The position numbers and the translations under genes were made by a program. Shown one piece after another: positions 1 to 64,000 of a stretch of 64,000 nucleotides of DNA. The DNA comes from Acidobacteriota bacterium (GTDB taxonomy: Bacteria > Acidobacteriota > Vicinamibacteria > Vicinamibacterales > UBA8438). Position 1 is the stretch's first letter. The number at the start of each line of letters is the position of its first letter. Location: positions 36,938-100,937 of the forward strand of contig DQNS01000122.1 of assembly GCA_015659035.1 (NCBI GenBank), written 5' to 3'. Under the pieces are notes generated by a model that did not search any database, was not told where the DNA came from, and was given only the letters and a program-made list of their open reading frames with translations.

Positions 1-168
1 CTGGTCAATCTGGTCGAGCGGCGCGTATCGAGTGAAGGCGCGGGTCCCGCCGAAGTAGGGCCACTCCCCGGATGGGGTCTCGCCGTCCTGCGCTGACCCG
101 GCGATGGTCGCCAGACCCGCCAACCCGACAACGAGCAGGACCCCGACACGGGGCCGGGCAAGCGACAT
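1..168 (-). CDS. Partial (C-terminus off window) secreted PQQ-type beta-propeller dehydrogenase N-terminus
   Basis: Reverse strand from ATG at 168 reads MSLARPRVGVLLVVGLAGLATIAGSAQDGETPSGEWPYFGGTRAFTRYAPLDQIDQ, open to the edge: signal peptide followed by the GEWxxxGG..TRYxPLDQI motif of PQQ-binding quinoproteins. Absent from ORF track because truncated. Confidence 0.7.
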   Translation of the reverse strand, partial: MSLARPRVGVLLVVGLAGLATIAGSAQDGETPSGEWPYFGGTRAFTRYAPLDQIDQ

Positions 169-181
169 CGCTACTGCCTCC

Positions 182-751
182 TTACTCGACCGTACCGAGG
201 GGGTACCCGGGCGCCGCCTTGATCTCCTCGATCTGGTGGATGTGCCGCTGGTTGTGCAACGGGATATAGAGCAGCCACTGATAGGCATTGAGGGTACCGA
301 ACACCGGGCGATGATGGTCGAGCGTGCGCGCCTTGAGCGGGTCGGGGGTCGTCTCGGCGAAGGCGAGGGACCGGGCCCGCCGCTCGCGGTAGACCCGGAG
401 CGCTTCCTCGCGCCCCACCCTGCCGGTCGGCACCACCCTCTCGGGGGCGTCCCGCGGCGTGCCGCGGTCGCGCAGCATCTTCTCGATCAGCCCGTCCTTC
501 CCGGTGGTGGCGGATTGCCAGTCCGGGTTCGTCTCCATGTCGAGCGCCCGCTCGACGCGGCCGAACAGCCCACGCTCAACCAGTCCGAGGTGCTCGGCGA
601 TCAGCCCGATCGACCACCGGTCCGGCCCCGGCCGGAAGTCCCACTGGGCGTCGGTCACCGGCTCGACCGTCGCGAGGAAGTCGTCGCGGGTCTGCTGCAG
701 TAGCCGCACCACGCGCGCGCGTTCAGCGTCGGACATGTACGGGGCTGTCAT
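182..751 (-). CDS. DinB-family protein
   Basis: 189 aa; DinB-like four-helix pattern, WSIGLIAEHLGLVE and C-terminal HNQRHIHQIEEIK metal-ligand histidines. Confidence 0.8.
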   Translation of the reverse strand: MTAPYMSDAERARVVRLLQQTRDDFLATVEPVTDAQWDFRPGPDRWSIGLIAEHLGLVERGLFGRVERALDMETNPDWQSATTGKDGLIEKMLRDRGTPRDAPERVVPTGRVGREEALRVYRERRARSLAFAETTPDPLKARTLDHHRPVFGTLNAYQWLLYIPLHNQRHIHQIEEIKAAPGYPLGTVE

Positions 752-760
752 TCTCGCGTC

Positions 761-1684
761 TCACTCCCCTCCCACTCCGCGCTTCTTCCAGTAGCGCGCG
801 AGACCGAGCCAGCCCTGCCAGAGCGGGGCCGCCTGGTCGTACCGCGCGGCGGCGCTGTCGGGCATGTGCCGCTGCAGATACCGACGGGCCTCGTCGGTGA
901 ACAGATTGACCCGTTCCTCGTCTGTCACGTCCCGCTCGACGATCGTCTTCGCCAGCGCCGCGATGCCATCGAGATGCTCAACCAGGCTGGCCAGGTGTGT
1001 CGCCGGGTCGCCGTGAGGGCCGAAATGAGTGATGAAAAGCGTCTCGGCCCCCCACCGGTCGATCAGCGCCACGCTCGCCTTCCAGGCGTCGATGTCGATG
1101 TCCGGTGGCGGCGTCGGCGGCATGACGAACAGATCGGCGCCGGTGCGAATACCGGCCGTGTCCCCGACGAACGCCACCCCGCTGGACCGGTCGAAGAAAC
1201 TGACGTGGTGCGAGGCGTGACCTGGTGTGTAGGCCACCTCGAAATCCCGGTCGGCCACCGAGATCCGCTCACCGCCACCGAGGATCTGCACGTTGTCCCG
1301 CGGCACCGGCAGAAACTCGCCCCACAACCGGTCCATGTCGTCGCCATAGAGCCGGCTCGCGCTGCGCAACAGCTTGGTCGGGTCCACCATGTGCGGTGCG
1401 CCCCGTTCGTGCACGTACACCTGGATGTCGGGGTTGTCCCGCACGAGCGTGCCGGTGGCGCCGGCGTGGTCGAGGTGAATGTGGGTCAACAGCACGGTCC
1501 GGACATCGCCGATCGCGATGCCGTGTTCCCTCAGCATCCCGCGCAACGTGTCGAGACAGGTCGAGGGTCCCGGGTCGACCAGCGCCACACCGGCTGGGCC
1601 CTGGAGCACGGCGGTGGCGATGACTCGAGGATGCTCGAGGAACATGAGATCGCCATACGTGATGCCGCGTGCAATGGTCTGCAT
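761..1684 (-). CDS. MBL-fold metallo-hydrolase
   Basis: THIHLDHAG motif, GHASHH and ITHFGPHGD metal-binding motifs. Confidence 0.9.
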   Translation of the reverse strand: MQTIARGITYGDLMFLEHPRVIATAVLQGPAGVALVDPGPSTCLDTLRGMLREHGIAIGDVRTVLLTHIHLDHAGATGTLVRDNPDIQVYVHERGAPHMVDPTKLLRSASRLYGDDMDRLWGEFLPVPRDNVQILGGGERISVADRDFEVAYTPGHASHHVSFFDRSSGVAFVGDTAGIRTGADLFVMPPTPPPDIDIDAWKASVALIDRWGAETLFITHFGPHGDPATHLASLVEHLDGIAALAKTIVERDVTDEERVNLFTDEARRYLQRHMPDSAAARYDQAAPLWQGWLGLARYWKKRGVGGE

Positions 1685-1811
1685 AGAGCTGGGATCATAC
1701 TATGTGGGCCAGGCTGTTAGACCTCTCGAGCGGGACGTTCAACGCGGATTCTCCAGGTCTAGCAGCCGCTGCCGCGCTTGACCTATCGCGCGCTCCATAG
1801 TCTGATCGGCT

Positions 1812-1973
1812 AGTGTTCTGCCTTAGAGGTTCGGTGCGTGAGTCCCGGCGCGCGGCGCCCGGGTGGCAAGGCGCGACGAGGGAGTATGCCGGCAGTATTC
1901 GACCGAGGAGCAACGCCGCCAGGCGGGATGCCCCGCCCAGGAATCATGTGGCGAACCTCTGAGACAGGACACT
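1812..1973. mobile_element. MITE-like element with 22-bp imperfect terminal inverted repeats
   Basis: AGTGTTCTGCCTTAGAGGTTCG (1812-1833) versus CGAACCTCTGAGACAGGACACT (1952-1973): 19/22 inverted match by eye; interior carries the GGCGCGACGAGGGAG...GAGCAACGCCGCCAGGCGGGATG module found elsewhere in the window. Confidence 0.55.
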
Positions 1974-1976
1974 CAG

Positions 1977-2288
1977 ATGGCACCTGACCCGCACACTGAC
2001 CACGGGGTCCTCGAGGAGACCCGGCAGAAGACCCGGAAGCCGACGCTCTACAAGGTCATCCTGCTGAACGACGACTACACTACGATGGAGTTCGTGCTGC
2101 AGGTTCTGGAGACCGTGTTCCACAAGACACCGGCAGCGGCCCACCGGGTCATGATGCAGGTGCACCTCGAGGGACACGCTGTGTGCGGGGCCTACAGCTA
2201 CGAGGTGGCCGAGACCAAGGTCGCGACGGTCCAGGACCTGGCCAAGCAGGACGGTTTTCCGCTGCAGGCGACGCTCGAGGAGGAATGA
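1977..2288 (+). CDS. clpS: ATP-dependent Clp protease adaptor ClpS
   Basis: KVILLNDDYTTMEFVLQVL...V..GAYSYEVAETKV; directly upstream of clpA; ORF track start 1863 lies inside the repeat. Confidence 0.95.
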   Translation: MAPDPHTDHGVLEETRQKTRKPTLYKVILLNDDYTTMEFVLQVLETVFHKTPAAAHRVMMQVHLEGHAVCGAYSYEVAETKVATVQDLAKQDGFPLQATLEEE

Positions 2289-2297
2289 CAGCAACCT

Positions 2298-4613
2298 ATG
2301 TTCAGCGCTGCGCTCGAACTGATTCTCAACGTCGCCTATCGGGAGGCCGCGGCGCGGCGGCACACGCATCTGACGCTCGAGCACCTGCTCTACGCCCTGG
2401 CGCACGACCCCGACGGTGAGAAGATTCTGGCCGCGTGCGGCGGTGACCTGCCGGCGCTCCGACATTCGCTCGACGAGTTTCTCGGCACCCTCGAACAGTT
2501 TTCCCGCGGCGCGCGTGGCCGGGAACCGGACCAGACCCTCGCGTTCCAGCGGGTCCTGCAAACTGCGGTCTTGCACGTGCAGAGCGCCGGCAAGGACGAG
2601 GTCCGGTTCGGGGACGTGCTCGCGGCCATTCTCCAGCAACCGAACTCCTACGCGGCGGAGCTGCTGCAATCGCAGGACATCACACGGCTCGACGTCCTGA
2701 ACTACATCTCGCACGGCATCTCGAAGATACCGACCGTGGCGGGCGACGGCGCCGCGACCGGATCGGCCGACGCGGGCGCCGGGCCGGATGGCCCCGCCCC
2801 GTCTCGCGACCCGCTCACGGCGTTCGCCGTCAATCTGACCGACCGTGCCACACGCGGCCAGCTCGACCCGCTGATCGGACGCACCGAGGAGCTGCAGCGT
2901 ACGCTCGAGATTCTCTGCCGGCGGCGCAAGAACAACCCGGTGTTCGTCGGCGATGCCGGTGTCGGCAAGACCGCCATGGCCGAGGGGCTGGCGTGCCGGC
3001 TGCTCGAGGACGACGTGCCGACGCAGCTGCGCGGCGCGGAGGTGTTCGCGCTCGACACGGCGGCGTTGCTCGCCGGCACCCGGTTCCGCGGCGATTTCGA
3101 GGAACGGTTCAAGGCGGTGGTCGACGCGCTCGCGGGGCGCCCGACACCGATTCTGTTCATCGACGAGGTCCACACGACGGTCGGGGCCGGCGCGACGACC
3201 GGGGGCACCATGGACCTAGCCACGCTGATCAAACCGGTCCTCGCGGCAGGCGAGCTCCGGATCATCGGCTCGACCACGTTCGACGAGTTCAAGCACATCG
3301 AGCGGGACCGGGGGCTGGCACGCCGGCTCCAGAAAGTGGTCATCGAAGAGGCGAGTGTCGACGAGACCGTCGAGATTCTCAGGGGGCTGCGATCGCGTTA
3401 CGAGGAGCACCATCGCGTGTCCTACACCGAGGGGGCGCTGAAGGGTGCGGCCAAACTGGCCGGCCGCCATCTGCGTGACTCACGGCTCCCGGACAGCGCC
3501 ATCGACGTGATCGACGAGGCGGGTGCCAGGATGGCCGCGACCCTGACCGACGTCGTCGCGCGGGTACCCGCCGCCGCGACCCGCCACCGTGTAACGGCGG
3601 CCCACATTCAGCGCGTGGTCGCCCGGATGGCCCGCATCCCGGAGAAACAGGCGTCCAGCTCGGACAAGGAACGACTGCGCACACTCGACGACGCGTTGCG
3701 CCGTGTGGTGTTCGGGCAGCACAACGCCGTCGCCGCCGTGGTGACCGCGATCAAGCGCGCGCGGGCCGGGCTCGGTCAACCGGACCATCCGGCCGGCTGC
3801 TTCCTGTTCACCGGACCGACCGGGGTCGGGAAAACCGAGCTGGCCAAGCAGCTGGCCATCCACCTGGGGAACGAGTTCATCCGCTACGACATGAGCGAGT
3901 ACATGGAGAAGCATGCCGTGGCACGACTGATCGGCGCCCCACCCGGCTATGTGGGCTTCGAGCAGGGAGGGCTGCTCGTCGACGCCGTGCGGGCACACCC
4001 CTACGCCGTGCTGCTGCTCGACGAGATCGAGAAGGCGCACCCGGACGTCTTCAACATCCTGCTCCAGGTGATGGATCACGCGACCCTGACGGACAATAAC
4101 GGCCGGAAGGCCGATTTCAGGCAGGTCGTCGTGATCATGACCTCGAACGCCGGGTCGCGCGAGTTGAACACCGCGCCGATCGGCTTCAGCGAGGACCAGG
4201 CGGCCGGCGGCAAGGGCCGTACGAAGGCGGCCATCGAGCGCGTCTTCAGCCCGGAGTTCCGTAACCGGCTGGACGCCATCGTCTTCTTCGACAGTCTGGC
4301 GCCGGAGGTGGTGGAGACGATCGTCGAGAAGTTCGTCCTGCAGCTCGAAACCCAGCTCGCGGAGCGTCACGTGGCGATCACGCTGGAGCCGGACGCGCGC
4401 GCCTGGCTGGCAAAGAAGGGGTACGACCCCAAGTTCGGCGCCCGCCCGCTGGCGCGGCTGATCCAGACCGAGGTACGCGACCCGTTGACCAACGAAATTC
4501 TCTTCGGCCGTCTGGAACATGGCGGCACCGTGCGGATCGGCCTCACGGACGACGCGCTCCGCTTCGAGGTCGACCCACGAGCACAAACCAACGACAGCGA
4601 CGACGACGAGTGA
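2298..4613 (+). CDS. clpA: ATP-dependent Clp protease ATP-binding subunit ClpA
   Basis: Clp N domain, two AAA+ modules (GDAGVGKTA, GPTGVGKTELAKQL), follows clpS. Confidence 0.97.
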   Translation: MFSAALELILNVAYREAAARRHTHLTLEHLLYALAHDPDGEKILAACGGDLPALRHSLDEFLGTLEQFSRGARGREPDQTLAFQRVLQTAVLHVQSAGKDEVRFGDVLAAILQQPNSYAAELLQSQDITRLDVLNYISHGISKIPTVAGDGAATGSADAGAGPDGPAPSRDPLTAFAVNLTDRATRGQLDPLIGRTEELQRTLEILCRRRKNNPVFVGDAGVGKTAMAEGLACRLLEDDVPTQLRGAEVFALDTAALLAGTRFRGDFEERFKAVVDALAGRPTPILFIDEVHTTVGAGATTGGTMDLATLIKPVLAAGELRIIGSTTFDEFKHIERDRGLARRLQKVVIEEASVDETVEILRGLRSRYEEHHRVSYTEGALKGAAKLAGRHLRDSRLPDSAIDVIDEAGARMAATLTDVVARVPAAATRHRVTAAHIQRVVARMARIPEKQASSSDKERLRTLDDALRRVVFGQHNAVAAVVTAIKRARAGLGQPDHPAGCFLFTGPTGVGKTELAKQLAIHLGNEFIRYDMSEYMEKHAVARLIGAPPGYVGFEQGGLLVDAVRAHPYAVLLLDEIEKAHPDVFNILLQVMDHATLTDNNGRKADFRQVVVIMTSNAGSRELNTAPIGFSEDQAAGGKGRTKAAIERVFSPEFRNRLDAIVFFDSLAPEVVETIVEKFVLQLETQLAERHVAITLEPDARAWLAKKGYDPKFGARPLARLIQTEVRDPLTNEILFGRLEHGGTVRIGLTDDALRFEVDPRAQTNDSDDDE

Positions 4614-4705
4614 CCGGGCCTCCCCCCCCCGGGGCCGACTTAGTGGTCCCTGGCATAGGTACGGCCACGCACCGAGGGCCGCCGCGATCAACGTGGCATT
4701 CGCCT

Positions 4706-4780
4706 CGCAAGACGCGACGAGGGAGCATCCCGGTGGTATGCGACCGAGGAGCAACGCAGCCCAGGCGGGATGGCCCACCC
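4706..4780. repeat. Dispersed intergenic repeat module B
   Basis: GCAAGACGCGACGAGGGAGCATCCCGGTGGTATGCGACCGAGGAGCAACGCAGCCCAGGCGGGATGG, near-identical to 1864-1938. Confidence 0.7.
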
Positions 4781-4813
4781 GGAAGGTGCCTTGCAAATGA
4801 CCCGGACAGGCCT

Positions 4814-5005
4814 CTAGTTGGTGGTGTCGGGATCGAGCGCCAGCACGAGATCCTGCAGCCGCTCGATGTCGGTCTGCGCGGCATGCAGAATCGCCCGGCG
4901 TTCCTGGAGCGTTGGGGTCGACCAGTCCTCGCCGTCGAGCTTGACCCGCCCGTCAGGCTCGTAGTCCACGAGCACCGTGTCCATTGTCTCGATGTAGAGG
5001 CGCAT
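4814..5005 (-). CDS. Small hypothetical protein (63 aa)
   Basis: Intact ORF downstream of the ACT-domain gene on the same strand. Confidence 0.5.
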   Translation of the reverse strand: MRLYIETMDTVLVDYEPDGRVKLDGEDWSTPTLQERRAILHAAQTDIERLQDLVLALDPDTTN

Positions 5006-5067
5006 GTCTCAAAACCCAACGGGAGCCAAGAAGTCGGGCGTATCGGCCCGGTTTCCAACCCAGGTCC

Positions 5068-5451
5068 TTACATCCCGGCAGCGGTCGACGCGCGTTGCGC
5101 ATCGTCGACCGCGACGACGAGCGCGGTCATCTGATGCTCGGTGATCGCCGAGGCGAACGCGTAGTCGATGTTGACCCCGGCTGCACTCAGCATCCGGGTG
5201 GCCGACCCGATGGCACCGGGCCCGTTCGGTAGCTGGATGTACAGGACGTCCCGCTCCCCGAGCGCGTAGTCGCGGCCGCGCAGCAGACCGGCGGCGTGCA
5301 CAGGGTTGTCGGGCACGAGGTGCAGCACACCCGAGCTCTCGAGATTCATCGCGAGGACGTTGACCCTCTCGTCGGCCAGCACCTGACACAGTCGCGCCAG
5401 CGCGCCCGGTGTGTTCTCCAGTCGCAGCGTAAGCTCCGTGCGGATCGCCAT
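5068..5451 (-). CDS. ACT-domain protein (two ACT-like repeats)
   Basis: MAIRTELTLRLENTPGALARLCQVLADERVNVLAM... and LPNGPGAIGSATRMLSAAGVNIDYAFAS; true start at 5451, not the 360-aa ORF start. Confidence 0.85.
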   Translation of the reverse strand: MAIRTELTLRLENTPGALARLCQVLADERVNVLAMNLESSGVLHLVPDNPVHAAGLLRGRDYALGERDVLYIQLPNGPGAIGSATRMLSAAGVNIDYAFASAITEHQMTALVVAVDDAQRASTAAGM

Positions 5452-5538
5452 GCCGGGAGGATACCACCGAGGAGACAGGAGACTGTCTCCCTGTCTCCTG
5501 ACTTCTTCGAGCATCAGGGTGTGCGCTAAGATGACCGG

Positions 5539-6756
5539 ATGGCTATGCGTGCGCCTACACCGATCGCCGTCGGCAGCCGCCTGAGACACTTCGCCTACGC
5601 CATCCGCAACGTGGTCGCGGAGGCCAAGAAGGTCGAAGAGAGTGGGCGCCCAGTCACGTATCTCAACATCGGGGACCCGGTCGCCTTCGGCTTCCGCACG
5701 CCGCCGCATCTGGTCGATGCGGTGGAACGGGCGATGCGGGACGGCGCAAACGGGTACACGCCGGCCGCTGGCATCTGGAAGATACGCGAGGCGGTGGCCG
5801 CCGCCTACGCGGCGGCGGGGATGCCGATCGCGCCAGACCGCGTCATTCTGACCTCGGGCACCTCGGAGGGCATCGAGCTGGCGTTGTCGGTGCTGGTCGA
5901 CACGGGCGACGAGGTCCTCGTGCCAGTTCCCACCTACCCGTTCTACACGGCGATGTTGGCCAAGCTGGGCGCCCGCAGTGTGACCTACCGCACCGACCCG
6001 GACAACGCGTGGATGCCGGACCTGGACCACATCGAGAGTCTGATCGGACCGGCGACCCGCGCGATCGTCATCATCGACCCCAACAACCCGACCGGCGCCG
6101 TCTACTCGACCGAGACCCGCCGTGCGCTGGTCGAGCTGGCCGAGACACACGGCATCGTGATCCTGGCCGACGAGGTCTATGCGGACCTCGCCTACGACGA
6201 GCCGGTGCCGCCGATCGGGGCGTTGGACCCCGACGCGCCGGTCATCTCCTTCTCGTCGATCTCAAAGACCTATCAGGCGCCCGGGTGGCGCGCCGGCTGG
6301 CTCGGCGTCAGCGGTGGTGGACGGCTCGACGCGGTGCTCAGCGCGATCAACGAGCTGGCTGACGGCCGGCTCTGCAGCACCGGTCCGATGCAATTCGCGA
6401 TCATGGCGGCGTTGACCGGCAACGACGACCACAAGGCAACCTTCGTCCACGCGCTGCGCGAGCGAGCCGAGGTGACAACCAGGCGGTTGAACGGCATCGA
6501 GGGCATCTCGTGCGTCCCGCCACGCGCGGCGTTTTACGCGATGCCGAAGGTCGAGCTGCCACCCGGCCGCACCGACGAGGACTACGTGGTCGGGCTGTTG
6601 CGCGCCACCGGGCTGTTGTGTGTCTATGGCTCGGGGTTCGGCACCGCACCCGGCGACGGCTTCTTTCGTATCGTCTTCCTGGCGGCACCACCGGAGCTCG
6701 AGGCGATTTACGACACGATCGCGGCCTTCACAGAGCGGTTTCGCGCGAGAGGCTAG
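5539..6756 (+). CDS. PLP-dependent class I/II aminotransferase (alanine aminotransferase-like)
   Basis: DPNNPTGAVYS, SFSSISKTYQAPGWRAGW lysine motif. Confidence 0.93.
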   Translation: MAMRAPTPIAVGSRLRHFAYAIRNVVAEAKKVEESGRPVTYLNIGDPVAFGFRTPPHLVDAVERAMRDGANGYTPAAGIWKIREAVAAAYAAAGMPIAPDRVILTSGTSEGIELALSVLVDTGDEVLVPVPTYPFYTAMLAKLGARSVTYRTDPDNAWMPDLDHIESLIGPATRAIVIIDPNNPTGAVYSTETRRALVELAETHGIVILADEVYADLAYDEPVPPIGALDPDAPVISFSSISKTYQAPGWRAGWLGVSGGGRLDAVLSAINELADGRLCSTGPMQFAIMAALTGNDDHKATFVHALRERAEVTTRRLNGIEGISCVPPRAAFYAMPKVELPPGRTDEDYVVGLLRATGLLCVYGSGFGTAPGDGFFRIVFLAAPPELEAIYDTIAAFTERFRARG

Positions 6757-6785
6757 TGCGTGTTTTTCAGACAGGACACGGTGTC

Positions 6786-9524
6786 ATGATTCGGCGTCTC
6801 CTCGTGGTGCTGGTCTCGGTGTCGGCGCTGGGGGACCCCGTCGCGGCGCAGACCGCCGAGGCACCCGTCTACGCGTCGCTGGTCGAGGCGCTCGAGCGGG
6901 CGGTGCTGGCGGGTGACTCGGCCGCATACCTGTCACTGGCGTCGGCCACCGCGGATCGGAACGCCGCGGAAGCGTTCGGACGCGAGAATCTGTACCCCGG
7001 TGTGGATCGTGCCACCGTCAGTCCACGGTTCCGCGTACCGATCGAGGATCTGCCTGACAACACCGGCTACACGCTGACCGTCGAGGTGTTCTCCGAATCG
7101 GGGACGCGCGGACGGCTCGAAACATGGCAGCTCGAGATCGTGCGGGAGGGGGACGATGCCGTCTGGCGTATTCGCGACCAGACGTACGTCGACTCGATCG
7201 ACAGCCTGCGCCACCTGAGCCTGACCCCCACCAAGCAGTACGCTGCCGACAACCTGGTGGTGCTGGGCGAAGACCTGTCGTTGACGCTGACCGGGTCGGT
7301 ATTCGTTGCCGAGACCGAGATCGGGGTGACCGGGCTCGTGCTTCTGGGCAAGGGAACGATGCGTTTCACCCCGCAACCGGAGGCGGAGCGGGGTCAGGTG
7401 CGGATCTTCAGCGGTGACGAGACGTTGGAGGCACCGTTCGAAGCGGCGTTCATCCGGGTGCACCCGGAGTCCTTCAACTCACACATCTCCACCAGCCGGA
7501 TGGTGGAGCAGGCGATCGACCCCGATGCGCTCCGGAAAGCCAGAGAGGTGTTCGATGAGTTCATCGGCCTGTCGTTCACGCTGGACCTCTCAGACATCAG
7601 CGACCGGCTGTGGTCGCTCAGCCCCGGTGTCGGCGACTTCCTGGCCGAAGTGCGCACCCGTCGCCACGGCACGCTGACCTACGCCCAATCGGGACAGCAG
7701 CCGGAGGACATCTCGCTCCAGAAGCGCGAGACCAGCAAGATCATCTCGCTGTACCAGTCGGCCCGGAAACGGGCGACGCGGGGACGCTACTTCGCCGACG
7801 ACGAAGCCGTAACACTCGACGTGCTGGACTACGCCATCACCGCCTCATTCGAGCCACTAGGCACCTCGCAACGGTCGATGCGCACGAGGCCCGCGCTCCT
7901 CGGCTGTCGGATCGTGGGCATCACCCGGCTCGCGATGCGGGTGCGGGGGCTGCCCATCGGGGCGTTCAGTCTGCGGCTCGCCGACGAGTTGGAGGTCACG
8001 TCAGTGACGTCCAGCGAGTACGGCCCGCTGCTGTTCTTCCGACTGAACGGACAGAACAACCTGTTCGTCAGCCTGCCCTCTGAGGCCCCCGGCGGTACCG
8101 AGTTCACTGTCACCGTGAGCTACGCGGGCGATCTGCCCGCCCAGGAGCTCGAGGAGACCTGGATCGCCAGCCGCACCTTCATGTTCGAAGCCGCGGAACT
8201 GTTCGGCGGGGGCGAGCCCCGCTACGTCTACAGTAGCCAGAGTGACTGGTATCCGCACGCGCTCTTCCCGGACTACGCGACCGCCACGCTCGAGCTGACG
8301 GTGCCCCCCGAGTGGGGCGTCATCGCCAGCGGCAGCCCGCTCGACACGAACCCGCCGGTCACCCGTTCCCCCGGGGGGGAGCCGCGCCGGTTCTCGTTCG
8401 CCGCGATCCAGCCGACGCGCTATCTGTCGGCGCTGATCTCCCGGTTCGAGGACCATACGTCGCCGACGCGTCAGGTGCGGCTGCCGGACGACGTGACACG
8501 GCCGTCGGTGCCACGGGCGGATGGAGCAGTGTTCTACGACACCCTGACAATCGACGCGCAGGGCAGCCCGAGGAGCATCGAGGAGATCGAGACGGTCACC
8601 AACCAGACGGTGGATATCGCGTCGTTCTACGCGTCGCTACTGGGCGACATCCCCTATCCGGTGTTGACGGTGGCACTGACCGACAGCCGGTTGCCGGGCG
8701 GTCACAGCCCCGCCTACTTCGCGGTGATGAGCCACGAACTGCCCAGACACCCGGGCATGATGGTCTCGTGGAAGACCGATCCCGTGAGCTTCAGCAGCTA
8801 CCCTTCCTTCTTTCTGGCGCACGAGATCGCGCACCAGTGGTGGGGACAGGCGGTCGGCTGGAAGAACTACCACGAGCAGTGGTTGAGCGAAGGATTCGCG
8901 CAGTACTTCGCGGCGCTCTACGCCGAGCGGAACGGCGGGCCCAAGGTCTTCACCGACATCATCCGCCAGATGCGGCGCTGGGCCATGCGGAACTCCGACG
9001 AGGGCCCCGTCTATCTTGGCTACCGGCTCGGTCATCTGGAGGGCGAGACGCGTATCTTCCGGGCGCTGGTCTACAACAAGGGCGCCATGGTGCTGCACAT
9101 GCTACGCGGGTTGGTCGGCGATGACGCGTTCTTCGGCGGTCTACGACGCTTCTACCATCAGTGGCGGTTCCAGAGGGCGGGGACCGACGCACTGCAACTG
9201 GCGTTCGAGATCGAGTCGGGGCAGTCACTCGGCCGGTTCTTCGACCGCTGGATCCACGACACTGCGCTGCCGGAGTTGCAGTTTTCGTCTCACACCGAGA
9301 CGACCGCGAACGGGGAGGAGATCGTGCTGCGGTTCGAGCAACTGACCGAACGGCTCTTCGACCTGCCGGTAAGCGTGGACCTGACCTACCGGTCGGGAGA
9401 AGAGGAAACGCTCGTCGTTCCGGTGACCGACCGCGTGACCGAGGTCCGGGTGCCGGCGCGTGGACGCGTACGCCGCGTGCGTGTCAACCGCGACGGGATG
9501 GCGCTGGCGAAGATCGACCGTTGA
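6786..9524 (+). CDS. Secreted M1-family metallopeptidase
   Basis: HEIAHQWWGQAV...WLSEGFAQY = HEXXH-x18-E; signal peptide MIRRLLVVLVSVSALGDPVAAQ at ATG 6786. Confidence 0.9.
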   Translation: MIRRLLVVLVSVSALGDPVAAQTAEAPVYASLVEALERAVLAGDSAAYLSLASATADRNAAEAFGRENLYPGVDRATVSPRFRVPIEDLPDNTGYTLTVEVFSESGTRGRLETWQLEIVREGDDAVWRIRDQTYVDSIDSLRHLSLTPTKQYAADNLVVLGEDLSLTLTGSVFVAETEIGVTGLVLLGKGTMRFTPQPEAERGQVRIFSGDETLEAPFEAAFIRVHPESFNSHISTSRMVEQAIDPDALRKAREVFDEFIGLSFTLDLSDISDRLWSLSPGVGDFLAEVRTRRHGTLTYAQSGQQPEDISLQKRETSKIISLYQSARKRATRGRYFADDEAVTLDVLDYAITASFEPLGTSQRSMRTRPALLGCRIVGITRLAMRVRGLPIGAFSLRLADELEVTSVTSSEYGPLLFFRLNGQNNLFVSLPSEAPGGTEFTVTVSYAGDLPAQELEETWIASRTFMFEAAELFGGGEPRYVYSSQSDWYPHALFPDYATATLELTVPPEWGVIASGSPLDTNPPVTRSPGGEPRRFSFAAIQPTRYLSALISRFEDHTSPTRQVRLPDDVTRPSVPRADGAVFYDTLTIDAQGSPRSIEEIETVTNQTVDIASFYASLLGDIPYPVLTVALTDSRLPGGHSPAYFAVMSHELPRHPGMMVSWKTDPVSFSSYPSFFLAHEIAHQWWGQAVGWKNYHEQWLSEGFAQYFAALYAERNGGPKVFTDIIRQMRRWAMRNSDEGPVYLGYRLGHLEGETRIFRALVYNKGAMVLHMLRGLVGDDAFFGGLRRFYHQWRFQRAGTDALQLAFEIESGQSLGRFFDRWIHDTALPELQFSSHTETTANGEEIVLRFEQLTERLFDLPVSVDLTYRSGEEETLVVPVTDRVTEVRVPARGRVRRVRVNRDGMALAKIDR

Positions 9525-9587
9525 CGCTCTGACGCTGTCAGGTGTTGGACTTTGGATGCTCGTGGCGACAGGTGTGCCGAGCACCCG

Positions 9588-10016
9588 TCAATCTTCGAGG
9601 TAGATCGCCGTGACGGCCGGATCGGTGTGCGATTCGGCCAGGGTGAAGACCAGCACGAACCGGCGACCACGGTACTGGTAGAACCGGGTCAACCGTTCTC
9701 CGTCTGCCGCAGCGTCGACCTCGTATCGGCCGACCTCGGCGCTGCGGCCGAGGAGGGCGGCGATGTGGGTCGCCGTGTCCCCCACCCGTATCACCTTTTC
9801 GTCATCGAAGAGCAGAACCGGCAGACTGATGGCCCCAGCGGGAACGGTCGTTGGCGGCGGGCTCTCGACAGCGGCCGTGGCCGAGCCAGCCGCGCCGCCG
9901 GTCCCGGCACGCAGTTCCCGGACGACGCTCGTGCCAACCACGACGACGGCCGCCAGGAACGCGACCGCCAGCGCCCACTGAAACACCGGGACACTCCGAC
10001 GCAGCAGACTCACCAT
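9588..10016 (-). CDS. Hypothetical membrane-anchored protein
   Basis: 142 aa from ATG 10016; N-terminal TM helix WALAVAFLAAVVVVGTSVV. Confidence 0.6.
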   Translation of the reverse strand: MVSLLRRSVPVFQWALAVAFLAAVVVVGTSVVRELRAGTGGAAGSATAAVESPPPTTVPAGAISLPVLLFDDEKVIRVGDTATHIAALLGRSAEVGRYEVDAAADGERLTRFYQYRGRRFVLVFTLAESHTDPAVTAIYLED

Positions 10017-10297
10017 GAGAGAGTGGCATCTCCGGCGCCCCGGATGCAAGGGCCTGGAGCCCGTGGTGAACGTCCGGCTGTATTCGACCGCCGCTGCATC
10101 ACAGGTCTCGGCGCCACGCCGGATGTTCACTGCGAACTGCTGGAGGGCGCGACCTTGATATGATCGACGGAAGGGAGAATCCAGAGCACGCTCTTCTGGA
10201 ACCGTCCGGGGCGGCGCGGATGAAGCCCCCGGGCCGGTAGCAGCGTCTAACGATGTGACGAGCCGCGGCTGCCGCGGCTCGTGAGTGGAGGCGAGAA

Positions 10298-12064
10298 GTG
10301 AGACCGACCACACGTTTTCGCGGCTATCTGACGGCAGCGCCGGCACTCGTTCTGCTGTCTGGCCTGACAAGCCCGATAGCCGCTCAACCGCCCGACGTCG
10401 CGATCAACCCAGTCGCCGAGACCGACGCGGTCCATCCGGGGACGACCGCTCACCTGGCGCTCGAGGTGAGCCTCGACCCCGGTTTTCACGTCAACTCGAA
10501 CACGCCGCTGGACGAATTTCTGATCCCGACGGTCCTGACGGTGGACCCGCCCGCTGGTATCTCACTGGAAGGGGTGGCGTTCCCCGAGGCGATCCTGCTC
10601 GAGCAAGCCGGTGCCGAGCAACCGCTGGCGGTGTTCGAAGAGGAGTTCCTGATCGGCGCGGCACTGACCCTGGATGCGGCGCTGCCCCCGGGATCGTATG
10701 TCGTCCCAGGCACACTGCTCTATCAGGCCTGCAACGACCGGATGTGCTTCACCCCGACGAACGTCCAGATCCAGTTCGACCTGACGGTGGCGCCGGCCAG
10801 CCAAGCACTCAGCACCGTCCGCCCGGATCTGTTCAGCGGTCTGACCCTGGTTGACCCGGCTGCCGGCGACCCTGTACCGGCGCCAGGTCCGAGCGCGCCC
10901 GCCCTGGACGACCTCTCGGTGCTGGCTGCCCTCGAGGCCTTCGAGGTCCTCGGCAGCACCGGCGGGTATCTCGACACCGAGGCGTTTCTCGACTTCATGG
11001 CGGCCGCCGAGTCTGGCGAAGGCCAGCCGGGATTGTTCGAGGGACGCGGTCTACTCACGATCCTGGCGCTCATCCTGGTGGGCGGGCTCGCGTTGAACCT
11101 CACACCGTGCGTGCTCCCGATGATTCCGATCAACCTGGCGATCATCGGCGCCGGCACCAGAGCGGGCTCCCGGATGCGCGGCTTCGCGCTCGGCGGCACC
11201 TATGGTCTCGCGATGGCGCTCGTCTACGGCATCCTGGGTCTGGTGGTCATCCTGACCGCCGGCACCTTCGGGACGATCAACTCCTCCCCCTGGTTCAACC
11301 TGGGCATCGCGGCGCTGTTCGTCGTCCTCGGACTGGCCATGTTCGACGTGCTCGCCATCGACTTCTCGCGGCTGCAGTCGAAGCTGACGATGGGCGGGAG
11401 TGCAGGCGGGTCGTTCCTGGTCGCCTTCGGGATGGGCGCGGTCGCGGCGCTGCTGGCCGGCGCCTGTGTCGCGCCGGTGGTCATCCAGGTGATCGTCTTC
11501 TCGAGCAACCTCTACGGCACCGGTACGACGATCGCGCTGGCCCTACCGTTCTTCCTCGGTCTCGGGATGGCCATACCGTGGCCGATCGCGGGCGCCGGAC
11601 TGTCGTTCTTACCGAAGCCGGGCCCCTGGATGGTCCGTGTCAAGTACGCCTTCGGCGTCATCATCCTCGGCACCGCGGTCTACTACGGCTATCTGGGCTA
11701 CGGACTAATTCCACGACCCTGGGTCGCGACCCAGGTGACCGACAGCGTGCAAGAGCTGCTCGAGGAAGGCTGGTATGCCTCGCTCGGACAGGGGCTCGAG
11801 GCGGCGCAAGCCGAGGACAAACTCGTGCTCGTCGACATGTGGGCCACGTGGTGCAAGAACTGCCTGACGATGGACAAGACCACGCTCAAGGCTCCGGCGG
11901 TCGAGGCCAGCCTCGCAGACTACGTGAAGGTGAAGTTCCAGGCCCAGGACCTCGGCGCCTCCCCGGCGAAGGAAGTCCTGAAATACCTCGAGGGCTTCGG
12001 TCTGCCCAACTACGCGATCCTCCGGCCACGCTCCGACACGCACAGCACCGACGCCGGAGGGTGA
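10298..12064 (+). CDS. dsbD: Thiol:disulfide interchange protein DsbD-like
   Basis: N-terminal DsbD alpha-like domain, TM domain with NLTPCVLPM and AGACVAPV cysteines, C-terminal thioredoxin WATWCKNC. Confidence 0.92.
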   Translation: MRPTTRFRGYLTAAPALVLLSGLTSPIAAQPPDVAINPVAETDAVHPGTTAHLALEVSLDPGFHVNSNTPLDEFLIPTVLTVDPPAGISLEGVAFPEAILLEQAGAEQPLAVFEEEFLIGAALTLDAALPPGSYVVPGTLLYQACNDRMCFTPTNVQIQFDLTVAPASQALSTVRPDLFSGLTLVDPAAGDPVPAPGPSAPALDDLSVLAALEAFEVLGSTGGYLDTEAFLDFMAAAESGEGQPGLFEGRGLLTILALILVGGLALNLTPCVLPMIPINLAIIGAGTRAGSRMRGFALGGTYGLAMALVYGILGLVVILTAGTFGTINSSPWFNLGIAALFVVLGLAMFDVLAIDFSRLQSKLTMGGSAGGSFLVAFGMGAVAALLAGACVAPVVIQVIVFSSNLYGTGTTIALALPFFLGLGMAIPWPIAGAGLSFLPKPGPWMVRVKYAFGVIILGTAVYYGYLGYGLIPRPWVATQVTDSVQELLEEGWYASLGQGLEAAQAEDKLVLVDMWATWCKNCLTMDKTTLKAPAVEASLADYVKVKFQAQDLGASPAKEVLKYLEGFGLPNYAILRPRSDTHSTDAGG

Positions 12065-12130
12065 TAGTCCTACCGGAGACAGACGTCACTCCCCCGCTTC
12101 TCGCCGCGTTCGATGAACGGAGGTCGAACC

Positions 12131-12538
12131 ATGATCAGAACGGCTAGGGCCGTGGCGGCCGGCGGTCTGCTGGCGGTGGCGGCATGCGCGGTGCAGCCCG
12201 ACGAGGTCAATCTACGGGGCTCGTTCGCGGAGCAGATTGCCGCGGTCGACGGCGTCGAGGACTTCGAGCGTGACGGCGACGAACTGACGTTCTCGGGGCC
12301 GGACGGCCGCGGCGGCACCGGGAACTGGCGGGTGCGCATCGACTCCGCCACGCTCGAACCGGGACCGGACGAGCAGGTACCCTACCAGGGTCACGTCCTG
12401 TCGTCCTGGTATCGGGATGGGGAGCTGATCGAACCACTGGGGTCGATGTCCGGGCTTCCCGACGCGTTTCTCGACACCGGTGTCGCGCAGGATTGTTACG
12501 CACTCTGGGACACGGCGTCACACGCCTGGGGCTGGTAG
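12131..12538 (+). CDS. Small putative lipoprotein
   Basis: MIRTARAVAAGGLLAVAACAVQ lipobox (LAVAAC). Confidence 0.6.
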   Translation: MIRTARAVAAGGLLAVAACAVQPDEVNLRGSFAEQIAAVDGVEDFERDGDELTFSGPDGRGGTGNWRVRIDSATLEPGPDEQVPYQGHVLSSWYRDGELIEPLGSMSGLPDAFLDTGVAQDCYALWDTASHAWGW

Positions 12539-12621
12539 CACGGACGGCCCGCTGACGTCGGTCGGCGAAGCCTTCCGGCATCGTCCGACTTCTGCCTTCT
12601 GACTCCTGAATTCTTGGGCGT

Positions 12622-13524
12622 CTACCCCGGCACCCTGACGCGCAGCGCACCGGGGTGCACGGTGGCCGTGAGCGTCTCGCTGCCCTCCACGACCTCACCG
12701 TCGACGTGAAACCGGATCGGCTGCTCGGCGGAGATCGTGATGCTGCTCGCCGTCCGCATGCTCACGTCCGGATCCTGATCGATTGTGCCGTTGAACAGAC
12801 GCCGGACGCCCCAGAGCGCACGGAGTGGGCTGAGTGGTCCCACCACGACCAGGTCGAGCAGACCGTCGTCGAGCTTGGCATGCGGGGCGACCAGGGCCCC
12901 GTACCCGTATTGCCGGCCGTTCGCCAACTCGACGATCAGCGCGCGATGCTCGAACGTCTCTTCTCCCGCCGTGATCGTGTAGGCCTGAGCCACGTAGCTG
13001 AAGACCAGTGACAGGGTCGCCTGCACGTAGCGGAGCAGCCCGCGGCCGGCAAGGCGATTGAAGAGACTGGCCACAGACGCGTCCAGCCCAACCCCGGCGA
13101 GGTTGACGAAGAGGCGCCCGCTAAGCTCTCCGACATCGATCGTGCGGTCGATGCCCCAGGCCGCCGTCGCGATTGCGCGCTCGGGGCGCAGGCTGATGCC
13201 CAGCTCGCGAGCCAACCCGTTGCCGGACCCGGTGGGTACGATACCCAAGACCGCATCCTGAAACGCGAGCGCCGTGGCGACCTCGTTCACCGTGCCGTCG
13301 CCGCCCCAGGCGATGATCGGCGAGAACCCACGCCGCACGAAATCTGCCGCGAGCTCGCGTGCATGACCGGCACGTTCGGTGAACACGATCTCACCGCTGA
13401 GGTTCGCCTCGGCGAATGCGCGGCGGGCACGTTCGGCGAAAGGTCGCATGTCCGAGGGCCGGGTGGACGAGCCGGCGTTCGGGTTGATGATGGCCGCGGC
13501 CGGTGAGAGGGGCGCTGTCATCAC
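12622..13524 (-). CDS. Diacylglycerol/lipid kinase, YegS family
   Basis: INPNAG, WGGDGTVNEVATAL, IVPTGSGNGLARELGI. Confidence 0.92.
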   Translation of the reverse strand: MMTAPLSPAAAIINPNAGSSTRPSDMRPFAERARRAFAEANLSGEIVFTERAGHARELAADFVRRGFSPIIAWGGDGTVNEVATALAFQDAVLGIVPTGSGNGLARELGISLRPERAIATAAWGIDRTIDVGELSGRLFVNLAGVGLDASVASLFNRLAGRGLLRYVQATLSLVFSYVAQAYTITAGEETFEHRALIVELANGRQYGYGALVAPHAKLDDGLLDLVVVGPLSPLRALWGVRRLFNGTIDQDPDVSMRTASSITISAEQPIRFHVDGEVVEGSETLTATVHPGALRVRVPG

Positions 13525-13605
13525 GAGTCGGGTCCGCCACCCTCGGTGCGACGCAAGACTTTCACGACGGGCTGCTGCTGGACGGCAGTGCTATAGTACC
13601 TGGGA

Positions 13606-14868
13606 ATGACACGTCGCTGGGTTCGGATCGCAGTCGTCGTCGTGACCCTGGCGACGCTCGGATTCACGGGCAATCAGATCCGACTCTCCGAACTGGCGCT
13701 CGACGATGAACAGCACGTCGAGCGTGTCTTCACCGACCTCAGCTGGGCCCTGACCCTCACGCTCGGCGATCTACGCGCCGCCCAGCAAGCCTACGTGGCG
13801 GCGGGCCAGGATCGGCTCTACTGGACCGCCAGGGTCAACAGCCATCTGGACACGGTGCGGAGCGGCCTCGAGAACCTGCGACGGCTCGCGATCACCCCCG
13901 CGTCGATCGACGCGCTCGACTCGGCCGATGGCGCGGTGACGGACCTAGAGCGCATGGACGGGCGCGCCCGCGAACACGTGGACTTAGAGCAACCGCTCAT
14001 GGCGTCGGACCTTATCTTTACCGACGGTCTCGAGTTGGCCGCCCGGGCCAGCACCAACGTCGAGCTCGCGCGCGCCACCGAACGCACCACGCGGAACGAG
14101 ACCATCCGGGCCGCCCGGTCCTCGCAAGCGACAATGATCGCCACCGCCGCCGGTGTCAGCGTGCTAGCGCTGCTGCTGCTCATCCCGATGAAACGCGCGG
14201 AAGGCCCTGCCCCCTTCGAGTCGATCGACGCGGAGAAGACCGAGGCGGTCCTCACCGATGAGTTGGGACTGTCGGTGGAAGACCGGAAGATGCTCGACAC
14301 CCTGGACCTGAACGCCGTCGACCCGTCGCCGGCGGCGCCCGACACCGCGCCGCCGCCGGCGCCGGCGGCTGACAGTCCGGAGCCGGTCCCGGACCTCCGG
14401 GTCGCCGCCGACCTGTGCACCGACCTCTGCAAGGTGACGGACACGAGCGAGTTCCCCGAGCTATTGGCCCGCGCGGCCGCCCTCATGAACGCCACGGGCG
14501 TCATCATCTGGGTGCGAGACTCGAGCGGTCACGCGCTGCGACCCGCCATCGGGCACGGATACCCGGCACGGGCCCTGGCGCAGCTGGGCTCAATCCCCGA
14601 GGATGGCAACAACGCCACCGCCGCGGCCTATCGCAGCGCCCGGATGCAGGTGGTCGAGCGCGACGACACCAGCAGCGGCGCCCTGGCTGCGCCGCTGCTG
14701 GCAGCCAACAGCTGTGTGGGTGTGCTCTCGGCAGAACTGCGCGCAGGATGGGAGTCGAGCGAAGCGGTGCAGGCCACCGCCGCGATCATGGCGGCACAGC
14801 TCGCGACCTTGCTCTCGGCCGACCCGCCAGCAGACACAGCCGCATCACCCGCCGAAGCCCACGGGTAG
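13606..14868 (+). CDS. Membrane-anchored GAF-domain-like signalling protein
   Basis: N-terminal TM, periplasmic helical region, second TM (MIATAAGVSVLALLLLIPM), C-terminal GAF-like domain. Confidence 0.6.
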   Translation: MTRRWVRIAVVVVTLATLGFTGNQIRLSELALDDEQHVERVFTDLSWALTLTLGDLRAAQQAYVAAGQDRLYWTARVNSHLDTVRSGLENLRRLAITPASIDALDSADGAVTDLERMDGRAREHVDLEQPLMASDLIFTDGLELAARASTNVELARATERTTRNETIRAARSSQATMIATAAGVSVLALLLLIPMKRAEGPAPFESIDAEKTEAVLTDELGLSVEDRKMLDTLDLNAVDPSPAAPDTAPPPAPAADSPEPVPDLRVAADLCTDLCKVTDTSEFPELLARAAALMNATGVIIWVRDSSGHALRPAIGHGYPARALAQLGSIPEDGNNATAAAYRSARMQVVERDDTSSGALAAPLLAANSCVGVLSAELRAGWESSEAVQATAAIMAAQLATLLSADPPADTAASPAEAHG

Positions 14869-15063
14869 GGTGCCACGTCCCGAATGCCGCCACGCTGTGG
14901 ATTGTGCCAGCAGCCCGGCGGCGTACTCATGCCGTGTCCGGTCGTTGCAAGCCGGGACGAGGGGGCAAACTCGTCGTCGCGGGGGGACCGGCACGTCACC
15001 TAGGCAGGACGGCTGACCCGGATGGGCCGTCATTCCACCCTGGTTATTGGGCCGATCCTGGCC

Positions 15064-15077
15064 GGCACGGCTTTTGT
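15064..15077 (+). promoter_or_regulatory. Putative sigma-54 (-24/-12) promoter
   Basis: GGCAC-GGCTT-TTGT (GGCAC-N5-TTGY), 1 mismatch to GGCAC-N5-TTGC. Confidence 0.5.
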
Positions 15078-15288
15078 AAATACGGGGGTAGGTCGCGCGG
15101 AGTCAACGGGATGCGTTAACTCAGGCAGGCGCTGGCATCGCCGCATCCCGTCTCGTGGGGCACTGGCGATTCCGCGCAGCCCCTTTCCTTTCCGGTGCGG
15201 GCCCTAAGGCCGCGGTGACGATCCCGCGGTGATCAGGAGGCCGCCGCGACCTCTCACCTCGGTTCCAGGTTCGGACTATACTGATCGA

Positions 15289-15768
15289 ATGGAGCCGCTG
15301 AACCTGCCGCTGGACTATGCCGCGATCGAGCGCATCCTCCCGCACCGCTACCCTTTCCTGCTGGTCGACCGGATCACGGAGTTTGAGGTCGACAAGCGGA
15401 TCGTCGGTATCAAGAACGTGTCCCTGAACGAACGGTATCTGGCTCACCGACCCGGCGAGCGTCCGGTGCTGCCGCCGACGATCCTGACCGAGGCGGTCAA
15501 CCAGGTCGGCGCCATCCTGATTCTCGCCAAACCGGAGAACCGGGAGAAGCTCATCTTTATTGTGGGCATCGAGCGGGTTCGCTATCGCCGGCCGGCGTAC
15601 CCCGGCGACGTCCTTCATATCGAGGTCAAAGTGAAACGGCTGCGCAGCCGTATGGGCCAGCTGCACGGCGTGGCCACGGCCAACGGCAAAGTGGTGCTCG
15701 ACGGCCGGATGACGTTCGCGCTCGGTCCCACGAAGAGGGCTGCACGTGACCGGCTAGCTGGAACCTAA
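15289..15768 (+). CDS. fabZ: 3-hydroxyacyl-[ACP] dehydratase FabZ
   Basis: ILPHRYPFLLVDRI active-site motif, FabZ length. Confidence 0.93.
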   Translation: MEPLNLPLDYAAIERILPHRYPFLLVDRITEFEVDKRIVGIKNVSLNERYLAHRPGERPVLPPTILTEAVNQVGAILILAKPENREKLIFIVGIERVRYRRPAYPGDVLHIEVKVKRLRSRMGQLHGVATANGKVVLDGRMTFALGPTKRAARDRLAGT

Positions 15769-15908
15769 GTGCCTCTCGGAGAAGACCGGCGTTCCCGCCG
15801 GCGGCGGAGAGGCAGCCGGCGGCGTGGCGGGCAGCGTGGCCTCGCGTACCGTCTCTTCGCGTCGCCCACCGACCGTCGAATCCGTTGTTCGTGGCGCCGC
15901 GCCTGAAA

Positions 15909-16004
15909 TTACAGCACGACCACCAAGATCACAGCACTGGGCACCAGCACGGCCACCAGCAGGCCGATCGCGAACAAACGGGTCCCACGTGTGTAGCGAA
16001 GCAT
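15909..16004 (-). CDS. Candidate 31-aa single-TM small protein
   Basis: MLRYTRGTRLFAIGLLVAVLVPSAVILVVVL*: basic N-terminus plus one hydrophobic helix; below ORF-track cutoff. Confidence 0.3.
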   Translation of the reverse strand: MLRYTRGTRLFAIGLLVAVLVPSAVILVVVL

Positions 16005-16137
16005 CACGATCACTGACGGCCGGCGGGGGAATGGCAACGGAGCCGACCACGTAAGAGTATTCTCCCCGAACTCGAAAGAAAGCACACCAGTTCTTGATCA
16101 ACCCGGGGTCGACGAGACCCGCAGAGTCGGTGATAGA

Positions 16138-16803
16138 ATGCGCATCATGAGTTCGAAGAAGAATCGCAGACACGCTCGTCCCGCACCTGTAGTCCAGGAG
16201 CGGTCGAAAGGTATCCCGTGGCCGTTTATCGCCATCGCGGTGGCCGTCGTCGCGGGCGCCGGTCTCTACATGGCGTGGGGGTCATCGGGCCTCGCTCCCT
16301 CACTAGACGCGACCGGCCCGACCGCCCAGGCGCCCACCACCACCGCGGCGACGGCGCCAGACGCGTCGCCGACCGGCGATCCTGGTTCCATCGCGTCGGC
16401 GGTCAGCGGGACGGCGCTCACTGCCGAAGGGCCCAACGACCTGCCGATGCCGCCGCTGCCATACACATCGCAGATGAGCGGCTCGCCCGAGCAGGTGAGA
16501 CAGGCCTATGTATTCGCTGCCCAGAACCCGGGCGTGCTCGGGTACGTACCCTGTTACTGCGGGTGTGAGCTCGATGGGCATCACTCGAATGCGGACTGTT
16601 TCGTCGAATCACGCGCCGCCAATGGCGCGGTGCAGTCGTGGGACACCCACGGCATGACCTGACCGCTCTGCCTCAGTGTCGCGCGTGACGCGATGCAGAT
16701 GCATGCTCTCGGCGCTTCGGTCGCGGATATTCAGGGTGCGGTCATCACCAAGTACGCCGCCACGTACCCCACGTCGACGCCCACCCCGGCCGTGCCGCAA
16801 TAG
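16138..16803 (+). CDS. PCYCGC-motif protein, candidate selenoprotein (in-frame TGA 16660-16662 read as Sec)
   Basis: GYVPCYCGCELDGHHSNADCFVES...WDTHGMT-[TGA]-PLCLSVARDAMQMHALGASVADIQGAVITKYAATYPTSTPTPAVPQ*; frame stays open 46 codons to TAG 16801-16803 and encodes the expected family C-terminus. Confidence 0.75.
16663..16699 (+). promoter_or_regulatory. Candidate bacterial SECIS element
   Basis: Starts right after TGA: UCUGC(16667-16671)/GCAGA(16695-16699) lower stem, GUCGCG(16678-16683)/CGCGAU(16689-16694) upper stem, 5-nt loop CGUGA with G at loop position 2, 21 nt from UGA to loop. Confidence 0.65.
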
Positions 16804-16949
16804 GGTGCAGGGGCTACAGGAGGCAAGAGACAGGCGACAGGAGTCAGTAGCAATCTGAGGGCTTCTTTCTGTTTCAGTCTCCGGCACGGGAACGCCTCGC
16901 TGCATCGCCGTTTCACCACCCTCGACGCCCTCCGCGCGTCGCCGTACGT

Positions 16950-18512
16950 ATGAAACGGACCACCAAACGCGCGCCCCGGCGGTCGCGCCGGTCCCGCCGG
17001 CCGCGAGCCGAGCTGCTCGGCAGCCTCTACGACTCCGTCCGGGAGGGGGTGTACATCGGGACGTTCGACTCCGACGACGGCACGACGCTCGGCGCGAATC
17101 CTCACCTGAAACTGATGTTCGGCTTCGCCCCCGAGGAACCGGACGACGCGGTCCGACCGTTCTCGGCCGATCGATTTGTCGATCCGCGGGCCCGTGATGC
17201 GTTCATCACGCAGCTCCGCCGTGACGGGGCGGTCAGCGACTACCTGCTGCGGCTTCGCCGTGCCGACGATAGCTCGATCTGGGTCGAGGTGACGGCCACC
17301 CTGCACCTGGCGGACGACACGGGCGGGTCCCGCATCGACGCGCTCGTACGCGACGTCAGCGAGCGGCGAAAGCTGGAGGACCAGGGCCGGGATCTCAGCC
17401 ATCAGCTGTCGCAGGCGGAGAAGATGGCGGCGCTGGGTCAGACCGTATCCGGCGTGGCGCACGAGCTGAATAACCCGCTCGCCACGATCCTGACGTGGGC
17501 GGAACGCTTGGCGGCGCGGCCGGTCGATGCCGACACGAAGCGAGGGCTGGAGACGATCCTCAGCGAGTCGGAGCGCGCCGCGAAGATCGTGCGCAACCTC
17601 CTGACGCTCGCCCGTAAGCGCAACACGACCCGGGCCCTGGTGGATCTGAACGGGATCGTGCGAGAGACCCTGGCGCTGCGCGCCTACGAGCAGCGGGTGT
17701 CGAACGTGATGACACTGGAGGCGCTCGCAAGCGGTCTGCCACAGGTGTTCGCCGACCCCCACCAGGTGAAACAGGTGCTGCTGAACCTGATCATCAACGC
17801 CGAGCAGGCGATGCTGACAGCGAACGGCCGGGGCACGCTGGTCGCCCGCACCTGGTACGACGACGCGAACGAGATGGTGCTGCTCGAGATCAACGACGAC
17901 GGTCCTGGAGTGCCCGAAGAGGTCCAGACAAAGATCTTCGACCCGTTCTTCACCACCAAGGCGGTTGAAAAGGGGACCGGGCTCGGGCTGACGGTCGCCT
18001 ATGCGATCATGCGGGAACACGGGGGACAGATCCGGGTCGCCTCGACGGCGGACTTCGGTGCGTCGTTCTTCGTCTCGTTCCCGGCGGCCGCCGGTGCCCG
18101 GCGCCCCTCGCCGGCGCCCGCACAGGCGCCGCCGCCGCAGACCGCCGCCGGGTCCGCCGTCCTGCTCGTCGAAGACGAACCGGCACTCGCCAGCGCGGTG
18201 GCCGACGCGCTGACCGACGCTGGATATCGCGTGGAGCGCGCAGCGAATGGGGAAGCGGCCCTGGAGTGCGTTGAAGCCCGGGTCTTCGACCTGGTCATCT
18301 GCGACCTGAAGATGCCGAGGCTCGATGGCCCGTCGTTCTACCGGGTGCTGTGCGAGCGCAAGCCGGCGCTGGCGCGGCACGTGATCTTCGTCACCGGCGA
18401 CGTCGCCGGGACGGACTCTGAACGGTTCCTCATCGAAACTGGGTGCCGCTGGCTGCCGAAGCCGTTCCGGTTGAACGATCTCTTGCGGGCCGCGCACGAG
18501 GTGCTGGGCTAG
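16950..18512 (+). CDS. PAS-containing hybrid histidine kinase with C-terminal receiver domain
   Basis: HisKA GVAHELNNPLATIL, HATPase G/N boxes (NLIINAEQA, GTGLGLTVAYAI), REC domain LLVEDEPALA...DLKMPRLDGP. Confidence 0.93.
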   Translation: MKRTTKRAPRRSRRSRRPRAELLGSLYDSVREGVYIGTFDSDDGTTLGANPHLKLMFGFAPEEPDDAVRPFSADRFVDPRARDAFITQLRRDGAVSDYLLRLRRADDSSIWVEVTATLHLADDTGGSRIDALVRDVSERRKLEDQGRDLSHQLSQAEKMAALGQTVSGVAHELNNPLATILTWAERLAARPVDADTKRGLETILSESERAAKIVRNLLTLARKRNTTRALVDLNGIVRETLALRAYEQRVSNVMTLEALASGLPQVFADPHQVKQVLLNLIINAEQAMLTANGRGTLVARTWYDDANEMVLLEINDDGPGVPEEVQTKIFDPFFTTKAVEKGTGLGLTVAYAIMREHGGQIRVASTADFGASFFVSFPAAAGARRPSPAPAQAPPPQTAAGSAVLLVEDEPALASAVADALTDAGYRVERAANGEAALECVEARVFDLVICDLKMPRLDGPSFYRVLCERKPALARHVIFVTGDVAGTDSERFLIETGCRWLPKPFRLNDLLRAAHEVLG

Positions 18513-18554
18513 CGACGCTGCGCCTCACACCGACGAGCGAAGACGACGCAGCCT

Positions 18555-18663
18555 CGCGAGCAGAAGCATTTCTTACAGCCCCGCTACGGGGGGGGGTAGA
18601 CATCTCCGCGTGTCACGAAAACTTGCTTCATACGTGATGTATGTTGCCCTTAGGAGATGTCTA
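18555..18663. repeat. Structured 3' repeat element, copy 1 (TAGACATCTCC-N45-GGAGATGTCTA)
   Basis: 11-bp perfect inverted repeat 18597-18607 / 18653-18663, preceded by ACAGCCCCGCTACGGGG; overlaps the sigma-factor stop codon. Confidence 0.7.
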
Positions 18664-19557
18664 GGCCCGTCTTCTCGCGGCGACTGGCGCCGACACGCTG
18701 ACGCGCGCTGGCTTCGGCTTCCGATATGGCACGCGCGTGTGGCGATCGGTCGTGCCCAGACGCGCCTTGGCCATGTGCAGCACCGGGCGCTGCCGCCTCG
18801 GCGCCTGTACCGGCTCCTTCATCGCCGCGACGACCTGGCTCGGATTCAGGTCGCGGCCCAGCGTCTTGCGTAGCCGCTGCACCGCGCGCGCATGCAGCTG
18901 CGACACCCGCGATTCGTTCACCCCGATCTCGTTGCCGATCTGCTTCATCGTGACGTCGCCGTAGTAGTAGAGCCCGACCACCTTCCGCTCACGCCACGGC
19001 AGTGCCTTGATCGCGTCTCGGATGCGGATCGCGACCTCGTCTCGCTCGCACGCCTTCTCGGGGGTCGGCAGCTCGAGCGGCACCATCACCGGTGGCAGGT
19101 TGGCGGCGGCGACGTTGTCGATGGCCGCCAGCGGTGACGTCGACTCGATGGTGTTGATCCGGACGATGGTCCGGCTCAGCCGGGCCTCGTCAGACCCCAT
19201 GTGCTCGGCCAGATCCGCGAGCGACGGCTCGGAGCCTAGCTCGTGGCGCAGCTTCTCGCGCGCGGCTTCGAGCTCGCGCCGAACGCGCCGGATGCCACGG
19301 GGCCAGGCATCGCGACGCAGCGCATCGATCATCGCACCGCGAACGCGTCGTTCGGCAAAGGTTTCGAACTTGATCCCGCGTTTCTCGTCGAACCGGTGCG
19401 CGGCATCGATCAGCCCGATCACGCCGTCCTGCACGAGGTCCCCGAGGTCGATCGAGTGCGGCATGGACGCCGCCATTCGGCGTGCGAGCGCCTCGACGAA
19501 CGGCAGACCCTCGGTGACGCGGTCGTGATCCTTACGGTCGAGTACATGAGCTTTCAT
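18661..19557 (-). CDS. RNA polymerase sigma factor, FliA/sigma-28 type
   Basis: DLVQDGVIGLIDAAHRFDEKRGIKFETFAERRVRGAMIDALR (region 2), region 4 GNEIGVNESRVSQLHARAVQRLR; basic C-terminal tail. Confidence 0.92.
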   Translation of the reverse strand: MKAHVLDRKDHDRVTEGLPFVEALARRMAASMPHSIDLGDLVQDGVIGLIDAAHRFDEKRGIKFETFAERRVRGAMIDALRRDAWPRGIRRVRRELEAAREKLRHELGSEPSLADLAEHMGSDEARLSRTIVRINTIESTSPLAAIDNVAAANLPPVMVPLELPTPEKACERDEVAIRIRDAIKALPWRERKVVGLYYYGDVTMKQIGNEIGVNESRVSQLHARAVQRLRKTLGRDLNPSQVVAAMKEPVQAPRRQRPVLHMAKARLGTTDRHTRVPYRKPKPARVSVSAPVAARRRA

Positions 19558-19720
19558 GGTTGTCGTTGCCTCCGATGCCACCAGATATCGCAAGGGTGGT
19601 ACCACAGGATAAGGGAACAAAAAGCGAACCCATATCGGAGCGCATGACAACTCATAAGATGTTTAATCGTATATAGATACAGATGTCTTGTGTGACCCAA
19701 CCAAGAGTCGAGGAGAGAGT

Positions 19721-19780
19721 ATGGCGATTCAGACCGTCAACTATTTGACTCTAAAAGCAGACTATTCGCCATATTTATGA
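19721..19780 (+). CDS. Candidate 19-aa micropeptide
   Basis: GAGGAGAGAGT-ATG gives MAIQTVNYLTLKADYSPYL*; strong SD; region also forms ATGGCGA/TCGCCAT and GTCAA/TTGAC hairpins. Confidence 0.25.
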   Translation: MAIQTVNYLTLKADYSPYL

Positions 19781-19852
19781 CGCTCGTGCTAGGTGGTGTT
19801 GATCGCCTTCGCCAAGGCTTCGGCGAGAATTCCGGTGCCGGGAAATCACCGC

Positions 19853-20098
19853 CTACTTGTCCTGGCAGCGTTCCCGGATATGCCTGGCCGCACTGATCGC
19901 TTCAATGGCGCTCGTGACGATCTGTGCTGCGCGCGAGCAGTTGGCCTCGTCCTTCAGCTTCGCCTCGAGGAGCTCGGCGTTCGCCAGGATGATCCCGAGC
20001 TGGTTATTCAACCGATGGAAGAGGGCGCCGCAATCGGTCAGCTGCTCCATCTGGAATGGATCCGGTGGCACGTACGGAAACGGGATCTGGCTGCGCAT
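19853..20098 (-). CDS. Stand-alone DHp-like (HisKA-like) mini protein
   Basis: LFHRLNNQLGIILANAELLEAKLKDE... resembles an H-box helix, no ATPase domain follows. Confidence 0.5.
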   Translation of the reverse strand: MRSQIPFPYVPPDPFQMEQLTDCGALFHRLNNQLGIILANAELLEAKLKDEANCSRAAQIVTSAIEAISAARHIRERCQDK

Positions 20099-20232
20099 CG
20101 CCTCAGCGCGTCTAGCAGTCCAGCCGGGATGCAGCGCCGGTCGAATGCAGCGGGACATTCACCATGGGCTGGCAGCGAAGCTCCGCCTCAAACCGACGAG
20201 TTCCCGGCCCCGGTGCGGGGGCTCCGCATCGC

Positions 20233-20337
20233 TGCCAGACCTTTTTTCACAGCCCCGCTACCCCGGGGGCTAGACATCTCCGGCGGCGACGAACAAATTG
20301 GCCCAAACGTGACGATCTGGTCCATAGGAGATGTCTA
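20233..20337. repeat. Structured 3' repeat element, copy 2 (TAGACATCTCC-N45-GGAGATGTCTA)
   Basis: 11-bp inverted repeat 20271-20281 / 20327-20337 with same 45-nt spacer length; ACAGCCCCGCTACCCC upstream; 4 nt from the stop of the helix-turn-helix gene. Confidence 0.7.
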
Positions 20338-20341
20338 GGCG

Positions 20342-20557
20342 TCAGTCTGCGCCGACGTGGAGATGACTGGAGCCGGTCTCGGGCTCACGCCACAGGGTGT
20401 CGACGAAGATGCGGACCGAGCCGCCCGCCGTGCGTACGTACTCGACCTTGCCGCTGGCGATCCAGTTGTAGATCGTGCGTCGGCTCACACCGACCAGCTC
20501 ACAGGCCTTCATGATCGAGATTGTTTTCCTATCGACTATCATCACTGGCGCTCGCAT
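20342..20557 (-). CDS. MerR/excisionase-type helix-turn-helix protein
   Basis: ISIMKACELVGVSRRTIYNWIASGKVEYVRTAGGSVRI. Confidence 0.8.
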   Translation of the reverse strand: MRAPVMIVDRKTISIMKACELVGVSRRTIYNWIASGKVEYVRTAGGSVRIFVDTLWREPETGSSHLHVGAD

Positions 20558-20896
20558 CTGGCCGCCACGCTTCCTTGGCCCATCCGGTCCGCCTCCAACG
20601 TTTCTCTCCCGCAACGCGCTCGAAGAGTGGTATCGGCACCATGTGACAATGTCATTAGCAGGCTGGCCAAGAGTTTCAGCCTGCCGTGATCTGGGATCTG
20701 GGATCTGGGAATGATGGTGCCCGGAACCGGGGCGCGCCGACCAATCCCCAATCCCGCCCAAATCCCCAAGAGCTTCTCTCGAATACACGGCGCCTACCCT
20801 TGTCCCCCGACACCCTTGACGCCCTCCCGGCGGGGTGTCAAAATGTTGACACTGGCAGTTCGTGTCCTGTCTCAGAAGCTCAGTGCGTAGGTTTCG

Positions 20897-22276
20897 ATGC
20901 CTGAAGAGGAAACACATCTGCTGCTGGTCGAGGACGAGGCACTCCTGCGGGAGGCGACCGCCGAGCGCCTGGCCGAGCACGGCTATCGCGTGGTACAGGT
21001 CGAGAGCGGCGAGGCTGCGGTCGAGCAACTGACCAACTTCGCGTTCGACGTCCTGCTCACCGATCTGCGTCTGCCTGGCATCGACGGCACCGAGGTGCTC
21101 GCGGCGGCGCTCGAGCGCTACCCGGAGATCGTCTGCATCGTCGTGACCGGCTTCGGCACCGTCAAGGACGCCGTCGAGGCAATCAAACGGGGGGCCGCGG
21201 AGTTCATCACCAAACCGTTCCAGTTCGACCAGCTACTACACGTTCTTGCGGCGGCGCTCGAACAGCGCCGGCTGCGCTCGGAGAACGCGTATCTGCGGTC
21301 ACAACTGGAAGAGCGCTACCGGTTCGAAGGACTGGTCGGACGCAGTGCTCTCATGCGAGAACTGTTCGAGTTGCTCGAAACAGTGGCAGCGAGCGCCAGC
21401 ACGGTACTGGTAAGCGGTGAGACCGGCACCGGGAAGGAGCTGGCGGCGAGGGCCATTCACCACAATAGCCCCCGCCGAGCGCACCGGTTTGTCGCCCTGA
21501 ACTGCAGCGCCGTGCCGGAAACACTGCTCGAGACGGAGCTCTTCGGGCACGTGCGCGGCGCGTTCACCGGCGCCGTCGCCACACGCCAGGGGAAGCTCGA
21601 GACCGCTCACCAGGGCACGCTCTTTCTCGACGAGGTCGGCACCATGAGCGCCGGCTTGCAGGCCAAACTGCTGCGGGTGTTGCAGGAGCGGGAGCTGGAG
21701 CGCCTGGGGGACACCCGAACGATCAAGATCGACGTACGGATCATCGCGGCAACCAACACGGACCTGTCGCAGCTGGTCAGCGAGGGGCGGTTCCGTGAGG
21801 ATCTGTTCTATCGGCTGAACGTCATCCCGATTTTTCTCCCGCCGTTGCGCGAGCGACGCGAGGACATCCCGCTGCTCGTCCAGCACTTCGTCCATCGGCT
21901 GACACGCGAGCACGTGCCGCCCCGGAAGATCACGGTCACACAGGAGGCCATGCGTCGGATGATGGCGTATACCTGGCCCGGCAACATCCGGCAGCTCGAG
22001 AACGCGGTCGAGCGCGCGCTCGCGCTGGGTCGCGACCGCACCCAGATCGATCTCCACGATCTGCCGCCCGAGCTGCAGAACGCGCCGGCGGGAGCTCAGC
22101 CGGTTACGGTGGTGTTGCCCGAGGGGGGACTCGATCTGCCGGCACACATCGCCGACACCGAGCGGCAGTTGATTCGGCAGGCGCTGGCCGCGACCGAGGG
22201 AAACAAGCAGCAGGCGGCCCGGCTGCTCGGACTGAAGCGGACGACGTTGGTGGAAAAAGCGCGGAGACTACTCTAA
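20897..22276 (+). CDS. Sigma-54-dependent response regulator, NtrC family
   Basis: REC domain, AAA+ with GETGTGKE and GAFTGA, C-terminal Fis-type HTH. Confidence 0.97.
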   Translation: MPEEETHLLLVEDEALLREATAERLAEHGYRVVQVESGEAAVEQLTNFAFDVLLTDLRLPGIDGTEVLAAALERYPEIVCIVVTGFGTVKDAVEAIKRGAAEFITKPFQFDQLLHVLAAALEQRRLRSENAYLRSQLEERYRFEGLVGRSALMRELFELLETVAASASTVLVSGETGTGKELAARAIHHNSPRRAHRFVALNCSAVPETLLETELFGHVRGAFTGAVATRQGKLETAHQGTLFLDEVGTMSAGLQAKLLRVLQERELERLGDTRTIKIDVRIIAATNTDLSQLVSEGRFREDLFYRLNVIPIFLPPLRERREDIPLLVQHFVHRLTREHVPPRKITVTQEAMRRMMAYTWPGNIRQLENAVERALALGRDRTQIDLHDLPPELQNAPAGAQPVTVVLPEGGLDLPAHIADTERQLIRQALAATEGNKQQAARLLGLKRTTLVEKARRLL

Positions 22277-22278
22277 CG

Positions 22279-22448
22279 CCCAAGAAGTCAGAAGTCAGAA
22301 GGAAACAGGAGGCTTCGCCAGCAGCAAGTCAGGGTTTCCCGCTGGTCGGTCCCCGAGGACGCCCTCGTATATTGAAGAAGCCGGGTCCGAAACGCCGTGG
22401 GGGCGGCCTCGAGTGGTCTTCTGACTTCTGCCTTCTGACTCCTAGGAG
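22279..22448. repeat. Inverted pair of 7-nt-period arrays
   Basis: AAGAAGTCAGAAGTCAGAAGG ... CTTCTGACTTCTGCCTTCTGACTCCT. Confidence 0.7.
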
Positions 22449-22451
22449 TCG

Positions 22452-23711
22452 TTACGCAAACAGTCCCAGCGGCTCGAACGACCCCTTGAGTATCGACTCG
22501 GTGTCGCTGAACCCGAGCCACTCCGCGATCATCGTGGCGTAGACCCGGCGGAAGTCGGTCGTCATCTTCAGGTTGCCGTCGTCCAGATCGGTCAAGCTCG
22601 GGTGCCGACCGTACAACCCGCCCTTGACACCGGCACCGATGACGAACATCGGTGTCGCGGTGCCGTGGTCGGTGCCGAGACTGGCGTTCTCCTCGACCCG
22701 CCGGCCGAACTCCGTGAACATCATGATGGCCACGTCGCTCGCCCGCCCGATCCGCTTCAGATCCTCGACAAACCCACGGACCGCGTCGGCGGTATAGGCG
22801 AGCAGCCGCGCGTGCGGGTCCGCCTGGTGCACGTGGGTGTCGAACGAGTTGCCCTGATAGCTGACGTAATACAGACGGGTCGGCATCTCGGCGTTGATGA
22901 GCGCCGCCACGCGCCGCAGCTGCGGTGAGAGCCCGCCGATTCCGTAGTCGACCGGAGTGCTGTACCCGGCCGCCGCCTCCCGGACGAACTGCGAGCTCTC
23001 AACGGCATTGGTCGCTGTCGCGGCCAGAAACTCGAGTGCAGGATTATCCAGTGAGGCGGGTCGCAGTCCTTCAATCGCCTGCTTTTCCGTGTCGGAGCCG
23101 ACCCGGCGAAAGCTGCGCGGGTCGTTGAAGACGAGCGGCTGGTGGTTGCGGGCCCGCACCGCCAGCGACTGGCGGGTGCCGATGTTGACGATGATGTTGC
23201 CCTGCGCGTCGTGGTCGTAGACACCGTCGGCGACGCGCCCCAGCCAGCCGAGCGGCTCCCCGCCGTTCGGGACCCCGGTGTGCCAGTAGCCCATCGACGA
23301 GAAGTGCGACAGGCTGGGATTGTCATACCCGCAGCCGTGCACGACCCCCATCAGTCCGTCCTTGTACAGCCGCTCGAACCCGACCAGCGAGGGGTGGAAC
23401 CCGAAGCCGTCGGCAATGGGGATCGCCGTGGTCGCCGGGATTCCGAGGTTGGGCCGGACCCGGTAGTACTCATCGTCCCCGGTTGGCACCACGGTGTTCA
23501 ACCCGTCGTTCCCACCCGACAACTCCACCACCACGAGGATCCGCTCGCGATGCGCCTCTATGCTGGTGCCAGCCAGCGCCTGGGCCGTCAGCGCGGCCGT
23601 GGTCCGCTCGAGCAGCACAGGGAGCCCAGCCGCGACCCCGACCCCGTACAGCCCCTTTCGGAGAAAATCACGCCGCGAGCACCCGCAACCGGTGAGGTGA
23701 CGAATAATCAT
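22452..23711 (-). CDS. DUF1501 family protein
   Basis: CSRRDFLRKGLYG Tat-like start, VVELSGGNDGLNTVVP, TEFGRRVEENASLGTDHGTATPMFVIG. Confidence 0.92.
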   Translation of the reverse strand: MIIRHLTGCGCSRRDFLRKGLYGVGVAAGLPVLLERTTAALTAQALAGTSIEAHRERILVVVELSGGNDGLNTVVPTGDDEYYRVRPNLGIPATTAIPIADGFGFHPSLVGFERLYKDGLMGVVHGCGYDNPSLSHFSSMGYWHTGVPNGGEPLGWLGRVADGVYDHDAQGNIIVNIGTRQSLAVRARNHQPLVFNDPRSFRRVGSDTEKQAIEGLRPASLDNPALEFLAATATNAVESSQFVREAAAGYSTPVDYGIGGLSPQLRRVAALINAEMPTRLYYVSYQGNSFDTHVHQADPHARLLAYTADAVRGFVEDLKRIGRASDVAIMMFTEFGRRVEENASLGTDHGTATPMFVIGAGVKGGLYGRHPSLTDLDDGNLKMTTDFRRVYATMIAEWLGFSDTESILKGSFEPLGLFA

Positions 23712-23715
23712 GGTC

Positions 23716-23840
23716 TGTCTCTCCTAGGAGACAGGAGACAGGAAACAGGAGGAAACCGGTGGCTAGCGCAACTTCTAGAAGCTGGCGGCAGCCCTCCAGT
23801 CTGCTCCTGTCTCCTGTCTCCTGACCCCTGTCTTCTCATT
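23716..23840. repeat. Inverted pair of 7-nt-period arrays
   Basis: AGGAGACAGGAGACAGGAAACAGGAGG ... CTCCTGTCTCCTGTCTCCTGACCCCTG. Confidence 0.7.
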
Positions 23841-23844
23841 TGTC

Positions 23845-25710
23845 TTACGCCAACTGATACTCCGGTGCACTCAGCACCAGATAGAGCAGCGAACGAAGGG
23901 CGCGCTCCACCTGGGACGTGGACGTCGTCGGTATTCGATCATCGCCCAGATCACCCCGTAGATGCTCCACGAGGACGGTTCGTGAATCGGGGCCGAGCGG
24001 AACACGGAGGAACCGCTGCACGAAGTGATCGACGACCTCCTCGACCGTCGTCGCGCGGGCGTCCTGGAGCATCTGGGCCAGATCGAGATCGGCGGTGCGT
24101 CGAAATACGAGGTTGAGCCGCTCGTAGGCCATCACGTAGCCCATATACCCACCATACCGCGTGTTGTAATCTTCGTCTCGGTCGGCGAGCATGCTCGACT
24201 CCGCATCGCCCTCCTGCGTCGCGGCGGTGATGTTCAAGCCCTGCTCGATGCGCTCTCCAACGCGCGCGTAGATACCCGGTAGCGCCCGATCGGGTGCCCA
24301 GAACCCGTCGGTGTTAGGCAAGAGCACATCGCGAAACAGATTACCGCGCTCAAGCAGCGAGGCCGGCGTGATCCAGGTTCGGCCACCAGCCCACCCGGCG
24401 ACGTTCGGAGGGTTGAACAGGGTCTGGCCCAGCCGGGCGGTCAGTCGGCCGAAGTCGGGGATAGTCGGGAGCGCCGTCAGACCGAGCTTCCGATAGGTCG
24501 AGACCACCAGATGCACCGGGCTCTTGACCTGCGTGGCGTAGGATGCCGGGCTGTAGAAGTCTCGTGACAGGAAGACCCGGCGCAGCAACGGCTTGAGCTC
24601 GTATCCCGCGTCGCGGAACGTCGCGCCAAGCGCCACCCGGGTGCTGTCGTCGAGCTCCTCGCGGACAAAAAAGCGATACAACTTGGCCGAGATGTAGTCG
24701 GCGGTTACTGGGGTGTCGAGAATGATGTCGATGATGTCGTCACCGTTGAACGCGCCGGTTCGTCCCAGGAACGTCTTCTCGCCGTCGTCGTGGGTCGCCG
24801 GGTCGAACCGGAACTCGAGGACATCGTTGGTCCAGCCGGTAAAGGCGCGCGACGCTTCCCGAATGTCCTGCTCGGTGTAGTTGCCCACCCCCATCGTGAA
24901 CAGCTCGAGCAACTCGCGGCCAAAGTTCTCGTTCGGGTGTCCCTTGCGGTTCTCGCCGTTGTCTAGATACACCAGCATCGCCGGGTCCGTCAGAATCCCG
25001 GCCAGCAGGTCGCGGAAACTGCCGGCGGCGTTGGCGCGCAGCATCTCGTTTTGGCGCAGCATCATCCGTGTGTCACGGACCTTGGTGTTGCCGGTCGCGA
25101 AATGCCCGTGCCAAAACAGCGTGAGCTTCTCCTGAAGTGGACGTCGCGTCACGAGCATCCGCTCGGCCCACCAGAGTGCGAGCCGCTGGGTCTCGATGGC
25201 ATTCGAGCGCAACCCGTAGAAGAATTTGTTTACCACTGGTTGCAGACGGCGCCGCACGCCGTCCGGCAGCATGGCGACACCCATCGACGACCCGGTCTCA
25301 CGCGCGATTCGCACCGCATCCGCCCGGCTCTTCGGGAACGGGTCCATGCCGGGGTCCCAGATCGGTGACGGATCGAACGCGGGTGTCGCGCTGTTGTCGA
25401 CGGTGGTGTAGTTGACGAGCTCGTCGACCGCGGCGTCGGGGGTCATCGCCGCCAGCCGCTCGATCTCGGCCGGGGTGGCGCCGAAGCCGGCCCGCTCTAT
25501 CAGGTGCGCCGCCTTGTCGTAGTCCCAGTCGGCCACCGTGATGGGGGTCAGGTCGTTGACCCATCCGGCTGGACCGGACCCGGCGGCGACGACCACTGCG
25601 GCACCCACCGCCAGCAGCAGCCCGCCACCAAGCAAGAGCGACAGCGGTCGGACCGCCGTCGAACACCAACAGCAACCGAGATCGCCCGGGTCGTAGACGC
25701 GCCTGTTCAT
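23845..25710 (-). CDS. DUF1800 family protein
   Basis: KLTLFWHGHFATGNTKV, NENFGRELLELFTMGVGNYTEQDI; start at ATG 25710; upstream of DUF1501 gene. Confidence 0.9.
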   Translation of the reverse strand: MNRRVYDPGDLGCCWCSTAVRPLSLLLGGGLLLAVGAAVVVAAGSGPAGWVNDLTPITVADWDYDKAAHLIERAGFGATPAEIERLAAMTPDAAVDELVNYTTVDNSATPAFDPSPIWDPGMDPFPKSRADAVRIARETGSSMGVAMLPDGVRRRLQPVVNKFFYGLRSNAIETQRLALWWAERMLVTRRPLQEKLTLFWHGHFATGNTKVRDTRMMLRQNEMLRANAAGSFRDLLAGILTDPAMLVYLDNGENRKGHPNENFGRELLELFTMGVGNYTEQDIREASRAFTGWTNDVLEFRFDPATHDDGEKTFLGRTGAFNGDDIIDIILDTPVTADYISAKLYRFFVREELDDSTRVALGATFRDAGYELKPLLRRVFLSRDFYSPASYATQVKSPVHLVVSTYRKLGLTALPTIPDFGRLTARLGQTLFNPPNVAGWAGGRTWITPASLLERGNLFRDVLLPNTDGFWAPDRALPGIYARVGERIEQGLNITAATQEGDAESSMLADRDEDYNTRYGGYMGYVMAYERLNLVFRRTADLDLAQMLQDARATTVEEVVDHFVQRFLRVPLGPDSRTVLVEHLRGDLGDDRIPTTSTSQVERALRSLLYLVLSAPEYQLA

Positions 25711-25809
25711 CACCGACCTCCCGGGAGGGACTGACGGGTATCCAGACGAGGATGATACGTCAACGGAGGAGTCCAGCCAACCCACGTGCCGAGACCCCGG
25801 CACGTGGCG

Positions 25810-25915
25810 GTTTTCCTGGCGAGGCGTTCGGCTGGCAAGGCGCGACGAGGGACCAGCCAGGCGGGCTGTGAGTGAGGAAGCAACGCCGTCCAGGCGGACG
25901 CCTCGCCAGGAAAAC
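25810..25915. repeat. Module B copy bounded by 18-bp perfect inverted repeat
   Basis: GTTTTCCTGGCGAGGCGT (25810-25827) / ACGCCTCGCCAGGAAAAC (25898-25915). Confidence 0.8.
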
Positions 25916-26274
25916 TAGTCGCGGTGGACCGTGTCGGGTGAGAACGCCGGAAGACAGACGGCTACATACTCGGCGCCGCCCGGCTCTGGACTGCTGTAAC
26001 GGACCCATTCGCCCGGCGTCGTGACGACCGCCTGCCCGGCCCGGACATCGACCAAGCCCGTCTCGTGCTCGACCCGTACCAGACCGCGGAGCACGATGGT
26101 GATCTCCTCGAACTCGGGCCGCTGCCCCGGCTCGACCCAGCCCTCAGGTGAGACCATCCGGGCAACGCTGACGCCGTCATGACCGCTGTTCACACGCCCG
26201 GCGTATTCCTCGATCCGCTTCGGGAGGTTGCCCGCCGCCTGGATGACGGTCGGGCTCGCGATAAGTCTGGGCAT
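25915..26274 (-). CDS. Cupin-domain protein
   Basis: EGWVEPGQRPEFEEITIVLRGLVRVEHE...GQAVVTTPGEWVRYSSPE. Confidence 0.8.
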   Translation of the reverse strand: MPRLIASPTVIQAAGNLPKRIEEYAGRVNSGHDGVSVARMVSPEGWVEPGQRPEFEEITIVLRGLVRVEHETGLVDVRAGQAVVTTPGEWVRYSSPEPGGAEYVAVCLPAFSPDTVHRD

Positions 26275-26309
26275 AGGCGAATGCTCGAAGGAGAGGCAGG
26301 AGACAGAAG

Positions 26310-27443
26310 TCAGGAGGCAGAAGAAAGCAGGGGGGCGGCGCCAGCATCACGGCTTTCAGCCGATACGGCGGGGGCCGCGGCCGGCTTCGTCTGTGTCACC
26401 ACATCGGTCACCCCGAAGAAGTCCCGGATGATTGCCCGAAGCTCGTCAAGCGACCCGGCGTGGTTGATCGCGACCCGCAGCCGTGACCCGTTGTCGAAAC
26501 CCTTGGTATACCAGGAGCCGAGGGCCCGGAGCTTGTTGAGCACCCACCGGTCGCGGCTGCGCGCGCTACGACGCGTCGGTCCGGCCTTCGAATCGGTGGT
26601 CGCGGTGTGACGAAACCCTTCCGCCTCAGCGGTCCCTTCCCACAGCAGCAGGTCGATGTAGGCGAGCAGAAATCGGCCGCGTTCCGGTCCAGCGACCGGC
26701 CGCGGCGCACCACCACGACCCAGCGCCTGCGCCTGTTCGAAGATCCAGGGGTTCCGCAGCGCACCGCGCCCGACGAGCACCCCGGCGACCGCAGTCTCGC
26801 GCAGCCGTCCGACCAGGTCCTCCGGCGCCACACAGTCGCCGCTGCCAAACACGGGGATCGAGACACCGCGCGCCACCTCGTCGATGAGACCCCAGTCCGA
26901 CCGACCGCGGTAAGACTGCGCCGCCGTGCGACCGTGCACCGCAACCGCCGCGGCGCCGGCGGCCTCCATCAGACCGGCGACATCCGGGGCATTGATGTGG
27001 GTGTCGTCCCACCCCGCGCGCATCTTCACGGTGACCGGAATCGACACGGCGCGGGTCATCGCCCCGACCACCGTGGCGGCATGCTCCGGTGTCCGCATCA
27101 GGCTGCACCCGGCCTGGTGCTTGGCGATCTTGGGCACGGGACAGCCCATGTTGACGTCGATCATGTCGGCGCCCATACCCTCGACGACCTGCGCCGCCTC
27201 GGCCATCCTCCCGGGGTCACCACCGAAGATCTGGATCGACACCGGCCGCTCCTCCTCCGTGTACTCGGCGTACTCGAGCGTCCGGTCGATTCCACGAACC
27301 AGCCCCTCGGAGCTGACCATCTCGGTGACGACCAGCCCGCACCCGCCCCGCCGCTTGACCAGACGGCGAAAGGCGGTGTCGGTCATCCCGGCCATCGGGG
27401 CCAGCGCGAACGGCGACTCGAGTGTGACCGAACCGATCTTCAC
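26310..27443 (-). CDS. dusB: tRNA-dihydrouridine synthase
   Basis: PMAGMTDTAFRR, DVNMGCPVPKI, TVKMRAGWDD, VHGRTAAQSY; probable GTG start at 27443 because upstream codons lie in repeat DNA. Confidence 0.92.
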   Translation of the reverse strand: MKIGSVTLESPFALAPMAGMTDTAFRRLVKRRGGCGLVVTEMVSSEGLVRGIDRTLEYAEYTEEERPVSIQIFGGDPGRMAEAAQVVEGMGADMIDVNMGCPVPKIAKHQAGCSLMRTPEHAATVVGAMTRAVSIPVTVKMRAGWDDTHINAPDVAGLMEAAGAAAVAVHGRTAAQSYRGRSDWGLIDEVARGVSIPVFGSGDCVAPEDLVGRLRETAVAGVLVGRGALRNPWIFEQAQALGRGGAPRPVAGPERGRFLLAYIDLLLWEGTAEAEGFRHTATTDSKAGPTRRSARSRDRWVLNKLRALGSWYTKGFDNGSRLRVAINHAGSLDELRAIIRDFFGVTDVVTQTKPAAAPAVSAESRDAGAAPLLSSAS

Positions 27444-27569
27444 TGGCTTCCTCTCGCAACGGGCAGGCTTCTGAAGAAAGCGGCGAAGTCCTCCCGCCTG
27501 CGCCAAGGCTTCGGCGAGCAGGCCGGCCTTCTTCTGACTCCTGCCTTCTGACTCCTGACTTCTTGGGCG

Positions 27570-28139
27570 TCAGTAAGCTTTGACGTCTGCCGCGTCCACC
27601 TCGACGGACACCGCCTGGGCGATCAGATCAACCGACAGCACGAGCCGGGCGTGGGAACCCTTCCGGACGAGACGCCCGATCACGCCACGCAGCGGGCCAC
27701 GCACCACTTCCACCATCATGCCTTCGTGGATGAGCGGACAGGGGTCGTAGCGGAGATCGATGTCGACGAGACGCCGGATGCTTTCGATCTGGTGCGATGC
27801 GATCGGGGCCGGTTCGCCGTCGAACGACACGATGTTGACGACGCCGGTACACCGGAGGATGCGCAGACGGCTCGCGCGGCCAAACCGTGCGAAGCAGTAG
27901 CCGGGAAAGAGCGGCCACGCGATTTTCTTCCGGCGGTCCTTCCAGTGACTCCACCGCGTGATGGTCGGCAGAAAGGTCTCGACGTGCTTGCGCTCGAGCT
28001 GCTCCCGCACCACCTGCTCATGACGCGATCGGGTCCAGATGGCGAACCAGTCATCGGGCGGCGACTCGGTAGGAACACCGAGATCGTCCGGGGCCAGGGA
28101 TGTATCGGTTACAGCCACCGCTGGTGTCCTCGATTCCAC
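27570..28139 (-). CDS. Specialised NusG/UpxY-like transcription antiterminator
   Basis: DDWFAIWTRSRHEQVVREQL, WPLFPGYCFARF, KOW-like VVRGPLRGVIGRLVRKG. Confidence 0.85.
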   Translation of the reverse strand: MESRTPAVAVTDTSLAPDDLGVPTESPPDDWFAIWTRSRHEQVVREQLERKHVETFLPTITRWSHWKDRRKKIAWPLFPGYCFARFGRASRLRILRCTGVVNIVSFDGEPAPIASHQIESIRRLVDIDLRYDPCPLIHEGMMVEVVRGPLRGVIGRLVRKGSHARLVLSVDLIAQAVSVEVDAADVKAY

Positions 28140-28209
28140 GGCTGGGGTTGCGGGATGCGTGGCGGTCGGCGCCGGCCCCCGGCAGCCGGCCGTTTGTCGG
28201 TAAAGCCTG

Positions 28210-29292
28210 CTAGCCGCCGGTGCTGTTCCGGTTGGCCAGGGCCTCGTCGTAGAGGCGTTTCAGACCCTCGTCCTTCCACTCGATGATCGCTTCGTCGCGG
28301 AGTTTTATCAGATACTCGTCGAGGGCCCGACGTCGCCGCTCGTCGAAGAAATTGTCCAGGATGCTCTGGCGGACGTCGTCGAAGGGGTCGGGTGTCGGCT
28401 GTGTCGCCGACACGAGCTTGAGAATCTGATACCCGGCGGTCGTGCGCTCGAGCTGGCCCACCGCCCCAACCTCGAGCGCCTCGATCTGCTCCCGCACCGA
28501 CTCGGCCAGATCGGCCAGCGCGATCGGCCCGATGAGACCGCCGTTCGCCTGAGACGCGGCGTCGGACACCTCCGACGCGACCTGCCCGAAGTCGTCGCCG
28601 GCCAGGACCCGAGCGCGCGCCACCGCCGCCGCCGCCTTGGCTTGGTTGTCGCGCGCCACGTTGAGGGCGCCGCCCTCGGCGGGAACCGCGATCAAGATCT
28701 CTCGCAACGTGACGGTCACCGGGTTTGTGAACTCCTCGAGGTGCGTGTCGTAGTACTCGCGGGCCTCGATGTCGGTGATCGAGATCCGCGCCAGAACCTC
28801 GACCTGCGTCGTCGCCGAGACCAGCCTCTGCCGTTCCATGACGACGCGCAGCTCGGGCAGGGTCATCCCCTCGTCAACCTGGAGCGCCGCCACGAGCTGC
28901 TCATCGTTCATGTTGTTCGTTTCCTTGATGTCGTCCAGGATCTCCTGGAAATCTTCGTCGCTCAAGGAGTACCCGAGGTCCCGGCCCCGCTGTACGAGCA
29001 ACAGCTCCTCCACCGCGTTCACGATGAGGTCCGGGGTGATCTCCTCGATCACCCGTTGCAGCTCGGCGTCGGTCTGCGGTGGAGTCCCGCGGGCCCGCAA
29101 GGCATTGATCTGTACCCTCTCCAGATCGCTCTGGGTGACCAGGCCGCCGTTGACCTTCACCAGAATCCGCTCGAGCACGACCGCGCCGGGGATGTTCGAG
29201 ACGAGCGCCTGTGCCTGCGCCGGCTGGGCGAGGGCCAGGCTGGCACCGACCGTGGCCAGACCCGTGATGATGCGCTGAGCGCGCTGTTTCAT
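28210..29292 (-). CDS. SurA-like periplasmic peptidyl-prolyl isomerase/chaperone
   Basis: Signal peptide, ERILVKVNGGLVTQSDLE, parvulin domain QVASEVSDAASQANGGLIG. Confidence 0.88.
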   Translation of the reverse strand: MKQRAQRIITGLATVGASLALAQPAQAQALVSNIPGAVVLERILVKVNGGLVTQSDLERVQINALRARGTPPQTDAELQRVIEEITPDLIVNAVEELLLVQRGRDLGYSLSDEDFQEILDDIKETNNMNDEQLVAALQVDEGMTLPELRVVMERQRLVSATTQVEVLARISITDIEAREYYDTHLEEFTNPVTVTLREILIAVPAEGGALNVARDNQAKAAAAVARARVLAGDDFGQVASEVSDAASQANGGLIGPIALADLAESVREQIEALEVGAVGQLERTTAGYQILKLVSATQPTPDPFDDVRQSILDNFFDERRRRALDEYLIKLRDEAIIEWKDEGLKRLYDEALANRNSTGG

Positions 29293-29307
29293 GGCGTTCT
29301 CCATCAT

Positions 29308-32300
29308 CTACGATTCTATCGTTTCCAGCCCGCGCAACTCCACCAGCAGCCCACCGACCCGGGCGAACAGCTGGGCCGATCCCTCGCGGTTGCGCTCGGC
29401 GCGCTGGAACTCGACCCGCGAGAAGCCGGCCCGAACCTCTTCGCTCCGGGCCCGGGCCGTCCACCAGGACAGGTTGTGGGATGCGCGTCTCGCCTCGTCC
29501 GGCTCCCGCAGATCCATCGTGAGCATCGCGGGCGGTTTCAACTCCACGTCCGGGCGTCGTTCGACAAACCGGATCAGCCGTACCGGGTCCACCGTGGTGG
29601 TGGTCCTGAACTTCACGACGAGCAGATGCCCGTCCCGGTCGATCGTCTCAACCCCGAGCCGGTCGGCCAGCAGCCGGATCCGGCCGTACTCGGCCAAGGT
29701 GGCTACCGAGGGCGGAATCGGACCATAGCGGTCGCACAGCTCGTCGAGCACGTCCGTCAGGTCCGTCTCGGTTCGGGCGGCGGCGACCCGGCGATACACC
29801 ATCAACCGCTGGTTCATGTCCGGAATGTAGCCCTCGTCGATCTTCAGATCGAGGTTCAGGTTGACCGCCGCGCGCACCTCGTCTTCGATCTCCTCCCCCT
29901 TCAGCTCCCGCACGGTCTGGTCGAGCAGCTTCACATAGAGGTCGAACCCGATCGATTCGATGTGCCCGCTCTGTTCCCCTCCGAGCAGGTTGCCCGCGCC
30001 GCGAATCTCGAGGTCGAGCGCCGCGATCCGGAACCCGCTGCCCAGGTCGCTGAACTCCCGAATCGCGGTGAGCCGCTGACGGGCCACCGGCGAGAGCGTC
30101 GCCTCCGGCGGTACCAGCAGGTAGGCATAGGCGCGTCGGTCGGACCGTCCCACGCGACCCCGCAGCTGGTAGAGCTGCGCGAGCCCGAACCGTTCGGCGT
30201 GGTTCACGATGATGGTGTTCACGTTGGGGATATCGAGCCCGTTCTCGATGATCGTGGTGGCGAGCAGCACGTCATGCTTGTGCTGCACGAAGTCGACCAT
30301 GCACCGCTCCAGCGCCCCTTCCTTCATCTGACCGTGTGCCACCGCCAACCGCATCTCCGGCAACAACCGGGTGAGAAAGTCGCCCATCGCGTAGATGGAC
30401 GTCACACGGCTGTGCAGGAAGTAGACCTGTCCGCCCCGCTCGAGCTCGGTGCGGATGGCTCGCGCGATCACCTGGTGGTCGAATCGAACCACGTTGGTCT
30501 GGATCGCCTGGCGGTCCTTTGGCGGTGTCTCGATAACCGACATATCGCGGATGCCGACGAGCGACATGTTGAGCGTGCGCGGGATCGGGGTGGCGGTCAG
30601 GGTCAGGACGTCGACGCCACGACGCATCTGCTTGATCCGCTCTTTGTGAGCCACGCCGAACCGTTGCTCCTCGTCGACGATCAGCAGCCCGAAGTCGCGA
30701 AACCGGACGTCCTTCGATAGCAGACGGTGGGTGCCGACGATGATGTCCACCTTGCCGGCGGCCAGATCCTCAAGCGTCTGTTTCTGTTCGGCGCGGGTGC
30801 GGAACCGGCTCACGAGATCGATCCGGACCGGGAACGCGGCGAACCGGTCGGTCAACGTCTTCTGGTGCTGAAACGCGAGCACGGTGGTCGGCGCCAGGAA
30901 CCCGACCTGCGTGCCGTCCATGACCGCCTTGAACGCGGCGCGCATCGCCACTTCCGTCTTGCCATAGCCGACGTCCCCGCAGAGCAGGCGGTCCATCGGC
31001 GACGGCGATTCCATGTCGCGCCGGATGTCGGCGATCGCAACCTCCTGGTCGCGGGTGAGCTCATACTCGAACGCGTCGTCGAACTCACGATGCCAGTGCG
31101 TGTCCGGGCTGAAGGCGTGCCCCGGCATCGCCTTGCGCGCCGCGTACAGCTTGAGCAGCTCCTCGGCCATGTCCCGCATGGCACGACGAACCCTGGTCTT
31201 GGTCTTGGCCCAGGAGGTTCCGCCGAGCCTGTCCAGGGTGGCTTTCGTGGGCCCGGAATATTTCTGCAGCAGGTCGAGCTGCTGGACCGGGACAAACAGC
31301 TTGTCCTGGCCGACGTAGCGCAGCTCCATGAAGTCGTGCTGCTCGAGCCCGACCGGGATCTGCCTCAGACCGACGAACACCCCGACGCCGTGGTCCACGT
31401 GCACGACGTGGTCGCCGACCTTCAGGTCGCGAAAGTCGGACAGGAACGATCTGGCCGGTCCGGTACGCCGTTCCCGCACCCGCCGGTCCTCGTCGAAGAC
31501 GTCCGGCTCGGCGAAGATCTGCAACCCAGCGTCCGGCAGCCTGAACCCCCGCGTCAGCTGCCCGGTCGCGACGAGCAGCGCCGCCCCATAGGTCTCGCCG
31601 GCCGCGTCGATCGACTGCGCCGTGAGGTCGTACTCCCCCAGCAGGTCGATGACCCGCTCGGCGCGGCCCGGGGTACCGGCGACCAGCAGCGCGGTCTCGC
31701 CGCGCTCGCGGGTTCGGGTAATCTCGGCCACCCAGTCCGCCAGCCGGCCATGGAACTCCACCACGGGCTGACAGGGCACGTGCCGCACTCCCGGCGCACT
31801 GTCCTGGTCCTCCCACAGCTGCTCCAGGCGTGCGGCTGAACCCAGACACGCGTCAAGCGTCGGCCACTCGACGAACAGCTGGTCGAGTGGTAGCGCCGGG
31901 TCGCCACGCTCCTGCGCCGCAGTGAACCCGGCAGCCGCGAGCGCCAGCTGTTTCTCGATCGCCGTCCTCGACTCGTCCGCCTCCGACAGATAGATCCGGT
32001 GTCCCGGCCCGCGCACGACGTAGTCGAGCAGCCAGGCCGAGCGGTCGGCATCGAGCCGGGGTGCGCCGGGGTCCGGTTCCGGCCCGAACAGCTCGCGCAA
32101 CGGCAGGATCTCGGCACGGTCGAGCGACCGGGTCGACCGCTGTGTTGCCGGGTCGAACCGCCGCAGCGACTCGAGACTGTCGGCGGCGAACTCGGCTCGG
32201 ATCGGCTGGTCGTCCCCCGCCGGGAAGAAATCGACGACACCGCCACGCACACAGAACTCTCCGTGCGCATCCACCGGGTCCTCTGGCGTGAACCCGGCAT

Positions 32301-32790
32301 CGGCCAACAGCGCCCCCAGGTCGGGTGGTTCGAGCAGCGCCCCGACCGAGAGGCGGGTACCGGCCGCCAGGAGCCGATCGGGGGGGCTCAATCGCGGCAG
32401 CAGCGCGGCCGCCGCGGCCACCACGACGCGCGTGGAGCCGGTGGCGAGACCGTAGAGAGCCCGCCCCCGGGCGGCGGCGACGTCGAAGTGAGGCGCGAGC
32501 CCGCGATACGGATCGACCTCGTGTGACGGGAACGGCACGACGCCGTGGCGCAGCTCGTGGTCCGACAGCCCGGCCAGCGCGCCGAGGAAAAACCGGACAT
32601 CGGCGACCATCTGCTCGACATCGCCGTCGGTCGGCACGATGACGACGACGGACGTATCAGTGGCCGCGGCAGCGACAGCGAACCCCTTGGCCGCGGGGGA
32701 CAGACCCGCAATCGGGCCTGGACCGCCAAGACCTGCCTGGGTCGCGGCGGACTTGAAGAGGGCGCGCAGGGTGAGCGAGGTTGCAGTCAC
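29308..32790 (-). CDS. mfd: Transcription-repair coupling factor Mfd
   Basis: RID-like domain VGDHVVHVDHGVGVFVGL, helicase motifs LLCGDVGYGKTEVAMRAAFKA, VDEEQRFGV; probable GTG start at 32790. Confidence 0.95.
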   Translation of the reverse strand: MTATSLTLRALFKSAATQAGLGGPGPIAGLSPAAKGFAVAAAATDTSVVVIVPTDGDVEQMVADVRFFLGALAGLSDHELRHGVVPFPSHEVDPYRGLAPHFDVAAARGRALYGLATGSTRVVVAAAAALLPRLSPPDRLLAAGTRLSVGALLEPPDLGALLADAGFTPEDPVDAHGEFCVRGGVVDFFPAGDDQPIRAEFAADSLESLRRFDPATQRSTRSLDRAEILPLRELFGPEPDPGAPRLDADRSAWLLDYVVRGPGHRIYLSEADESRTAIEKQLALAAAGFTAAQERGDPALPLDQLFVEWPTLDACLGSAARLEQLWEDQDSAPGVRHVPCQPVVEFHGRLADWVAEITRTRERGETALLVAGTPGRAERVIDLLGEYDLTAQSIDAAGETYGAALLVATGQLTRGFRLPDAGLQIFAEPDVFDEDRRVRERRTGPARSFLSDFRDLKVGDHVVHVDHGVGVFVGLRQIPVGLEQHDFMELRYVGQDKLFVPVQQLDLLQKYSGPTKATLDRLGGTSWAKTKTRVRRAMRDMAEELLKLYAARKAMPGHAFSPDTHWHREFDDAFEYELTRDQEVAIADIRRDMESPSPMDRLLCGDVGYGKTEVAMRAAFKAVMDGTQVGFLAPTTVLAFQHQKTLTDRFAAFPVRIDLVSRFRTRAEQKQTLEDLAAGKVDIIVGTHRLLSKDVRFRDFGLLIVDEEQRFGVAHKERIKQMRRGVDVLTLTATPIPRTLNMSLVGIRDMSVIETPPKDRQAIQTNVVRFDHQVIARAIRTELERGGQVYFLHSRVTSIYAMGDFLTRLLPEMRLAVAHGQMKEGALERCMVDFVQHKHDVLLATTIIENGLDIPNVNTIIVNHAERFGLAQLYQLRGRVGRSDRRAYAYLLVPPEATLSPVARQRLTAIREFSDLGSGFRIAALDLEIRGAGNLLGGEQSGHIESIGFDLYVKLLDQTVRELKGEEIEDEVRAAVNLNLDLKIDEGYIPDMNQRLMVYRRVAAARTETDLTDVLDELCDRYGPIPPSVATLAEYGRIRLLADRLGVETIDRDGHLLVVKFRTTTTVDPVRLIRFVERRPDVELKPPAMLTMDLREPDEARRASHNLSWWTARARSEEVRAGFSRVEFQRAERNREGSAQLFARVGGLLVELRGLETIES

Positions 32791-32925
32791 GGGGATCAGA
32801 GAACGCCCTACAGAAGTCAGAAGTCGGGAGAAGCCGGAGGGCTGCGCCAACCACGGTCCGTCCGGGACCGCTCGGGCGGGCGCGCACCGCCGGGCCCCAC
32901 CCGTGAAGCCGGGTGACGACGACCG

Positions 32926-34284
32926 TCAGTCGTCGGTCCGGCTGTCGGGCTCCTTGAACCGCACGTTGTCGGTGAAGCGCCAGACATGCCTGGGCCGGTA
33001 GATGCCCGCGTCCTTGGTCCTGGACTTCACCCGGAACGTGTAGAGCAACCGATGGTAGTCGTACGAGAACCCGTCGCGCTTGTGGACCGCGACGTCGAGC
33101 TTGTAGGTTCCCTCGACGAGATCGAGTCGCTCGATGGCAAACACCACCTCGCCGTCGCCCTGGAGCGACTTGGACCTCATCTCCTCGATGTCGGTGTTGG
33201 TCCCGTAGCAACAGACGCCGTCAGGACTGAAGATACTGACGCCGAAGGCGAAGTCATCGACCGGATGCGCCGCGCTGACTTGCATACGGATCGTCATCGG
33301 ATCGCCCGTGTGAAACACGTGCGCGGGTCCGCCGGGTCCCTCCAGCGTCACCTCCTGGATGCGAACGGCGCCAGAGCCCCAGCGCCCCTCCTTCGCCAAG
33401 AACATGTCGGCGGGCGGCTTGGCGTCATCAGCCCCCTGTGTCTCCGACGCGTCGGAAAGCGCCTGTGGGTCTGCCGGCGCCTGCATGACCGGGGTCTGCT
33501 GCGCCTTGGCGTCTTGCGCGGCGAGATGCTTGTCTTCGGTTTGCTCGACGTCGGTCAGGTACCTCTGCACGACCCGCTTCGGGTCGCCGATGGTCCGGCT
33601 CTCTCCGGCTTCGAGCCACACAGCCTCGTCGCAGAAGCGCTCCACCATCGACAACCCGTGGGTGACGAGCAGGATCGTCTTGCCGCGCCGTTTGAACTCG
33701 GCGAACTTATCGAGACACTTCAGGCTGAACCCTGCATCGCCGACCGCGAGCACTTCGTCCACCAGGAGAATGTCGGGGTCGACGTTGATCGCCACGGCGA
33801 ACCCGAGCCGCATGTACATGCCGGATGAGTATGTCTTGACCGGCGCGTCGATGAAGTCTTCCAGCTCCGCAAACTCCACGATCTCGTCGAAACGGTCGCT
33901 GATCTCACGACGGGACAGCCCCAGCATGATGCCGTTGATGAACACGTTCTCGCGACCGGAGATCTCCGGGTGGAACCCGGCGCCCAGCTCGATCAGTGCC
34001 GATACCCGTCCGTGCACACGCACGCTGCCGCTGGTGGGTTTCGTGATCCCGGCGACGAGCTTGAGCAGCGTGCTCTTGCCCGAACCGTTTCGCCCGATGA
34101 CCCCGAAGCACGCCCCTTTCGGCACCGACACCGACACGTCGCGTAGCGCGCTGAACGACTCGTCGGGCCGCAGGTGCCTCACGAGACTGCCGGTCAGCAG
34201 CGCGCTCTTCAGGGTGGCGAACCGCCGGCGGCGCCCATGTCGCCGATACACCTTCGAAACGTGGTCGAGCTCGATCGCGGGCAT
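32926..34284 (-). CDS. Polysaccharide export ABC transporter ATP-binding protein, Wzt-like with C-terminal carbohydrate-binding-type domain
   Basis: GRNGSGKSTLLKL, SSGMYMRLGFAVA signature, C-terminal beta domain. Confidence 0.92.
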   Translation of the reverse strand: MPAIELDHVSKVYRRHGRRRRFATLKSALLTGSLVRHLRPDESFSALRDVSVSVPKGACFGVIGRNGSGKSTLLKLVAGITKPTSGSVRVHGRVSALIELGAGFHPEISGRENVFINGIMLGLSRREISDRFDEIVEFAELEDFIDAPVKTYSSGMYMRLGFAVAINVDPDILLVDEVLAVGDAGFSLKCLDKFAEFKRRGKTILLVTHGLSMVERFCDEAVWLEAGESRTIGDPKRVVQRYLTDVEQTEDKHLAAQDAKAQQTPVMQAPADPQALSDASETQGADDAKPPADMFLAKEGRWGSGAVRIQEVTLEGPGGPAHVFHTGDPMTIRMQVSAAHPVDDFAFGVSIFSPDGVCCYGTNTDIEEMRSKSLQGDGEVVFAIERLDLVEGTYKLDVAVHKRDGFSYDYHRLLYTFRVKSRTKDAGIYRPRHVWRFTDNVRFKEPDSRTDD

Positions 34285-34466
34285 GGGAATCGCTCTATGG
34301 CTCGAGGAGGCAGGAGAAACCGGGGGGCTTCGCCAGCTTCCAGATCCGTCCCGGCCAGGCGGAGCGGGTCAGACGGAGGACATGAGCATGTCTAGATGCG
34401 GCGCGGCCCTCCGGCTCCGCCTGTCTCTTGCCTCCGGTCTCCTGTCTCCGGTAGAACACTCCGCCC

Positions 34467-35297
34467 TCACACCTCTTCCACGAACGAGTCTCGCAACCGG
34501 TCGAACAGCCAGTAGCCCAGCACGAACATCGCCGTGCCTCCGACCGCCAACGCCAGCAGCCACTTCCAGTGGCCGAATGGCCCGTCGTAGAACAGGATCT
34601 CCTGATACGAGATCGCCAGGTGGGCGAACGGGTTGCAGTTCATCAGCACTTTGCCGACCGGTGGCAGCCCCATGAACGAGGGCCCACGCCCTTCGACGAG
34701 CGACATCGGGTAGATGATCGGCGAGGCGAAGAACCAGAGGGTGAGCACGTTGGCCAGCAGGTCCTTGATGTCGCGGAAGTGCACCGTCAGCGACGCGAGC
34801 ACCATCGCCAACCCGAGCGTCAGGATGAACTGCACCGCCAGGACTAGCGGGAACCACACCAACTCGATCGGCCGCAATGAGATCCCGTAGAACCACAGGA
34901 ACCCGAACAGGATCGGCAGGCCGAACAGGAAGTGAACCATGTTAGACAGCACCGACACCATCGGCAGGATCTCGACCGGGAACATGACCTTCTTGATCAG
35001 GTTGCCATTGAGAATGAGCACGCTGGCGCCATCCGAGAGCGACGACGCGAACCAGGTCCACGGCAGCAGTCCGCAGAACAGGAAGACCGCGTAGGGGTGG
35101 ACGTCGGCCCCCAGCATCTCGGCGCGGGGGAAGATGATCGTGAAGACCAACGAGTAGACCAGCAGGAGCAGCAGCGGGTTCACAAAAGACCAGAAGAAGC
35201 CGAGCACCGACCCGCGATACCGAGCCTTGAGATCTCGAGCGACGAGGATCTGGATGAGAGCCCGATGACGGAACAGCTGCCGCAGGTTAAACAGCAT
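34467..35297 (-). CDS. ABC-2 type polysaccharide export permease, Wzm-like
   Basis: LVARDLKARYRGSVLGFFWSFVNPLLLLLVYSLVF; adjacent to Wzt-like gene. Confidence 0.92.
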   Translation of the reverse strand: MLFNLRQLFRHRALIQILVARDLKARYRGSVLGFFWSFVNPLLLLLVYSLVFTIIFPRAEMLGADVHPYAVFLFCGLLPWTWFASSLSDGASVLILNGNLIKKVMFPVEILPMVSVLSNMVHFLFGLPILFGFLWFYGISLRPIELVWFPLVLAVQFILTLGLAMVLASLTVHFRDIKDLLANVLTLWFFASPIIYPMSLVEGRGPSFMGLPPVGKVLMNCNPFAHLAISYQEILFYDGPFGHWKWLLALAVGGTAMFVLGYWLFDRLRDSFVEEV

Positions 35298-36054
35298 TGA
35301 TTTCGAGCACGACCGCGGTCACGTTGTCGGGTCCGCCGCCGTCGTTCGCCCCCTGGATCAAGGCGTGACACAGCTGGTCGAGATCGGTCTTGCGCCGGAG
35401 CACCTCGCCGATCTGGCCATCGTCGAGCACCGTGAAGACACCGTCCGAGCAGAGCAGCAGGCGGTCGCCCGACTGCAGCGCGACCTCCTGGATGTCCACC
35501 TCGAGGTCTTCCGACCCTGACAGCGCCCGGGTCACGATGTTGCGCCAGGGATGCTGTCGCGCCGCCGTCTCGCTCAGTGCGCCGACGCGGATCTGCTCTT
35601 CTACCCACGAATGGTCCCGGGTCAGCCGGTCGATCTGCCCGTCCCGCAGCCGATAGGCGCGACTGTCCCCGACATGGGCCAGCGTGCCGGTCCCACCGTC
35701 GATCAGGACCGCCACCGCCGTCGTGGCCATCCCTCGGAGCTCACTCGACGCCGCGATCTGCGCGGCAATCCGCCGGTTCCCCATCTGGAACCCGGCGCGC
35801 AGACGGTTCGCGTTCACGCTCTGCTCGAGGTCGAACGGAACGGGCCAAGTCTGGTCCGGCGACATCGTCTGGGTCGCCTCGACGAACGCCACGATGCCCT
35901 CCACCACCGCCTGCGAGGCGACCTCACCGGCCGCGTGCCCACCCATCCCGTCGGCCACGACGAACAACCTCAGATCCTCGCGGGCCGAGAAACAGTCTTC
36001 GTTGGTCGACCGCCGCAGGCCCTTATCGGTAGCCGAAGCAGAGGAGACGTGCAT
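35287..36054 (-). CDS. PP2C-family Ser/Thr phosphatase
   Basis: NEDCF, VVADGMGGHAAGEVAS, LLLCSDGV, DGGGPDNVTAVV. Confidence 0.93.
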   Translation of the reverse strand: MHVSSASATDKGLRRSTNEDCFSAREDLRLFVVADGMGGHAAGEVASQAVVEGIVAFVEATQTMSPDQTWPVPFDLEQSVNANRLRAGFQMGNRRIAAQIAASSELRGMATTAVAVLIDGGTGTLAHVGDSRAYRLRDGQIDRLTRDHSWVEEQIRVGALSETAARQHPWRNIVTRALSGSEDLEVDIQEVALQSGDRLLLCSDGVFTVLDDGQIGEVLRRKTDLDQLCHALIQGANDGGGPDNVTAVVLEINAV

Positions 36055-36146
36055 GGGCTCGTGTCACTGTGGCGCGGTCACGGGGTGCGGACTACCCGGA
36101 TGACGGTGCGAGGGAGACCCGGCCGGGCCGCGCCCGGCGTGCCCGG

Positions 36147-36581
36147 TTACCCCCGGGTTCTGGTCCTCGACGCGACCCGCAGCCGGACGACAGACTTCAA
36201 CATCGCCAGACGCGCACGCTCGACGTCCATGTCCTGAGTCGGCCGGGCCAGTCGATCCTTCGCGCGCTTCCCGGCGGTCTGGGCTCGCGTGACGTCGATT
36301 TGGTCGGCCGCCTCGGCAATCTGCACCAGGATCGTGACGCGGTCCGGAAGCACCTCCGCGAACCCGAACGATACAGCTGCGTAGGAGGTATCCTGGCCTT
36401 TCCGATACCAGAGCTCGCCAACCTGTAAGGTCGCCAGCAACGGTGTATGACCCGGGAGCACCCCGAACGAGCCCTCCGCGCCCGGGATCTGCACTTCGTC
36501 GACCTGCTCACTCACAACCGAGCTCGCAGGGGTCACGATCTCCAGCGTCAGATGATCGGGTAGAGGCATCGGTGAACTCAA
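36147..36581 (-). CDS. atpC: F1 ATP synthase epsilon subunit
   Basis: LTLEIVTPASSVVSEQVDEVQIPGAEGSFGVLPGHTPLLATL. Confidence 0.95.
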   Translation of the reverse strand: MSSPMPLPDHLTLEIVTPASSVVSEQVDEVQIPGAEGSFGVLPGHTPLLATLQVGELWYRKGQDTSYAAVSFGFAEVLPDRVTILVQIAEAADQIDVTRAQTAGKRAKDRLARPTQDMDVERARLAMLKSVVRLRVASRTRTRG

Positions 36582-36620
36582 CGCTCAGTTGGCTTCAGGC
36601 TTCGGCTTCAGGCTTCAGAC

Positions 36621-39055
<2,435 letters not shown>

Positions 39056-39123
39056 TGAGAATTGGCTCTCTAAACGTGATGGCTTCAGGCTTCAGGCTAC
39101 AGGGGCGCTGGACTGATGGCACC

Positions 39124-40653
39124 CTATGCGGCCGCGGTCTTGCGGGCGGCGATGAACAGTTCGGTGAACTCCTGGAGCACCGCCTCGATCCGGGTCTTCA
39201 GATCGTCGTCGATCTCGCCCCGCGCGACGAGGTCGGTGAACAACGAGGCCTCGCGGCCCTCGACGAACTGAGACAGCTCGGTCTCGTACTCGCCCACCTG
39301 CTCCACCTCGACATTGTCGAGGAAACCATTCACGCCGGCATAGATGATGAGGATCTGCTGCTCGACCGCGCGCGGCTCATATTGGCGTTGCTTCAACACC
39401 TCGACCAACCGCTTGCCGCGGTTGAGCTGATCCTGCGTGGCCTTGTCGAGGTCGCTGGCGAACTGGGCAAAAGCGGCGAGCTCGCGATACTGCGCGAGAT
39501 CGAGCCGGAGGGTGCCGGCCACCTGCCGCATCGCCTTCACCTGCGCAGCCCCGCCAACCCGGGACACCGAGTTCCCGACGTTGATGGCAGGCCGTATGCC
39601 CTGGTTGAACAGGTCCGCCTCGAGAAAGATCTGTCCATCGGTGATCGAGATGACGTTGGTCGGGATATAGGCGGACAGGTCGCCGGCCTGCGTCTCGATG
39701 ACCGGTAACGCGGTCAACGACCCACCTCCGTGCTCGTCGCTCAGCTTGGCGGCACGTTCGAGCAGGCGGGAGTGCAGGTAGAAGACATCCCCGGGATACG
39801 CCTCGCGACCGGGCGGTCGACGCAGCAACAGCGAGATCTCGCGATATGCCTGGGCATGCTTCGAGAGATCGTCGTAGATGCAGAGCGCATGCTTCCCGGC
39901 ATCGCGGAAGAACTCGCCGATCGCGCAGGCCGCATACGGGCTGATGAACAACTGTGAGGCCGGGTCTGCCGCCGCGGCGGCCACGATGATGGAGTACTCC
40001 ATCGCGCCCGCCTCCTCGAGGGTTCTGACGACCTGTGCAATGGTGGACTGCTTCTGCCCGATCGCGTTGTAGATGCAGACGACGTCCTTCCCACGCTGGT
40101 TGAGGATGCAGTCAATCGCAACCGCAGTCTTCCCGGTCTGCCGGTCGCCGATGATGAGCTCACGCTGACCGCGTCCGATCGGCACCATCGTGTCGATCGC
40201 CTTGAGACCGGTCTGCAACGGCTCCTTCACGCCCTGGCGGTCGACGACCCCCGGTGCGATCTTCTCGAGCGGGGCATTCTCCGTTGTCGCGACCGGTCCC
40301 TTGCCATCCACCGGCTGCCCGAGTGCATTGACCACCCGGCCGATCATCGCCTCGCCGACCGGCACCGACATCAACCGGCCGGTGCGCCTGACGGTGTCGC
40401 CCTCCTTGATCTCTCTGCTCTCCCCGAGCAGCACGACACCGACACCCTCCTCTTCGAGGTTCAGCGCCAGGCCGAACACGCCATGCGGAAACTCAAGCAT
40501 CTCGGTCGCCATGGCGCGCTCGATGCCATGGACCTGGGCGATCCCGTCACCGACAGATACGACGGTGCCGACCTCTGCCACATCGATGTCGATGGTGTAG
40601 TCGCCGATCTGGTCGCGAATGATCTTGGTAATCTCGTCCGCTTTGATGGTCAT
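39124..40653 (-). CDS. atpA: F1 ATP synthase alpha subunit
   Basis: [18 protein letters not shown], canonical alpha sequence. Confidence 0.98.
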
Positions 40654-40667
40654 CGCCAGAAAGCTCT

Positions 40668-41213
40668 CTATCGCTCCAACAACGTGTGCCGCATCCGTTC
40701 GAGATGACCCGCGACGCTGCCGTCATAGACCGTGGTACCAAGCCGCGCCACGACGCCACCGAGTATCTCTGGGTCGATGTCGGTGACCATGGTGACGGTG
40801 CGTCCACTGACCTGGGCCAGGCTGTGTTCGATCGCGGCGGCGCGCTCTGGGGTCAACGGCTGCGCCGTCGTGACCTGCGCCTCGACGATACCCAGATGGT
40901 CGAGCAGTCGGGCGCGATATGCGCGCAGGACCTGTGAGAGGAGACCGAGGCGGTCGCGCTCGGCCAGCAGCCTGAGGAGCTTCGCAACCGGCGGGATGAC
41001 GTCGCCGAGACGGCCAACCAGCGCGTCGACGACGGCCCGCTTGCGCTCGGTCGGGATGGCCGGGTTGAGCAGCACGCGGCGCAGGGTTGCGTGTCCATCG
41101 ATGAGATCAGCGAACCCGGCGAGGTCCGCCTCGACCTGCCGGAGATCGCGGTCGTGCACGCTGACGTCGAAGAGTGCGCGGGCGTACCGCGCAGCGGCCG
41201 TGCGGTTCGTCAT
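40668..41213 (-). CDS. atpH: F1 ATP synthase delta subunit
   Basis: [13 protein letters not shown]..., C-terminal [30 protein letters not shown]. Confidence 0.93.
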
Positions 41214-41370
41214 AGGGTTCGGTAGCCGATCGAGTGCCCCGAGTCAGAAAGTCGCGAACCTCTGAGTCCGGACACTCGTGACGGCGGAGCGCGGGAGGCG
41301 TTCGTTCTGCGCCCGGCCTGAACGGGCCAAACGTCGAACTATACCATCAGCCGCGAGTCGCGAGCAAGCG

Positions 41371-42243
41371 CTAGCGCCCTGTCTCGGAACCGGTCAGATG
41401 CTCGAAGAGCCGTTGCAGCTCGCTCTGGGACGCGAAGTCGATCTCGATGCGACCCTTCTGGCCACGACGCACGATCCGGACCCGCGTACCGAGGGCAACA
41501 CGCAGACGGTCCTGTGCCGCCTCGGTGTGGACGTCGAGCGGCGGGGCTAACCCGGACGGCCGTGGCACCGTCGGCCGGCCAAGCCGTTTGACCAACCCCT
41601 CGGTCTCCCGAACGGACAGACCGCGGGCCACGACCTCTCTGGCCGCGCGGCGCTGCGCCGAGGGCTCCCTCAACCCGAGCAGCGCCCGGGCGTGCCCCAT
41701 GGCGAGCACGCCGGCCGCCATGTCTGCCTGCACCTCGGGCGGCAAGGCAAGCAAGCGAACGTAGTTGGCAACCGTCGTGCGATCCTTGCCAACGGCGGCC
41801 GCCACCTGTTCCTGGGTCACCTGATAGTCATCAATCAGACGGCGATACGCCTCCGCTTCTTCGATCGGGTTCAGGTTCTCACGTTGCAGGTTCTCGATCA
41901 GCGCGAGCTCCAGCAACTTGTCGTCCGGAACATCGCGCACGACGACCGGAACCTGGAGCAAACCGGCCTGCTGCGCGGCACGCCACCGACGCTCGCCGGC
42001 AACGATCTCAAAAGTGTCGCTGCCCAGGCGGCGGACGATGATCGGTTGAATGACACCACTGCTCTGGATCGAACGGGACAGCGCGTCCAGCTTGGGCTCG
42101 TCCATGACCGTGCGCGGCTGGAACCGATTGGGGGTCAGCCGGTCGAGATCCACCTCGGTGGGTCGCTCCCGCGTGTGCGGGGACGGCGGCTCCGGGATCA
42201 GGGCACTCAGCCCTCGTCCCAACGCCGGTCGTGTCTTTGCCAT
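41371..42243 (-). CDS. parB: Chromosome partitioning protein ParB
   Basis: [59 protein letters not shown]. Confidence 0.96.
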
Positions 42244-42263
42244 GTGGTCTGCTCCCGCGACTG

Positions 42264-43061
42264 CTAGAGGCTGGTGTCTGGCAACCGCGGGCTGCGGTTG
42301 GCCAGGATCTCGCGCGCCAGTGCCAGGTATGCCGCCGCGCCCGTGGATCGGACGTCGTAGAGGATTGCCGGCAGGCCGAAACTCGGTGCCTCCCCAAGAC
42401 GGACGTTGCGGGGGATGGTGGTCGTGTAGACCTTGTCCTTGAAGTGCTGCCGCACCTCCCCCGCCACCTGCTGGCCAAGCCGAGTGCGGGTATCGGCCAT
42501 GGTCAACAACACTCCGTCGAGCTCGAGCCCGGGATTCAGATTGGCCTGAACGCGACGCATCGTCGCCATCAGCTCGGCCAGCCCCTCGAGGGCGAAGTAC
42601 TCGCAGTTGAGTGGAATGAGCACCGCATCAGCTGCCACCAATGCGTTGAGCGTCAACAAGCCGAGCGACGGAGGGGTGTCGATGAAGATGTAGTCGTAGC
42701 GGGCGCGCGCCTGCTGGAGCAGCGGCCGGAGCCGGCTCTCGCGGTCAGGGAAACCCACCAACTCCACCTCGGCACCCGTCAGGTCCCGGTTGGCGGGAAT
42801 CAGGTGGAGGTCGGTGACGGCGGTGGCGAGCTCAAAATCTGCCGGGTCCGGCACACCGTCCTTCATCAGCGCGTCGTAGATCGTTCGCCGAGTTGAGGCT
42901 GTTTCCTTCAACCCGATGCCACTGGTGAGATTGGACTGCGGATCCAAATCGACGAGCAAGACCGTCCGATCGCCCATCGCCAGCGAGGCGGCCAGGTTGA
43001 TGGCCGTGGTCGTCTTGCCGACACCACCCTTTTGGTTGGCGATTGCGATAACCCGACACAT
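42264..43061 (-). CDS. parA: Chromosome partitioning ATPase ParA
   Basis: [24 protein letters not shown] deviant Walker A. Confidence 0.97.
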
Positions 43062-43236
43062 TGTAGGTCAAACAGACTATAAACTAGGTCTTATGACTGT
43101 TGGAGCAGGTCATCTTTTTCAACTCTTATCGTACCCTCTACCTGGTGCTGAGCGCAAGCCGAGATATAGAGTACCAGCGGAGCGTGTGAAGCCAGGTTTC
43201 ATGACACGCGTGGTGAAAGTCCGGCGTGGCACCAAC

Positions 43237-43252
43237 TGTTCCACGTGGAACA
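43237..43252. promoter_or_regulatory. parS site
   Basis: Perfect 16-bp palindrome TGTTCCACGTGGAACA between parA and rsmG. Confidence 0.9.
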
Positions 43253-43360
43253 CTCGTGCCGCCTTGTGTCTGTGCTCGAGACAGAAGAACGACTATCGGC
43301 GGCCAAATGCGGCCGTATTTCTGACACGGGCCACTAAGGGCCTCAGGGCCCACGCGGACC

Positions 43361-44002
43361 CTAAGTCTTCTCCAGCACAACCAGCTGACTCTTCAGCGAC
43401 TTCACCAACGGGTAAGTCCCACGCCACCGAAGCGACTGCCGCAGATCGCCCCACACCTCATCCTCCCCGGTACTCCGAAACAGGAAGAGCAGACCACCAA
43501 CTCTCAGCAACGTCTGAAGACCCTCCAGCGCCACCCGGTCTACATTGACCGCGCGCACCGTGACCACATCCGTCGCCTCGTGTCGCTCGGGCCGGGTCAA
43601 CAGCTCCTCGTATCGACATGTCTCGACCACGACATCCTTCAGCCCCAGCTGCCGCACAACGTCCCGTAAAAACGCGGCCTTTCGAGTCCTGGACTCCACC
43701 ATCCGAAGCGCTAACCCGCGTACCGCCAGCTTCAGCGGCACCCCCGGCGAGCCGCCGCCTGACCCGATGTCCACGACAGACCGTGCCTCCACCGGCATCT
43801 GCCGCGCCGCTATCAGCGGTTCCACGACCAACCTATCCAACCCACTGTCGTCCTCCGCCAGCGCTGTCAGATTCATCCGTCGGTTCCACCGATACACCAG
43901 CTTCAGATATACCGCCAGTGTGGTCGCAAGAGACGCGTCTATCTCTATCCCCGCTCGCGAGGCCCGCCCCGCTATTCGACCCGCCAGACTCGGCCCCGTC
44001 AT
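43361..44002 (-). CDS. rsmG: 16S rRNA (guanine527-N7)-methyltransferase
   Basis: VDIGSGGGSPGVPLKL and RsmG context between mnmG and parA. Confidence 0.93.
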   Translation of the reverse strand: MTGPSLAGRIAGRASRAGIEIDASLATTLAVYLKLVYRWNRRMNLTALAEDDSGLDRLVVEPLIAARQMPVEARSVVDIGSGGGSPGVPLKLAVRGLALRMVESRTRKAAFLRDVVRQLGLKDVVVETCRYEELLTRPERHEATDVVTVRAVNVDRVALEGLQTLLRVGGLLFLFRSTGEDEVWGDLRQSLRWRGTYPLVKSLKSQLVVLEKT

Positions 44003-44009
44003 CGCCGTC

Positions 44010-45866
44010 TCAGGATGCCGCCGGCTGCTCGCTCTGCGAGAGGCCCCAGCGTTTCACATACGTACCCAGCACCGCCACGGCCGCAGGCGTCACCCCAGGC
44101 ACCCGCGCTGCCTGCCCCAGCGTCTCCGGCACAACCGCCGTGAGCCGCTCCACCACTTCCCGCGACAACCCCGGCACCGCCCCGAACGCAAACCCGGCCG
44201 GAATCCGCCGGCGCTCGTCACGCTCCCGCCGCGCCACCGTGGCCTCTTGTCTTCGCAGATACCCTTCGTACTTCACCACGGTCTCCACACTCGATATTTC
44301 CACCGAGGCGCCGTCCTGCCCCGTTTCCACCTCCAGCACACCCGTCTCTGCCAGGCTTGCCAATGTTACTCCTGGCCTCCTGAGCACCTGGGTCACCGCC
44401 ACGCTGCGCCCTTTCTCGCGCACCCGCGCAGCCCGCACGCGCTCCACATTCCGCTCGAACCGTCCGCGCCGCGCCTCGAACCGCTCCCAGCGCTTCTCGT
44501 CAACCAGGCCGATCTCGTGCCCCCTGGGCGTCAACCGCAAGTCCGCATTGTCGATCCGCAGCAACAATCGATGCTCTGCCCGCGACGTGAACATCCGATA
44601 CGGCTCGAGACACCCTTGCGTCGTCAGGTCATCCACCATGACCCCGACATAGGCCTCCTCCCGCCCAAGTACCCAACCCCCATGCCCACGCACCGACCGC
44701 GCGGCATTCACCCCTGCCACCAGCCCCTGCCCAGCCGCTTCCTCGTACCCTGATGTCCCGTTGATCTGTCCCGCCAGGTACAACCCGGCCACCAACCGCG
44801 TCTCGAGTGTTGGCCGCAACTCCGTGGGCTGGATGAAGTCGTACTCGATCGCGTAGCCGGGACGCAGCATCACCGCCTCCTCCAGCCCAGGCAACGCCCG
44901 CACGATCTGCTCCTGCACCTCACGCGGCAGGCTCATCGAACAGCCACTGACATAGATCTCCGGAACGTCCAGCCCTTCAGGCTCCAAGAAGACCTGATGT
45001 CGCTCCCGCTCCGGGAACCGCATGACCTTGTCCTCGAGCGACGGACAGTAACGTGGGCCGATGCCCGTGATCTGCCCATTGAACAGCGGGGACCGGTCCA
45101 GGTTCCGTCGCACCAACTCGTGAACCGCCTCGTTTGTGTGCACGATGTGACAGCAGATCTGTGGTCGCTCGATCGTGCCAGTCATGAAGGAAAAAGGCAC
45201 GGGCGGTCGATCTCCCGGCTCTTCCTCGAACCGACTAAAGTCGATGCTCCGCCGGTCGAGCCGTGGCGGCGTCCCCGTCTTCAAACGACCCCACACCAGG
45301 CCGAGCCCCCTCAGCGACTCTCCCAGCATCCGCGACGCCGGTTCGCCGGCCCGCCCCGCCGTGTGCTGCTCTCGACCAATATGGACCACTCCATTCAAGA
45401 ACGTCCCGGTCGTCACGACGAGCGCCCGGCACCCATACCGCTCGCCGCACTCCAGCTCGACACCCACCACCCGCCCACCCTCGATCACCGCCGCCCCTGC
45501 CCGGTCGACGATCCACCCGATGTTCGACTCCCGCTCCAGCCGGGCGCGCATCCACGCGCCATAGCGTTGCTTGTCGGCCTGCGCCCTCGGCGACCAGACC
45601 GCCGGTCCTCGGCTGCGATTCAGCAGCTTGAACTGGACTGCCGTCGCATCGATCGCCTGACCCATCAGCCCGCCCAATGCGTCGATCTCCCGAACCAGAT
45701 GCCCTTTTGCGGTCCCTCCGACCGCGGGGTTGCACGGCATGTGGGCCACTGTCTCCAGCGACAGCGTGCACAACCCCACCGTGCACCCAAGGCGCGCCGC
45801 CGCATGTGCGGCCTCGACGCCAGCATGTCCGCCACCGACGACGATCACGTCGTAATCAGAAATCAT
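44010..45866 (-). CDS. mnmG: tRNA uridine-5-carboxymethylaminomethyl modification enzyme MnmG
   Basis: [59 protein letters not shown]. Confidence 0.98.
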
Positions 45867-45971
45867 CTCTCTGTCGCCCGGGATATTCAGCCCGCTGAGG
45901 CCGCTTCATGTACATTCGCTTTTTATTCTCTATCCGCACCGGGATGCAGCGAGCCCGACCCCTCGCATGAC

Positions 45972-47345
45972 TTACTTTCCGATACAGAACCGCTCGAAGA
46001 TGTGCCTCAGAACGTCGTCCGGTGTGCGCTTGCCCGTTAACTCCTCGAGCGCCGCGCGCGCGCGTTGCAGGTCGGCGAGCACGAACTCCTCCGCCGCCCC
46101 GCGCGCCGCCGCCGCTTCTGCCGCACCGAGCGCCTCGCCGCCCCGCTCGAGCAGCCCGATATGTCGGCTGTTTGCCACCGCAGGTGTGTCGCGCAACCGC
46201 TCGCCACCGGTCAAGACATCGCACAGCGCGGCCCGCAGCCGTTCGAGGCCTTCACCCGTCCGCGCCGAGACCTCCACGACGGCCGTCTCCTCTTCGAGCG
46301 CCAGCGACCCGCGTACCCAGCTCGTTGGCGCATCCACCTTGTTCACCGCCACGAGACGCCGCAGGGCCGCCGTTTCCTCCAACACCGCCCAATCCTCCTG
46401 GTCCAGCGGTCGCGACCGGTCAACCACGACGACCGTCGCCGCCGCGACGCCCAGCGCCTCACGCGTCCGGGCCACGCCCTCAACCTCCACCGCGTCACCG
46501 GCCGACCGGATACCGGCCGAGTCAACAAGGGTCACCGCCAGCCCGTTCAGATCGGTCACGTCGGTCACGAGGTCCCGTGTCGTCCCGGCCATCGGTGTAA
46601 CGATCGCGCGCGCCACACCCAGCAACTGGTTGAACAGACTCGACTTTCCCACGTTCGGCTTCCCCACGATGACGACCTGACATCCTTCGCGGATCAACCT
46701 GCCCCGCGCCGCCCCGTTCAGCAGCGCGTTAACCTGCCGCCGGATGGCGCCGACCGCCTCGGCCACTTCTCCCGCCGCGACGAAGTGATAGCCCTCCTCC
46801 GGGAAATCCAGCGACGCCTCCAGCCTGGCGATCAGGTCGAACAACTGGCTGTCGAGCTCACGGATCGGCGCGGTGATGGTGCCTTCGAGCTGGTCGAACG
46901 CGATGCGCGCCTGCAGCGGCGTCACCGCGTCAATGAGGTCGGCCACCGCCTCGGCCTGCACTAAATCCAGCCGCCCGTTCAGATACGCACGGAGGGTGAA
47001 CTCGCCCGGCTCAGCCAACCGCGCGCCGGCGGCACAGGCCAAGGCGACGATCCGGCCCAGCAGGACCGGGCTGCCGTGGGCGCTGATCTCGACAACGTCA
47101 TCGCCGGTGTAGGAACCAGGGTGCGGAAAAGCGGTCGCCACCACCTGGTCGACCGCGGTGGGTACCGCCGCCGTGTGGTCCACAATCCGCGCCACAGTCG
47201 CATGACGGGGCCGCAGCGGCTCCGATCGATCGAGCAAGGTCCCGGCTATGGTGGCCGCCTGGGGGCCACTCAGACGCACCACACCCAACCCGCCCCGCCC
47301 GGGCGGTGTGGCGACCGCGACGATCGTGTCGTCGGGTGTGAACAC
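45972..47345 (-). CDS. mnmE: tRNA modification GTPase MnmE
   Basis: VATPPGRGGLGVVRLSG, GKPNVGKSSLFNQLL, AGTTRD, C-terminal FCIGK. Confidence 0.98.
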   Translation of the reverse strand: MFTPDDTIVAVATPPGRGGLGVVRLSGPQAATIAGTLLDRSEPLRPRHATVARIVDHTAAVPTAVDQVVATAFPHPGSYTGDDVVEISAHGSPVLLGRIVALACAAGARLAEPGEFTLRAYLNGRLDLVQAEAVADLIDAVTPLQARIAFDQLEGTITAPIRELDSQLFDLIARLEASLDFPEEGYHFVAAGEVAEAVGAIRRQVNALLNGAARGRLIREGCQVVIVGKPNVGKSSLFNQLLGVARAIVTPMAGTTRDLVTDVTDLNGLAVTLVDSAGIRSAGDAVEVEGVARTREALGVAAATVVVVDRSRPLDQEDWAVLEETAALRRLVAVNKVDAPTSWVRGSLALEEETAVVEVSARTGEGLERLRAALCDVLTGGERLRDTPAVANSRHIGLLERGGEALGAAEAAAARGAAEEFVLADLQRARAALEELTGKRTPDDVLRHIFERFCIGK

Positions 47346-47375
47346 CTAAGGACCCGCTAGCAGGCCGAGGTCTTT

Positions 47376-47852
47376 TCAGCGGTCCGCTAGTCCCCGTCCG
47401 GGCTCGTTCGCCGATATCAGGACGGTCTTCAGGAAGGCGTCGCCGATACTCTCCGAGGACACAGTCGGGTCCTCAGCCACCGCCAGGTGCACGATCCGAC
47501 GGGCATAGGGATTCAGCGGTCCGATCTCCTGGGTCTCACCGGTCGTCGCGGCCCGCTGGGCCAGCAGCAAGGCCATCTGTCTGAGCTCGTTGTCCTTGCC
47601 CTTCCGGTAGTCCAGACAGTCGACGGCGATATGGCCCTTGGTGTGCTCGCTACGGAACACCGCGTTGACGATGTGCTGCAGCGCGTCGAGCCCTGCGCCC
47701 TTGCGCCGCAAGAGCCGCTCGCCCTCGTCTCCATCCAGTGTGATCCGCGTACCATCCTCGATCGGCGTGCACGTCACCGTCACGGACAGGCCCATTGCGG
47801 ACATCACCGCCTCGACAAACGTCACCATCCGGGTTTCGAGATCCGCTGTCAC
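47376..47852 (-). CDS. jag: Jag/KhpB-like RNA-binding protein (KH-R3H)
   Basis: LLRRKGAGLDALQHIVNAVF KH motif, LNPYARRIVHLAVAEDPTVSSESIG R3H. Confidence 0.9.
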   Translation of the reverse strand: MTADLETRMVTFVEAVMSAMGLSVTVTCTPIEDGTRITLDGDEGERLLRRKGAGLDALQHIVNAVFRSEHTKGHIAVDCLDYRKGKDNELRQMALLLAQRAATTGETQEIGPLNPYARRIVHLAVAEDPTVSSESIGDAFLKTVLISANEPGRGLADR

Positions 47853-47978
47853 CGCACACCTCTCGTTCGTCAGTGTCCCTAGCCTCGGAAGACTCCACCC
47901 TGCTGCGGGGGTCGGGCCCCTGGGTGGGTCGGCGGCCGGTCGCTTTGGCCATCATTCCCGAACCCCTGGTCCCGGATT

Positions 47979-49997
47979 TCACGCATCCCGAGGGTCTCTA
48001 TGCCGCTTGCCCCGGGACCGGCGCGAGCCCTTGCCCTGGCGAGTCTTTTTCGCCGGCCGCCGCGGCAGCTCGGTCGTGGCCCCGGCCCCGTCGCCCGCCG
48101 GCTCCGCGTCCGCCGTGCCGGCCGCCGCCGCCTTCTTGACCAGCCGTTCCGCCGGCGGGCGCACCTGATGCTTGGGTAGGGGACCGGCAATCCGGTTCGT
48201 CAGCAGTTGCTGGCCGATGCCGATCACGTTGCTCGTCAGCCAGTAGACCACCAACCCGCTCGGCGCGCTCAGGAACATGAACGTGAACACGACCGGCATC
48301 GCCATCATCATTTTCTGCTGCATCGGGTCGGTACCCGCAGGCTGCAGCCGCTGCTGGAAGACCATCGAGGCCCCCATCACGATCGGTGTGATGTAGAGCG
48401 GGTCCTTCAGCGACAGGTCGGTAATCCACAACATGAACGGCGCGCCCCGAATCTCGATCGCCATCGACAGCAACCGGTAGAAGGAGAACAGGATCGGCAT
48501 GGTGGCCAGCATCGGCAGACACCCGCTCGCGGGGTTCGCACCGTGCTTCCGATACAGCCCCATCACCTCCTCGTTCATCTTCTTCTTCGCCGGGTCGGTC
48601 ACTTTGAGGTCTTTGTAGCGGGCCTGGATAGCCTTCATTTCCGGCTGCAGTTGCTGCATCTTCCGCATCGACACCACGCTCTTGTGGCGCAGCGGGAAGA
48701 TCAGGATATTGATCAGCACGGTCAGCAGAATGATCGACCAGCCGTAGTTACCGACGTACCCGTTGATCCATTTCAGGGTCTGGTGCAGCGGTACCACGAT
48801 GACCGACAGGAACCCGAAGTTGATCGCCCGCACCAGGTCCGGGTGGATGGCGCGCAGCACGTCGAACTCCTTCGGGCCGATGAAGACGGGCAGGTCGCCC
48901 CCACCCGGTTCGAGCGTCAGATCGAACGCCACCAGATCGACGTCCAGCCCGACGGCCGAGACCGGGCTGTAGTCGACCCGGCTCGTGAACCGCTCAGCCA
49001 GACGGACGCCGACGACCTCCTCGAGTTCCCCCGCACGCGCGGGTCCGGTGCCTGGCAACGCCGCGACCAGAAAATACTTGTTGTCGACCCCGACGAACTC
49101 GAACGCGCCCTCATAGATCGACCGCTCGCGCAGATCCGCCGGTTGTGCCCGGTAGATGTCGATTTCCTGCAGTAAACCGTTCTCGAAGGCCCGACCATAG
49201 AGCACTCCTGCGGGCGGCTGTGGGAAGGTCATTCGCGACACGTTCGTCCGCTCGCCACCGATCGCCGGGCCCCACTGCATCATCACCGGCAACGCGCCTT
49301 CCGCCGTCGTGACCGAGGCGGCGAACCGGACGAGATACGGCTGTGGCTCGCAGCGCGCCTCCCGGGCGCGGTCCTCACAGTCTGGCAGTGCCTGGAAGGT
49401 AAACGACTTCCGCGCCCGCAAGCCGGAGCTGTCTTCATACTCGAAGACGAGCGTCGCCGGGTCGGCCCTCAGCTGAAGCTGGTCGACAGACGGGCGGAAC
49501 AATGCGTCGTCGAGCCGAGCCGTGATCCTAGGAGCGTCCGGCACCCTCAACGAGAACGGCCAGGTCTGATCGGGTGACACCTCCGGCACGAGCTCGACCG
49601 GGCCACCGCTGTCGTCCACATGGTCCTTGATCTGCCAGCTCACCAGCTTGGCTCCCCGATTGGCGAACACGGCCCGCACGAACCGGCTCTCGACGACGAT
49701 GTCCCGTGGCTGATCGTCCGCCACGACAGGCTCGAACTTCTCGACCGCCGCTAGTGGGGTGAAGTCGCCGACCGTCAGCGGTGGGGTGGAGTCGCCGGCC
49801 GCCGGCGTCCCGGTGGCGGCGGGCGCACGCGCCCCGCCGATCGCCGCCTGGGGGTCGGTTGCGCCCACGGGTGCGGCGGGCGAGGCCGTCGGATCAGCGG
49901 TGGCCAAATCGAGCGGCACCGGTGGCGCGAGAAAGCGCTGGTAGAGCACCAGCACCAGAAAGGACAGAAACACCGCGAGTAGAACTTGACGTTCCAT
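47979..49997 (-). CDS. yidC: Membrane protein insertase YidC
   Basis: MERQVLLAVFLSFLVLVLYQRF, periplasmic domain, GCLPMLATMPILFSFYRLL, QQRLQPAGTDPMQQKMM. Confidence 0.96.
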   Translation of the reverse strand: MERQVLLAVFLSFLVLVLYQRFLAPPVPLDLATADPTASPAAPVGATDPQAAIGGARAPAATGTPAAGDSTPPLTVGDFTPLAAVEKFEPVVADDQPRDIVVESRFVRAVFANRGAKLVSWQIKDHVDDSGGPVELVPEVSPDQTWPFSLRVPDAPRITARLDDALFRPSVDQLQLRADPATLVFEYEDSSGLRARKSFTFQALPDCEDRAREARCEPQPYLVRFAASVTTAEGALPVMMQWGPAIGGERTNVSRMTFPQPPAGVLYGRAFENGLLQEIDIYRAQPADLRERSIYEGAFEFVGVDNKYFLVAALPGTGPARAGELEEVVGVRLAERFTSRVDYSPVSAVGLDVDLVAFDLTLEPGGGDLPVFIGPKEFDVLRAIHPDLVRAINFGFLSVIVVPLHQTLKWINGYVGNYGWSIILLTVLINILIFPLRHKSVVSMRKMQQLQPEMKAIQARYKDLKVTDPAKKKMNEEVMGLYRKHGANPASGCLPMLATMPILFSFYRLLSMAIEIRGAPFMLWITDLSLKDPLYITPIVMGASMVFQQRLQPAGTDPMQQKMMMAMPVVFTFMFLSAPSGLVVYWLTSNVIGIGQQLLTNRIAGPLPKHQVRPPAERLVKKAAAAGTADAEPAGDGAGATTELPRRPAKKTRQGKGSRRSRGKRHRDPRDA

Positions 49998-50003
49998 AAC
50001 AGT

Positions 50004-50423
50004 CTACGCGCCCCGGGTCACAGCCGCACGACTGCGGGCGGGCACCGGATCGTACCCGCCTGCATGCAGCGGATGACACCGGGCGAGCCGGCGCAGCGTC
50101 AGCCAGAACCCACGCAAACTGCCATGTCGTCGCACCGCCTCCTCGGCATAATGCGAGCAGGAGGGCTCGAACCGGCACGATCCGGCGAACAGCGGGGAAA
50201 TCAGAACCCTGTAGCTTCGAAGGAGAAGGACCCACACCGGGATCAGCAGCCGGTCCGCCAATCTGGGGTGAAAGTCCCGTGTCGCAGCGAGACCCGTCGC
50301 AGGCAATGCGGCGCCCGGCTCAGACGCTCCAGCCTCACGACGAGCTGTGCGCTCGGACCTGACGGTGAAGCGTCCGGCGATAGTCGTCCAGCAGAATGAC
50401 AAAGGGGGCATCCAGGAATTCAC
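50004..50423 (-). CDS. yidD: Membrane protein insertion efficiency factor YidD
   Basis: [36 protein letters not shown]; exact start uncertain (overlaps rnpA). Confidence 0.9.
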
Positions 50424-50700
50424 GCCGCGGCAGGACGACGAGGTCGAGGCCGGCCACCGGCTTGTTGTGTCGGAAGAACTCGCGCACCCGCCGCTTCGAG
50501 TGATTGCGTCGAACCGCCTTCCCTAGACGCCGCGGCGCGACGATACCCAACCGGCTGAGCATGCGTGCATTCGATAGCCCGATGAGCGTCATGTACCGCC
50601 CACGTGTCCGAACGCCGCGCTGCTGTATGTGCAGAAACTCGGGGCGCCGCCGGATACGCTCCTCGCGGGTCAGTGTCCGGGCCGCATTCGGCTGACCCAT
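50335..50700 (-). CDS. rnpA: Ribonuclease P protein component
   Basis: [54 protein letters not shown]; start at 50700. Confidence 0.95.
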
Positions 50701-50754
50701 AGCTCCACTCCATGTCGGGTCAGAAACTACCCCCGGGACGCTCACCACGGACTG

Positions 50755-50895
50755 CTACCCAGAGACGGTCAGACGCTGGCGACCCTTCGCCCGTCGCCGG
50801 CTGAGCACGCGGCGACCGCCGGGTGTGCTCATCCGTGCACGGAAGCCGTGCGTCTTCTTGCGGTGGCGGTTGTTCGGTTGAAAGGTGCGCTTCAT
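50755..50895 (-). CDS. rpmH: 50S ribosomal protein L34
   Basis: [46 protein letters not shown]; missing from ORF track (46 aa). Confidence 0.98.
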
Positions 50896-51071
50896 CTAAA
50901 ACAGACTCCTCCGTAACGGTGAGAACTCATAATTATAACGAAGGTCTGACAACGGTGTCAACAGTCCGGTGAGGCCTCATGAAACGGACCGGTAATCCAC
51001 ATTGCGGCCTGGACTACAGCTGTGCTACAGTCCCGTCCCTGCGGTCACCGCAGGGCTCCCCCTTTTCGAAG

Positions 51072-51103
51072 TTTTCCACAATTGTGGAAAAAATTGTGGA
51101 AAG
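51072..51103. promoter_or_regulatory. oriC: DnaA-box cluster / oriC (left part)
   Basis: TTTTCCACA (51072-51080), TGTGGAAAA (51083-51091), TGTGGAAAG (51095-51103) between rpmH and dnaA. Confidence 0.75.
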
Positions 51104-51284
51104 TCCACGAATGCTGTGATCTGCCAATGTTGTCTACGGTGGAAATGTCGTTTTTTCGCACCCAGATTCACACAATTGGTCACTTTTTCTCGGTTTATCA
51201 CGATGTTTGGCCTCTCCAACGGTCCTCGAAGGCCTCCGTTGTGGCCGAGACGACGGCGCCGTTGAGACCCGTCCGAGCAACCTA

Positions 51285-52643
51285 ATGGCCCATTTGGGTG
51301 CCGATCTGAGTCCCGCGATGGCCGGGGACGTTTGGAGCCTTATTCTCGCCCTGATCGAGACCAAGGTTGACCGCCACAGTTTCTACACATGGTTCAAGCC
51401 GACCTCTTTCCTGAAGGACGAGGGCCAGACCATCATCGTGAAGGTCCCGAATGATCTCTTTCGGGACTGGCTTATCAAGCACTACGCCGGCGTTATCGGG
51501 GAGGCGGTCGACGAACTCAAGCGGCACGGCACAGCGATCTCGTTCGTCACCGCCGCCGCTGTGCCCATCCCCTCCACTCCGACCCAACCGCCGGCCAGCG
51601 ACCCGGTATCCCACCAGCCCCGCATGGTCGCACCGCTTAACCAGCGATATACCTTTTCCAAGTTCGTCGTCGGACCATCAAACCAGTTTGCACATGCCGC
51701 AGCCTGCGCTGTAGCCGAAGCGCCGTCGCGCTCCTACAACCCGCTGTTTATCTACGGCGGTGTGGGTCTGGGCAAGACCCACCTCATGCACGCGATCGGG
51801 CAGTATCTGGACACGCACTCCCCGCAGCTCTTGTTCACCTACATTTCGTCTGAACGATTCATGAACGAGATGATCAACGCTATACGCTACGACCGGATAC
51901 TGGAGTTCCGCCAGCGCTATCGGAGCGTGGACATCCTACTGGTCGATGACATCCAGTTCCTTGCCGGCAAGGAAGGTACGCAGACCGAGTTTTTCCACAC
52001 CTTCAACTCGCTGTACGACGCGCAGAAGCAGATCGTCATCAGCAGCGACTGCCCACCGCACGAGATCCCGTCGCTTGAAGAGCGACTGCGCTCCCGGTTC
52101 GAGTGGGGCCTCATCGCCGACATCCATCCACCCGATCTCGAGACCAAAGTGGCAATTCTCAAGAAAAAGGCAGAGGCTGAAACGGTACCGTTACCGGACA
52201 ACGTGGCGATCTATATCGCCGGCAAGATTAAATCGAACATCCGGGAGCTCGAGGGGTCGTTAATCCGCCTGATCGCCTACGCCTCGCTGACCGGCAGACA
52301 GATCTCACTGGCACTCGCCCAGGATGTCCTGCGAAATATCCTGGACCGCGACGATCCGAAAGTGACGATCGAGATCATCCAGAAATACGTCGCGAACTTC
52401 TACTCCCTCAAACTGAGCGACCTCAAATCCCGCAACAACGCCAAGTCGGTCGCCCAGCCACGCCAGATTGCGATGTATATCTGCAAGTCGCTCACGAACG
52501 CCTCTTTGCCGCAAATCGGGAAGAGTTTTGGCGGGAAACATCATTCGACGGTGATCCACTCAATCCGGAAAGTCGAGGGTTACCGCAAGACAGATGCCAC
52601 CTTCAACACCCGCATCGAGAATTTCCTCAAGTCGTTCACATGA
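51285..52643 (+). CDS. dnaA: Chromosomal replication initiator DnaA
   Basis: [34 protein letters not shown]-terminal [18 protein letters not shown]; start at 51285 inferred. Confidence 0.98.
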
Positions 52644-52658
52644 CACCCTCCAACGACG

Positions 52659-52870
52659 TTTTCCACAGAATCCGCAACCCTGGTGTGTTGACGATTTGTG
52701 GACATCCCAGGCTCGTTCAAGGAACGTCTCGATAAACGATATTTGTTCAAAATTTAACATCTCTGTTAAGACATGCTAAATAATTGATAATATTGGGTTT
52801 ATTAACATTAAAAGCCTTTTCAACAACAATACTATTAGTTGGTATAATTGTACAAGTTAACTCTGTTCCT
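52659..52870. promoter_or_regulatory. Second DnaA-box pair plus AT-rich tract (candidate DUE) between dnaA and dnaN
   Basis: TTTTCCACA 52659-52667, TGTGGACAT 52697-52705, then AT-rich 52735-52860 in otherwise GC-rich DNA; TTAACA-tctc-TGTTAA 52754-52769; TATAAT at 52843-52848. Confidence 0.65.
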
Positions 52871-52900
52871 AAGAGCATAACCTCCGAGGTCACCTCCGAG

Positions 52901-56765
<3,865 letters not shown>

Positions 56766-56790
56766 AACCCGTTCGCTCCCTAGTAGCAGA

Positions 56791-56874
56791 AGTCAGGAGT
56801 CAGGAGACAGAAGAAAAAGGACGGCTGTGCGAACGATTGGCACAGCCGTCAGGTTTCTCTCCTGACTCCTGACT
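56791..56874. repeat. Nested inverted repeat between gyrB and gyrA; minus-strand terminator-like inner hairpin
   Basis: Outer 17-bp AGTCAGGAGTCAGGAGA (56791-56807)/TCTCCTGACTCCTGACT (56858-56874); inner 11-bp GACGGCTGTGC (56820-56830)/GCACAGCCGTC (56840-56850); on minus strand followed by CTTTTTCTT. Confidence 0.85.
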
Positions 56875-56895
56875 CCTCCGAGGACCCCCCGCTTT

Positions 56896-59388
56896 ATGCC
56901 AGACGCTCCCGACACCAAATCACGCGTCAACATCGAAGACGAGATGCGGCGCTCGTACATGGACTACGCCATGAGCGTCATCGTCGGGCGCGCGCTGCCC
57001 GATGTCCGCGACGGGCTGAAGCCGGCGCACCGCCGGGTTGTGTACGGCATGCGGCTGATGGGGTTGACCTCCAACCGCGGCTACCGCAAGTGCGCCAAGA
57101 TCGTCGGCGACGTGATGGGCAACTTCCATCCCCACGGTGACGCGTCGATCTACGACACGCTCGTCCGGCTCGCCCAGGGCTTCAACATGCGGTACCCGCT
57201 GGTGGATGGCCAGGGCAACTTCGGGTCGGTCGACGGCGACTCCGCGGCGGCCATGCGCTACACCGAGGCGAAGCTGCGGCCGCTCGCCGACGATCTGATG
57301 GCCGACCTCGACAAGGAAACGGTCGACTTCGTCCCCAACTACGACGAGACGACCGAGGAGCCGACGGTCCTGCCCACGCCGTATCCGAACCTGCTCGTGA
57401 ACGGGTCGACCGGGATCGCGGTCGGCATGGCCACCAACATCCCCCCGCACAACCTGCGGGAGGTCATCGACGGGGTCATCTGGGCCATCGAGCACCGCGA
57501 GGAGAGCCTGGTAGAGAAATACAGGGGACTGAGCACACGGATTCCTGGACCCGATTTCCCGACCGGGGGCTACATCGTCGGGCGGGCCGGGATCGCCGCC
57601 GCCTACCGGACCGGGCGCGGGTCACTCACGATGCGCGGCCGGACTGCGATCGAGGATATCGGCAAGGGCGACCGTCAGGCGATTATCATCAACGAGATCC
57701 CCTACCAGCTCAACAAGACACGGCTGATCGAGAAAATAGCCGATCTGGTGCGCGACAAGTCGCTCGAGGGGGTCAGCGACCTCCGAGACGAGTCGGACCG
57801 CGACGGGATGCGGATCGTCGTGGAGCTCAAGCGCGGCGAGGTGGCGGAAGTCGTGCTGAACAACCTGTACAAGCAGACCCCGCTGCAGACGACCTTCGGC
57901 ATCATCATGCTCGCCATCGTCGGCGGGCGGCCGCGGGTGCTCAGCCTGCTGGATTTCGTCGAGCGCTTCATCGAGTTCCGTCACGAGGTGGTCCAGCGGC
58001 GCACCGAGTTCGACCTGCGGAAGGCGGAGGCGCGCGCACACATTCTCGAGGGGCTGACGATCGCGCTCGACCACCTCGATGCGGTGATCACGCTCATCCG
58101 TGGCGCGCGGAACCCGGCCGCGGCGCGCGTCGGCCTCATGGACGAGTTCGAGCTGAGCCAGAGCCAGGCGCAGGCGATTCTCGACATGCAGCTGCAGCGG
58201 CTGACGGGGCTGGAGCGCCAGAAGGTGGTGGACGAGCTGGCGGGGCTCCTCGTCCTGGTCCAGCGGCTCCGCCAGATTCTGGGCAGCGAGGCGCTGCTGA
58301 TGGAGATCGTCGTTGACGAGCTTCGCGAGGTGCAGACCAAGTACGGTGACGATCGCCGCAGCGAGATGGTGGACGACCCGGGTGAGCTGCGGATCGAGGA
58401 TCTGATCGCCGACGAGGACATGGCGATCACGGTCAGCAGCACCGGCTACGTCAAGCGGACCGCGATCACTGAGTATCGAAGCCAGCGCCGCGGAGGCAAG
58501 GGCCGGATCGGCATGCGGACCCGCGACGAGGATTTCCTGACCCATCTCTTCATCGCGTCAACACATGCCTACATCCTGATCTTGTCGGACCGCGGGCGCC
58601 TGTACTGGCTGAAGGTGCACGCCATTCCAGATGTCGGTCCTGACGGTCGCGGCAAGTCGATCGCGAACCTGGTGTCCATGGAGCCTGAGGAGAAAATCGC
58701 GGCGCTGCTGGCGGTCAGGGAGTGGCCCGCCGAGGATGGGGAGCGCTACATCGTGACCGGCACCCGGCGCGGCGTGGTCAAGAAGACGGACCTCCGGTCG
58801 TTCCGGTACCCGCACCAGGCCGGCATCATCGCCGTGGGCGTGGCCGAAAACGACGCGGTGATCGCCGCGGAGATCACCGACGGGCAGGGGGAGATCTTCC
58901 TCGGCACCCGCCGCGGCAAGGCGATTCGCTTCCCCGAGCGGGATGTTCGCCCGATGGGGCGAACGGCCCACGGGGTGCGCGGCATCCGTCTGCGGGCGGG
59001 GGACGAGGTGGTCGGCATGGCGGTCGTACGGTCCGGCGGCGCCGTGCTGACGGTGACCGAGCACGGCTACGGGAAGCGCACCGAACTGGACGAATACCGC
59101 TCGCAATCCCGGGGGGGAGTGGGTATCATAAGCATCCATACGACTGTCCGGAACGGCCGCGTCGCCGGTATCGAGTATGTGGAGGAGGAGGATGAGCTGA
59201 TGCTCATCACCCAGAAGGGGAAGGTGCTCCGCATGGATACCAAGGATATCCGTCCGATCGGTCGGGCAACGCAGGGGGTTCGGCTGATCGAAATCGATGA
59301 CCACGATCGGGTCGTGTCGCTTGCCTGTCTGCGCGAAGAGACGGGTGACGGAACCGAGGCAGACGCCGATCTGGAGACGGGCGCGTAG
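56896..59388 (+). CDS. gyrA: DNA gyrase subunit A
   Basis: [49 protein letters not shown], GyrA-box QRRGGKG. Confidence 0.99.
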
Positions 59389-59426
59389 CACCTCTGAGAC
59401 CGGACACATGTGAAGGAGGCGGTGAG

Positions 59427-60143
59427 ATGGCTCGATCCAGAACGACGGCGTTGGTGTTCGTGCTGTTCATGGCGCCGCTGGCGATGTTGTTCGTCACCGC
59501 CTGTAGCGGTAGTGGCGCGGAGCAGACGCTGATCCGGGCCTACTTCACCGCTGCGCGGACGGGTGACCGGACCACACTCAACAACATCGCGATGGTCGCG
59601 TTCGATCCCCGTGAAGACGGCACGGTCTCGACCTTCTCGATCGAGAGTGTCGCGGAAGAGCAAAGCCGCCCGCTGCGGCTCAAGGAGCTGAGCGTAGCGT
59701 TGATAACGGCGCAGCAGGCGGAAGACGACTTCACCGCCGAGAAGGTCACGTATCAGGACGAGCAGTTCGATGCCATCAACCGCGTGCTCCTAGCGGAACG
59801 TGACGGCGAGGACGTCGCTCGGCGTGACGTCGAAGTGCAGGAGGCCTGGACGGATTGGCGCACCCGCACAATCGAGCATGCCAAGATGGTCTCGGGCGCG
59901 CGGGTAGAGCTCAGCAATGAGGAGAACGCGGCATCGTTGAGCGTGTTCGACCCGAGCACCCCGGTGGAGGTGACAGAGTATGACGGCGAGTTGCTGACCA
60001 AGGACGTCTCGGTCACCGCCAGCGTCGAGCTGGACGGCACGGAGAGTGAGCGGTCGATGGTCATCAAGCTGCAGAAGGCGGTGCTGGTCGGTTCCGATGG
60101 CACGGTGATCGAGGGCCGTTGGGTCGTCGCGCAGATCGGCTAG
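59427..60143 (+). CDS. Putative lipoprotein of unknown function
   Basis: Lipobox-like LFVTACSGSG; 238 aa. Confidence 0.65.
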   Translation: MARSRTTALVFVLFMAPLAMLFVTACSGSGAEQTLIRAYFTAARTGDRTTLNNIAMVAFDPREDGTVSTFSIESVAEEQSRPLRLKELSVALITAQQAEDDFTAEKVTYQDEQFDAINRVLLAERDGEDVARRDVEVQEAWTDWRTRTIEHAKMVSGARVELSNEENAASLSVFDPSTPVEVTEYDGELLTKDVSVTASVELDGTESERSMVIKLQKAVLVGSDGTVIEGRWVVAQIG

Positions 60144-60149
60144 CAGTCC

Positions 60150-60350
60150 GTGGTGAAACCCCGGCGTCGCACCGAGACGGGCGATGCGCCCGACTGACAC
60201 GGCGCGACGAGGGAGCATACCGGCAGTCCGGGCGGGGCATGCTCCCGAGTCAGAAGTTCTCGGACAGGTTTTCCGGCGTCGTGCTCATGCTGCGTCCGGC
60301 CATTGCTAGGCGCGACGAGGCAGCATACGACCCCCGCCGTCCACGCGGAT
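60150..60350. repeat. Composite of dispersed repeat modules A and B
   Basis: CCGTGGTGAAACCCCGGCGTCGCACCGAG followed by GGCGCGACGAGGGAGCATACCGG and a second GCGCGACGAGGCAGCATACGA; GGGAGCAT/ATGCTCCC hairpin. Confidence 0.65.
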
Positions 60351-60482
60351 CCCTTTTCTTCTACTGCCGGGACCTCCGCCGCCAAGCAGGCCGCCCACAC
60401 CAACAGCGGCCCGCGCAGGCGGCCCCGCTCAGAGAACGCCCAGCGCGACCCGTAACGGAATGCATCGCGGTCGAATCTCCGG

Positions 60483-61979
60483 TCACAAGGTCCCGATGAC
60501 CGTATGGAGCAGATCCATCATGGGTCCTGGGTAGAGTCCGAGGACGACCGACACCCCGGCGACGACGAAAAGCGGAACCGTCATCGTCCAGGGGGGGTCT
60601 CGCAGGTCCGTGTCCGCCAGTTCGGGGCTCAGCGGTCCGAAGAAGATCTTGCGCGCCGCCCCGAACGTATAGGCGACGGTCAGCAGGATCGCGGTCACCC
60701 CGGAGATCGCGACCGCGAGACCGAGCGGGCCGGCACGCACGCCACGCTCGAAGATGCCGGTGAACATGATCCACTCGGCGGTGAAGCTGCTGAACGGTGG
60801 AAAGCCCGACAGCATCATGCAGCCGATGAGCCACAGGGCTGCCGTGACCGGCATTTTCTTCGCCAGCCCGCCAAGCGCGTCCATGTCGCGGATACCGGTG
60901 ACGTACACGACGATGCCCGCGGTGGAGAAGAATACGGTCTTCCCCATGATGTGGCTCAGAAAGAAGAACATGCTGCCCTCGACGCTGGCAATCGTCAGCG
61001 CGGCCAGACCGAGGACCGAGTACGCAATCTGGCTGATGGTGGAACAGGCTGCCAGACGCTTGATGTCCGTCTGGGCCAGTGTGAGGAGCGACCCGTAGAT
61101 CATCGTCACCAGGGCCAGGACCATGAGCGGCGGGCCGAAGCGCGCGAAGTCGTCACGCAGCGGCAACACCGCCACTCGGATCAGGATGTAGACGGCGAGG
61201 TTCGCATAGACGGCGAGCAACCCCGCGATGCACGTCGGGTGCTCCGCGTGCACGGATGGCATCCACACGTGGAACGGCACCACGGCCAGCTTCATCATCA
61301 GGCTGATCACGAAGAGGACGATGGCGCCGGTGACGAGCGGCGTCCCTGCCATCTCGTGCAGGTCCGCGATCTCGAGACTGCCGATCTGGCTGTAGACGAC
61401 GAGTGACCCCACGAGGAAGAACAGCGCCCCGATGATGCCCCACGCCAGGCTCACGAACGCGACACGCACCCGTTCCCGGTAGCCGAAGAACGCCATCAGA
61501 AAGAACAGCGTGATGGTCAGCACTTCCATGAAAAAGTAAACGGCGACGAGATTGGTGCTCAGGATCGTGCCGGTGAAGCCGGCCGGAAAGAACAGCAGCA
61601 ACGTGAAGAACCGCGCATGGTAGCCGGCCTGGGCGTGCGTGCTCTCCGAGTGGTAGAGGATCTCAGTCCGATGCTCCACGTAGCGAATGGAGTAGACCGC
61701 CAAGGCGGTACAGAGCAGGAGGATGACCGCCAGGGTGGGCGCGCTGAGCCCGTCGGCCAGTAGTCGGAGACCGATGCCGGGGGCGATGACCAGATACTCC
61801 TCGAAGACGACGTCTCCCCGATACACCTCGATCGTGACGAGGACGGCGAGACACGTGGTGTAGAACAGGGAGAGCGCGGCGATCCATCCGGCCACCTGAC
61901 CGCGCCGTCGGCGTGTCAGAAAGATCACCAGCGCTGTAAGCGCGGGGGTCAGGAGGATCTGAAGCAGTATCGCCGGCAC
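60483..61979 (-). CDS. NuoM-like proton-translocating antiporter-type subunit
   Basis: VVPFHVWMPSVHAEHPTCIAGLLAVYANLAVYILIR; multi-TM. Confidence 0.88.
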   Translation of the reverse strand: MPAILLQILLTPALTALVIFLTRRRRGQVAGWIAALSLFYTTCLAVLVTIEVYRGDVVFEEYLVIAPGIGLRLLADGLSAPTLAVILLLCTALAVYSIRYVEHRTEILYHSESTHAQAGYHARFFTLLLFFPAGFTGTILSTNLVAVYFFMEVLTITLFFLMAFFGYRERVRVAFVSLAWGIIGALFFLVGSLVVYSQIGSLEIADLHEMAGTPLVTGAIVLFVISLMMKLAVVPFHVWMPSVHAEHPTCIAGLLAVYANLAVYILIRVAVLPLRDDFARFGPPLMVLALVTMIYGSLLTLAQTDIKRLAACSTISQIAYSVLGLAALTIASVEGSMFFFLSHIMGKTVFFSTAGIVVYVTGIRDMDALGGLAKKMPVTAALWLIGCMMLSGFPPFSSFTAEWIMFTGIFERGVRAGPLGLAVAISGVTAILLTVAYTFGAARKIFFGPLSPELADTDLRDPPWTMTVPLFVVAGVSVVLGLYPGPMMDLLHTVIGTL

Positions 61980-61991
61980 TAGTGAAGCACC

Positions 61992-64000
61992 TCAGCCGCC
62001 GGCCGTTCCCAGGAACAGGTATGTCAGCAGCATCCCGAACAGGATCAGGACGTACGACACGTTGTAGAGCAGCTCTTCGGTGTCGGCGCGCAGGTGGTCG
62101 ACTAGACGCTGCACCCATCCGGTGAACAACCACGGCAGCCGCCGGTGGACAAGATGGTCAAGATGCGCCTCGCTGTCGTGCGCGACCCACCGGGCGAGAC
62201 GTCTGGTGCCCGTCACGAAGACGCGGGTGATGACCCGATCGATCGCCCACCGGTTCCAGAAGAACGTGTGAAGCCGCCGCGCAACCAGGCTCCGGTCGAT
62301 CACGGACTGCGGGGCCCCCCTCCCCGCCACGTACAGGATGTAGGCCGGAGCCGCACCGGCGACGACGAACAGCACCGAGAGGATCGGAACGAGGCCGTTC
62401 GAGGATGACTCGTCCGCCATCGTGGCTGCGGCAGAGGGTGCCCCAGCTGCGAGCGTCGCAGCCATGGCCCCGTCGAACGCGCTCACCTCGAACGCGTCGT
62501 GAAGCACCCGTTCGAGCACAGGGCCGCCGAAACAGGCGACCACGATGGCGACGGCGAGCATGCCGGAGGCCAGGCGCATCCAGGAGTCCCCGTCGTGGAG
62601 GTGGCCGCTCGACCGCGCCGTGTCGACGACATGCGGGCTCGGCTCGCCGTGAAACACCAAGCCGAAGAAGCGCACCGTGTAGCAGGCCGTGACCCCTACG
62701 GTGGCGAGCGCCAGCACGAACAACGGTAGGCTCGCGCCGAATGTCACGAGCAGAATCGCATCCTTGCTCCAGAAACCCGGAAACGGCGGCACCCCCATGA
62801 GCGACAGCGCGGCGACCAGCGTGAACCACCAGGTTGCCGGCAAATGCCTTCGGGTCGCCCCCATGTCCGTCATGTAGAAGGAGCGCACGGCATTGATCAC
62901 GGTGCCGGCGCACAGAAAGAGACAGGCCTTGAAGAGCGCGTGGGTGACGAGATGGAAGACGCCCGCGGTGTAGCCCTCCAGCAGCAGCCCGGGTGCGAGA
63001 CCGGCCGCGCCGAGCCCTAGCAGCATGTATCCGATCTGGCTGACGGTCGAGTAGGCCAGCACTTTCTTGAGCTCTAGCGCGACCAGTCCCTGCGTGGCGG
63101 CGAGGAACGCCGTGAACGCCCCGATCCAGGCCGTGACATAGAAGAACCACGCGGCTTCATCGATGCCGGCCACCCAGTAGCCGTAATAGAACAGCGGGAC
63201 CAGGCGGGCCACCAGATACACTCCGCTCTTGACCATCGTCGCGGCATGGATCAGCGCCGACACCGGGGCGGGTCCGGCCATCGCCTCGGGGAGCCACTCG
63301 TGCAAGGGGAACTGTGCCGATTTTCCGAGCGGTCCCGCCAGCAGCAGCAGGCTGACCAGGATCACCATGCCGGGGGAGGTCCCCATCGCGGCCAGCCAGG
63401 TCGGCGCGGTGGCGTAGAGCTCCAGGAAGTTCAGCGTCCCGGCATGGAAGTACATCAGGAGGATGCCGCCAAGCATGAGCATGTCGCCCACACCGGTGAC
63501 GACGAGCGCTTTGAGACCCGCTTCGGACGGCTTCACGAACGGTGTCGGCGGCGGCCCCCCGATCCAGTACTTCCGCTGGTCCTGGTAGTAGAAACCGATC
63601 AGGCCGTAGCTGCACACGCCAACAAGCTTCCAGCCGATGAACAGGAACAACAGGTTGCTCGACAGGACCAGTAGCAGCATGCTGCCGATGAACCCGTTCA
63701 TCCACATCCAGAAGCGGGTCTGCGCCGGGTCGCCCTTCATGTAGCCGACGCAGTAGACCATGATGACGAAGCTGATCACGGCCACGACGTTGGCGAGGAC
63801 GATACTGAGGGGGTCGACCAGCACGCCGAACCCGACCCGGATGGGATGTTCGAGCCACGCGACCGTGTGCTCCACCGGCAACCGTTCCGGGTGGAGCAGC
63901 TCCGGCAGCAGGCTCAGCGCCGCCCCCGCCGCCACGAAAGAGCACAGCAGGGCGCCCAGGTCTCTGACCCTGGGATGCACACGTGCCAAGAGCGGGGTCA
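61992..64000 (-). CDS. NuoL-like proton-translocating subunit, probably 5'-truncated by window end
   Basis: GWKLVGVCSYGLIGFYYQ, SAQFPLHEWLPEAMAGPAPVSALIHAATMVKSGVYLVAR; the listed start codon is TTG and the frame is open to the window edge. Confidence 0.9.
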   Translation of the reverse strand, partial: TPLLARVHPRVRDLGALLCSFVAAGAALSLLPELLHPERLPVEHTVAWLEHPIRVGFGVLVDPLSIVLANVVAVISFVIMVYCVGYMKGDPAQTRFWMWMNGFIGSMLLLVLSSNLLFLFIGWKLVGVCSYGLIGFYYQDQRKYWIGGPPPTPFVKPSEAGLKALVVTGVGDMLMLGGILLMYFHAGTLNFLELYATAPTWLAAMGTSPGMVILVSLLLLAGPLGKSAQFPLHEWLPEAMAGPAPVSALIHAATMVKSGVYLVARLVPLFYYGYWVAGIDEAAWFFYVTAWIGAFTAFLAATQGLVALELKKVLAYSTVSQIGYMLLGLGAAGLAPGLLLEGYTAGVFHLVTHALFKACLFLCAGTVINAVRSFYMTDMGATRRHLPATWWFTLVAALSLMGVPPFPGFWSKDAILLVTFGASLPLFVLALATVGVTACYTVRFFGLVFHGEPSPHVVDTARSSGHLHDGDSWMRLASGMLAVAIVVACFGGPVLERVLHDAFEVSAFDGAMAATLAAGAPSAAATMADESSSNGLVPILSVLFVVAGAAPAYILYVAGRGAPQSVIDRSLVARRLHTFFWNRWAIDRVITRVFVTGTRRLARWVAHDSEAHLDHLVHRRLPWLFTGWVQRLVDHLRADTEELLYNVSYVLILFGMLLTYLFLGTAGG

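Follow-up and report, generated by a model that had tools for sequence, protein, structure and literature searches.

The window, a 64,000-nucleotide stretch of contig DQNS01000122.1 from an Acidobacteriota genome, contains a reading frame that runs for 174 codons from position 16138, meets a TGA at 16660-16662, and then stays open for 46 further codons to a TAG at 16801-16803. Does this TGA end the protein, or is it read as selenocysteine (Sec) within a longer member of the PCYCGC family? Both the frame and its continuation had been described in an earlier note on this DNA and were borne out. Automatic annotation would shorten the gene by a fifth; the predicted full-length selenoprotein is presented here instead, with the following features.

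16138..16803, + strand: complete predicted selenoprotein ORF, 221 residues with Sec at 175, based on the PF13798 score
16225..16281, + strand: hydrophobic segment, residues 30-48, FIAIAVAVVAGAGLYMAWG, mean hydropathy 1.97 over 19 residues
16549..16566, + strand: PCYCGC motif, residues 138-143
16660..16662, + strand: TGA predicted to be read as selenocysteine, residue 175, based on the TGA/Cys column in relatives
16660-16671, + strand: UPLC (UxxC) motif, Sec first
16677..16695, + strand: putative SECIS hairpin, with frozen nucleotides 16678-16692 (GTCGCGCGTGACGCG)
16801..16803, + strand: real stop codon TAG
16950..18512, + strand: hybrid histidine kinase (PAS-HisKA-HATPase-response regulator, from Pfam), conserved downstream neighbour

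Translation may start three codons later than the assigned 16138, as the residue encoded by the second ATG (16147), M4, forms an invariant alignment column, and a start at this position aligns across the family. Hydropathy analysis detected one hydrophobic segment, near the N terminus, which is a predicted membrane anchor. The N terminus preceding it is basic, and it is followed by a Pro/Ala/Thr-rich linker and then the PCYCGC domain. Judged from this order of anchor, linker, and domain, the product would be a membrane-anchored, extracytoplasmic PCYCGC selenoprotein.

With the TGA read through, the protein scored 87.6 bits against PF13798 (PCYCGC), compared to 50.7 bits for the truncated product, a gain of 37 bits. 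The match lies above the Pfam gathering cut-off of 25 bits and covers profile positions 49-151 of 153, C-terminal block included, in agreement with the earlier proposal that the peptide beyond the TGA is the C terminus of this family. Both the PCYCGC motif and the C-terminal UxxC are present.

Across 162 genomes of the order Vicinamibacterales, the family was found in 90, from which 98 copies were extracted. A single TGA was present in 37 copies (window included), always where the alignment has the leading Cys of the C-terminal CxxC, and the other 61 copies carry Cys at this position. The in-frame TGA of the window, with conserved flanks on both sides, aligns with this Cys of its homologues, as the earlier note had predicted in reading the site as UPLC, and the Cys orthologs that it proposed to look for are those 61 copies. 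Sec PCYCGC proteins are thus common in the order, being present in 37 of the 90 genomes that carry the family. Elsewhere in the phylum, six further single-TGA matches were retrieved, five of which, from other families, have Sec in the same column; the sixth (L273) proved to end in an ordinary terminal stop and was rejected. Exchange between Sec and Cys has evidently occurred repeatedly, possibly in either direction, because the label changes at least 8 times on the protein tree, with 3 changes forced by well-supported branches.

This recurrence also bears on the quality of the sequence. The source genome is a fragmented metagenome-assembled genome (MAG; 3.18 Mb, 150 contigs, 89% complete), in which a TGC or TGT could have been turned into TGA by a sequencing or assembly error. 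The same TGA, however, recurs in 36 more genomes of the order, each assembled separately, together with a linked constraint on downstream nucleotides, and this practically excludes an error of the kind the earlier note had considered; we regard it as vanishingly improbable.

Were the TGA a true stop, the protein would end at residue 174 and the remainder would be untranslated, leaving either a pseudogene or a shortened functional form. UGA does still terminate translation in this clade, as 12 of the 37 Sec genes themselves end in TGA. Against a true stop, each of the 37 copies has just one TGA, always in the same column and followed by an open frame with conserved residues, and past the real TAG the sequences of two congeneric genomes diverge immediately. 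Pooled over 16 pairs of Sec genes, dN/dS after the TGA was 0.157, a value that is if anything too high because the putative SECIS element lowers dS in this region; in the 60 codons before the TGA it was 0.088 for the same pairs. The 46 codons past the TGA are under purifying selection, the constraint that the earlier note had named as a check, and termination at residue 174 is very improbable.

Genes for selenocysteine insertion were detected in the same genome, where selB (349.8 bits), selA (526.8 bits), and selD (291.1 bits) each scored above their curated cut-offs. A tRNA-Sec gene (selC) scored 51.9 bits with the Rfam model (cut-off 47), or 55.5 bits with a slightly longer stretch, so that all four genes for which the earlier note proposed a search are present. 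The anticodon of this tRNA is UCA, within the loop CUUCAAA, and the gene reaches the contig edge; ARAGORN called no gene on this contig end, where Rfam's model finds tRNA-Sec. In order-wide searches, selA or selB was found in 37/37 Sec genomes, while both were absent from 19 of 53 Cys-only genomes, with the TGA form in 0/19 of these (Fisher p = 9.9e-6, kinship among genomes ignored). A code change or suppressor by which UGA is read as another amino acid, Cys or Trp, would fit the Cys found in relatives at this column. We nevertheless give such a reading very little credence, given the full Sec machinery including a tRNA-Sec with a UCA anticodon, the restriction of the TGA form to genomes that do not lack both selA and selB, the use of UGA as a stop elsewhere, and the nucleotide constraint downstream of the TGA. 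The selenocysteine reading instead has the UGA at codon 175 decoded as Sec by SelB and tRNA-Sec, a process that a SECIS hairpin just downstream in the coding sequence would direct. As a separate observation, selD (L015, G000:C139, frame 112-2535 +) sits inside a single 808-residue frame whose N-terminal part resembles a pyridine-nucleotide flavoprotein, VLIGGGHTHVAVLRRFG; this frame probably encodes a fusion of Ndh and SelD like those reported in PMC2398784.

The candidate SECIS hairpin spans nucleotides 15-33 after the UGA. In 35 of the 36 Sec copies that encode VARDA, codons 6-10 following the TGA are GTC GCG CGT GAC GCG, a string present in none of the 10 Cys copies that encode these residues (p = 2.7e-9); silent sites in the remaining codons of the Sec copies vary freely. 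This freezing of silent sites is a signature of a putative SECIS element. Two foldings place a G in the apical loop of a hairpin just downstream of the UGA. The first has a 7-bp stem (16677-16695) with the loop CGUGA (16684-16688); every one of the 33 distinct Sec sequences can form six of the stem pairs, and 32 of them can also form the seventh. The second has a 4-bp upper stem (16677-16690) with the loop GCGCGU (16681-16686) and places the first loop G 18 nt after the UGA. Of the five Sec copies retrieved from elsewhere in the phylum, four carry an unrelated self-complementary stretch, AAGGAGGTKCTCCTT, in which the loop G also lies 18 nt after the UGA, as it does in the SECIS element of Escherichia coli fdhF. 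The second folding is favoured because this spacing recurs in both. Folding energy was no lower than in synonymous-codon controls (mean z of -0.24) and did not separate Sec from Cys copies; the SECIS assignment therefore draws on nucleotide invariance and position. An Rfam search at this site gave no match, and in the genome itself the string was not found at a matching distance downstream of another TGA. Near-intact versions of it were seen in the Cys copies L067 and L069 (G151, G153) and L034 (G079), GTCGCGCGTCACGCG and GTCGCGCGTGAGGCG, as if these copies were recent Sec-to-Cys conversions.

Together, these data support the selenoprotein interpretation of the earlier note, as machinery, alignment, assembly, and selection all agree with it. 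The gene very probably encodes a Sec-containing PCYCGC protein, Sec insertion being deduced from the genomic sequence.

Neighbourhoods were compared by tblastn of the window genes, as ORF clustering was blurred by high-GC shadow ORFs. Of the 36 other Sec copies, 35 are followed immediately by the hybrid kinase in the same orientation, as are 44 of the 60 Cys copies with enough flank, and many copies share a sigma factor beyond the kinase and a FabA/FabZ-like gene upstream of the PCYCGC gene. Because the kinase and flanking genes are common to both, the Sec and Cys forms mostly sit at a single shared locus. Such versions at one locus in related genomes are a good system for studying Sec/Cys exchange. 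The PCYCGC protein and the kinase may also be linked in signalling.

An AlphaFold2 model of the domain, with Cys replacing Sec, had a mean pLDDT of 94.5 and placed the UxxC at a helix start, followed by helices 82-96 and 101-112. A Cys cluster, CYCGC plus Cys154, lies in the same domain. The helix would begin with a redox pair, UPLC, made up of Sec175 and Cys178, and the protein would most likely be a thiol/selenol-disulfide oxidoreductase at the outer face of the inner membrane. We consider a role in disulfide exchange, with the attendant redox chemistry, somewhat probable.

Alternatively, the Sec protein could bind or sense a soft metal and pass a signal to the neighbouring hybrid histidine kinase, instead of exchanging disulfides. 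Soft metals could be bound by the CxCGC, the additional Cys, and the UxxC, the pairing with the kinase gene is conserved among Sec and Cys forms alike, and in Parageobacillus a PCYCGC lipoprotein adjoins an Fe3+ substrate-binding protein (PMC13068155). The kinase, however, has only PAS, HisKA, HATPase, and receiver domains, with no sensor domain outside the membrane, and its pairing with the PCYCGC gene may be inherited gene order. Moreover, Sec is mostly found in redox catalysis. We therefore regard metal sensing as possible but doubtful and favour disulfide exchange.

Comparison with CcmH domains also bears on a thiol-disulfide role. Among PDB entries, the best two Foldseek matches to the domain model were CcmH domains, 2hl7 and 2kw0, both weak (E values of 0.73 and 2.4, TM 0.52-0.53 on the target); Foldseek on viral proteins and sequence searches of the PDB gave no match. 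Profile comparison with 22 CMCGTCG-type CcmH domains of the same order gave a probability of 77% (P = 2.1e-5) and a score of 34.5 compared to at most 19.7 in 30 column shuffles, and with every Cys masked the score was 24.1 compared to at most 18.3 in 60 shuffles; only this subgroup profile gave a convincing match, which shallow or mixed CcmH alignments had not done, so that its selection is a caveat. PF03918 was not among the 25 families listed for 66 PCYCGC members at E values up to 10, and the window protein matches PF13798 alone. Because the PF03918 model itself does not match, the resemblance is described as distant kinship and not as CcmH membership. Such kinship, which is tentative, and a thiol-disulfide role have moderate support from sequence and structure comparison, and the resemblance gives a family so far without assigned function a testable chemistry. 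A broader proposal, of which we are far from confident, is that PCYCGC proteins are distantly related to the thiol domain of CcmH and work at the outer side of the inner membrane, and that their acidobacterial branch employs Sec in its active pair and has a functional connection with the conserved hybrid kinase.

Two further observations concern CcmH proteins within the order. Many genomes carry a long frame of about 830 amino acids (L239-L268, e.g., L244) with a CcmH domain of the unusual form CMCGTCG...CTC, and it is this variant, not the usual CcmH, that resembles the PCYCGC domain. Most short CcmH proteins of the order (L222-L237) carry a CC pair (APCCW or similar), not the classical CPxC.

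The earlier note had known of no described Sec PCYCGC protein; such a UxxC family is in fact already catalogued. A 2026 review lists a "CYCXC family protein (hypothetical protein OS_HP4), PF13798, UxxC, one Sec" (PMC13188914), PMC9312934 also gives OS_HP4 as UxxC, and OS_HP4 was predicted as a selenoprotein in the delta symbiont of Olavius algarvensis (Zhang and Gladyshev 2007, cited by PMC13188914). The alignment of the family has one invariant CxxC only, and for this reason the UxxC of OS_HP4 must, we infer, be the same site as that of the window protein. NF041379, the only NCBIfam match, is named "CYCXC family (seleno)protein"; it scored 66.5 bits with the full protein and 69.1 bits with the domain alone, below the curated cut-off of 90, which makes the window protein a divergent branch. 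Among the papers searched, none mentioned selenoproteins together with Vicinamibacter. Overall, we conclude that the window protein is a well-supported new acidobacterial member of an already listed selenoprotein family, not a new kind, to which are added a broad acidobacterial Sec clade, its putative SECIS element, a conserved gene pair with the kinase, and the tentative kinship with CcmH.

In comparison with known systems, the window protein shares with OS_HP4 its Pfam family, a single Sec, and the UxxC motif, and it stands apart from OS_HP4 and NF041379 on a divergent branch from the Acidobacteriota that has a SECIS sequence of its own, a long linker, and a membrane anchor. The Cys-form PCYCGC proteins of the order have the same domain and the same kinase locus, with Cys in the Sec column, but lack the TGA, and the SECIS nucleotides are not conserved in them. 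CcmH/CycL/NrfF (PF03918), the thiol protein of cytochrome c maturation, resembles the PCYCGC domain in that a two-helix unit comes after a Cys cluster, with the pattern G.S...I......KYG common to both; unlike CcmH, the PCYCGC protein has a long insert between its Cys clusters and no membrane segment after the domain, and the window genes that flank it include no ccm gene.
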